NCBI GenBank assembly: GCA_024648695.1
Contig: JACAVV010000041.1
Location: 1-40,134 of the forward strand
Source: Nitrospina sp.
Lineage (GTDB): Bacteria > Nitrospinota > Nitrospinia > Nitrospinales > JACRGP01
Direction of reading: 5' to 3'
DNA: 40,134 nt
Of the stretch, positions 1 through 40,134 are shown in pieces; within the stretch, counting starts at the first letter, position 1, and every line of letters begins with the position of its first letter. The position numbers and the translations under genes were made by a program. The notes below the pieces were generated by a model. It had not been told where the DNA came from, did no database searches, and worked only from the letters and a program-made list of their open reading frames with translations.

Positions 1-34
1 GAAATTCCAGTTGTTCAGAGGTACAATCTGTCAC

Positions 35-96
35 GGCGAATTCCTTTCTTTGATTGGCAAGTCAGCCTTATTTTAAAGGCTTGAAGGGAATTCGCC
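35..96. repeat. Nested inverted repeat downstream of the flippase gene
   Basis: Outer arms GGCGAATTCCTT (35-46) and AAGGGAATTCGCC (84-96) are complementary apart from one extra C. Between them lies a second inverted repeat, AGCCTT (65-70) and AAGGCT (76-81). The element sits just beyond the stop codon of the last glycan gene, so it could fold in the 3' end of that transcript. There is no clean U-tract, so it is a weak candidate for a factor-independent terminator; an RNA-stability hairpin or a dispersed repeat is equally possible. Confidence 0.45.
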
Positions 97-121
97 ACCC
101 TTTTCTCATGCAATATTGGGG

Positions 122-1366
122 TTAGCCGGATGAATCGGAACTTCTAAATTTCCAGATTCTCCAGGCTAAAGAAACCAGGAGAATTCCCAGGGTGGATATC
201 AGGACCGTTTGGGCGACAGATTCCGCCGAATGGTGTACCCAATAGATACGGGTCAGCATAAAGAAAACCCCCGCACCCAATATATAAATAAATTGAAATT
301 CGTTTTTTGCCAGACTGTAGGTAAATACCACGTTGGCAATGGCAAGCAGGGCCATTGCTTCTGTGATGATTGTCAAAAGAGGTGCGGCTTCCGAATAATT
401 TCCGCCGAATAACAGGCGGATCAATTGTCCGGGCCATAGCATGCAGATAAACGCGAAACCGCCACCCAATAATGTGGTGAGGATCAAACTCAAAATAAAA
501 GGCCGATGATCGTTTGCGCCCGATTCATGGGCCTTGGCCACTTCAGGGAACAGAACGTGTATCAAGGCATTGGGCAGAAAAAATGCTATTCTTCCCAGAA
601 CGGCGGCTGTGGCATAGAGTCCCGCTTCTTCAGGTTTGCAAAAGTGCCGGACCAGGACAATGTCGATATTTCCCAATACGATCACCAGAGAGGTGGCTAA
701 AAAAACGGGAAAGGAATACCGGGCGATACTGGTAAGGGTTCCGGTTTTTAAGGGAACGGATGGTGCTTTTAAATAATCCTTTAAACCGATCGCGCAGACG
801 GTGATGGAAAAAGCCGCGCCCAACACACCGGCCAACAGTGCGCCATTGACACCCCAGCCAAGCCAGGCGACCAACAACAGGCCACTCAAAAACCGTGTCA
901 TGGCGGAACTGCCCGTGCCCATACCAAAATATCCGAACCGATGCAGTCCCTGAAGAACTCCCAGGAAAACCGGGACCACCAGCGAAATAGCCAATTGAAA
1001 GAGCATTAATAAAATCGAAAGGTCCTGCTCAATGTGTAAGTAGTTTTTGAGCCAGGAAACGGAACTAACCCCCGCCACTAAAAACACCAAGGCGACTCCC
1101 AGCATGACTTTAAATCCCTTGGCTAAAAGGGAAACTACTGCTTGAGGGTTTTCTTGTTCCAATTGCACGGTGTATCGTGAAAATACCAGTGGCAAAACAG
1201 CGACCGGTGCAGAAAGTATAACCCCCAGAGAATTGATCGAATTAAAGGTTCCGAATTCCACCGGATTCAACACACGGCCCACCATCAGTTGAAATAGGTA
1301 GTTGAACGCATTTCCCGAATTGAGAAGGAACAGTATCAGCAGGTTGTTGTTTATAAATTGGCGCAC
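122..1366 (-). CDS. Wzx/MOP-superfamily polysaccharide flippase (oligosaccharide translocase)
   Basis: The predicted protein has about 414 residues and about a dozen hydrophobic segments, a layout typical of O-antigen/teichoic-acid type flippases that move lipid-linked sugars across the inner membrane. The N-terminal stretch (FLLNSGNAFNYLFQLMVGR, then a segment with LNPVEFGTFN) matches the usual first helices of this family. The open frame continues 86 codons upstream of my start, but that extension is Cys/Arg-rich, unlike a membrane protein, and lies over another gene. I therefore chose the GTG at 1366, which overlaps the end of the upstream 136-residue gene by 16 bp. No good Shine-Dalgarno is visible, so the start is uncertain. 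It is the last gene of the glycan operon, as expected for an export step. The substrate is unknown. Confidence 0.8.
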   Translation of the reverse strand: MRQFINNNLLILFLLNSGNAFNYLFQLMVGRVLNPVEFGTFNSINSLGVILSAPVAVLPLVFSRYTVQLEQENPQAVVSLLAKGFKVMLGVALVFLVAGVSSVSWLKNYLHIEQDLSILLMLFQLAISLVVPVFLGVLQGLHRFGYFGMGTGSSAMTRFLSGLLLVAWLGWGVNGALLAGVLGAAFSITVCAIGLKDYLKAPSVPLKTGTLTSIARYSFPVFLATSLVIVLGNIDIVLVRHFCKPEEAGLYATAAVLGRIAFFLPNALIHVLFPEVAKAHESGANDHRPFILSLILTTLLGGGFAFICMLWPGQLIRLLFGGNYSEAAPLLTIITEAMALLAIANVVFTYSLAKNEFQFIYILGAGVFFMLTRIYWVHHSAESVAQTVLISTLGILLVSLAWRIWKFRSSDSSG

Positions 1367-1761
1367 GGGTTGGGTTTCGTCGAGGATCCGGTTTGGGGAG
1401 ATGTTTTTTCGAAAATGGCAATTTGAACCAAATAGACGGTTATCGCGTAATAAGCCAGCAGTGCGATATGATCGGAAACAGTTTTCAATCCAAAATTGAA
1501 AAGTGCAAGGGATGCAACGCAGGCTAAAAAAGCCCCAGACAAGAAATAGGTAGGGCCGGTTTCGAACATATAGTATGAGACTTTGGGGGACCTTGATCGA
1601 ATAGAGGATTGCAAAGTGCGGCACAAACTGTGCCAGGCAAATACACCGGTTATCCCTCCCAGGCTAAAAAAGTAATTCACTCCCTTGCCCCAATCTACGA
1701 AATGTCCTATGACAAATAAACCTATAGTAAGGCAGAGGAAAATTAGAAACTTCGTTATCAT
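1351..1761 (-). CDS. Small four-helix membrane protein of unknown function
   Basis: The 136-residue protein has four hydrophobic segments, at about residues 3-21, 28-47, 72-95 and 103-122, linked by short loops with a basic stretch (SSIRSRSPK) before the third. I do not recognise a family; the size resembles GtrA-like proteins but the characteristic GtrA motifs are not evident. Its ATG overlaps the stop of the upstream DUF2079-like gene (ATGA), suggesting translational coupling, and its end overlaps the flippase start. By position it probably assists sugar transfer or flipping, which is inference only. Confidence 0.65.
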   Translation of the reverse strand: MITKFLIFLCLTIGLFVIGHFVDWGKGVNYFFSLGGITGVFAWHSLCRTLQSSIRSRSPKVSYYMFETGPTYFLSGAFLACVASLALFNFGLKTVSDHIALLAYYAITVYLVQIAIFEKTSPQTGSSTKPNPCANL

Positions 1762-3368
1762 TGGATAGGCTTTCCCTGAGAATCTGGTTTTCTTTGAAAA
1801 ATAAAAAACCGATCATATTGGAAAATGATGTTGTAATAAACTTTGGTTTTTTCTATCCAATCAATAATGGCTTGTTCCTTTTCGGGGTTACTACATTTTC
1901 CATGCGCCCAACTGCAACTGTTTTCCCAAATAAACCATTTGCGAGTCAGGTCAATCACTACAAATTCAGCCCATACGAGTTCGAAGGTTGGGGACTGGGT
2001 GTTGCCGGTAAAAATACCGCCAACAAATGAAAGCAGGGATTGTCCAGAGCTTCCTAGAACAGAGTGAGGATTTTCAATCCCCTGAGGAAACCGGAAGAAG
2101 TTTTTCCGGTCTGTCAGGTGATTCCAGTTCACGGTATTTTGCACTGATATTGCTGTAGTGGCCTCCGCCGGAATATTTGCTTTAAGTGCCATCTTGATCA
2201 AGCCATCCCTCTTGGTCGGTTGGTATGCGGTGAAATGATAAGACCATCCCTTGGACGTCCAGAATTTTTGGCTTACTGGAGAGGGGGCTTTCCAAATGTG
2301 AAATCCCACCATACAAACAATCAGGATGCCATACAAAACACTTTTGCGAAACTTTAAGCGACTCCAAATCGATACTGCCTTTGGCAGTGCCTCGCTGAAA
2401 GCAAGAATCACAGGGGCGACCAATCCAGCGGTGTAGTGGTATTTCCAGCCGTAATAATTGGGGTCTGATGAGAGTAAAGAAATAGCGGCCAGGGGTAACG
2501 CCAGAATCAGGATTCCAGGACGAAGTAGAGAAAGGAAGCCGAGGGGAATGAAGATATATAGTAAAAATTTTAATTTTCCGGGCTCAGACACAATGGCCCA
2601 AAGCGCATGGAAAGGGTGGGTTACCAGATAGATAAGAATTTCACTCAGGCTGTTGCCCATCCAGGAAAAAGCACTGGAGTCCAGTCCACCTTTCACTCCA
2701 GTGGTGAATGTAGGAATTAAAAAATGGGTGGCCAAATAAAAATAAGCCAAACCAGCAATGAACAAAATGGATCCCTCGCGCCACTTTTTCTTTATCAAAA
2801 CCAGGTAAATCCCACATGCCGCGGTTTGCAGGGCGAAGGGTTCCTTGACCAAAGCCAACGCCAATGCACAAGCAAGCGCCCCGGATAATTTCCCCTTTTT
2901 TTCCAGAAAAAAGAAGGCGAACAGCAAGGGAACCGCAAGATGGTCCATGTGAAAATCGAACAGGGCGTTGTACCATACAGGAAAATAAAGGCCATAAGCC
3001 AAAGCGCATAACCCGCCATAATTCCGATACAGCCAGACGATAGGTAGTAATAGAGCCCCGGATTGAAGGATCAACAGGAGGTAGGGAACCCAATCCAAAG
3101 GAAACAAACGATAAAGATACGCGTAAAACACCATAAAGGGTTGGGCGTGTACATTGAATAGATACCACCATTCTCCCTGCGCCATACGATAAAAATGGTG
3201 CATGAAAAAACCCATGTCCGCAATTGAAGTATGCAGGGAGGCATATTTCAGGCAAGCCATAAAGCTTATGATTAAAAAGAAAAATACAAATATTCGCCAC
3301 TCGGGTTTCATTATTTTTAAAAGGTGTGGCGCAAAGGATGAAGGTGCGGTGCTCAAACAAGGCCTCAT
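1758..3368 (-). CDS. DUF2079-like multi-pass membrane protein (possible GT-C type glycosyltransferase)
   Basis: The protein has 536 residues: many transmembrane helices through roughly residue 380, then a soluble C-terminal part of about 150 residues. The first periplasmic loop carries an acidic residue in SIADMGFFMHHFYRMAQG followed by HAQPFMVFYAYLY, a pattern known from DUF2079 proteins, which are thought to be GT-C-like. The chosen ATG lies one base after the upstream stop codon. An internal ATG at 3311 (residue 20, MKPEWRIFVFF), directly before the first helix, is an equally plausible start. Its probable role is adding a sugar from a polyprenyl-phosphate donor on the outer face of the inner membrane; donor and acceptor are unknown. 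Confidence 0.65.
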   Translation of the reverse strand: MRPCLSTAPSSFAPHLLKIMKPEWRIFVFFFLIISFMACLKYASLHTSIADMGFFMHHFYRMAQGEWWYLFNVHAQPFMVFYAYLYRLFPLDWVPYLLLILQSGALLLPIVWLYRNYGGLCALAYGLYFPVWYNALFDFHMDHLAVPLLFAFFFLEKKGKLSGALACALALALVKEPFALQTAACGIYLVLIKKKWREGSILFIAGLAYFYLATHFLIPTFTTGVKGGLDSSAFSWMGNSLSEILIYLVTHPFHALWAIVSEPGKLKFLLYIFIPLGFLSLLRPGILILALPLAAISLLSSDPNYYGWKYHYTAGLVAPVILAFSEALPKAVSIWSRLKFRKSVLYGILIVCMVGFHIWKAPSPVSQKFWTSKGWSYHFTAYQPTKRDGLIKMALKANIPAEATTAISVQNTVNWNHLTDRKNFFRFPQGIENPHSVLGSSGQSLLSFVGGIFTGNTQSPTFELVWAEFVVIDLTRKWFIWENSCSWAHGKCSNPEKEQAIIDWIEKTKVYYNIIFQYDRFFIFQRKPDSQGKPIQ

Positions 3369-3369
3369 T

Positions 3370-5490
3370 TCATAATTCGCGGGGTTTTCTTGACTTAAAC
3401 TTTATCAGGGCCATAAAAACAATTAATGCTGTTAAACCAGAAATCCAGGTCCCTATCAAAAAATAAATCTGGGGGGTAAAATATAGGATGTACTCATCAG
3501 CGGGACTGGTGGGGTCGAACTCAAAACGAATTCCAAATCCTGGCACCGATTGGTTGAGTGTGTTCAGTACTGGTTTCATACAGAAAGCCTGAAGACCCAT
3601 GTTAACCAGAAATGATTGGCAAGTCGCGTTCTGATTTCTTTTATTTAATGTCCAGCGGCTGTGATAATTTTGTTTGAATTCGATCCTCACCTTTTTACAA
3701 CCGGAACCGGTTAATCGAAAGCGGTATTCCACCGGACTGATTTTCTTGTGACTGGAAAGGCAATTACCTTTTTCTTTTGAGGATAAACCGTCAAGGGAAT
3801 AGGCTCTTAAATATGGGTTATTTGAAGAGACTTCAAACACGGCCAGTGAAGTATTTTCGATAAAACGGGGAAAATGCTCCTTAAGGGACCAGTACACCTT
3901 TTTAGATTCTTGTTGTAACTCTTTCAGTTTGTCCGGTTTTAGGTGGTTGGCAATTTTTTTGAAATCATAATCTTTGTGGAAAACGAAATGACTCAGGCCC
4001 AAATTGGTGATCTCCGTTTTCGCAGTTTTTCCCGATAGCAGTTTTTGGTAGAGGGACTCTTTTATTTTGTTTTGCGCTCCGATGAAATTATAGCCGTCTA
4101 TTGGGATTTCAAAAAACTGGTCTAGACGGTATTGGGTTCCCTTGGCCTCGGGGTTCATTCGGTCTTTAAAAGACCAATAAGGAATTTTTGGAAAAATCAA
4201 GGCGCGGGCTTCTTTATTGTGATCCTTAAAATACTGTTTAACACTTTGGTAGTCTTTGGTGATTTTAAACCCTGACAGCACTCCGTTCATGATGTGCGAA
4301 TGGGTTATGCTGGTGAATGCAAGGAGCAGTGCCAGGATTCTAAAAAAACGCTGGTTCCACATTGGATGCTTGTGGACACTGTGGAGATAAAAAAAGTAGC
4401 ACAGTGCAATACCATATAAATATTTGTTCGGTTGGCGAAGTGCGCTGAGAAAAGACAGTTTTTCCAACAAGAATGAATTCAGGTGCAGAGGATCTTTGTT
4501 CCCCAGGGATAAATACCAAAACACAATGAGAAGCACACTAAAAAATGATAAATCCTTTTGTCGATAGGGACCCCGTGTTGCTGAATAAACTAGAAGCATT
4601 ATCAAAACAGTCATGACCAAAGACACTATAGGGTGCTCTGCCAACTCCTGCGTATGATAAAAAAGTAAAAAGCTGGAAAGAAAAGAAATGTGAGACGAGG
4701 CCCTGGAAAAAATCTCCAATTGGTTGAATGAGGTGTCCATGACCCCTTCAATAAAACTGCCAAATAACAACTTGTTTCCCACCGGTAAGATCCAGTAGCA
4801 ATTGAGTGCTAAAAAAAGAAGAATAATGATTGTTGTCCGAATCAAGAATTTTCGCGTGCACCATTGCTCATTTTCAGTACAAAACCGGAACATGAGGAAA
4901 CCCAGTGCGGATAGTAGGCCCAGGATTATAAGTGCAGGGTGGAACAATAATGAAAAAAAAAGGATGGATAATAGTCCATTTTGACAGGAGAAATTAGTGT
5001 CCAGATATTTCCGCAAAAAAGTAAATCCCAGTAGAAGGAATCCCAGCCCATATATTAATATTTCCTGAGAAAAGGTGAAAGCGTGTAATGAAAGGGAAAA
5101 GCTGTATACCAATAGCAAGTGGATTACCAAAGCCTTTGAAGAGCCTTCCCTGATATTGAAACCCGCAAAAACCAGGCTGGAAATACTGAGGAAAACCAGA
5201 GCCAATTGTAATGAAAGTTTCGATGCCCACTCAATCGGTAAAACCGATAGTAAATTTTGATAAATATAAAAGGGAAGGTAGGACGATGTGAAAATTCTTT
5301 CCTCACCAAAATTGACATCGACCCATCGGTAATATTCCCGGGTGTCCTGCTGAGAAACCCAAACGCTGGAATCTGTGTGCATAACGATGGCAGAATGATT
5401 CCCCCAAAAAATGATCCCGTAAAAAATCAATTGGATGCCAATAAATAGTCCCATATTGAGGAGTAAAGTGCGATGAAGTCGACCTGTCAT
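3370..5490 (-). CDS. Large multi-pass membrane protein, GT-C/YfhO-like
   Basis: The product has about 706 residues. Some 12 hydrophobic segments occupy roughly residues 10-430, followed by a soluble region of about 250 residues and one final C-terminal helix before a basic tail (KFKSRKPREL). An aromatic-rich first extracytoplasmic loop with acidic residues (TREYYRWVDVNFGEE) and the overall layout resemble bacterial GT-C glycosyltransferases or YfhO-type proteins, but I cannot name the family firmly. I chose the ATG at 5490, two bases after the stop of the upstream methyltransferase gene, over an in-frame TTG at 5508 that would overlap it. It lies between glycosyltransferase genes and the flippase. 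Confidence 0.6.
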   Translation of the reverse strand: MTGRLHRTLLLNMGLFIGIQLIFYGIIFWGNHSAIVMHTDSSVWVSQQDTREYYRWVDVNFGEERIFTSSYLPFYIYQNLLSVLPIEWASKLSLQLALVFLSISSLVFAGFNIREGSSKALVIHLLLVYSFSLSLHAFTFSQEILIYGLGFLLLGFTFLRKYLDTNFSCQNGLLSILFFSLLFHPALIILGLLSALGFLMFRFCTENEQWCTRKFLIRTTIIILLFLALNCYWILPVGNKLLFGSFIEGVMDTSFNQLEIFSRASSHISFLSSFLLFYHTQELAEHPIVSLVMTVLIMLLVYSATRGPYRQKDLSFFSVLLIVFWYLSLGNKDPLHLNSFLLEKLSFLSALRQPNKYLYGIALCYFFYLHSVHKHPMWNQRFFRILALLLAFTSITHSHIMNGVLSGFKITKDYQSVKQYFKDHNKEARALIFPKIPYWSFKDRMNPEAKGTQYRLDQFFEIPIDGYNFIGAQNKIKESLYQKLLSGKTAKTEITNLGLSHFVFHKDYDFKKIANHLKPDKLKELQQESKKVYWSLKEHFPRFIENTSLAVFEVSSNNPYLRAYSLDGLSSKEKGNCLSSHKKISPVEYRFRLTGSGCKKVRIEFKQNYHSRWTLNKRNQNATCQSFLVNMGLQAFCMKPVLNTLNQSVPGFGIRFEFDPTSPADEYILYFTPQIYFLIGTWISGLTALIVFMALIKFKSRKPREL

Positions 5491-5492
5491 GA

Positions 5493-6419
5493 TTAGCGCT
5501 TTTTGCAAGGGAATAATTCGGTGGCTTTTTCCGCTTCAACGTATAGCAGGGATGTTTTTCCAAAGAGGGAGGTGAAATAGGTGAAAGGAAATATTAACAG
5601 AGACAGGGGTAAAAGCAGGAGGGCATGTAATTCCGGCCTAATATCGTATTTTATCAGCTTGATCAAAGCACTGGAGTATATATAGGGCGTAAAAATGGGG
5701 TATTTTACATTCAATACCTTGAATCCTGTTTTTTCGAGGAATGCATACAGCGACCGTTTGCTGAAATGATAGGTGTGGTAAGGGGGATCCCAGGACGATG
5801 TGTCTTTAAAAAATCGCCAGGTCATTTCAAAGGAGTCACTGTTGGGAACTTCAATATGGAGTTTTCCACCGGGCTTTAAAAGACGATTGGCCACTGCCAG
5901 GTCTTGTGCCGGATTGTAGGTATGCTCCAAAGAATGAAACAGGCATAAATGATCGAAAGGGGTTTCCATGCCATCCAAACCGGACAGTTCGCCGACAAAC
6001 ACTTCGATGCCGTAATTGCTTTGAATGTGTTTGGCCAGCCGGGCGTCCAGGTCCAGGCCATAGACTTTGCATCCCCTCCGTTTTGCGGAAAGTAGAAAAT
6101 GGCCGTCTCCACAACCCACATCCAATACCCGGTCTCCCTGCTTTGCAAGAATGTTTCTAGAAAAATGAACACGCCATTGTTTTAGAAAATTTATCAGCCG
6201 ATGGAGACGGTTGGGATTGTCCGGTGTGTTGTAATCGGATGCGTAAAGTTTGGCTACCGATGGCAAGGTTAAACGTGGGTTCAAATAAATGAGCTGGCAT
6301 CGGTCGCATTGAACGATATCCCAGTGGGTGCGCCCAGTCCGGGCATGACTTCGCACAGATTTGTAGAGAGAGTAATTTTTGGATCCGCATAAATTGCAAT
6401 TGATGTATTCTTCTTCCAT
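5493..6419 (-). CDS. Class I SAM-dependent methyltransferase with N-terminal zinc-ribbon
   Basis: The 308-residue protein opens with a four-cysteine zinc-ribbon pattern (CNLC at residues 8-11 and CDRC at 38-41). The SAM-binding glycine motif is VLDVGCGDGHF at about 99-109, with the acidic end of strand 2 at GLDLDAR. LFHSLEHTYNPAQDL and the LLKPGGKLHIEVPN segment are typical of the Methyltransf_23 group. A hydrophobic C-terminal stretch may lie on the membrane. Such enzymes in polysaccharide loci usually methylate a sugar or an exposed glycan end. The start is one base after the stop of the upstream glycosyltransferase gene, indicating co-translation. Confidence 0.8.
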   Translation of the reverse strand: MEEEYINCNLCGSKNYSLYKSVRSHARTGRTHWDIVQCDRCQLIYLNPRLTLPSVAKLYASDYNTPDNPNRLHRLINFLKQWRVHFSRNILAKQGDRVLDVGCGDGHFLLSAKRRGCKVYGLDLDARLAKHIQSNYGIEVFVGELSGLDGMETPFDHLCLFHSLEHTYNPAQDLAVANRLLKPGGKLHIEVPNSDSFEMTWRFFKDTSSWDPPYHTYHFSKRSLYAFLEKTGFKVLNVKYPIFTPYIYSSALIKLIKYDIRPELHALLLLPLSLLIFPFTYFTSLFGKTSLLYVEAEKATELFPCKKR

Positions 6420-6420
6420 G

Positions 6421-7575
6421 TCAGTTTGAAGCGAATAATTCCGGGTAACATTTGGGGAGTAGAGACGCCTTGTCGTATTTTTTTGCCCATATGCGACTGT
6501 TGATAGAACGCATTTTGTAATATTGGGAATTAGTCAACAGCTTCTCGACCGAGGACACAAAACCTTTTTTATCATGGAATACATCCGCGCACCCGTGTTC
6601 CTGTGCTTCCAGAGCGGTGCCCGTGGTGCCATTGGTTACAATGGGAAGCCCGCAAGCCGCATATTCCCTGATTTTTAACGAATCTCCATAGTAGATCCAG
6701 CTATGTTCACCAATATAATCGGTTATTCCAATAGAGGCTTGGGCCATCACTTGCAAACTGTCCTCATAAGAAAGCATGCCGTGAAAATGAATATGTTGTT
6801 CTACAGGTTTCCCTGTTATCAAGTGTGCTATTTTTTTTCTGCCTGGCCCGTCACCCACGATTTCCAGTTTGAAAGCCTTGCCAAGCCGACGCGATAATTG
6901 ATCCACTGCCCATACGATTTCATCATAGTTGAGCCCTTCATGCAAAATACTACTCAATACCAGAGTGAAGTGTTTTCGCTCTTCTGTCGGGTAAAACGGA
7001 ATACCCTCGATTGCTGGTGAATTGGGGAGATACAAATACTTGTTTGAAGAATGAAGGGCATTGAATTTCTCTATCATCCTTTGAGAAACAGCGGTGACGC
7101 GGTCCGCTTTTTTTAAGGCGAACAAAAACAATTTCAGATACAAGGAATTTAACAACGAGTTTGAGAATCGGTTTTCAGAGTAATCAATGGCATGAAAATA
7201 AAGGATTCCCCTGCGCTGAAATTTTTTCAAAAAATACGCCGTGATAAAATTGAGTGGATCCACTGCAATATAATAATGTTGCACTTTAATCTTTTGCAAT
7301 GAAAGGCTCAGATTCATAAACACCTCACCCAGCCAACGCAACGGAGGTGTTTTGGGAAATACAAAATATTCTCTTATCGTTTGCTCTTGTTTCCCACTTC
7401 GAAACTTTAGTTTTGATGAAATATCAGTCGATTCAAGTTCGTTTTCCAGAAGGACAATCGTTCGCCCCTGTTCGGCAAAATAATCGATGACCCGGTCCAT
7501 GCCGCCTTTTTTCGGATTACCTTTTGTCGTATACCTGTGGATGAGTACCAATATATCCGGTTTCAAAGTTTGCAT
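6421..7575 (-). CDS. GT4-family (GT-B fold) glycosyltransferase
   Basis: The 384-residue length is standard for GT4 enzymes. The C-terminal Rossmann domain carries the nucleotide-sugar-binding part, with VGDGPGRKKI and the EX7E-like region KIREYAACGLPIVTNG near residues 305-320. The N-terminal acceptor domain contains a glycine-rich KGGMDRVIDYF. It should transfer a sugar from a nucleotide donor on the cytoplasmic side to a lipid-linked acceptor; the sugar cannot be read from the sequence. Its ATG lies 13 bp inside the end of the upstream asparagine-synthetase-like gene, so the two are translationally coupled. Confidence 0.85.
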   Translation of the reverse strand: MQTLKPDILVLIHRYTTKGNPKKGGMDRVIDYFAEQGRTIVLLENELESTDISSKLKFRSGKQEQTIREYFVFPKTPPLRWLGEVFMNLSLSLQKIKVQHYYIAVDPLNFITAYFLKKFQRRGILYFHAIDYSENRFSNSLLNSLYLKLFLFALKKADRVTAVSQRMIEKFNALHSSNKYLYLPNSPAIEGIPFYPTEERKHFTLVLSSILHEGLNYDEIVWAVDQLSRRLGKAFKLEIVGDGPGRKKIAHLITGKPVEQHIHFHGMLSYEDSLQVMAQASIGITDYIGEHSWIYYGDSLKIREYAACGLPIVTNGTTGTALEAQEHGCADVFHDKKGFVSSVEKLLTNSQYYKMRSINSRIWAKKYDKASLLPKCYPELFASN

Positions 7576-9362
7576 TCATGTCCTCGGAAAAAAGACTGGG
7601 TCCACAGATGGAACAAGAAGGCTTTCCACAGAAGCCAATCCTTGCCATCCAGATCAAACTTACCAGGCGGATCAAATAGCTCCAGGATTTCTTTTCTGGA
7701 GACAAAGTCGTATAGTCTGCTATTGGGAGATTCGCGAAGCTCTTCCAGAATTTCGTTTCTGTTGTTTTTTAAAACATCTGAAACCGGAAGCATCATACCA
7801 AACTTTTTCCTCCAGCTTATTTCAGGAGGCAGGTAACGTTGCGAAAGTTTGCGGAGAATATATTTATCGTGGACTTTCCAAGGAGAAAAATAGCTTCCAG
7901 CCAGTTTGTATCGGGTGGGAATGCTGAAAATAAATTCGACCAAATTGTGATCCAGAAAGGGAACACGTGCCTCAACCGATTGGGCCATGGTGCCTTTATC
8001 CACTTTCATTAAAAGGTGGTTGGGGAGTTGATAAAGCACATCGTATCGAGTGTGCTGTTGAAAAATATCACCCCGAAATGCACCGATCTGTTTATGGCTG
8101 TAACGGGCATGACTCAGAAATCCCTTTCTCCACGGAGGAAATCGCGACATTGCGAAATAAAAAGCGGTGTCACGTAAAAAGGCGGGGATCCAGTTGAAGG
8201 GAAACTTTGAAAAAGCAAATTTGCTGTAGCCTCCATTGATTTCATCCGAACCCTCTCCCAGAAGAACGACTTTTATTCCCCTTTCGGCCAGAATTCTGGA
8301 CATCATTCGAGTGCTCAACAATCCGGCGTCGGTCGAATTTAAATCATCAAAATATCCGATGCTGGAACGCAGGGTGTCCATAAAGTTTCGGGTGTCGATG
8401 AAGAGTTCGTCGTGTTCGCTCCCAATATGTTGACTGACACGCCTGGCATATTCTCCCTCGCTGTTTTTATGATCGAATACAAGAGTGAACGTATGTAGAC
8501 GTTGGGTATGTTGCTTGGCGATGGCCGCGATGGTGCTGGAATCCAGTCCGCCGGAAAGCATTACGCCTACCGGAACATCCGCGCGCATTCTCAAGCGGAC
8601 GCTTTCGTTTAATAGTTTGTCGTAAAGGTCCAGCGCCTGATCCCAATCGAGGTATTTATACTTGGATTGTTCTTCCAGTTGCCAGTAGAGGCACCTTTGT
8701 TCAACCTTAAATGTTTTGGCATTGAATAGAAGCCATTCCCCAGGTTGAATTTTCTGAATGCCCTTGATGAGAGTGTGTTGATTGTCCGGAAGCCAATTAA
8801 ACCCAAAAAAACGCTGAACTTGCCGGGTGTCGAGTTCAGGATCCAAACCCAGGAAATCCAGAGCTCGAAAAGCTTTGGCTTCGGATGCGAATGCAAACAG
8901 TTCATTGCCCTTAAAAAAATATAGGGGTTTAATGCCGATACGGTCCCTTGCCAGATAGACGCATTGATCCTTTTGATCATAAAGCGCAAAAGAAAACATT
9001 CCGTTGAACCGGTTCAAACATTCGATTCCCCACTCCATGAACGCAATTAAAAGAACCTCTGTGTCCGAAGTCGACCTGAACGAATGTCCCCGTTGCCGTA
9101 ATTGGGACCGAAGTGTTTCGTGATTATAAATCTCTCCATTGAACACAAGTGTGAACCGGCCACACGGACTCGACATGGGTTGTCGCCCTTTTTCGGAAAG
9201 ATCCAGGATACTCAAACGCTTATGGCCCAAATAAACATTAGAGTTTGCATCGCAAAAAAGTCCATCCTGGTCCGGGCCCCGGTGGTTTTGCAATGAATTC
9301 ATTCGTTCAAGCGTTTCTTGAGCTAAGGGTGCGGAGCTAATCAAACCGCTAATACCACACAT
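7563..9362 (-). CDS. asnB: Glutamine-hydrolysing asparagine synthetase (AsnB-type amidotransferase)
   Basis: The 599-residue protein begins MCGISG, so Cys2 becomes the N-terminal nucleophile of the class II glutaminase domain. NHRGPDQDG at about 27-35, FNGEIYNH at about 74-81 and a downstream GMFSFALYD complete that half. The ATP-pyrophosphatase P-loop SGGLDSS is at 270-276, and LLGEGSDEINGGY and VPFLDHNL follow. The reaction is ATP-dependent transfer of glutamine amide nitrogen to a carboxylate. The genuine asparagine enzyme and homologues that amidate uronic acids in glycan clusters cannot be told apart by eye; the location favours a glycan role. An AAAGGT ribosome binding site precedes the ATG by five bases. 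Confidence 0.88.
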   Translation of the reverse strand: MCGISGLISSAPLAQETLERMNSLQNHRGPDQDGLFCDANSNVYLGHKRLSILDLSEKGRQPMSSPCGRFTLVFNGEIYNHETLRSQLRQRGHSFRSTSDTEVLLIAFMEWGIECLNRFNGMFSFALYDQKDQCVYLARDRIGIKPLYFFKGNELFAFASEAKAFRALDFLGLDPELDTRQVQRFFGFNWLPDNQHTLIKGIQKIQPGEWLLFNAKTFKVEQRCLYWQLEEQSKYKYLDWDQALDLYDKLLNESVRLRMRADVPVGVMLSGGLDSSTIAAIAKQHTQRLHTFTLVFDHKNSEGEYARRVSQHIGSEHDELFIDTRNFMDTLRSSIGYFDDLNSTDAGLLSTRMMSRILAERGIKVVLLGEGSDEINGGYSKFAFSKFPFNWIPAFLRDTAFYFAMSRFPPWRKGFLSHARYSHKQIGAFRGDIFQQHTRYDVLYQLPNHLLMKVDKGTMAQSVEARVPFLDHNLVEFIFSIPTRYKLAGSYFSPWKVHDKYILRKLSQRYLPPEISWRKKFGMMLPVSDVLKNNRNEILEELRESPNSRLYDFVSRKEILELFDPPGKFDLDGKDWLLWKAFLFHLWTQSFFRGHECKL

Positions 9363-9411
9363 GGCGGACCTTTAATTTCTGCGAAGGGTTAAGGGAATAA
9401 TTAAGGAGTTA

Positions 9412-10284
9412 TCAATGGGCTTGAGATTTTTTTAACAAGGAAGTATTTGGTTGAAATTTCCAATAAAGGAATTTCAGCCCGATCAGGACCTTTAAAAAAA
9501 TGACTCCTGAAAACTCCAGGGGATGGGCCATGATTTTTTTCCATTTGCCATTTTCCAAAAACACGAGGAAGTAACGGTACAAAAAACCGAATTGTTTGGC
9601 AATGTCGGGATCGTTTTTCCCCCATTTATCAATGTATTTATTGAACCCGGTGATGTAGTAGCCTTTTTTTGATAGATAGTTTTTCAGTTTCATGCCCCTC
9701 TCATCATGGTACAGGGGAGTCGTGATTAGGGCGACTTGCCCCACTTGCCGGAGACGTTTATCGAGATCCCAATCTTCCGCTCCCGTAATGTTTTCATCGA
9801 AACCACCAATTTCCAGAAACGTTTTTTTGTTGATAAACCGAACTCCATCGATAACCGTGGCATCGTAAAAACTGCGTTCCAGTTTTCTCGATTTGTTGAG
9901 AAAGGTGTCTCCCAAAACAATTTCCGAAATGTAAAGTGCTACCAGTGAGGAGCTTTCATAAATAGTATTTACGCAATCTGCAATCACATTTTCGCTTAAA
10001 ATCATGTCCGCATCGAGATATAAAAAGAAAATTCCCTCGGCTTTCTCCACACCAAAGTTACGTTGGGCAGAGCGCTCGGGCCCAAAGTCAAACACCTTAC
10101 TGGTAAATTGTTGGGCGATGGACTTTGTACCATCGTTCGATGCATTGTCTACGACAATAATTTCGATGCAATCAGAAGGGTAGCTTTGATCCTTTACGGA
10201 CTGCAGGCAGTTACTGATATGCCGTTCCTCATTTTTTGTAGTGATTATAACTGAGACAAAAATTTCGTTTGAGTTGGGTTCCAT
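9412..10284 (-). CDS. GT2-family (GT-A fold) glycosyltransferase
   Basis: The 290-residue protein opens with the GT2 hallmark VSVIITTKNEERHISNCL, followed by IIVVDNASNDGT, and has the metal-binding YLDADM near residues 93-98. The later GAEDWDLDKRLRQ supplies the catalytic-base ED region. There is no long transmembrane region, so it probably works at the cytoplasmic membrane face on a lipid-linked acceptor. It lies between the AsnB-like gene (49-bp gap downstream) and the radical SAM gene (32-bp gap upstream). The sugar is unknown. Confidence 0.85.
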   Translation of the reverse strand: MEPNSNEIFVSVIITTKNEERHISNCLQSVKDQSYPSDCIEIIVVDNASNDGTKSIAQQFTSKVFDFGPERSAQRNFGVEKAEGIFFLYLDADMILSENVIADCVNTIYESSSLVALYISEIVLGDTFLNKSRKLERSFYDATVIDGVRFINKKTFLEIGGFDENITGAEDWDLDKRLRQVGQVALITTPLYHDERGMKLKNYLSKKGYYITGFNKYIDKWGKNDPDIAKQFGFLYRYFLVFLENGKWKKIMAHPLEFSGVIFLKVLIGLKFLYWKFQPNTSLLKKSQAH

Positions 10285-10316
10285 GAAAAGAAGATGGGGA
10301 AGGGGATGTTTTGAAT

Positions 10317-11828
10317 TTAGCTGGTAGCCGCTCCTTGATGTTTCGTTAGGTTAAAAACGTGCTGGCGGACCCGGCGAATGGCGCGCCCTCCATATGTGAA
10401 CAAAAATTTCCAATTGGTCGTTCCCGGTCGGGTAAGAAAAGCAAGCTGGCGCGAAATAAAACGTGGGTGAAAAGCGATTCCATACATCTCCCTGATAGCT
10501 TCATAATACGCGTCATGGGGAATGGGCGTGTCCACAATGAGCCGGCTCATGTCGAAATCATTATAATCCTTTGCCTGAAGGACACCCTGATCCAGACACT
10601 CTTGATGGTAGGGAGTGAAATCCAGTGGCGTGCATAAAGTCACCTGAAGAGTCCGGGCCAAACCTTGAAACATGATGCGTTTGACCATATCTACAGTTTT
10701 TTGCAATTGCTCGCGCGTTTGCCAATAGTAACCCACCATAATGGTTAGGTGCGGAAACAGGCCGTATTTGGTGTACATTTTTAAATTGGGAATCACATCC
10801 TCAACCGCATACCCTTTACTCAACTTATCCAGGGTTTCCTGGTCGCAAGCTTCCAGTCCAATCAAAACGAAGCGAAAGTTTGCTTTAGCCAGCAAGGCAA
10901 TGGTGTCCTCTTCCATATAACCGAATCGGGTATTGAATCCGAAATAACAATCCTTGCGGTGCAAACCACGGTCGAGAATTCCCTGTGCGAATTGTCTGGC
11001 TTCCATTCCGCGGTACCAGACACCCGAGTCATCAAAAATTTCGCGGACTTTATAATCTTCAACCAAACGTTGATACTCATCCAGACTTTTGGTCACCGAG
11101 CGCATGGAAAAGGTGAGGTCGGGACCATTGTATCTGCAGAAGGAACATTTCCCGAACATGCAGTCCCGAATCACGCTGGTTGCATAGGTTCCAGGGGTTT
11201 GAAGAAAATTGCCGTTTTCAAAAGCATAGTTTTTCCATTGCACCAGGTCCCTGTCCACGTCTGGTGACAAGTCCAAAGGCTCGATTTGTTTGAAATCACC
11301 AGTGTCATAATAATCCTTGTCGCCTCTACGAATCATTAATCCCTCGATAGGGCAGTTGTCTCTCCAACCATTGCTTTCAGCGATAAACGGAATGAGTTTC
11401 GCCAGAGTGAAATCCACATGATTGCTTCTCAGGACAATGTCGGTATCACTGTTCTCCAGCGTTTCCTCGGGCTTACGCATGGAGTGGTAACCCGTCATGA
11501 TTACGATGCAACCCGGGAGCTGTTTTTTCAGTTGATTGACCACGTCCCAGTAAAATTTCATGACCGGTGTAGTGCTTTCAAAAACGACCACATCTGGTTG
11601 TTGCCGGACAAGGTCCTCCATCCAGGTATCGAAAAGTTTCAACTGCGCATTGCCATCGTCCCACAAAATTTCGAAGCCCATATCCCTCAACCAGGTTGCT
11701 GCTTGACCATGCACCACAGGAAGCAAATAGGTAGGCTTTTTAAAAAACTGGACATTGCGGTTTTGCGAGACCATCGCTTTCTGGCCATCGGCATTAACTA
11801 TGGGGGGATAGGATATGGCTATTTTCAT
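10317..11828 (-). CDS. B12-binding-domain radical SAM protein
   Basis: The 503-residue protein has an N-terminal Rossmann-type region of the B12-binding kind (a PPI start, VVFESTTPV, then GYHSMRKPEETLENSDTDIV). The radical SAM domain has cysteines at about 223, 228 and 231 in RDCMFGKCSFCRY. The spacing is CX4CX2C, one residue longer than the usual CX3CX2C. NTRFGYMEED, ALLAKANFRFVLIGLEACD and a following LSKGY are typical of the radical SAM barrel. Like others in the family, it lacks the DxHxxG motif of classical B12 enzymes. Family members do methylations, ring contractions and other C-H chemistry; the substrate is unknown, with a sugar or its lipid carrier likely from context. The flavin reductase gene lies 25 bp upstream. 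Confidence 0.85.
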   Translation of the reverse strand: MKIAISYPPIVNADGQKAMVSQNRNVQFFKKPTYLLPVVHGQAATWLRDMGFEILWDDGNAQLKLFDTWMEDLVRQQPDVVVFESTTPVMKFYWDVVNQLKKQLPGCIVIMTGYHSMRKPEETLENSDTDIVLRSNHVDFTLAKLIPFIAESNGWRDNCPIEGLMIRRGDKDYYDTGDFKQIEPLDLSPDVDRDLVQWKNYAFENGNFLQTPGTYATSVIRDCMFGKCSFCRYNGPDLTFSMRSVTKSLDEYQRLVEDYKVREIFDDSGVWYRGMEARQFAQGILDRGLHRKDCYFGFNTRFGYMEEDTIALLAKANFRFVLIGLEACDQETLDKLSKGYAVEDVIPNLKMYTKYGLFPHLTIMVGYYWQTREQLQKTVDMVKRIMFQGLARTLQVTLCTPLDFTPYHQECLDQGVLQAKDYNDFDMSRLIVDTPIPHDAYYEAIREMYGIAFHPRFISRQLAFLTRPGTTNWKFLFTYGGRAIRRVRQHVFNLTKHQGAATS

Positions 11829-11853
11829 AAGGTAAACACGCGGGAAATGGAGG

Positions 11854-12495
11854 TTAAAAAAATGCTTCCATCATTATATTACTACCTGACACCCCTTTTT
11901 GGCGAAGTAAATCGTAAACTTCATGAATCATTTTCTGGTTTCCGCAAAGGTAATATCGGTCTTCAGCGGGGCAATCCTGATCTGATAAAAAATGGGTGAC
12001 ACGGCCATGAAAATCGTGTCCGGTTTCTCTGGAAACACAGCTGGTAATGCGTTCACGAGGAAAATCCGAATAATCATATTGTTCTGAACTGTCCCGTATT
12101 CCGTGGATCAATCGATACTGTAAGCCCGGGTAACTGAGAGCGAAGGAGTGGAACGGAGCGATTCCCGTTCCGGTTCCAATAAACGTATATCGAATGGAGA
12201 CGCTTGAGTCGTGAGTCAAAACAAAGGCACCATATGGTCCATGAAACTCGATCATCTGCCCCGGAGCAACCTGGCGCAACGATTTGGATACCAATCCGCC
12301 AGGAATTTCCTTAATCAAAAATTCAAGCCAAGGGGTGCCGCAGTCTGAATAAATAGAGTACTCTCTATTAACTCCGCTACCTTTCAAACCCAGGTTGGCA
12401 CATTGTCCTGGTTTGAATTCAATGCCATTGCGGTCCAGCCGAAGGACATAAGCCGAAGGGGACAGGTTTCTAATTTCTAATACTTTTAACAACAC
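11854..12495 (-). CDS. FNR-type flavin/NAD(P)H oxidoreductase
   Basis: The 213-residue protein is a minimal ferredoxin-NADP-reductase module. The FAD-binding RxYS motif is NREYSIYS (residues 43-50), the pyridine-nucleotide-binding loop is GTGTGIAPF (107-115), YYLCGNQKMI follows, and the end MMEAFF gives the terminal aromatic seen in the family. There is no [2Fe-2S] domain, so it needs a separate electron acceptor. The GTG at 12495 is the first start in the frame; a TTG follows immediately. Lying directly upstream of the B12 radical SAM gene, it is a reasonable source of reducing electrons for that enzyme's cluster, which is inference from position. Confidence 0.8.
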   Translation of the reverse strand: MLLKVLEIRNLSPSAYVLRLDRNGIEFKPGQCANLGLKGSGVNREYSIYSDCGTPWLEFLIKEIPGGLVSKSLRQVAPGQMIEFHGPYGAFVLTHDSSVSIRYTFIGTGTGIAPFHSFALSYPGLQYRLIHGIRDSSEQYDYSDFPRERITSCVSRETGHDFHGRVTHFLSDQDCPAEDRYYLCGNQKMIHEVYDLLRQKGVSGSNIMMEAFF

Positions 12496-12531
12496 AAAGA
12501 GGGATCCAGAAAAAAAGGGTTGGAAATTCGA

Positions 12532-13449
12532 CTATCGTTTTACAGGCTTTAGGGGTTTTCGTTTGGGGCCGGGTTTTCGGCAAATGGATTTGGGGTCATC
12601 CAGCCCAATGTTCATGGGATTATGAATCAAGCTGTCTATTCTTCCAAACTGGTATCTCCGTGCAAGGTATTCTATTTTGTTTTTTATGCAAAAGGTATAA
12701 GGCAGATGAAAAGGATTTAAACTGTTGCTCACCGGTCCGGGATAACCTGCGGCCTGAGGCTTTACGACTTGCCAGTTATGGACGAGGAGGAACACACACT
12801 CTCCCTGATCCAGATATTTGTCGATCCAGCGGCATAATATGGAAACCGGTAAAGCCGCCAAAAAGAACCCCGAGCCGAAAGGGATTTCATTGCGTAGCAT
12901 ACCCCATTGCATGGGCCGCGGATAATCCAGCAGTCTACGCCTTTTATCCGAATAAACAAATGTGGAAACCGGAAACTCCCGAAAGTTTCTTATAGGCCTG
13001 TAAATATAATCGCGCACTCCACCATATATTGAAGAACTGTAGTGGAAACCGGATTCACTCAACAATTTAGCATTGTCTCTTGTCAAAAACAAACCAGGAG
13101 CCCGGAATCCCATGGGTTTGAATTCTTTTAAAAACTCTTTCGATAATTCGAGTGCGTTAATCAAGTCTTTTGGGTTGTTCAGTTTTAGATGCCTGTAGGA
13201 ATGAAACGCGATTTCATGTCCCGAATCTTTAATTTTTCGAATAATGAATGGGTTCCAGTCATACAATTCTGCGCTGATAAAAAAAGTGATTTGCTGATCA
13301 TATTTTTTCAGCAGGTCGAGGCATCCCTTTATAGAATCCACCATATGGCCATTATCCAGGCGTTTGCGTTCTTCAGAGCTCAGGTCTCTGAAGGGAAGCA
13401 TATCCGGGTGCGCCCATGATTCCAGGTCGATGGATAAAAATAATTTCAT
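12532..13449 (-). CDS. Polysaccharide deacetylase (NodB/CE4 family)
   Basis: The 305-residue protein shows CE4 motifs. The metal and catalytic acidic pair is in LSIDLESW (D8, E10), the HxxxH metal pair is HSYRH (83-87), and GFRAPG (114-119) contains the conserved arginine. No signal peptide is visible, so it probably acts in the cytoplasm or is membrane-associated, removing an acetyl group from an N-acetylated sugar on a lipid-linked intermediate. The C-terminus is unusually basic (the last twelve or so residues are Lys/Arg/Pro-rich). Gaps to its neighbours are 30 and 36 bp, consistent with one transcript. Confidence 0.82.
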   Translation of the reverse strand: MKLFLSIDLESWAHPDMLPFRDLSSEERKRLDNGHMVDSIKGCLDLLKKYDQQITFFISAELYDWNPFIIRKIKDSGHEIAFHSYRHLKLNNPKDLINALELSKEFLKEFKPMGFRAPGLFLTRDNAKLLSESGFHYSSSIYGGVRDYIYRPIRNFREFPVSTFVYSDKRRRLLDYPRPMQWGMLRNEIPFGSGFFLAALPVSILCRWIDKYLDQGECVFLLVHNWQVVKPQAAGYPGPVSNSLNPFHLPYTFCIKNKIEYLARRYQFGRIDSLIHNPMNIGLDDPKSICRKPGPKRKPLKPVKR

Positions 13450-13479
13450 AATTTGCTAAACATTTCGAGAGTAATAATT

Positions 13480-14478
13480 TTATCGGCCCAGGGTACTTTG
13501 GAGTTCTTTGGTGAACAAGCCATGCATAAAACGAAAACCATACCATATATGCGTCAGCATGATATAAGGAATGGCCCCCAGAGCGACTTTGACGGGCTCA
13601 TACCGTCGGATATCCAACCAGGAAAAGGCCAGGCCTAAACCGTACAAACTCCACCCTCCCAGGTAAGCCCATCTTGCCATTGGATGCTGGAATGTCAACA
13701 GCCATCCAAAACAAACAAAACAAAACCAGAAGGACGGGATGAAATATTTAAACTTGCGAGAAGTTTCCGGATAACGTTTGGAAAAAAAACCACGGTGTAA
13801 TCCATAATTCCCCACCTGCCTCAAGTGGTTTTGCAAACGGCTTCGCCGATGATGCCATACAACCAGATCCGGAACATATATTATTTTACTATGGGTGCGG
13901 GCCATCAGGTTCAAACAAAACAGCGTGTCTTCTCCTGGCCAGTAATTGGGATCAAACCCTCCCGTTTTTTTAAAAACTTCCGAACGAACGATTAAATTCA
14001 CACTGGGCCAATCCTCCACCGATTTGCTTGGTGGACAAGATACATAACGTTCCGGGAATCCACCCGAGAGACGACTTAAAAAAACCGCACCCGATACCCT
14101 CGCCCAAAAGGGATCGCTTTTCGGAGTGATGGCGGGTCCTCCAAGCGCTCCCCAGCCTTTATGGGATTGAAACTGTTCGTGCGCAATGGATAGCCAATCT
14201 GGCTCCGGATAAGCATCGTCATCAATAAACGCCAGGAATTCGCCATTCGCCTGGTCAGCTCCCTCATTACGTTTAACTGCCGGGTTGACGTGTCCGGTGG
14301 GGAGAATATTTAATGGGAATCCGTATTGAGGGTTCCAATCCTCTGGAGCTTCATCAGGAAGTAAAAGCACTTCAAAACTTTTGAAAGTTTGTTTGCCCAT
14401 ATGTAACAAGCATTCTTCCAGGTCCGCATTAACCCTTTGAAAAGGGATGATAATGGAAAAAATCACTCGGTCAGTCAT
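13480..14478 (-). CDS. GT2-family glycosyltransferase with C-terminal membrane segments
   Basis: The product has about 332 residues. The N-terminal IFSIIIPFQRVNADLEECL and the AFIDDDAYPEPDW metal-binding region (near residue 95) identify a GT-A fold GT2 enzyme; WPGEDTLFCLNLM carries the catalytic ED region. After about residue 240 there are two or three hydrophobic segments that would anchor it in the inner membrane. I chose the ATG at 14478, which overlaps the stop of the upstream glycosyltransferase gene (ATGACTGA), over an in-frame TTG six bases earlier. Similar enzymes elongate exopolysaccharide or mycofactocin-type glycans; the sugar is unknown. Confidence 0.82.
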   Translation of the reverse strand: MTDRVIFSIIIPFQRVNADLEECLLHMGKQTFKSFEVLLLPDEAPEDWNPQYGFPLNILPTGHVNPAVKRNEGADQANGEFLAFIDDDAYPEPDWLSIAHEQFQSHKGWGALGGPAITPKSDPFWARVSGAVFLSRLSGGFPERYVSCPPSKSVEDWPSVNLIVRSEVFKKTGGFDPNYWPGEDTLFCLNLMARTHSKIIYVPDLVVWHHRRSRLQNHLRQVGNYGLHRGFFSKRYPETSRKFKYFIPSFWFCFVCFGWLLTFQHPMARWAYLGGWSLYGLGLAFSWLDIRRYEPVKVALGAIPYIMLTHIWYGFRFMHGLFTKELQSTLGR

Positions 14479-15421
14479 TTTCAAAACCTGCTTTTTCCTG
14501 AACGATATAAAGCGGCCGTAGAAGAACTTCTGTATGGATATGGCCGATGTAAACGGCCATCATTCCCAGTGCCACCAGAACGATGCCAAACAAAAAAGTG
14601 TTAAATACAACAAAATAAGCCATTCGTGTGTAGATTTCGTAACCCAGAACAAATTGGGTTACCAACATATAAAGTAATGAAAGGCAGGTCGTGGCCAGAA
14701 CGAACAGGCCCAGGAATCCTGTTATTCTTAAAGGCCAAAGCGAGTAGGAGGTGAATGAGTTTATCGCCAGACCGGAAAGGTTGTTAAAGTTAAAGGTCGA
14801 TTTTCCTTCCAATCGTTCTGGTGCAGAAAATTTGATGAATACCTTTTTGAATCCTGTCCAGTCAACGAGTCCTCTAAACAGGCGTGTGCGTTCTTTAAAA
14901 GTTTTTAATACCTTCAAAACTTCACGGTCAATGAGCCTGAAATCTGTGGCATTTGGTTCCAGCCTGATTTCTGAAAAACGATTCATGATTTTATAGAATA
15001 ATCGAGACCCCAAATTTCTCAACCAGTTGGTATTCAGTGAATCTCGTTGCGTGGCGACTATCTGGAATCCCTGTTCCCAATGGTTTACAAGTTCGGGGAT
15101 AAGATCCGGTGGATGTTGAAGGTCGGCATCTATAAATATCATAGCGTCGGTCTCTTCAATCGACTCCAATCCTGCCGTCAGGGCAATTTCCTTACCGAAG
15201 TTCCTTGAGAGGCTGATTCCTTTCACTCTTGGGTCAGATCCGGTCAGTTCTGTGATGATTTCCCAGGTGTTGTCCCGGCTTCCATCGTTTATTAACAGGA
15301 TTTCCCAGTTATAACGGTCGAGAGGAAGAACCGCTTGGCACACAGCCTTATAAAACGGTTTCAGGTTTTGGGATTCGTTGTATGCAGGGGAGACCAGTGT
15401 TATGGTCGGTTTCCTAGCCAT
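14471..15421 (-). CDS. DPM1/GtrB-like polyprenyl-phosphate glycosyltransferase
   Basis: The 316-residue protein follows the GtrB/ArnC/DPM1 pattern. TLVSPAYNESQNL opens the GT-A domain, then LLINDGSRDNTW, SLSRNFGKEIALTAGL, FIDADLQHPP (metal-binding DxD) and DFRLIDREV. Two strong transmembrane helices at about 230-253 and 267-295 match the usual C-terminal pair. Such enzymes transfer a sugar from a nucleotide to polyprenyl phosphate, giving a donor for GT-C enzymes outside; two candidate GT-C genes lie downstream in this operon. It is the first gene of the glycan operon, with a possible promoter about 110 bp upstream. Confidence 0.88.
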   Translation of the reverse strand: MARKPTITLVSPAYNESQNLKPFYKAVCQAVLPLDRYNWEILLINDGSRDNTWEIITELTGSDPRVKGISLSRNFGKEIALTAGLESIEETDAMIFIDADLQHPPDLIPELVNHWEQGFQIVATQRDSLNTNWLRNLGSRLFYKIMNRFSEIRLEPNATDFRLIDREVLKVLKTFKERTRLFRGLVDWTGFKKVFIKFSAPERLEGKSTFNFNNLSGLAINSFTSYSLWPLRITGFLGLFVLATTCLSLLYMLVTQFVLGYEIYTRMAYFVVFNTFLFGIVLVALGMMAVYIGHIHTEVLLRPLYIVQEKAGFEND

Positions 15422-15532
15422 GCCGGGTTCTGGTTAACGGGATAAACATTTTTCTGGAAAGCTACAATGGGACAGGGTGGAAAACTCAGGCCATTGGGAG
15501 TGACGTGCCCAAATTAATATGGAAAGAGTTTC

Positions 15533-15560
15533 TCTATAAACCGCAATAAAGTCAATGCAA
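15533..15560 (-). promoter_or_regulatory. Possible sigma70-type promoter for the glycan operon
   Basis: On the minus strand a -35-like TTGCAT (15560-15555) and a -10-like TATAGA (15538-15533) are separated by 16 bp. This lies in the 176-bp gap before the first glycosyltransferase gene and would give a leader of roughly 100 nt. The match is moderate; the rest of the gap (15422-15597) shows no gene and no clear terminator. Confidence 0.3.
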
Positions 15561-15597
15561 AAATGATGGGGAATGGGAGTGGAGTAGAGGTTCTGTA

Positions 15598-16986
15598 TTA
15601 CTCTGGGGACTCGATAATAAACTCCATAGCGAACCCTGTACTGTTGTCTCTTACGACAACCACACCCCAATAGTTCAATAAAGTGACATCAGGAAATCCG
15701 CGTCCAACCGCATTCAGTCCTCCTGCTTCAACATCGGGTTCGGTAGCAAGGTGGTTAATAAATAATTGGCCGAAGCTGGGTTCTTCCGATCCTGCAACAA
15801 TTATTGAGTCTGAAAAATTTTCCGGGATAAACAAGGAGTCGTTGGAGGCTACTATGAAAATTTTTTGAGTCGTTTTGGCGCTAACCGTAAACTCTGCTCT
15901 ACCATAAGACTCTCCCGTCGTGTCCAGGACCGCATCCAGGAAAACCCCGATCTCGGAACTCATGCCTGCCAAAGAGGAGTGGGAAATGGCTAAAAACGTA
16001 TAGGCAACCGCATCAGATTGCCAATAGGGCGAGACCACCCGGGATTGTGGAGACAGCGAGGCGCTTACATTGGGTTTGAATCCAAGGGCGACAGGGGTCG
16101 TTAAGTTTGCCGCAGTTTGACCAAAACTTCCCACCAATGCCCCCGTAGAAATATCATATTCGCGGACATCAGCAATGGATCCATTGGAGTCGGCTACAAA
16201 AAGATTTTCTGAAGATAAGCCAAATGTGATGGCTACCGGAGTGGTTTGGTTGGCGGCTGTATCCCCGAAAGAGCCGATAAATGTTTCGGTCGCAGAATTA
16301 AAATTTCTAACATCGCTGTTGCCGGGGTCTGCGACAAAAAGGACGTTGGATGAAGAGAAAGCCAAATACTCAATCGTTGTTAAATTGGCGGCTGTATTAT
16401 TAAAAACACCTAAAAACGCCCCAGAGGAACCATCGAATTCTCTAATATCTCCATTGGTGAATTCAGCGGCGAATAGATTCCCGGAGCCATTAAAGGTTAT
16501 AGGCCCTGGTGAATCCAGAATCCCCACATCTCCGGTAGGTCCAAAGGTCCCTTCGAACAGACCGGTGGACCCATTAAATACTCGAATGTCGTTATTCGTC
16601 CCGTCTGAAACAAAAAGTTTGCCATTAGAAGGATTGAAAGCCAGGCTGACGGGGCTCCCAACATTGGCGGAAGTTTCTCCGAAGGACCCTAAAAATAAAC
16701 CAGTGTCCCCATCGAATTCTTTAACATCATTATCCCCTGCATCGGCAACAAACAAGTTCCCATTTACAGGATTAAAGACCAGATCAACCGGGGTATTCAG
16801 TTGAGCGGTTGTTTCTCCAAAAGGTCCTACAAGCGCTCCTGTGCTTTCATTGAATTCCTGAACAGAACCGTCACTGGAGTCAATGACAAAAAGGTTTCCG
16901 GCCCATGCCCAGGAGCTTAGCCAAAGGAAAACCCACGGTAGTGTATTTAGAAGAAGTAAAGTCCTGTTTTTTCGATTGTTTCCCAT
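15598..16986 (-). CDS. Exported six-repeat beta-propeller (NHL-like) protein
   Basis: The 462-residue protein begins with a signal peptide (basic NNRKNR, hydrophobic core, probable cleavage after AWA near residue 29). Six tandem repeats of about 46-48 residues follow, from about 30 to 310. Each starts with a version of NLFVADxGNxDVREF, then STGxFLGSFG and TPVxLAFNPxNG. This is the YVTN/NHL style of one propeller blade per repeat. The last 150 or so residues form a different domain containing many beta-prone stretches and no recognised motif. It is probably periplasmic or secreted and may bind protein or carbohydrate. It is the gene before the glycan operon but has its own candidate promoter. 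No enzyme residues are recognised. Confidence 0.75.
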   Translation of the reverse strand: MGNNRKNRTLLLLNTLPWVFLWLSSWAWAGNLFVIDSSDGSVQEFNESTGALVGPFGETTAQLNTPVDLVFNPVNGNLFVADAGDNDVKEFDGDTGLFLGSFGETSANVGSPVSLAFNPSNGKLFVSDGTNNDIRVFNGSTGLFEGTFGPTGDVGILDSPGPITFNGSGNLFAAEFTNGDIREFDGSSGAFLGVFNNTAANLTTIEYLAFSSSNVLFVADPGNSDVRNFNSATETFIGSFGDTAANQTTPVAITFGLSSENLFVADSNGSIADVREYDISTGALVGSFGQTAANLTTPVALGFKPNVSASLSPQSRVVSPYWQSDAVAYTFLAISHSSLAGMSSEIGVFLDAVLDTTGESYGRAEFTVSAKTTQKIFIVASNDSLFIPENFSDSIIVAGSEEPSFGQLFINHLATEPDVEAGGLNAVGRGFPDVTLLNYWGVVVVRDNSTGFAMEFIIESPE

Positions 16987-17061
16987 AGCCGATGGTTTTT
17001 TACAATGAATTACTTTTTTGGTTAATTCTTTATCGGACCAAATTGGCTTAACTTAAAACAA

Positions 17062-17091
17062 ATAATACCGAGATATAATTTAAACTGTAAA
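17062..17091 (-). promoter_or_regulatory. Possible promoter of the beta-propeller gene
   Basis: On the minus strand TTTACA (17091-17086) and TATTAT (17067-17062) are 18 bp apart, giving a leader of about 70 nt before the ATG at 16986. The surrounding 182-bp gap is AT-rich and holds no other feature I can support. Confidence 0.35.
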
Positions 17092-17168
17092 AAGAATGGC
17101 CCGGTTTGAAGGTTTTGGGCTTATTTCAAAATATAATCCCGGGAATGTAAATTGCCAAATAAAGGGAT

Positions 17169-18407
17169 TCAGGAAGTGGCGCTTCTTATTCTTCCAATTC
17201 TTTCAAGAATAGGGGGATGAGAATAATTTAGAAAGACATAAAAAGGGTGGGGAGTGATGGTGCTCAGATGGTTGACGGAAAGTTTTTTCAAGCCCTCAAT
17301 CAAATGCTCCGGATTTTTGATCGTTCGAGCCGCAAAGTGGTCGGCTTCAAATTCAAAGCGGCGCGAAAGGGCGTGCAGTCCGATGGATAAAACCAATTCT
17401 ACCGGTGAATACAATAATGTGAAAAACAGGAGTCCAGCATAAATTGAGGCAGACTCCATATAAAAGGCATCGAACAGACCCTTTTGACTCAAAAACAGGG
17501 ACATCACAAAAAATAACAGGCCCATATGAAATACACTGATAAGGAGATTTTTCAAGATATGGTTTTGCTTGTAATGGCCAATTTCATGGGCTAACACTGC
17601 TGTGAGTTCCGGAACGGTTTGCTCTTCTATCAACGTATCGAATAAAGCGATTCGTTTATTCTTGCCAAACCCGGAGAAAAACGCGTTGGATTTGGTCGAG
17701 CGCTTGGATCCATCCATGACAGAAATATTTTTTAATGGAAAGTCGACCGACTTTGCATAATTGAACAATGAAGCTTTAAGCTCGTTATTTTCCAATGGGG
17801 TGAATTTATTAAACATAGGCATGATCCAGGTAGGCGCGACGAATTGGATGAAAATCATGAATCCTGCAACTAATCCCCAACAATAAACCCAGGCCAGGGA
17901 CCCCGAGTATTCGAAAAATGCTAAAACTCCTGCCATAAGGGGAGCTCCCAGAATTATGGATAAGGCTAAGCCCTTAAGACGATCTCCGAAATATACCTGG
18001 ACGGTGGATTTGTTAAACCCAAACCGTTCTTCAATTACAAAGGTGGAATAGATTTTGAAGGGTAGGTTCAACAAGCTTTGGCCCATTAAAAGAATACCAA
18101 TATAAACCAGGCCGGTTAAAATAGAGCCCATAGGCCAGGAGCGTACCCATTGATCCAGATGGTTAAATCCTTCCAGAAACCAAAAGCCCAAAAGCATTAT
18201 CAAATTGAATGCTGAAGCCCATAATGAAAGCCGTGTGTTTTCCCATGAATAAGCCTGGGACTGATCCAGTTTTTCTCGGGAATAATAATCTTTCATCTCC
18301 TCAGGCAAGGCTTGTCGGTTTGCCCTGGAGTTTAGAATGTCAGCGATGCTATTTACGATGAAATCGAATAGCAGGGCGATCAGGATGAATATTCCGTAAA
18401 TGTTCAT
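17169..18407 (-). CDS. M48-family zinc metalloprotease (Ste24/CAAX-protease type)
   Basis: The 412-residue length and layout match Ste24-type proteases. An N-terminal membrane region with several helices (the M48 N-terminal domain, about 1-200) is followed by the catalytic domain. The zinc-binding HEIGH motif is in AVLAHEIGHYKQNH, and the third ligand is in FEFEADHFAART. Further helices lie between them. The enzyme is an integral inner-membrane endopeptidase with its active site toward the cytoplasm; bacterial members probably take part in membrane-protein quality control rather than CAAX processing. An AAGG stretch precedes the ATG. It is not tightly linked to a neighbour (182 bp downstream, 240 bp upstream), so it is probably transcribed alone. 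Confidence 0.88.
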   Translation of the reverse strand: MNIYGIFILIALLFDFIVNSIADILNSRANRQALPEEMKDYYSREKLDQSQAYSWENTRLSLWASAFNLIMLLGFWFLEGFNHLDQWVRSWPMGSILTGLVYIGILLMGQSLLNLPFKIYSTFVIEERFGFNKSTVQVYFGDRLKGLALSIILGAPLMAGVLAFFEYSGSLAWVYCWGLVAGFMIFIQFVAPTWIMPMFNKFTPLENNELKASLFNYAKSVDFPLKNISVMDGSKRSTKSNAFFSGFGKNKRIALFDTLIEEQTVPELTAVLAHEIGHYKQNHILKNLLISVFHMGLLFFVMSLFLSQKGLFDAFYMESASIYAGLLFFTLLYSPVELVLSIGLHALSRRFEFEADHFAARTIKNPEHLIEGLKKLSVNHLSTITPHPFYVFLNYSHPPILERIGRIRSATS

Positions 18408-18647
18408 TTGGAGCCTTAGAAATAATGGATAGCTTGTGTGCGTAAAACCTACAGAATTCTACAAATGGAAGGCATTTCGAGCAAGAAGGAATTACCTGTT
18501 ATTTTGGGAAATGTGAATCAGTTTAGCAAAAAAAGGTGAGAATCGGTCAAACCGGATTTACCCTGGGTGAATTGAATCGGTCGCTATTCATCCCATTAAA
18601 AATGGAAAACCTAAGATTGGAAAAAGGGATGTATGAAGATTTATCCA

Positions 18648-19748
18648 TCAAGCAGGGTTATAGGAATAGGCCTCATGGACCTCCTCTGGGTCATCCGCAT
18701 AACGTTCCTTGATTTCAAGAATCTCATCTTTCTTTTCCAGGAATAAATTAACCAGATCAGGATCGAAAAAAACACCTGCTTTATCTTCAAGTTCCTCAAA
18801 CGCTTGGTCGGCAGTCCAGGCTTTTTTGTAAGGCCGTTCCGAGGTTAAGGCATCAAAAACATCGGCGATGGTTACAATTCGGCCGATTAAAGGAATATTG
18901 TCTTTTTTGAGCCCATTAGGGTATCCGGTGCCATCCCACCGCTCATGATGGGCCAGGGCGATCACTTCCGCTGTTTTCAATAGTTCGGAATTGGAATTGG
19001 AAAGAATTTTTGCGCCTATTTCAACATGGGATTTCATGATTTCCCATTCATCTGCATCCAGTTTTCCTGGTTTTAACAGGATCCGGTCAGGGATACCGAT
19101 TTTGCCAATGTCGTGCATGGGGCTGGCTTTCAGGATAAGATCGCATTCCTTTTCCTCCAAACCATGAGAATTTGCCAATATCCAGGAAAAACGGCTCATG
19201 CGGATGACATGATTTCCCGTTTCGTTATCCCTGTATTCGGCCGCACGGCTGAGACGCTGGATCATTTCAAGCTGGGATTCTTCCAGTTTTTTCGTTCTTT
19301 CTTTAACCTTTAAATCCAGTTCCTGATTTTGATTGTTAATTTGGTTGTGAAATACCCGGACTCTCAACATGTTTTTAATTCGTGCCAAGCCTTCAACCAT
19401 ATTGAACGGTTTGTTCAGAAAGTCCAGAGCCCCACCTTCCAGAGCCTGAATTCTTGCGTCATTATTGGTATTGGCGGTAAGGATTAAAATTGGTGGGTGA
19501 GAATCCGGTTCGATTTTTTTGAATTGCTCCATCACCTCAAACCCGTTTAAATATGGCATATTTAAATCCAGAAGAATGAGGTCTGGCTTAAAATCCAAAA
19601 AAGTGTTCATTGCCTTTCGCGAATCCGTTACCGACTGAATAAAATTAAATCCGCTTTGCGACAACATCTGCTCCAACAACATGGTATTCGTTTCATTGTC
19701 GTCAATGATCAGGATTTTTCCGTTTAAAATTTCTTCATGTTGGATCAT
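18648..19748 (-). CDS. Response regulator with HD-GYP output domain (cyclic-di-GMP phosphodiesterase type)
   Basis: The receiver domain occupies residues 10-130, with acidic pocket IIDDN (14-18), phospho-acceptor D61 in LLDLNMP, T91 and K113 (NKPF). A coiled-coil linker (about 132-165) joins it to an HD-GYP domain with HDIGK (212-216), HHERWDGTGYP (267-277) and IADVFDALTSERPYK. All canonical HD-GYP residues seem present, so it is probably active against cyclic di-GMP or a related dinucleotide when phosphorylated. No histidine kinase gene is adjacent, so its partner is elsewhere. The 240-bp gap downstream (18408-18647) shows only a weak imperfect hairpin near 18541-18560 and no gene. Confidence 0.9.
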   Translation of the reverse strand: MIQHEEILNGKILIIDDNETNTMLLEQMLSQSGFNFIQSVTDSRKAMNTFLDFKPDLILLDLNMPYLNGFEVMEQFKKIEPDSHPPILILTANTNNDARIQALEGGALDFLNKPFNMVEGLARIKNMLRVRVFHNQINNQNQELDLKVKERTKKLEESQLEMIQRLSRAAEYRDNETGNHVIRMSRFSWILANSHGLEEKECDLILKASPMHDIGKIGIPDRILLKPGKLDADEWEIMKSHVEIGAKILSNSNSELLKTAEVIALAHHERWDGTGYPNGLKKDNIPLIGRIVTIADVFDALTSERPYKKAWTADQAFEELEDKAGVFFDPDLVNLFLEKKDEILEIKERYADDPEEVHEAYSYNPA

Positions 19749-20314
19749 TTTAATTTCCGAAGATAATTTATTGTTTTAGTGGTTTGGATTCATATTTGCT
19801 TTTATAGTAAGACATTTTAAGTAAAAAAAGAATAAAAACATATAAGAGTTACAGTTTTTTTAAATGTAAATTTAAATTCTTGAAAATATTAGCAAAACTT
19901 CCTTTTATCTAATAATCCAGATTGTAAATCACCCGGATATTAAGGATTTTAATTTATTTCTGAGTTTTAGCAATATTCACGCCAAAAGAAGGTAGGGATA
20001 ACCTATTGAAAATAAAACCCAAAATTTTGCCTGAATGGGAATGGTGTGTCATTTAAACTTTTTTCCGTAATATTTCGTTCTGAAATTACGAAATTAATAC
20101 TTTTTTTGTCCTGGTTTCATTTTGGTATCAGATGTATCTTCCTCTCATTTGGTTGTCTTTTTCTGGTCTGGAATTGAAACGCAACCTCAGTAAATGGATA
20201 ATTAAGTTTTTGAAGGTCAGGTATTGATCACCATTGTTTGGTTAATTATATAAACTCCGGGTTTCTTTTTAAAACCTTATTGCATCTAATGAAAGATTAT
20301 TCAGGTCAAATTTG

Positions 20315-20327
20315 TCTCAATTTGAGA
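20315..20327. repeat. Palindrome TCTCAA-T-TTGAGA
   Basis: Six-base arms surround a single central T. A related perfect palindrome, TCTCATGAGA, lies about 100 bp downstream at 20421-20430. Shared TCTCA/TGAGA half-sites at two places in an intergenic region could be operator sites, but the sequence is AT-rich and chance is possible. Confidence 0.25.
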
Positions 20328-20420
20328 TTTTAAATCCAGAACTCGTTCACTATTTCCATATTTGTATGAATTTTTGTTCGAATTAGAGCTTTCAAATCCG
20401 TTTGAGTTTTGAAAGAATTG

Positions 20421-20430
20421 TCTCATGAGA
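20421..20430. repeat. Perfect palindrome TCTCATGAGA
   Basis: A ten-base perfect palindrome sharing its half-sites with the one at 20315-20327. A regulator-binding site is possible; no known consensus is recognised. Confidence 0.25.
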
Positions 20431-20461
20431 TCGAGTGTTAATTTTTTATATTGGCTAAACC

Positions 20462-20477
20462 CTTATTTTAAAATAAG
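20462..20477. repeat. Perfect 16-bp AT-rich palindrome
   Basis: CTTATTTTAAAATAAG is a perfect dyad lying about 115 bp before the orphan terminator. It could be a binding site or part of a folded RNA; its AT-only core makes a chance origin quite possible. Confidence 0.25.
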
Positions 20478-20591
20478 TTAAGATCTATTGAAAACTTACT
20501 GTCTTGTTTTTTCCGATTTATTTATGTTTTGGCCTGGTGTTTGCTTTTAAATAATTAACTGCCCAAAATCTCATACCTCCTTAAAATTAAG

Positions 20592-20619
20592 CCCTCGGTC
20601 ATTCCGGGGGTTTTTTTTT
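20592..20619 (+). terminator. Rho-independent terminator, plus strand, with no gene upstream
   Basis: The stem CCCTCGG / CCGGGGG (seven pairs, one G-U) closes a five-base loop and is followed directly by nine T residues. This is a textbook intrinsic terminator on the plus strand. The reverse strand has no U-tract after the hairpin, so it does not serve the minus-strand gene. There is no plus-strand gene before it for more than 20 kb, so it must end a small RNA or a leader transcript starting in the preceding intergenic region. Confidence 0.8.
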
Positions 20620-20752
20620 GCCTGATTGCGCACGGTTATTATTGTTCTCAATAAAATTTTACCTACTCAATTCCTATCCCACTGGATTCATGATAAAATT
20701 AGCCCAATAACAATTTTTGCCTGTAATCAGACAATCAAAAGTGTTCAAAAAG

Positions 20753-20769
20753 AAACCTGATTCAGGTTT
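20753..20769. repeat. Inverted repeat upstream of the TraB-like gene
   Basis: AAACCTGA and TCAGGTTT arms form a near-perfect dyad about 60 bp before the GTG start at 20829. On the minus strand it is followed by a pyrimidine tract (TTTCTTTTTG), so it could also stop transcription running leftward. Operator and terminator readings are both open. Confidence 0.35.
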
Positions 20770-20828
20770 TCCCACCAAATATTTCATTCTGGCACCAAAA
20801 ATCAAATACATTTTTCCCTGAGGTCTTT

Positions 20829-22028
20829 GTGGACGCGCATACAACGGATGATGAGTTAATAAAAACTATTACGTACAAAAATTCTAAAATTACCTTGGTG
20901 GGTACAGCCCATGTATCCCAAAAAAGTGTGGATCTGGTTGAGAATTTAATCAAAACCGGAGAATATGATTGCATCGCTGTTGAGCTCTGCGAAGCCAGGC
21001 ATCAAAATATGATCAAGCAGTCGTGGTGGAAAAACCTGGATATTTACCAGGTGTTTCGAAAAAAGAAAGCGGCTTTATTGCTGATCAATATGGCTCTTTC
21101 TGCTTACCAAAAGCGCTTGGCAGACAAAGTAGGTATTGAACCGGGAAAGGAAATGTTGCGCGCAGTGCATTTGGCTGATGAAAACCAGATTCGCCTTGAG
21201 GTGATCGACCGCAACATCACCAAAACATTGCAACGCCTGGCCAGCGGTGTTTCCTTTTGGCAAAAGTTGAAATTGTTTTCCGGCCTGCTGGCCGGCTTTT
21301 TTGTGGGCGAGGAAATCAGTGAAGATAAAATTGAGGAATTGAAAGAAGGAGATTTGCTCCATTCTCTTATGGAGGAGTTTGGTGAAGCTTTGCCTACGGT
21401 GAAGCATGTTTTGATCGACGAACGGGATCAGTATATGGTGGGCTCGTTGGCACGCATAGCGGAGTCGGAGGATGCTCCAAAAAATATTTTAGCCATGGTA
21501 GGGGCAGGGCATTTGGTTGGAATGGTACCTGCCTTCGACGCTCCTCCTGATAAAATAAAAATGGAAGCTTTGGATGAAACGCCTCCACCCACCAAAGTGG
21601 GCCAGTATATTGGTTGGGGGATCTGTGCTTTGGTGTTGGCAATGTTTTATGTGGGCTTTCAGCGATCTCCCGAATTGGGTTGGCAGGTGGTGGGAACGTG
21701 GGTTTTTATCAATGGCGGCCTGAGTGCTTTGGGTGCATTGATTGCGCTGGCTCACCCCTTGTCAATTGTCACTGCATTTTTTGCGGCACCCCTTACCTCT
21801 TTGAATCCAATGATTGGGGCAGGTATGGTCGTGGGCCTGACCGAGTCGTTTTTACGCAAACCCAAGGTTGATGATTTTGAAAGATTGAGGGACGATCTTA
21901 GCCATTTCGGCCTATGGTGGAAAAATGGCGTGGCGCGTTTGTTCCTTGTATTTATGTTTTCTTCTTTAGGATCTGCGGCAGGGACCTATATTGCCGGAGC
22001 CTCCATCGTCCATCAAATTTTCAATTAG
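20829..22028 (+). CDS. TraB/PrgY-family membrane protein
   Basis: The 399-residue protein has the TraB signature GTAHVS (residues 25-30), VELCEARHQNM (51-61, with conserved Glu and Arg), LIDERDQYM and a GAGHLVGM segment. This soluble domain of about 230 residues is followed by several transmembrane helices (about 255-395). The family is related to erythromycin-esterase/Tiki-type proteins; enterococcal PrgY limits peptide pheromone activity, but the role in other bacteria is unclear. I use the GTG at 20829, preceded by TGAGGT with about five bases' spacing. It leads a four-gene operon, with six bases to the next gene. Confidence 0.85.
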   Translation: MDAHTTDDELIKTITYKNSKITLVGTAHVSQKSVDLVENLIKTGEYDCIAVELCEARHQNMIKQSWWKNLDIYQVFRKKKAALLLINMALSAYQKRLADKVGIEPGKEMLRAVHLADENQIRLEVIDRNITKTLQRLASGVSFWQKLKLFSGLLAGFFVGEEISEDKIEELKEGDLLHSLMEEFGEALPTVKHVLIDERDQYMVGSLARIAESEDAPKNILAMVGAGHLVGMVPAFDAPPDKIKMEALDETPPPTKVGQYIGWGICALVLAMFYVGFQRSPELGWQVVGTWVFINGGLSALGALIALAHPLSIVTAFFAAPLTSLNPMIGAGMVVGLTESFLRKPKVDDFERLRDDLSHFGLWWKNGVARLFLVFMFSSLGSAAGTYIAGASIVHQIFN

Positions 22029-22034
22029 TGGTTT

Positions 22035-23009
22035 ATGGATTCCAGTTCGGCACGCATTGCAGTAACACCACCCGTTTTTTGTCAAACCCGCAAATTGAAA
22101 AAGGAATTGCTGGCGAGGTTCCCCCATGCGTATTTCAATCCAGATAATACTTATCTTGATGAACAACAATTGATCGCCTTTGCCCGGGAAGCCGATGGCC
22201 TTTTGGTTGGACGCGATCCGGTAAACCCGGGAGTGTTGAAACACCTTTCGCAACTGAAAATAGTGGCCAAATACGGGGTGGGACTGGATAATATAGATGA
22301 GAAGGCGCTCAAGGCAAACGGGGTTGCACTTGGGTGGTCTCCAGGGGTAAACAAGACCTCGGTCGCCGAATTGACCCTGGGGTTTATGATTGGCCTCATT
22401 CATAATACTTTTCGTACCGGATTTAGTCTTAAACAAGGGCAGTGGATTAAGGATGGAGGTCGCCTTCTTTCCGGTAAGACCATCGGAATCGTAGGTTGTG
22501 GGTATATTGGACAGGAACTGGTTCGACTTTTACAACCCTTTGCTTGCTCCATTTTGGTTTGCGATATTCTGGATATGACCTATTATTGCAAGGAGAATGG
22601 TCTTCGTCAGGTGAACCTGGAAAACCTTTTGCAGTCTGCTGATATGGTCAGCCTTCATGTTCCCTTAACCCCATTGACACGGAATATGATGAACCGGGAG
22701 ACTTTAAGCAGGATGAAACCCGATGCTTTTCTTATTAACACGAGCAGAGGGGCTGTTGTAGAAACATCGGCCATAAAATCTGCTTTAACGGAGGATTGGA
22801 TTGCCGGTGCCGCTTTGGATGTTTTTTCTGTTGAGCCTCCTGAGGACCGTGAATTTTTGGCTTTACCCAATTTGATGCCGACGCCTCATATTGGCGGCAA
22901 TTCGTTAGAAGCAGTGGATGCGATGGGCCGTTCCGCTATTTGGCATTTAACTGAATTTTTTAATGGCTTACAAAAGTCATCCAGGGTTTTACCGGTAGAA
23001 CCGGTTTGA
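22035..23009 (+). CDS. D-2-hydroxyacid dehydrogenase (phosphoglycerate dehydrogenase-like)
   Basis: The 324-residue protein has the NAD-binding GxGxxG motif in GIVGCGYIGQELVRLL and the family catalytic set: Arg in INTSRGAVVE, Glu in FSVEPPED and His in PTPHIGGNS. KYGVGLDNID and NKTSVAELTLGFM are typical of phosphoglycerate and glyoxylate/hydroxypyruvate reductases. There is no C-terminal ACT domain, so it is not a full-length SerA. It reduces a 2-keto acid or oxidises a D-2-hydroxyacid; the substrate cannot be decided. It begins six bases after the TraB-like gene and its stop (TGA) overlaps the next ATG. Confidence 0.85.
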   Translation: MDSSSARIAVTPPVFCQTRKLKKELLARFPHAYFNPDNTYLDEQQLIAFAREADGLLVGRDPVNPGVLKHLSQLKIVAKYGVGLDNIDEKALKANGVALGWSPGVNKTSVAELTLGFMIGLIHNTFRTGFSLKQGQWIKDGGRLLSGKTIGIVGCGYIGQELVRLLQPFACSILVCDILDMTYYCKENGLRQVNLENLLQSADMVSLHVPLTPLTRNMMNRETLSRMKPDAFLINTSRGAVVETSAIKSALTEDWIAGAALDVFSVEPPEDREFLALPNLMPTPHIGGNSLEAVDAMGRSAIWHLTEFFNGLQKSSRVLPVEPV

Positions 23010-23857
23010 TGGAGGTTTCATTGTTCCCTTTGAATAACAGGCAAATAGTTGTCAGGCTACTTGTATTTGCTTTTGGATTTCTGGTCTGTGCCGGTGAATT
23101 ATCGGCGAAAGAAAGGTTTCAGGTGATTCCGGTGTCGCCTCCAGATGCTATTCAGGCGCTTAAGGAAATGGAAGGCAAGAAGGCTCAGGAGGAACGCGAA
23201 CTGAAAAGGCTTTCTGCGATGTCCTACATTCCGGGTGGAGAATTTGTTATGGGTTCCGAACATGGCGACTCCAATGAGAGTCCGGAGCATACGGTCTATC
23301 TGGATTCATTTTATATCGACCGATATGAAGTGACGCAATTACAATATCTCGTTTTAATGGGTGAAAACCCGAGTTACTTCAAGGGGTGCCCATTGTGTCC
23401 GGTGGAAAAAGTGTCCTATTACCAGGCCACGACCTATTGTTCGCGATTGAGTAAAAGGTTGCCCACTGAGGCGGAATGGGAAAAAGCCGCCAGGGCAGGA
23501 TCTAAAGATGCCTTTTATTGGGGCAACGATGTTCCTGATGATTATTCCTGGTACGGAAACAATTCGAACCAGAAAACACACCCCGTAGGATTGAAGGGGC
23601 CTAATGCCTTTGATTTATACGACATGGCGGGGAATGTGTGGGAATGGGTGAATGATCGCTACAACGCACTGTATTATAAAAACAGCCCCTTAAAAAATCC
23701 CAAAGGTCCTGACGTCGGTTCGAAACGCACTGTCCGTGGTGGTTCATGGGGTGACCCGCCATCCCGTTTGCGTTCGTCGTACCGGGATAAATACGACCCC
23801 GATACCAATCCTATCAATGGAGGATTTCGTTGTGTCTCAAGCACAAAACCCGACTGA
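23009..23857 (+). CDS. Exported formylglycine-generating-enzyme (FGE/SUMF1)-like protein
   Basis: The product has about 282 residues. A signal peptide (RLLVFAFGFLVCAGELSA) precedes a short charged helix and the FGE-sulfatase domain from about residue 70: IPGGEFVMGS, FYIDRYEVTQLQY, RLPTEAEWEKAARAG, DMAGNVWEWVNDRY, VRGGSWGDPPSRLRSSYR and the ending GGFRCV. Many exported members are not true formylglycine enzymes but bind or modify other partners, so the activity is open. The ATG at 23009 overlaps the upstream stop; however, GGAGG at 23011-23015 sits five bases before an in-frame TTG at 23021, which may be the real start. It overlaps the methyltransferase gene downstream. Confidence 0.85.
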   Translation: MEVSLFPLNNRQIVVRLLVFAFGFLVCAGELSAKERFQVIPVSPPDAIQALKEMEGKKAQEERELKRLSAMSYIPGGEFVMGSEHGDSNESPEHTVYLDSFYIDRYEVTQLQYLVLMGENPSYFKGCPLCPVEKVSYYQATTYCSRLSKRLPTEAEWEKAARAGSKDAFYWGNDVPDDYSWYGNNSNQKTHPVGLKGPNAFDLYDMAGNVWEWVNDRYNALYYKNSPLKNPKGPDVGSKRTVRGGSWGDPPSRLRSSYRDKYDPDTNPINGGFRCVSSTKPD

Positions 23858-24479
23858 TTCCTCACCCTCTGATGAAGTGAAAAGTGAGGGTTATTCTCTG
23901 CAGGATTGGCAACAGCTTTATTTGGAAGATGACCTGAAATGGGATATTGGAGAAGTGTCACCTCCATTGCTTAAACTTTGGGAAGCCGGCAATATCCCCA
24001 GAGAAGGAAACGTGATTATTCCGGGTTGCGGCCAGGGTCATGAAGTTATGTTTTTCGCTCGAAATGGAATGCATACTACGGGAGTCGATTTTGCTCCCGG
24101 TGCCTGTGAACGATTAAGCCGGAGATTGGAGCAGGAGGGTCTGAATGCCCGTGTGGTGTTGGCCAGTTTTTTTGATCTGGGTACCGGTCACAATCTTTTC
24201 TATGATTTGATGTTTGAACAAACTTTTTTTTGTGCCATCCATCCGGATCAGAGAAGCTCCTATTTGGAAACCGTATGTCGTGTTTTGAAGGCTGGAGGTG
24301 TTCTGGCCGGAGTGTTTTATGAAACGGGTGAGGATGGGGGACCTCCTTTCAACACCACCGAGGACGAAATCAGGAAGAGGTTTTCGGAATATTTTAAAAT
24401 CTCTTTATTGGAAAAAACACAGCACTCCATTGAAAGGCGGAAAAACAAGGAATGGCTTGGGGTGTTTGTGAAAAGATAA
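23832..24479 (+). CDS. TPMT-family SAM-dependent methyltransferase
   Basis: The product has about 215 residues. The thiopurine-methyltransferase-like N-terminus has DWQQLYLEDDLKWDIGEVSP, with the Trp/aspartate pattern of this family, then the SAM motif VIIPGCGQGHEVMFFA, GVDFAPGACERL and QTFFCAIHPDQR. Members methylate small molecules such as thiols, halides or metalloids; the substrate cannot be read. An upstream in-frame ATG exists at 23817, but I use the GTG at 23832 because GGAGG (23819-23823) is eight bases before it. The start lies within the end of the FGE-like gene, so the two are translationally coupled. Confidence 0.85.
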   Translation: MSQAQNPTDSSPSDEVKSEGYSLQDWQQLYLEDDLKWDIGEVSPPLLKLWEAGNIPREGNVIIPGCGQGHEVMFFARNGMHTTGVDFAPGACERLSRRLEQEGLNARVVLASFFDLGTGHNLFYDLMFEQTFFCAIHPDQRSSYLETVCRVLKAGGVLAGVFYETGEDGGPPFNTTEDEIRKRFSEYFKISLLEKTQHSIERRKNKEWLGVFVKR

Positions 24480-24481
24480 AA

Positions 24482-24495
24482 TGTCCCCGGGGACA
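24482..24495 (-). terminator. Perfect palindrome acting as a probable terminator between convergent genes
   Basis: TGTCCCCGGGGACA is a perfect 14-bp dyad in the 22-bp gap between the methyltransferase and SRAP genes. Read on the minus strand it is followed by TTTTATCTTTTC, giving a hairpin plus U-rich tail that would end the SRAP transcript. Read on the plus strand there is no U-tract, so it serves mainly the minus strand. A dispersed palindromic repeat is an alternative reading. Confidence 0.55.
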
Positions 24496-24501
24496 CCTGG
24501 T

Positions 24502-25188
24502 TTATTCCTGTTGAAACAAAGGATCAATAATAAAGGGTTCCAGGCATTCTGGCCGATCATTCCTCGCGTTATTGACTGTGTTGGATAATAAATGAGTGTC
24601 CAGCAAATCTTCAGGACAAGGTTTGAGAAGAGAACGCAGATCTCCAATGGAACTGTCCTGTTTCAGCCAAAGTTGGTAATCATCGACGGAAAGTATTACA
24701 GGCATTCGGTGGTGGATCGATTGCAAACGTTCATTGGCTTCGGTGGTGATGATGGAATAAGTGAGTATCGTTTGATTCGCATTGCTCCATTGCGACCAGA
24801 TTCCGGCGAAGGCAAACAGTTCTTTGGATTTTTGAAAAATATAATAGGCTTGTTTATCTTTGCCTCCAGCTTTCCACTCAATGAAGCCGTCTGCTGGAAC
24901 CAGGCACCGTTTGCTTTTGAAAGCGTCACGAAAGCTGGGTTTTTCGTGGACTGTTTCGGCCCGCGCATTTATCAAGTTCGAAGCCCTTTTGGAATCCTTT
25001 GCCCAATTAGGAATCAATCCCCAGGACATCTCAACCAGTTGAACATTTTCGTTCTGGTTCAAAACGACGGGGAGGTTTTGGGTAGGTGCAATATTGTAAC
25101 GAGGTTTAAAATCGAATTGGGTCTGTTGAATATTAAAGTGGGATTTGATGTTTTTAATGGGTTTCGTTAAAGTATAGCGCCCGCACAT
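24502..25188 (-). CDS. SOS-response-associated peptidase (YedK/HMCES, SRAP family)
   Basis: The 228-residue protein begins MCGRYTL, leaving Cys2 at the mature N-terminus, where it forms a thiazolidine crosslink with abasic sites in single-stranded DNA. The family motifs follow: PRYNIAPTQ, NARAETVHEKPSF, RCLVPADGFIEWK (conserved Glu) and IHHRMPVIL (conserved His). It protects abasic sites at replication forks. No LexA box is recognised upstream. It is convergent with the methyltransferase gene and divergent from the M24 peptidase gene, with a MITE-like insertion in the divergent gap. Confidence 0.93.
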   Translation of the reverse strand: MCGRYTLTKPIKNIKSHFNIQQTQFDFKPRYNIAPTQNLPVVLNQNENVQLVEMSWGLIPNWAKDSKRASNLINARAETVHEKPSFRDAFKSKRCLVPADGFIEWKAGGKDKQAYYIFQKSKELFAFAGIWSQWSNANQTILTYSIITTEANERLQSIHHRMPVILSVDDYQLWLKQDSSIGDLRSLLKPCPEDLLDTHLLSNTVNNARNDRPECLEPFIIDPLFQQE

Positions 25189-25566
25189 AACTGGATCCTG
25201 TTTTTAAGGTCTACAAAGTGGATTAAGAGGCAAAGGGTTTCACATTTAAACTTTATAACAATATCACTACTGTCCGGGGAAATTTTTAACATTGGGTTGA
25301 TAGTCCAGTATTAAAAAATATTTCATTGTTTTTTAAGGAGTTACCTGTTTTCGATCCATGCTGTCCGGGAAAACCTGAATCTACATCCCCTGAAAGAGTT
25401 TTCTGAGATCGCTGAAAATCCTTATCAGTGTGGGAACAGGCATTTACAGCCATTTTAGGAGCTTATTCGTGCTGTCCGGTTAAAAAACAGCCCAATTAAG
25501 CCTCACGTTTTCAAAGAATATTTTGATTTTCCCCGGACACTAGTGTAACAATATTATGATTGATGA
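25189..25566. other. Divergent intergenic region, mostly occupied by a MITE-like element
   Basis: This 378-bp gap separates the SRAP gene (minus) from the M24 peptidase gene (plus). Some 290 bp is the MITE-like element with one copy of its target duplication, leaving only about 88 bp of original intergenic DNA. No ORF or convincing promoter is seen outside the element. Confidence 0.6.
25265..25545. mobile_element. MITE-like non-autonomous element with terminal inverted repeats and 9-bp target duplication
   Basis: The left end CACTACTGTCCGGGGAAA and the right end, read on the reverse strand, CACTAGTGTCCGGGGAAA match at 17 of 18 positions. Directly abutting both ends is the nine-base direct repeat TAACAATAT (25256-25264 and 25546-25554), as expected of a target-site duplication. 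The 281-bp interior has no transposase ORF. Two further CTGTCCGG copies lie inside at 25361 and 25472, in the same orientation as the left end. The right end lies 21 bp before the ATG of the M24 gene. The parent transposon family is not identified. Confidence 0.7.
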
Positions 25567-26982
25567 ATGAATATTAAAATGAAAAAAAAATACTCGGGAA
25601 TATTTCGTGATGGTGGGGCAGGGGCTCAAGCCCGTTCCAGGTTTCGCAAACGTCGTCAGCGTTTGATGGAACGTGAAAACAAATTGATGGTGATTACGGG
25701 TGTTCCCTATGGTCCCGGAGAGGAGACGACCTGGTCCTATGCCTACTGCCCGACCTATCAGGAACCTTCCATCATGTATTTAACCGGCGTAAACCAAAGC
25801 AAGGTGATCTTGTTGCTGGATCCTTCTTCCAGACAATCCGACGAGATATTGTTCATTCCTAAAAAAGACCCTGTAAAAGAATTCTGGGACGGCATTCGTT
25901 TTGGGGTAGGCGATCCCAAAAGCTTGCGGGAAGCTCAGAAGGTGACAGGGATAAAAGATATTCGGGATATTGAGGATTTCGAATCGGTTTTAAAAGAACG
26001 GTTCGGCAAGCAAAGGAAGAAACAGTTGGGAGCCTTCTGGTTGGAGGGCCGGGTGAATGGAAAACGAAAAATTATCGAACAGGATCACAATTGGAAGTTT
26101 CGTTCCAGACTCGCTGGACTCATAAAAAAATGGAAAGCGCCCAAGGAAGCCTTGCAAAATATTATGGACACCCATTTTGAATTACGGATGCCATTGGATT
26201 CTTATGATTGCAAAAATGTCCTCAAGGCGCAAAAAATCACGGCCAACGCCTTCACTTCGACTTTACAGAATTTCTCCACGTTTAAAAACGAGTGCCAGGT
26301 TCAGGCCTATGTAGAAGGCCAAATGCTTTTCCATTCCCCTTATGGATTGAGTTTTCCCAGTATCGTGGCTTCGGGTCCGAACGCCACTATTTTGCATTAC
26401 ATGAAAAACGACGACGATTTTGGAAAAGACGAAATGGTTTTAATCGATTTCGGTGTGCGCTGGATGACCATGCATGCAGATATCAGCCGTACAGTTCCCG
26501 CATCCGGAACTTTCAATCCTCTGCAAAAAATGCTTTATGAAATCGTTTTGAAGGCGCAACTGGAAGTGGAAAAAACGGCGCAGGAAGGGGTTACGATTCA
26601 ACAACTGAATGATGTCTGCTGGGACTCCATCAACCACGATTTAAAAACCGTATTCAAAGAGGCCGGTGGGAAATACAAACTGAAATATACGCAAAGGCCT
26701 CATGGAGTTAGCCACCTGATGGGTGAGCAGGAGCATGACGGCGATCCCTTTCGTATGTATTCCAGTAAGCCCATGAAGGACGGGTGGATGATCAGTAACG
26801 AACCCGGACTTTACGGTGATTTTAAACTCAAGTTCGGAAGAAAAACCTACGACGCCACCATTGGCATCCGGATAGAGGACAATCTGTTGATAAAAAAGAA
26901 GGGTTGCAAAAATATGTCCCGGGTGGTTCCCAAAACAGTTGAGGAAATCGAACGCTGGATGAGTGGCAATGGAAACCCGTAG
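25567..26982 (+). CDS. M24-family metallopeptidase (Xaa-Pro aminopeptidase type)
   Basis: The 471-residue protein has the aminopeptidase P N-terminal domain (about 20-215) and a pita-bread catalytic domain. Metal ligands can be read in order: Asp in LIDFGVRW, Asp in HADISRT, His in RPHGVSHLMG, Glu in SNEPGLY and Glu in GIRIEDN. It should remove an N-terminal residue before proline, with two metal ions, in the cytoplasm. The start is uncertain: ATG at 25567 has no clear Shine-Dalgarno, and ATG at 25579 is an alternative. The MITE-like element now separates the gene from the original intergenic sequence, so its expression may depend on the insertion. Confidence 0.88.
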   Translation: MNIKMKKKYSGIFRDGGAGAQARSRFRKRRQRLMERENKLMVITGVPYGPGEETTWSYAYCPTYQEPSIMYLTGVNQSKVILLLDPSSRQSDEILFIPKKDPVKEFWDGIRFGVGDPKSLREAQKVTGIKDIRDIEDFESVLKERFGKQRKKQLGAFWLEGRVNGKRKIIEQDHNWKFRSRLAGLIKKWKAPKEALQNIMDTHFELRMPLDSYDCKNVLKAQKITANAFTSTLQNFSTFKNECQVQAYVEGQMLFHSPYGLSFPSIVASGPNATILHYMKNDDDFGKDEMVLIDFGVRWMTMHADISRTVPASGTFNPLQKMLYEIVLKAQLEVEKTAQEGVTIQQLNDVCWDSINHDLKTVFKEAGGKYKLKYTQRPHGVSHLMGEQEHDGDPFRMYSSKPMKDGWMISNEPGLYGDFKLKFGRKTYDATIGIRIEDNLLIKKKGCKNMSRVVPKTVEEIERWMSGNGNP

Positions 26983-26996
26983 TGGGTCCGGAGAAT

Positions 26997-27455
26997 TTAA
27001 ATTTCCTTTAAAGCTTCCAACACATCATCAATGTGGGTTTTTACTTTTACTTTGGAAAAAAATTTCCGGACCACGCCCTTTTTATCAATGATAAAAGTGC
27101 TTCGAACGATCCCCATGAATTTTTTACCATAAAGCGACTTTTCCTGCCACACCCCATACTTGTTGACTACTTTCTTGTCTGTATCGCTTAAAAGAGTGAA
27201 AGGCAAATCATATTTTTCAATAAATTTAACGTGCCTTTCAATGGGATCAATGCTGACACCCAGGATTTCCGTGTCCTTAAACTGTTTGTGTTGGTCACGA
27301 AAATCACAAGCTTGTGTGGTACAACCGGGTGTCATGTCTTTTGGATAAAAATACAGGACTACATTTTTCTTTCCCCGGAATGAGCTTAGTTTTACCTTTT
27401 CCCCATTTTGATCCAGCGCAGTAAAGTCGGGTGCCTTTTTTCCTTCTGTGATCAT
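26997..27455 (-). CDS. bcp: Thiol peroxidase, Bcp/PrxQ-type peroxiredoxin
   Basis: The 152-residue protein is standard length for Bcp. The peroxidatic cysteine is C45 and the resolving cysteine C50, within TPGCTTQACDFRD. LYFYPKD, a VSIDPIERHVKFIEKYDLPF segment and RSTFIIDKKG complete the thioredoxin-fold pattern. It reduces hydroperoxides using thioredoxin-type donors in the cytoplasm. Its stop is only 14 bp from the convergent M24 gene and no terminator is visible between them. It follows the small exported-protein gene by 11 bp and is probably co-transcribed with it. Confidence 0.93.
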   Translation of the reverse strand: MITEGKKAPDFTALDQNGEKVKLSSFRGKKNVVLYFYPKDMTPGCTTQACDFRDQHKQFKDTEILGVSIDPIERHVKFIEKYDLPFTLLSDTDKKVVNKYGVWQEKSLYGKKFMGIVRSTFIIDKKGVVRKFFSKVKVKTHIDDVLEALKEI

Positions 27456-27466
27456 TTCAATAGATA

Positions 27467-27907
27467 TTATTGCGTGATTTTTTCAACAACCTTCCCGATA
27501 TCATCGTTCAGGTCTTCAATTTTTTTCATGAGTTCTTCTGCGGAAGTTTGACCTGGGCGGATATTTCTTAGCATCCGGGCATCACCCAATTTGGATTCCA
27601 CTTCTTTTACCAGACTTTCATCTGAAGATTCTTTACATTTTTCTTCCAGAACAGTGATGCATCTAACCAGTTTGGTATCGATCTGCAAACCCAGAAAAGA
27701 TTTGTCTTTCAGGGAAGAGTCTCGCTCCATATAAGACCAGATTCCACCATCCGATTGAAGGACCTGATAGCTCAATCTCAAATCATTAACATTGGCACAA
27801 AGGTTAGCGGCTTGGGAAGGGCTGGAAATCAACACCACCATCAATAACATAAAAGAAGTAATTCTCCCTTTCGTTAGAAAACGGGTGTTTGGGGTCGGAT
27901 TTGCCAT
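27467..27907 (-). CDS. Small exported protein of unknown function
   Basis: The 146-residue protein has a clear signal peptide (basic TKGR, hydrophobic SFMLLMVVLISS, cleavage probably after SQA near residue 33). The mature part is about 113 residues, mainly charged helices, with three cysteines (NLCANVN, VRCITV, EEKCKES) that could form a disulfide in the periplasm. I recognise no family. A strong AAAGGAGA ribosome binding site precedes the ATG, and a good promoter lies about 60 bp upstream. Confidence 0.7.
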   Translation of the reverse strand: MANPTPNTRFLTKGRITSFMLLMVVLISSPSQAANLCANVNDLRLSYQVLQSDGGIWSYMERDSSLKDKSFLGLQIDTKLVRCITVLEEKCKESSDESLVKEVESKLGDARMLRNIRPGQTSAEELMKKIEDLNDDIGKVVEKITQ

Positions 27908-27966
27908 GGAGAATCTCCTTTCAGGATTGATAATGACCAGATTAAGAATAAATGATTATACTTCCA

Positions 27967-27994
27967 TTTATACAGGATTGAAGACCAAAGTCAA
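27967..27994 (-). promoter_or_regulatory. Sigma70-type promoter of the small exported-protein/bcp unit
   Basis: On the minus strand TTGACT (27994-27989) and TATAAA (27972-27967) are separated by 16 bp. The leader would be about 53 nt, ending at the strong ribosome binding site. Both hexamers are close to consensus. Confidence 0.6.
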
Positions 27995-28034
27995 TTTAAA
28001 AGCCCTAACCTCTTGATTTCGAATTTCTCCCGGT

Positions 28035-29651
28035 TTAGCGTATTAAGGATTGAAATTCTTTTTCACTTTCCAGTTCCTTAAAGGCGGGATCTTTTTGAAT
28101 GGCCTTTTTGACACCCGGGTTTATTTTTACTGCCATAGTCAGATTATTAATACTAGCTTTCTTATCGCCCTTTTTAGCATAAGCTTGAGCCAGTAATATG
28201 CGATGCGCCAGCATATGGGGGTGTTTGGGCTGGGTGATTAAAATTCTTTCGAGGATTGATATGGCCTGATTGTATTCCCCGGAATTGTAATAAGCCGTCG
28301 CCGAGTTTAATTTGCTCATCAAATGGTTGGGATCCAACCTGAGAACCATTGAATAAATAGCCAGAGCGCGTTGGTTCATGCCGTAATGGGCAAACACTTC
28401 TCCTTTTCTATTCAAGGCATCGGAGGGATTGATGAAATACTCGTCGATATTGATATGCATTTTGGGGATACTTGCATCTTTGGGAAATTCAGAAAGTGAA
28501 ATCTTGGACAAATTGTCCGGGTCGCCCAGCGAACTGGACTTGTCGTAAAACTCTTTCGCTTCTTTAAGCTTACCCTGAAGCAGGCGAATGTCTCCCAATT
28601 CCTGATAGCTCTTGGCTTTCAACATCGGGTTGTCTTTGCCTTTTTCCAGCAAAGTTTTTACCGCCGTCTCGTTATTTTCCAACCTCAAAAGAACACTGTA
28701 CATTCCTACCAGAATTTGTAACGTATTGAGATCATTCGGGTCCAGTTTGGCGGAGGTTTCAATTTCCAGCAAGGACAATCCGTATTTTCCGGATTTGTAA
28801 AACGCCTTGGATCGTTTGGAATGGTATTTTTTAGGGTCGGTTTTTAAAGGAAGCCGATCCATTGCATTTTTGCGAATATAGTCCTCAAGGTTGTGCGCCG
28901 CTTGCACATTAGGGTGATTGGACCCGGCTTCATAAATCTTTTTAATATACTCCATCGCCTGGTCCTTCTTTTTTTGACCTGCATATAAAAAGGCCAATTG
29001 GTACAGAGATTCCATATCAGAGGGATTCAGTTTTAACGATTTTTCGAATTCTTTTTCTGCCTGGTCAAACTGGTTCAAATAAAAGAAATTCATTCCCCTT
29101 TCGTAGGGATAAAGGTAATTGGATGAATCCAGTTCGGCGGCCTTGCCAAGCTCTTTATTGGCACCTGAAATATCCCCGGTTGCGGCCAGAGTCCTGGCCA
29201 TTTCGTAGTGGGTTTGTGGACTGTCCGGGTGTTGCATAATAGTGATACTGCAAGCTCGTTTGGCCTGATCGGCAAGGCCATAATTCCGGTACACCTGGCA
29301 GTTTCCGAAATTAAGGGCAGGGTGCCTCATTTCCAGTTTTGCTCCGGCTTGTAATGAGGCCAGGGCTTCCGGAAATTTTTCCATGTCGGTAAGTAAAATG
29401 CCCTTTAAAATGAGGGCTGTCGCCTTCTGCCCGGAGTTATGAATTTTTCCGTTCAGAATTTTTAAAGCCTCGTTATAACTCTTCTCCTTGACCAGTTCGT
29501 GAACCCTTAAAAAGCCCGGATCTTTATGCTCCTGGGAGTGGGAATCATTCCAGTAAGCGATTGCAGGATCGGGGAATGTAGCTTCTACGGGGGCCACTCC
29601 TTTAAAAAGGAACAGTCCTAAAAAAAATACAGCAAAAAATATTCTATTCAT
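28035..29651 (-). CDS. Exported tetratricopeptide-repeat protein
   Basis: The 538-residue protein has an N-terminal signal peptide (IFFAVFFLGLFLF, cleavage probably after VEA near residue 24). Roughly ten or more TPR units follow. Clear ones include YNEALKILNGKI, FPEALASLQAGAKL, FDQAEKEFEKSLKLNPSD, GLSLLEIETSAKLDPND, MNQRALAIYSMVLRLDPNH and YNQAISILERILI. Tandem TPRs form a binding scaffold, here in the periplasm or on the outer membrane. AAGGT precedes the ATG by seven bases. It follows the DUF1566 gene by 21 bp and is probably in the same operon. The ligand is unknown. Confidence 0.85.
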   Translation of the reverse strand: MNRIFFAVFFLGLFLFKGVAPVEATFPDPAIAYWNDSHSQEHKDPGFLRVHELVKEKSYNEALKILNGKIHNSGQKATALILKGILLTDMEKFPEALASLQAGAKLEMRHPALNFGNCQVYRNYGLADQAKRACSITIMQHPDSPQTHYEMARTLAATGDISGANKELGKAAELDSSNYLYPYERGMNFFYLNQFDQAEKEFEKSLKLNPSDMESLYQLAFLYAGQKKKDQAMEYIKKIYEAGSNHPNVQAAHNLEDYIRKNAMDRLPLKTDPKKYHSKRSKAFYKSGKYGLSLLEIETSAKLDPNDLNTLQILVGMYSVLLRLENNETAVKTLLEKGKDNPMLKAKSYQELGDIRLLQGKLKEAKEFYDKSSSLGDPDNLSKISLSEFPKDASIPKMHINIDEYFINPSDALNRKGEVFAHYGMNQRALAIYSMVLRLDPNHLMSKLNSATAYYNSGEYNQAISILERILITQPKHPHMLAHRILLAQAYAKKGDKKASINNLTMAVKINPGVKKAIQKDPAFKELESEKEFQSLIR

Positions 29652-29672
29652 TTTTCGACCTTGTGATGAGTG

Positions 29673-30266
29673 TCAGTTTTTTGGTTTGCGTAGATTGGGT
29701 GGATACCGCACAGCCCGAACGGATTTGCGTGATCGTGATTTTTTGTTGGCAGAAAACCGTTTGCCCGTGTTAAATATCACACCAAAAGCATTGTATCTGC
29801 CGTTGGACTCTATGGCCCAATGTGCGCCGGAGCCGTTGGGAGAAAATATGGGGTCTATATGTATTACCATTTCTCTTCCAACCTGTTTGCTGTTGATTTT
29901 GTCCTGCTCAAATAAAGTTTGTAATTCCTCCACTTTCGGTATTTGCCAATCAATATAGTTGGCAAAACCCTCTGTGTTCAAAGCTTGTGTGTATTCCTGG
30001 GCTTCAAACCAGTTCAACCATTTTTCTTTATGTAGATAAGAATCCTGTTTCATCCACATAAGACCGGTTTTGGTGTCAGTGATGGTTGCGTTTCCATGGT
30101 CAATATATCGTTTGTCTTCGGAGTATGCCCGTTGACCTGATTCAACGGCATTGACGGGTTCTACCAAATCATCAGCAAATACCAGCGAATGGTTTGAATG
30201 CAAACTTAAAAACAGGGTGAGTGTAAAAACGGTAAAAAAGGATAGGATGGAAAGATAACGATTCAT
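29673..30266 (-). CDS. Exported DUF1566-domain protein
   Basis: The product has about 197 residues. A signal peptide (MNRYLSILSFFTVFTLTLFL, then SLVFADD) is followed by a DUF1566-type (Lcl C-terminal) domain. TITDTKTGLMWMKQD, then LNWFEAQEYTQALN, NYIDWQIPKVEELQTLF and the ending KSVRAVR are the usual signature. These domains occur in extracellular and periplasmic proteins of poorly known function, sometimes adhesive. The frame opens with a TTG at 30311, but I chose the ATG at 30266, which starts the signal peptide directly. It lies between gatB (56 bp) and the TPR gene. Confidence 0.8.
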   Translation of the reverse strand: MNRYLSILSFFTVFTLTLFLSLHSNHSLVFADDLVEPVNAVESGQRAYSEDKRYIDHGNATITDTKTGLMWMKQDSYLHKEKWLNWFEAQEYTQALNTEGFANYIDWQIPKVEELQTLFEQDKINSKQVGREMVIHIDPIFSPNGSGAHWAIESNGRYNAFGVIFNTGKRFSANKKSRSRKSVRAVRYPPNLRKPKN

Positions 30267-30322
30267 AAAACTGGGCTTGCCTTTATTTAAAATAATATGA
30301 ACAAGGTACAAGAAAAGAACTC

Positions 30323-31780
30323 TTAACTGGCGTTCAGTTTTTCCTTAAGCATTTGGTTGACCTGGGCGGGATTGGCCTGTCCTTTACTCGCTTTCATTAC
30401 CTGTCCCACAAAGAAGCCAAACAGTTTTTCCTTGCCGTTCTTGAAGTCATTCAGTTGATTCGGATTGTTTGCTAAAACCTCGTCAATAATCTTTTCAATG
30501 GCCGAGTCGTCGGTTATTTGCGTCAATCCTTTTTCTTTTACAATGGCTTCAGCTGGTTTGCCCGTTTGGTACATTTCTTCCAAAACCGATTTGGCGATTT
30601 TTCCGTTGATTGTCCCTTTGTCGATAAGCTTCAACATATCGGTGAGCATTTCCGGCGAGATGGGAGAATCCTCGATACTTCGGTTTTCATTGTTCAGTTC
30701 TTTAAGAAGTTCTCCCATGACCCAGTTGCTGATGATTTTGGGCTTATCGAACAAACCGGTGCATTGTTCAAAATAATTGGCCAAAGGACGGCTGGCCGTC
30801 AACACCTCGGCATCGAATTCGGGCAAACCGAAATCCTTCAAGAACCGTTCGCGTTTCTGTTCTGGTAACTCTGGCAAGGATTGTCGAACTTTTTCGATCC
30901 ATTCGGAATCGATGACTACGGGAACCAGATCAGGTTCCGGAAAATAACGGTAATCGTGGGCTTCCTCTTTACTTCGCATGGAATAGGTGATGTTCTTGTT
31001 GGAATCATACAACCGGGTCTCCTGGGTGACCGAGTCGCCTTGATCCAGTAATTGAGCCTGCCTCTCCACCTCATAATCGATAGCCTTTTGTACGAATTTG
31101 AAGGAGTTCAGGTTCTTTAACTCTGTGCGGGTTCCAAATTCCTTTTGTCCAAATGGGCGTAAGGATACATTGGCATCGCATCGAAAACTACCTTCTTCCA
31201 TATTGCAGTCGCTCACCTCGGAATACTCCAGAATGGATTTCAACTCCATCAGGTATTGCCTGGCTTCCTCAGAAGACCGCATTTCCGGTTCACTGACAAT
31301 TTCCACCAGGGGAACCCCGGTTCGGTTAAAGTCGACATAGCTTTTGTCAGGGTGCCCCAGATTTTCCCCATGAATCGACTTGCCCGCATCTTCTTCCATA
31401 TGGATTCGGGTCAAATTGATTGTTTTTTGTTCCCCGTTGGCGCGTATCTTGATATAGCCGTGTCGCGCCAGAGGGAGTTCGAACTGGGAAATTTGATAAC
31501 CTTTGGGCAGATCCGGATAAAAATAGTTTTTGCGGGCGAAGCGGTTTAGAGCTTGTACTTCGCAATGAGTCGCCAAACTGGCTTTGATTGCATATTCCAA
31601 TGCCACCTTATTGAGCACAGGAAGCACGCCAGGCATGCCCAGGCATATTGGACAGGTGTTTTCGTTGGGCTCCTTGCCAAACTCGGTGGAACAGGAGCAG
31701 AATATTTTAGTTCTGGTATTCAGTTGGCAATGGACTTCCAGTCCGATGACAACCTCATACCTCGATTGCGTATCCATCAT
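30323..31780 (-). CDS. gatB: Asp-tRNA(Asn)/Glu-tRNA(Gln) amidotransferase subunit B
   Basis: The 485-residue protein is full length for GatB. The N-terminal [52 protein letters not shown] and [18 protein letters not shown] identify the kinase/transamidase domain. A helical domain and a C-terminal YqeY-like domain ([14 protein letters not shown] near residues 460-475) complete it. With GatA and GatC it amidates misacylated Glu-tRNA(Gln) or Asp-tRNA(Asn); gatA and gatC are not in this window. Two ATGs occur in tandem at the start. It has its own promoter just downstream of the SDR gene. Confidence 0.96.
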
Positions 31781-31844
31781 CGAAGATTAAAACTCTCGGA
31801 GATTGAATAAAGAATGGATTCAAATGAAGGCGGTATGTCCCTGC

Positions 31845-31873
31845 ATTCTAATATTCGGCAAAACTTCAGTCAA
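31845..31873 (-). promoter_or_regulatory. Sigma70-type promoter of gatB
   Basis: On the minus strand TTGACT (31873-31868) and TAGAAT (31850-31845) are spaced by the optimal 17 bp, inside the 100-bp gap between the SDR and gatB genes. The leader would be about 58 nt. It would also drive the DUF1566 and TPR genes downstream. Confidence 0.6.
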
Positions 31874-31880
31874 GCCTTTC

Positions 31881-32621
31881 CTAAAGCGCTGTGTATCCAC
31901 CATCTACAGGAAGAGTCGCCCCGGTGATAAAGGAAGATTCATCGCTGGCCAAAAACAGGCAGGCCCCAGCGACATCTTCGGGGATCCCGAACCGTCCGAT
32001 GGGATAGTTTTTGCGCCATTGATCCATGAGTTCCTTATCGTTCATCAAGTCGCGGGTCAAATCTGTAGCGATCAAGCCGGGACAAATCGTATTGGACCGG
32101 ATTCCCTGCGATCCATATTCCACGGCGATAGAGCGGGTGAACTGGTTTAATGCACCCTTGGAAGCATTGTACGCGGCGACACCTGGAGTGGCGACCAGTC
32201 CTAATATCGAACTGATATTGATAATGTTGCCTGATTTATTTTTCAACATTTCGTTCAATGCGTACTTGGTCAAAATGAAAACCGAGCGCAGGTTGATATC
32301 AAGGACCTGATCCCATTGTTCGTCAGCCATTTCATGAATCGGTGAACCCACAAAGGTCCCGGCATTATTTACCAGAATATCAACAGAGCCCCATTTGGAG
32401 ACAGTGGCTTTTACCAGAGCTTTACAGTCATCGGGTTTGGAGACGTCACCAGGAACCGCCAAAGCCTGGGTTCCCAAATCCTGAACCGCCTGATCCAGAA
32501 CATTTTGCCGTCGGCCAAACAAGGTGACATTGGCTCCTTCCTGAACAAAAGCTTGGGCGCAGGCAAGACCGATTCCTGATCCCCCTCCTGTGATGATTGC
32601 TGTTTTGTTTTTTAAACGCAT
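31881..32621 (-). CDS. Short-chain dehydrogenase/reductase (SDR, FabG-like)
   Basis: The 246-residue classical SDR has the cofactor motif TGGGSGIG, NNAG, the catalytic Ser-Tyr-Lys (INISSILG and YNASKGAL), the CPGLIATDL loop and the ending TGATLPVDGGYTAL. GRRQN after the second strand suggests NADP preference. It reduces a keto group or oxidises an alcohol; 3-oxoacyl-ACP reductase and sugar/alcohol dehydrogenase roles cannot be separated by eye. TGGAGA precedes the ATG by about nine bases. No fatty-acid genes are adjacent. Confidence 0.9.
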   Translation of the reverse strand: MRLKNKTAIITGGGSGIGLACAQAFVQEGANVTLFGRRQNVLDQAVQDLGTQALAVPGDVSKPDDCKALVKATVSKWGSVDILVNNAGTFVGSPIHEMADEQWDQVLDINLRSVFILTKYALNEMLKNKSGNIINISSILGLVATPGVAAYNASKGALNQFTRSIAVEYGSQGIRSNTICPGLIATDLTRDLMNDKELMDQWRKNYPIGRFGIPEDVAGACLFLASDESSFITGATLPVDGGYTAL

Positions 32622-33061
32622 GATAGTTTTTCTCCAGGTTTACTAACGCCAGATAAATAAAACCAATTTTTTTCTAAACATTAAAAATCCATTTGCTAAA
32701 CTTTTTCAAAAGTCGCGCAAATGGCTTATCTTCCTATGCTTTTTTCTGATTTTATAGTGTGAAGGATGCCACGGATCGGTATGAATTGGAATAAAAGTGT
32801 TCAACAACTTCGAGCTTGGATTCTGAATAATAGCAGGGTTCAAGTATAAATTTATTGAAGAAGATCTTTGTTTGTCGACACTGTGAACTTTTGATCCAAG
32901 ATAAAAATTCAAATGATTATGTGTTTTTCCATTTTATAGCAAAAAGGTTAATTTTTTGATTTCAAAATAGAATTTAACTGGCTCCGATTGGATCTATACC
33001 ATATATAGGAAGATTTTTCTGACATTTGGCGTTTAGACTTAAAGATAGATAGGAGAGAGTT
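32622..33061. other. Divergent intergenic region between the SDR gene and the leader ORF
   Basis: This roughly 440-bp AT-rich stretch holds promoters for both directions. A minus-strand TTGAAA (32709-32704) / TTTAAT (32685-32680) pair with 18-bp spacing could serve the SDR gene. A plus-strand candidate lies at 32973-33000. No other gene is supported; a 68-codon minus-strand frame at 32706-32912 starts with TTG, has no ribosome binding site and has no recognisable content. Confidence 0.45.
32973..33000 (+). promoter_or_regulatory. Possible promoter of the leader ORF/M20 operon
   Basis: TTTAAC (32973-32978) and TATACC (32995-33000) are 16 bp apart, giving a start near 33007 and about 55 nt of leader before the 33-codon ORF. 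A second TATATA lies immediately downstream, so the exact -10 is unsure. Confidence 0.35.
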
Positions 33062-33163
33062 TTGAAAGATTTGAAAGAATCCGACATTGTGAAATCCTTG
33101 TTTTGTATGGCTTCAAAGAAAATACCGGCCAGTGTAAGTTATTTTGAAACTTTTTATCCTTAA
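33062..33163 (+). CDS. Candidate 33-residue leader peptide upstream of the M20 gene
   Basis: A TTG start at 33062 is preceded by AGGAGAG (33051-33057), four bases away. The frame runs 33 codons to TAA at 33161-33163 and ends 17 bp before the M20 ATG. The product starts MKDLKESDIVKSLFCMASKK and continues IPASVSYFETFYP, a plausible short amphipathic peptide with no known family. In-frame GTG (33089) and ATG (33107) are alternative starts without the good ribosome binding site. It may be a regulatory leader or a small protein; expression is unproven. Confidence 0.5.
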   Translation: MKDLKESDIVKSLFCMASKKIPASVSYFETFYP

Positions 33164-33180
33164 ACATCGGAAGAGGAAAG

Positions 33181-34389
33181 ATGGCGAAAATTATGGACGA
33201 TTCCAGTAAAACGGTATTTGGCCTCACCCGGGACTTGTTTGATACGGTGGTAAACCTGCGGAGAGACTTGCATTGCCACCCTGAATTGAGTGGAGATGAG
33301 ACCGGCACGACGGAAAAAATTTCAAATTATTTGGATACGTTGGGAATTTCACACCATACCATGGTTGAAAAAACCGGGGTGGTTGCTGATTTGCCTGGTC
33401 AAAAAAAGGGTCCGTTTGTTGCACTACGTGCAGATAATGATGCTTTGCCCATTCTGGAAGAAACTGGATTGCCTTTTACTTCCCAAAACCATGGGATAAT
33501 GCACGCATGTGGCCACGATGGTCATAGCAGTATGTTGTTGGGTGCCGCCGCTTTGTTGACGCAGGGAACACCTCTACCTTTGCCTGTACGCCTGATTTGG
33601 CAACCTGCGGAAGAGTTGGGTACCGGTGCCAAATCAATGATAGATGAGGGAGTGTTGGATGATGTAGGTATCATTTTTGGCGGTCATCTGGACCGCCGTT
33701 ATCCTGCGGGGACTCTGATTGTTACTGAAGGTCCAGTCAATGCTTCCACCGACACGTTTCATGTTCGGATTCAGGGTCAGCAAGGCCATGGAGCGCGGCC
33801 CCATGAGGCTTGTGATGCGATTGTCGTAGCCAGTCTTATGGTAACAGCTTTGCAAACCATCGTTTCCAGGGAGGTGGACCCTGCGCATCCTTCGGTTGTA
33901 TCTATTGGCAGGTTTGATGCCGGAACAGCCCCAAATGTGATTGCAGGTTCGGCTATTCTTGAGGGAACCATTCGGGCGCAGGATAAAAGCGTACGCACCC
34001 ATTTGCAATCATCAATTGAGCGTATGGCAAAGGCTATCGGACAACTTCATGGCGCGCAGGTTTCTGTGGAGTTCAAATTCGGGACGCCAAGCCTGGTCAA
34101 TGCACCGGAACCGACAGCCCTTGCAAAATCTGCGGCTATTGATGTGGTGGGCGCCGACCATGTCGAGCCGCTTCATACAGCTAATATGGGTGGAGAAGAT
34201 TTCGCCTATTATCTAGAAAAAGTGCCAGGGTGTTACATACGGTTTGGAGGACAAGCGCCGGGTCGAGAAGGTTTTCCAGCACATTCCAGTCGATTCGATT
34301 TCGATGAGCGGGCTTTGGCTGTAGGTGCCGCTTGGTTTGCCCGTGTTGCTTACTTTGCGGGGAAGGCTCTTTTTCGGGGTAGCTTATGA
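33181..34389 (+). CDS. M20-family amidohydrolase (N-acyl-amino-acid hydrolase type)
   Basis: The 402-residue protein matches the M20D amidohydrolase group: LRRDLHCHPELSGDE, the metal-binding HACGHDGH (Cys110, His112), the Glu pair in QPAEELGTGA (144-145), His169 in FGGHLDRRYPAGT, GHGARPHEACDAI in the lid domain and NMGGEDFAYYLEKVPG, with the last His in FPAHSSRFDF. Relatives hydrolyse N-acyl amino acids, hippurate or hormone conjugates. LDRRYPAG replaces the more usual loop after His169, which may affect specificity. GAGGA precedes the ATG by four bases. Its stop overlaps the next ATG (ATGA), tying it to the acetyltransferase fusion. Confidence 0.9.
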   Translation: MAKIMDDSSKTVFGLTRDLFDTVVNLRRDLHCHPELSGDETGTTEKISNYLDTLGISHHTMVEKTGVVADLPGQKKGPFVALRADNDALPILEETGLPFTSQNHGIMHACGHDGHSSMLLGAAALLTQGTPLPLPVRLIWQPAEELGTGAKSMIDEGVLDDVGIIFGGHLDRRYPAGTLIVTEGPVNASTDTFHVRIQGQQGHGARPHEACDAIVVASLMVTALQTIVSREVDPAHPSVVSIGRFDAGTAPNVIAGSAILEGTIRAQDKSVRTHLQSSIERMAKAIGQLHGAQVSVEFKFGTPSLVNAPEPTALAKSAAIDVVGADHVEPLHTANMGGEDFAYYLEKVPGCYIRFGGQAPGREGFPAHSSRFDFDERALAVGAAWFARVAYFAGKALFRGSL

Positions 34390-35990
34390 AAACGGAAAAC
34401 TTTCAAATCCGGGAAGCAAATGAAAGCGATGTAAGGGCTATAGCCGATATCTTTTATTCGATTTATAGTTCTGAATACCCTTATCCCCAGTTTTACGATA
34501 CGGAATGGTTAAAGCGCTCAGTGTTCAATGATGATATCGTTCTTCTTGTAGCCGAAGATACTCGTACGGGAGACATCCTTGGAACTGCTTCAGTGATTTT
34601 GGACATAGGTGCCCATTCGGATCTGTTGGCGGAATTTGGCCGCTTGGTGGTGCATCCCCAGCCACGGGGAAGAGGCGTTGGAACCCGGCTGATGCAACAC
34701 CGGATCGAGTTAGTTAAAAACCGTCTGCATGTGGGACTCGTAGAAAATCGGACGTCTCATACCTTTTCACAGACAATTTCATTCAAAAACGGATTCGTAC
34801 CAGTGGGTTTTCTTCCCTTAAAACTGCCCTTAACCGAGTTCAGAGAATCGATGGCCTTATTTGTGCGGTATTTTGGGGATGCTTTAAAAATGCGGCGTAA
34901 CCATCCCCGAATCATCCCTGAAGCTTATGGACTGTCTCAAATCGCCCTGGCTCATTGTTCCCTGGATTGCAATGCCGTGATTGATGACCAATCACCCCCA
35001 TATCCCCATTGTCGGGAGTTTATTTTAGATAACCTCCAAAATGAAGGTTTGCCCTCCCTGCTTCAAATTCAACGCGGGCGAGTGAGCCATCGGGAATTGT
35101 TCGGTCCGATGCGATTGCATTATGGTTTTTTTCGTTTGCAAGCAGCTCATGCCCAATATCTGGTGGCACGCGGGTTAGATGCCCTGGGTAAGGCTGGGCC
35201 GGTGGTGGGGGCGTTGGGTTTTATTCACGACGAAAACGAGCGCTTATTGAAGCTTTTTGAGCTTATCAGTACGAACGATTTTCCAGTTCGCTACCTATTG
35301 GAACAGGTATTGGAACAGGCTCGGATTCTGGGTGTTGAGTACCTTGAGGCCGACGTCAATGCTCATGCACCCAAGATGCAGAGGACTTTGCTGGAACTCG
35401 GATTTACTCCAGTTGCATACATTCCAGCAATGGTATTTTGCGATTTTGAGCGGATCGATGTTGTGCGTATGGCCAAGGTGACCAAAATTTTGGATCCAAA
35501 ACGTATTAAGATAATAGCAGAAGTAAAACCCATAGCCGATCTTGTCATACAATCTTTCACCTGCAAATCGGTTTCTCCCATCTTAGCGGAAGCTGTTGGA
35601 AGGATTTCCTTGTTCCGGGGACTAAACGTTGAGCAAACCCAACAACTGGCAAGCTTGTGTCGACTGGTATCAATGTATGAGGGAACTCGATTGTTCAGGG
35701 TGGATGAAGATTCTAAAGAAATGTTTTTGGTTTTGGAAGGCCGCATTTCAATTACCAACGGTTCTGATTGCGAGTCCATTGGGTATGTAGAGCAAGGTGA
35801 AACGGTTGGGGAGCGTGCTCTTTTGATTGGGGATACTCACACCGCAGAAGCCAAAGCTGAATGTGGAGGTTTGGTCGCTGGTATTTCCCGGGAAGGACTC
35901 AACCGGCTCATCCGTCAACGTCCGGATATTGGTTTGATTTTGTATCGAAACTTGGCCATCGGTCTGGGCGCAAAGTTAATGCGCGCTTAG
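34386..35990 (+). CDS. Tandem GNAT acetyltransferase fused to a C-terminal cyclic-nucleotide-binding domain
   Basis: The 534-residue protein has three parts. Residues 1-150 form a GNAT domain with the acetyl-CoA loop in LVVHPQPRGRGVGTRLMQH. Residues about 220-360 look like a second, degenerate GNAT half (EADVNAHAPKMQRTLLELGF) without its own RxxGxG loop. Residues about 405-534 are a CRP-type nucleotide-binding barrel (EMFLVLEGRISI, GETVGERALLIGD). In its phosphate-binding cassette the usual Arg-Ser/Thr-Ala is replaced by THTAEA, so the key arginine is missing. It probably transfers an acyl group under control of a ligand. The order (GNAT first, cNMP last) is the reverse of the mycobacterial protein acetyltransferase. 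It overlaps the M20 gene. Confidence 0.85.
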   Translation: MKTENFQIREANESDVRAIADIFYSIYSSEYPYPQFYDTEWLKRSVFNDDIVLLVAEDTRTGDILGTASVILDIGAHSDLLAEFGRLVVHPQPRGRGVGTRLMQHRIELVKNRLHVGLVENRTSHTFSQTISFKNGFVPVGFLPLKLPLTEFRESMALFVRYFGDALKMRRNHPRIIPEAYGLSQIALAHCSLDCNAVIDDQSPPYPHCREFILDNLQNEGLPSLLQIQRGRVSHRELFGPMRLHYGFFRLQAAHAQYLVARGLDALGKAGPVVGALGFIHDENERLLKLFELISTNDFPVRYLLEQVLEQARILGVEYLEADVNAHAPKMQRTLLELGFTPVAYIPAMVFCDFERIDVVRMAKVTKILDPKRIKIIAEVKPIADLVIQSFTCKSVSPILAEAVGRISLFRGLNVEQTQQLASLCRLVSMYEGTRLFRVDEDSKEMFLVLEGRISITNGSDCESIGYVEQGETVGERALLIGDTHTAEAKAECGGLVAGISREGLNRLIRQRPDIGLILYRNLAIGLGAKLMRA

Positions 35991-36026
35991 AGGAAATGAT
36001 TTGGACTCTCCTGTTTTTAATCTAGA

Positions 36027-37592
36027 ATGACAAAGGTTCAAGGAAAAAATAAAAGAAAGTTGTTTTTCTTTGGGGCCGGCCTGGTATTGTTTTTCCTTTC
36101 TTTTTTTATCCCCCATCCTCCGAATATGACACCCCTTGCGGCGAGGTTATTAGGACTGGTAGCCTTGATGGCTTGCTGGTGGATCAGCGATTGGGTTCCC
36201 CTTGCGGCGACTGCCTTATTACCTCTCCTTTCGTACCCCCTTTTGGGAATCATGCCCGCCCGCGAGGTAGCGCCTTATTATTCACACCATTTGATCTTTC
36301 TGTTTCTTGGTGGATTTATGATTGCCCTGGCTATTGAACGATGGAATCTTCATCAACGGATAGCCTTGACGATTATTCAAAAGATAGGTACCAATCCGCA
36401 AAGAATCGTTCTCGGGTTTATGATCGCCTCCTCTTTTTTATCCATGTGGATTTCAAATACTGCAACTACAATGATGCTTTTGCCAGTGGCTTTGGTTGTT
36501 GTGAAACGGATCTCCTCTGGAGCCAGTTTGGATGGGCATCGGGGAAAAGGAGTGAAACGGGCTATCCAGGAAGGTTTTGGAGGCATACTGATGCTGGGCC
36601 TTGCGTATTCAGCCAGCATCGGTGGATTGGGAACTCTAATAGGATCGCCTCCGAATATTATTTTCGCCGGGTTTTACAATAAAAGCTTTTCCAATCATGG
36701 AGAGATCAGTTTTTTTAATTGGATGTTGATGACCTTTCCTCTGGTGGTGTCCATGATTCCTTTGCTTTGGATCTATTTATGCCACTGGGTGAGCCCATTT
36801 CCCTTGCATAAAATTGAGATGGCAGAAAGCACACGAATTCTGTTTCGCCAGGAATTAAAAAAAATGGGGCCACTAAAACAGGTCGAGAAATTTTTGATTT
36901 GCGTTTTCTTGATGACAGCACTTCTGTGGTTGTTTCGAAAACCTTTAATTGTCGGAGCAATCAGCATTCCAGGTTGGTCTGACCTTTTTTCAAGACCCGA
37001 CATGATCCACGACTCTACGGTGGCTATTGGAATGGGAATTCTGTTGATGGTATTTCCATTGGGTCTATTGCGACCTCTGAAGCTAAAGGGGCGGGACCAT
37101 GTATTTGTTCTGGATTGGCAGACGGTTCAAAAGGGTGTGCCCTGGAATATTCTGTTTCTTTTTGGCGGGGGGTTTGCTTTGGCGGCGGGATTTTCCAAAA
37201 CCGGCCTGGACCTTTGGTTCGGACAGCTACTTGTTAACTGGGCTTCTCTTCCTTTATGGATTGCGCTTCCAGCGATGTGCCTTTGCCTTACAATGATGAG
37301 CGAATTCACATCCAATACCGCCACCGCTACTATGATCCTTCCAATAATTGCGGCGACGGCGGAAGCTTCCGGAGTCCCTCCCTTGCTTCTTATGTTTCCA
37401 GCGGCTTTGTCATTGACATTGGTGTTTATGATGCCGATAGCCACTCCCCCCAATGCCATAGTTATGGGGAGCGGTTGGGTTCCAGTTTCAAAAATGGTGC
37501 GGACAGGAATACCTATCGATGTATTGGGTGCCCTGGGCGTGACACTGCTAACCTTGATTTGGGTGAAAGGATTTTTTTTTGGTAAATTTTAA
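36027..37592 (+). CDS. DASS/SLC13-family sodium-dependent carboxylate transporter
   Basis: The 521-residue protein has about a dozen hydrophobic segments and two SNT sodium/substrate motifs, in WISNTATTMMLLP and TSNTATATMILP, each after a re-entrant hairpin. GGLGTLIGSPPN and MPIATPPNAI are also family hallmarks. It should import di- or tricarboxylates or sulfate with sodium; the substrate is unknown. The gene starts 37 bp after the GNAT-cNMP gene on the same strand and is followed by a bidirectional terminator, so it probably ends this operon. No strong ribosome binding site is seen. Confidence 0.9.
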   Translation: MTKVQGKNKRKLFFFGAGLVLFFLSFFIPHPPNMTPLAARLLGLVALMACWWISDWVPLAATALLPLLSYPLLGIMPAREVAPYYSHHLIFLFLGGFMIALAIERWNLHQRIALTIIQKIGTNPQRIVLGFMIASSFLSMWISNTATTMMLLPVALVVVKRISSGASLDGHRGKGVKRAIQEGFGGILMLGLAYSASIGGLGTLIGSPPNIIFAGFYNKSFSNHGEISFFNWMLMTFPLVVSMIPLLWIYLCHWVSPFPLHKIEMAESTRILFRQELKKMGPLKQVEKFLICVFLMTALLWLFRKPLIVGAISIPGWSDLFSRPDMIHDSTVAIGMGILLMVFPLGLLRPLKLKGRDHVFVLDWQTVQKGVPWNILFLFGGGFALAAGFSKTGLDLWFGQLLVNWASLPLWIALPAMCLCLTMMSEFTSNTATATMILPIIAATAEASGVPPLLLMFPAALSLTLVFMMPIATPPNAIVMGSGWVPVSKMVRTGIPIDVLGALGVTLLTLIWVKGFFFGKF

Positions 37593-37629
37593 ATCCAAGT
37601 TGGGTTCTAAAAGGAAGGTTGCGGTCTCA

Positions 37630-37669
37630 AAAAACCACATTTCAAGGAGTATCCTGAAATGTGGTTTTT
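37630..37669. terminator. Strong bidirectional rho-independent terminator
   Basis: Fifteen perfect base pairs (37630-37644 with 37655-37669, arms AAAAACCACATTTCA and its complement) are extended by three more pairs after one bulged A, with a three-base loop. T-runs follow on both strands. It lies between the convergent transporter and kinase genes and should stop both transcripts. Confidence 0.85.
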
Positions 37670-37688
37670 CTGTCTTATAAATTATAAA

Positions 37689-39122
37689 TCATTCTGCGGG
37701 AACGGGTTCTTCTTCCCCTTCTGCAATAGTAGATACAGGTTCTTCAAAAGAGATTTTGAAATCCTTATCCGGTTCTTCAATTTCCGTCGGTTGTTTCCAG
37801 GCTAATTTTAAACTGATTTTTTCTTTATCTTCTTTCAGGCTTGCTTCCAGTTCCATATCAACAGTGGATGAGGGCTTTAATGTCACAAGGTCGGTTCCCT
37901 GTTGAATACAAATGGTTCCTTCTTTCAAACCTTTGATAATGTCTTCCAAATATGAGATAGCACGCTTGGTATCCATCTCACCTTTTAAACTAATGTTTTT
38001 TTTTGCCATTACAGTTCTCCTTTCCAATGAATTTTTGTCTGGGTCCAAATAATCGGATATCAAATCAATAGCACGCTCGAAGTCTACACGACCGCTAATT
38101 TCTACTACTGGAAACCCTTGTAAATGATCAATGTAAGTTTCTTCAGAACAATCCTCAATCAATGCGTTTTCTTCGGGTTCATAAAACAGGCCTGGAGATT
38201 TCATGAAAGCCGGCAATAAGTCCCTTCTGGACTCCAAAGAAATCTCATTTAACTGGGTTGGTTCGGAATTGTGTTTCCAGTTCAATAGAACAATCAAATC
38301 CAAAGAGTGTGATAGTTTGAATTTATTGTCTCCGAAGCATTGATCTATAAACACGTCATATTTTTCTTCATGTTCCCAAAGCTCCTGCAGATCCATTTTT
38401 TCAAAACGCGTTTTATCTTCAGGGGCAACGATTTTTTTCAGATCAGGATTATTGAGAGCCGTTCCAGGGTTTATTCTGGGAAGCTTAGGGATTCCTTTCA
38501 TAATATATTCGGAACCTTCCTGCTTGAACAATAATCGGTCATTGCTGACAAAATCTGATCCTTTGCTCATAAAATGCAAAGCTAAAGTCGACTTCCCCAT
38601 ACCGGAAAATCCGGCCATGGCGATTCCTTTGTTCTTCCAGATAACTCCTGCGGCATGGGCCAGAAGAAAATCTTTTCTTAATAACCACTCAATATACCGG
38701 TTGTTGATAAAATTGATTACCTGGTTCGGGTTTTCCAGGCAAGGGCCAATGGCCAGGTTGTCACCTGAACCGAAATAGAAAACCATTCCAGTCAATCTTT
38801 TGCGAACGACTCTGCCGTCGGGGAAATCGATGTATTCCTCTTTGATTTTGGTTTTTCCGGGATCGGGTTGCTTGATGGTAAATTCTGTATCGAATACAGG
38901 TTCGAGACCTTCAATAGCAACAACGCTGATTTCCCCCGACTCGGATTTTTCTGTGGTTACAAAACCTCGAAAGTAATCCGTCAAAATTTCTTTTAGATGG
39001 ACGGAATTTGTCCAAAGAGCCACCTGGCACTGCTCAAAGCTCAAACGCAGGCATTCGTTTGTCGAATGCTCCTGCTTTAATTGTTCGACCATTTCTTTAA
39101 TAGAAGAACCTGGATCAGGCAT
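37689..39122 (-). CDS. HprK-related kinase B (GAK system) fused in frame to an amphi-Trp domain
   Basis: The frame encodes 477 residues. Residues 1-371 are an HprK-like serine kinase: a leading domain, then the P-loop GFSGMGKST (171-179) and SNDRLLF (193-199). Residues 372-450 match the amphi-Trp domain, normally a separate small protein of this locus: MAKKNISLKGEMDTKRAISY, EDIIKGLKEGTICIQQG and LKLAWKQP. An acidic tail of about 30 residues follows. ATG codon 372 has its own ribosome binding site, so a separate amphi-Trp protein is probably also made. The start overlaps the ATP-grasp stop by eight bases. The system's biochemical role is unknown. Confidence 0.85.
   Translation of the reverse strand: MPDPGSSIKEMVEQLKQEHSTNECLRLSFEQCQVALWTNSVHLKEILTDYFRGFVTTEKSESGEISVVAIEGLEPVFDTEFTIKQPDPGKTKIKEEYIDFPDGRVVRKRLTGMVFYFGSGDNLAIGPCLENPNQVINFINNRYIEWLLRKDFLLAHAAGVIWKNKGIAMAGFSGMGKSTLALHFMSKGSDFVSNDRLLFKQEGSEYIMKGIPKLPRINPGTALNNPDLKKIVAPEDKTRFEKMDLQELWEHEEKYDVFIDQCFGDNKFKLSHSLDLIVLLNWKHNSEPTQLNEISLESRRDLLPAFMKSPGLFYEPEENALIEDCSEETYIDHLQGFPVVEISGRVDFERAIDLISDYLDPDKNSLERRTVMAKKNISLKGEMDTKRAISYLEDIIKGLKEGTICIQQGTDLVTLKPSSTVDMELEASLKEDKEKISLKLAWKQPTEIEEPDKDFKISFEEPVSTIAEGEEEPVPAE
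38007..38021 (-). promoter_or_regulatory. Internal ribosome binding site and ATG for the amphi-Trp domain
   Basis: On the minus strand AGGAGA (38021-38016) is followed after six bases by an in-frame ATG (38009-38007) that begins MAKKNISLKG. The longer context GGAAAGGAGAAC is among the strongest Shine-Dalgarno-like sequences in this window. Translation from here would give a product of about 106 residues (37689-38009), the expected size of a standalone amphi-Trp protein. Confidence 0.7.
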
Positions 39123-40008
39123 GATTTAACTCTTTCAGTACGTGTTTGACATACAATTCAGCACCATCAATTCCATTGGCTTCCTTCAACCCTCTAAAAC
39201 CACCAAAGGCGGAAACCTCGAAAATTTTTGGGCCGTCGTCTGTTTCTACCAAATCGACACAGGTGAAATCCAATCCAAAAAGAGCCTGGGTCCTTTGTGC
39301 AAGATCAATGATTTCCTGTGAGGGTTCAAAGGCTTCATATTTTCCTCCCGAATTGGTGGTCGTGTTCCAACTGCCCTCTTTAGCGACTCGGGCATAGGTG
39401 GCCAGGTATTCGTTACCTAAAAACACGATGCCAAGATCTTTACCCGGAAGCGGCACCCATTTTTGAATATAAAGCATTTTGTTTCCTTCCGCCTTGAACT
39501 CCTCGAATTCTTCGCGGCCCCTGTTGTCTGCTTCAATAATTCTCATGCCGCGGGCCTTGGAAGTGTACAGAGGTTTCAAAACCGCCCTGCCATAATCTTC
39601 TACTGCACTCCAACCTTCTTCAAGGTTTTCTGTTATAACGGTCGCAGGGATAGGAACCTTGCCTTGTTGTAGCTTCAGGGTACAGCTCATGCGGTCCAAC
39701 AACCCCATAATTCTTGCGGGATCGGAAAAAAATCGAACCCCTTTTCGGGAAAGATGAGTAAGGATTTCCAATCGATTTAATAAATCGGGAGAATATTCCG
39801 CCCCGATTTTTTTTATCATGAAAGCATCGTAACCTGCTAATTCAGTTCCCTTATTGTGGATGGTATCCGACTCCAGATCGAAACACACATCTTCCATATG
39901 GATCAAGGACCGATGCCCGGTTTGCCGTTCAATTTCATCTGCCAAATGTTCCGAAGACCACGATCCAGGAAGGCCGATGATACCAATTTTCAAGGATTTA
40001 TTATTCAT
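39115..40008 (-). CDS. ATP-grasp enzyme, GAK system
   Basis: The 297-residue protein has the RimK-like ATP-grasp arrangement. A pre-ATP-grasp domain (IGIIGLPGSWSSEHLADEIE) comes first; the ATP-binding lysine is in RAVLKPLYTSKARGM. IQKWVPLPGKDLGIVFLGNE follows, and the metal-binding end of the fold is LDFTCVDLVETDDGPKIFEVSAFGG. ATP-grasp enzymes join a carboxylate to an amine or thiol through an acyl-phosphate. Adjacency to the HprK-related kinase and amphi-Trp domain fits the GAK locus known from bacterial genomes, whose substrate is unknown. AGAGGTG precedes the ATG by seven bases. The stop overlaps the kinase ATG. Confidence 0.85.
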   Translation of the reverse strand: MNNKSLKIGIIGLPGSWSSEHLADEIERQTGHRSLIHMEDVCFDLESDTIHNKGTELAGYDAFMIKKIGAEYSPDLLNRLEILTHLSRKGVRFFSDPARIMGLLDRMSCTLKLQQGKVPIPATVITENLEEGWSAVEDYGRAVLKPLYTSKARGMRIIEADNRGREEFEEFKAEGNKMLYIQKWVPLPGKDLGIVFLGNEYLATYARVAKEGSWNTTTNSGGKYEAFEPSQEIIDLAQRTQALFGLDFTCVDLVETDDGPKIFEVSAFGGFRGLKEANGIDGAELYVKHVLKELNHA

Positions 40009-40015
40009 AAGGGCA

Positions 40016-40040
40016 CCTCTAAAAATTGAGAAATTAGAGG
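40016..40040 (-). promoter_or_regulatory. Inverted repeat covering the ATP-grasp ribosome binding site
   Basis: CCTCTAA and TTAGAGG (40016-40022 and 40034-40040) form a seven-pair stem with an 11-base loop in the leader of the minus-strand ATP-grasp gene. The proximal arm contains the AGAGG of the ribosome binding site, so folding would hide it. The stem is short and only moderately stable. The rest of the sequence to the window end (40041-40134) shows no gene. Confidence 0.35.
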
Positions 40041-40134
40041 AATTTAGAATTTAAGATTGAAAAAGTAGGTAATAAATTTTTGTATTCGATTTATGCCGGG
40101 TATATGTTGTCCCGTTTTACCCCTGAATTTATCT

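Follow-up and report, generated by a model that had tools for sequence, protein, structure and literature searches.

Does the open reading frame that joins an HprK-related kinase B to an amphi-Trp domain in the window (the whole stretch of 40,134 nucleotides of Nitrospina sp. DNA analyzed) represent a genuine merger of two genes, and which proteins are made from it? An earlier note, made from the letters alone, had proposed that the stop codon of the kinase gene was lost and that two products result. The features on which it was built were all present, namely an uninterrupted frame of 477 codons, a P-loop at residues 171-179, an ATG at codon 372, and an AGGAGA motif six bases upstream of this ATG (Table 1). 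Also the family numbers that it had given, TIGR04355 and TIGR04354, were the right ones, as both HMMs matched the fused ORF above their cut-offs (486.7 bits versus 200, covering profile positions 2-350 of 351, and 61.7 bits versus 31, respectively). The amphi-Trp part matched PF20068 as well (28.3 bits versus a cut-off of 27), and its residue W442 is the invariant tryptophan of the family.

Table 1 Features of the fused gene and its immediate surroundings, in window coordinates
Feature	Position	Strand	Basis
Fused ORF, 477 codons: HprK-related kinase B, linker and amphi-Trp	37689..39122	-	ORF list, HMM
HprK-related kinase B domain, residues 8-358	38049..39101	-	TIGR04355; Foldseek versus HprK/P
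P-loop GFSGMGKST, residues 171-179	38586..38612	-	G171, G174, G176, K177 and S178 invariant in 27 sequences
NDR motif, residues 194-196	38535..38543	-	Invariant in 27 sequences
Linker, codons 359-371 (13 codons), site of the kinase stop in relatives	38010..38048	-	
AGGAGA, Shine-Dalgarno-like, 6 bases ahead of the internal ATG	38016..38021	-	
Internal ATG at codon 372; homologous start codon in free amphi-Trp proteins	38007..38009	-	
Free amphi-Trp protein, 106 aa, predicted from the internal start	37689..38009	-	
Amphi-Trp domain, residues 378-443	37794..37991	-	TIGR04354; PF20068
Likely two-way terminator: perfect inverted repeat of 15 bases, flanked by A/T tails	37630..37669	.	Read from sequence
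GAK system ATP-grasp enzyme; 8-base overlap with the kinase start	39115..40008	-	TIGR04356
Contig end and right end of a multi-copy insertion sequence, directly ahead of the ATP-grasp start codon	40011..40134	-	

In the kinase part, every invariant column of the kinase alignment was kept, including those of the P-loop, NDR, and PRxNPGT motifs. Indeed, the window protein deviated at none of 65 strongly conserved kinase positions and at none of nine such amphi-Trp positions; with no strongly conserved residue lost, the fused gene does not look decayed. The AlphaFold model of the fusion was confident for the kinase up to about residue 360 and of low confidence for the linker. It was also of low confidence for the amphi-Trp part, because the alignment used contained no amphi-Trp rows. 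Foldseek placed the kinase model closest to HPr kinase/phosphorylase (HprK/P; 1kkm, 1kkl, and 2qmh; probability 1.00), followed by PEP carboxykinases. The P-loop kinase fold is thus common to both proteins, although identity in the structural matches amounted to 11-17% and the window kinase scored 27.3 bits against the HprK/P equivalog TIGR00679, below its cut-off of 240 bits. For the free amphi-Trp domain, one helix and four strands were predicted. Foldseek returned nothing below an E value of 0.8 for this model among solved structures, so that the fold gives no functional clue; similarly, neither the fusion nor the amphi-Trp part gave a match in PDB sequence searches.

Whether a stop codon usually separates the two domains was examined in kinase-B homologues from whole-genome searches of about 1100 genomes (repeats counted) and three named contigs. 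Run-on was counted from the point equivalent to residue 360, in distinct loci of several phyla with a readable kinase 3' end. In all 42 other loci the kinase frame ended within 27 codons of the domain end, mostly after 0-7 codons, and in none did it enter another domain, whereas the window frame continues for 117 codons. This comparison is strong evidence that the fusion is unusual. In addition, the kinase and amphi-Trp genes were separate and adjacent in the five same-order genomes (G006, G021, G030, G038, and G046), with 20-120 bases between the kinase stop and the amphi-Trp ATG and with a ribosome site of its own for amphi-Trp. The kinase stops of these genomes correspond to window codons 362-365, where the window has sense codons; a change of a single base would turn codon 363 or codon 365 into a stop. 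Separate genes are thus the rule and the kinase stop was lost in the window, as had been anticipated. In G038, amphi-Trp is in phase with the kinase, 40 codons being open behind a single TGA, so that loss of one stop suffices for fusion; this arrangement plausibly represents the pre-fusion state. The open linker by itself is weak evidence, the chance of in-frame read-on over about 10 codons after stop loss being about 1/5 (our estimate, from 1/3 for phase and about 0.6 for no stop).

The fusion was present in one genome only. The four other genomes of the same family (71-86% complete) were without the kinase, and therefore the stop loss cannot be dated. As judged from these comparisons, the view that the stop loss is private to this genome and derived, with the old ribosome site retained, is well supported. 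Some further candidates were set aside. The 460-codon frame of G098 and those of several other genomes owed their extra length to upstream sequence and not to an extension beyond the kinase end. An internal duplication had been considered, as GRVDFERAIDLI at the C-terminus of the kinase was paired in a mixed alignment with GEMDTKRAISYL at the N-terminus of amphi-Trp, and the two DNA stretches have a 10-base word in common. It was rejected, as the profile comparison gave a probability of 0.7% over five columns and an equally high score was reached in 9 of 500 shuffles.

The upstream neighbor of the kinase gene places the locus near the GAK system (TIGR04354, TIGR04355, TIGR04356, and TIGR04357). 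Its ATP-grasp gene matched TIGR04356 with 424 bits (cut-off 300), so that the ATP-grasp, kinase B, and amphi-Trp families are all above cut-off in the window. Moreover, as in that system, the ATP-grasp gene adjoins kinase B, the 8-base overlap occurring in relatives G030 and G021 too. The system has kinase and amphi-Trp as separate proteins, whereas they are fused in this genome only, where the free form is predicted. As to the CofD-related family TIGR04357, the best score in this genome was 86 bits versus a cut-off of 340; it was found in none of the five same-order genomes and stayed below cut-off throughout the six kinase-B genomes of the phylum, but was above cut-off in eight of ten kinase-B genomes of other phyla. 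The window locus is hence a GAK-like, CofD-less variant. This locus form was seen in G006, G021, G030, G038, G046, and the present genome, with a protein consisting of PhoU and an APH-like kinase in the operon. In G105, the kinase, the CofD-related gene (C31:3369-4463), and amphi-Trp (3064-3345) follow in that order, and in G164 the CofD-related gene likewise lies between kinase and amphi-Trp. The adjacency of the latter two genes, which the earlier note took as usual, accordingly held in this phylum and failed in other phyla; loss of CofD would explain why they are neighbors here. Literature searches on amphi-Trp, the GAK system, and TIGR04355 retrieved no papers naming these families, and no function of the GAK system was found in the literature searched.

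Since the stop was lost and the amphi-Trp gene retains an intact start signal, two products are the natural prediction. Codon 372 aligned exactly with the start of free amphi-Trp proteins of class 1 (those adjoining the kinase, as opposed to class 2, upstream in the operon), the M-x-K motif being kept, so that the ATG with its AGGAGA, assumed before to be functional, is matched by a homologous start codon. Among 30 window ORFs there were 261 internal in-frame ATGs, only 4 of which had a Shine-Dalgarno match of at least six bases at usable spacing. The likeliest output would thus be a kinase-amphi-Trp fusion plus free amphi-Trp. Such an arrangement resembles that of sctQ/hrcQ-type genes, in which an internal in-frame start was found by experiment to yield a separate C-terminal product of HrcQ/SctQ (PMC8553256). 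In both cases one frame gives a full-length protein and its C-terminal domain, in the window by prediction. However, the internal start of the window is the leftover start of a once-separate gene, and the likeness is one of mechanism and not of kinship. A run of nine A residues follows the internal start (window 37990-38009, ATGGCAAAAAAAAAC), and a similar run occurs at the same place in G038; slippage at this run would put amphi-Trp out of frame in the fusion and in the free protein alike.

The first part of the operon lies elsewhere in the assembly. In relatives, the gene order is an unknown protein (400-425 aa), amphi-Trp class 2, PhoU plus APH-like kinase (about 555 aa), ATP-grasp, kinase B, and amphi-Trp class 1, often with phosphoglucomutase 3' of the last. 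The first gene (L037:2165-3412 and L040:2249-3523), here of 415-425 aa, reached the cut-off of none of the Pfam and NCBIfam families. In the present genome, contig C43 carries the first three genes at its end (L037:136-3412) and, like the window contig, stops inside the multi-copy insertion sequence (L037:1-122). This element, whose reading frame starts with MSQPGFFDL, occurs in about 12 identical copies and some diverged ones, with 4-base duplications such as TTAA and TTAT. It has multiplied recently and its copies break the assembly. The TTAT duplication is common to the flanks of C43 and the window contig and was found at none of 14 other ends examined, indicating that both contigs were very probably joined by one insertion. 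Hence, the GAK-type operon is very probably interrupted by a single insertion that lies behind the PhoU-APH gene and ahead of the ATP-grasp ATG. The element end brings GAGGTG to five bases ahead of this ATG, possibly a replacement ribosome site for the ATP-grasp gene.

That the fusion protein is the only product and the internal ribosome site a relic seems unlikely. Without a stop, ribosomes from the kinase start do cross this site, but AGGAGA is well spaced, the ATG is intact, and the start context aligns with that of free proteins. Decay of the locus, with the operon disrupted by the insertion sequence and the stop loss a matter of functionless drift, is improbable too. It would be in line with an element end directly ahead of the ATP-grasp start, with the recent burst of identical copies, and with the absence of the kinase from the other genomes of the family, yet the reading frames are intact, all conserved residues are retained, and the ATP-grasp ATG came out of the insertion whole, with a possible ribosome site from the element end.

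A sequencing or assembly error that hides two truly separate genes is improbable as well. A single inserted or missing base in the linker would suffice to part them, as the neighboring frame 1 closes with a TAA overlapping the amphi-Trp ATG (TAATG, a stop-start overlap). The linker contains a run of five A residues, and a single genome shows the fusion. However, TA ahead of ATG is frequent by chance, and the remaining conserved genes scanned in the window fit their families, with no frame breaks. In addition, contigs end about 120 bases (some 117-124) inside identical copies of the insertion sequence, which suggests short-read k-mer assembly; indels in a run of five A residues would be rare in such an assembly, rendering a false indel at the junction less likely.

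The reading preferred here, and considered probable, is a stop-loss merger of the final two genes in a GAK-type operon, with both products made and amphi-Trp acting as partner of the kinase. Once the kinase stop codon was lost, ribosomes starting at 39122 would produce the 477-aa chain, bearing amphi-Trp on a flexible linker, and those starting at 38009 the ordinary 106-aa amphi-Trp protein, this free copy keeping the ancestral function. We propose that the cell tolerates the tethered amphi-Trp, or profits from it, because kinase B and amphi-Trp are functional partners already. The fusion hints at such cooperation, and both families occurred in exactly the same six of 77 genomes of the phylum. 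Most likely, amphi-Trp would bind kinase B as a partner or serve as an adaptor that presents substrate to it. Residues P, A, and W are invariant in both amphi-Trp classes, and no Ser, Thr, or His is common to them; this pattern is no less compatible with a role in binding than with one as phosphate acceptor. A narrower reading, in which class-1 amphi-Trp is a direct partner or substrate of kinase B in this CofD-less GAK variant, with a tethered copy in cis and free copies in trans, is tentative and has a rather small chance of being right. Were amphi-Trp the substrate, Thr414, retained in 12 of 13 class-1 domains and confined to this class, would be a candidate acceptor residue. The fusion, a modest and isolated departure from a known set of genes, singles out kinase B and class-1 amphi-Trp as the pair likeliest to touch, and provides a ready-made single construct for autophosphorylation or complex-formation tests.

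Downstream, the terminator-like repeat of Table 1 lies between the fused gene and a convergent transporter gene. Further away (window 34386-35990), a 534-aa protein is encoded that has a GNAT acetyltransferase domain at its N-terminus and a cyclic-nucleotide-binding domain at its C-terminus.
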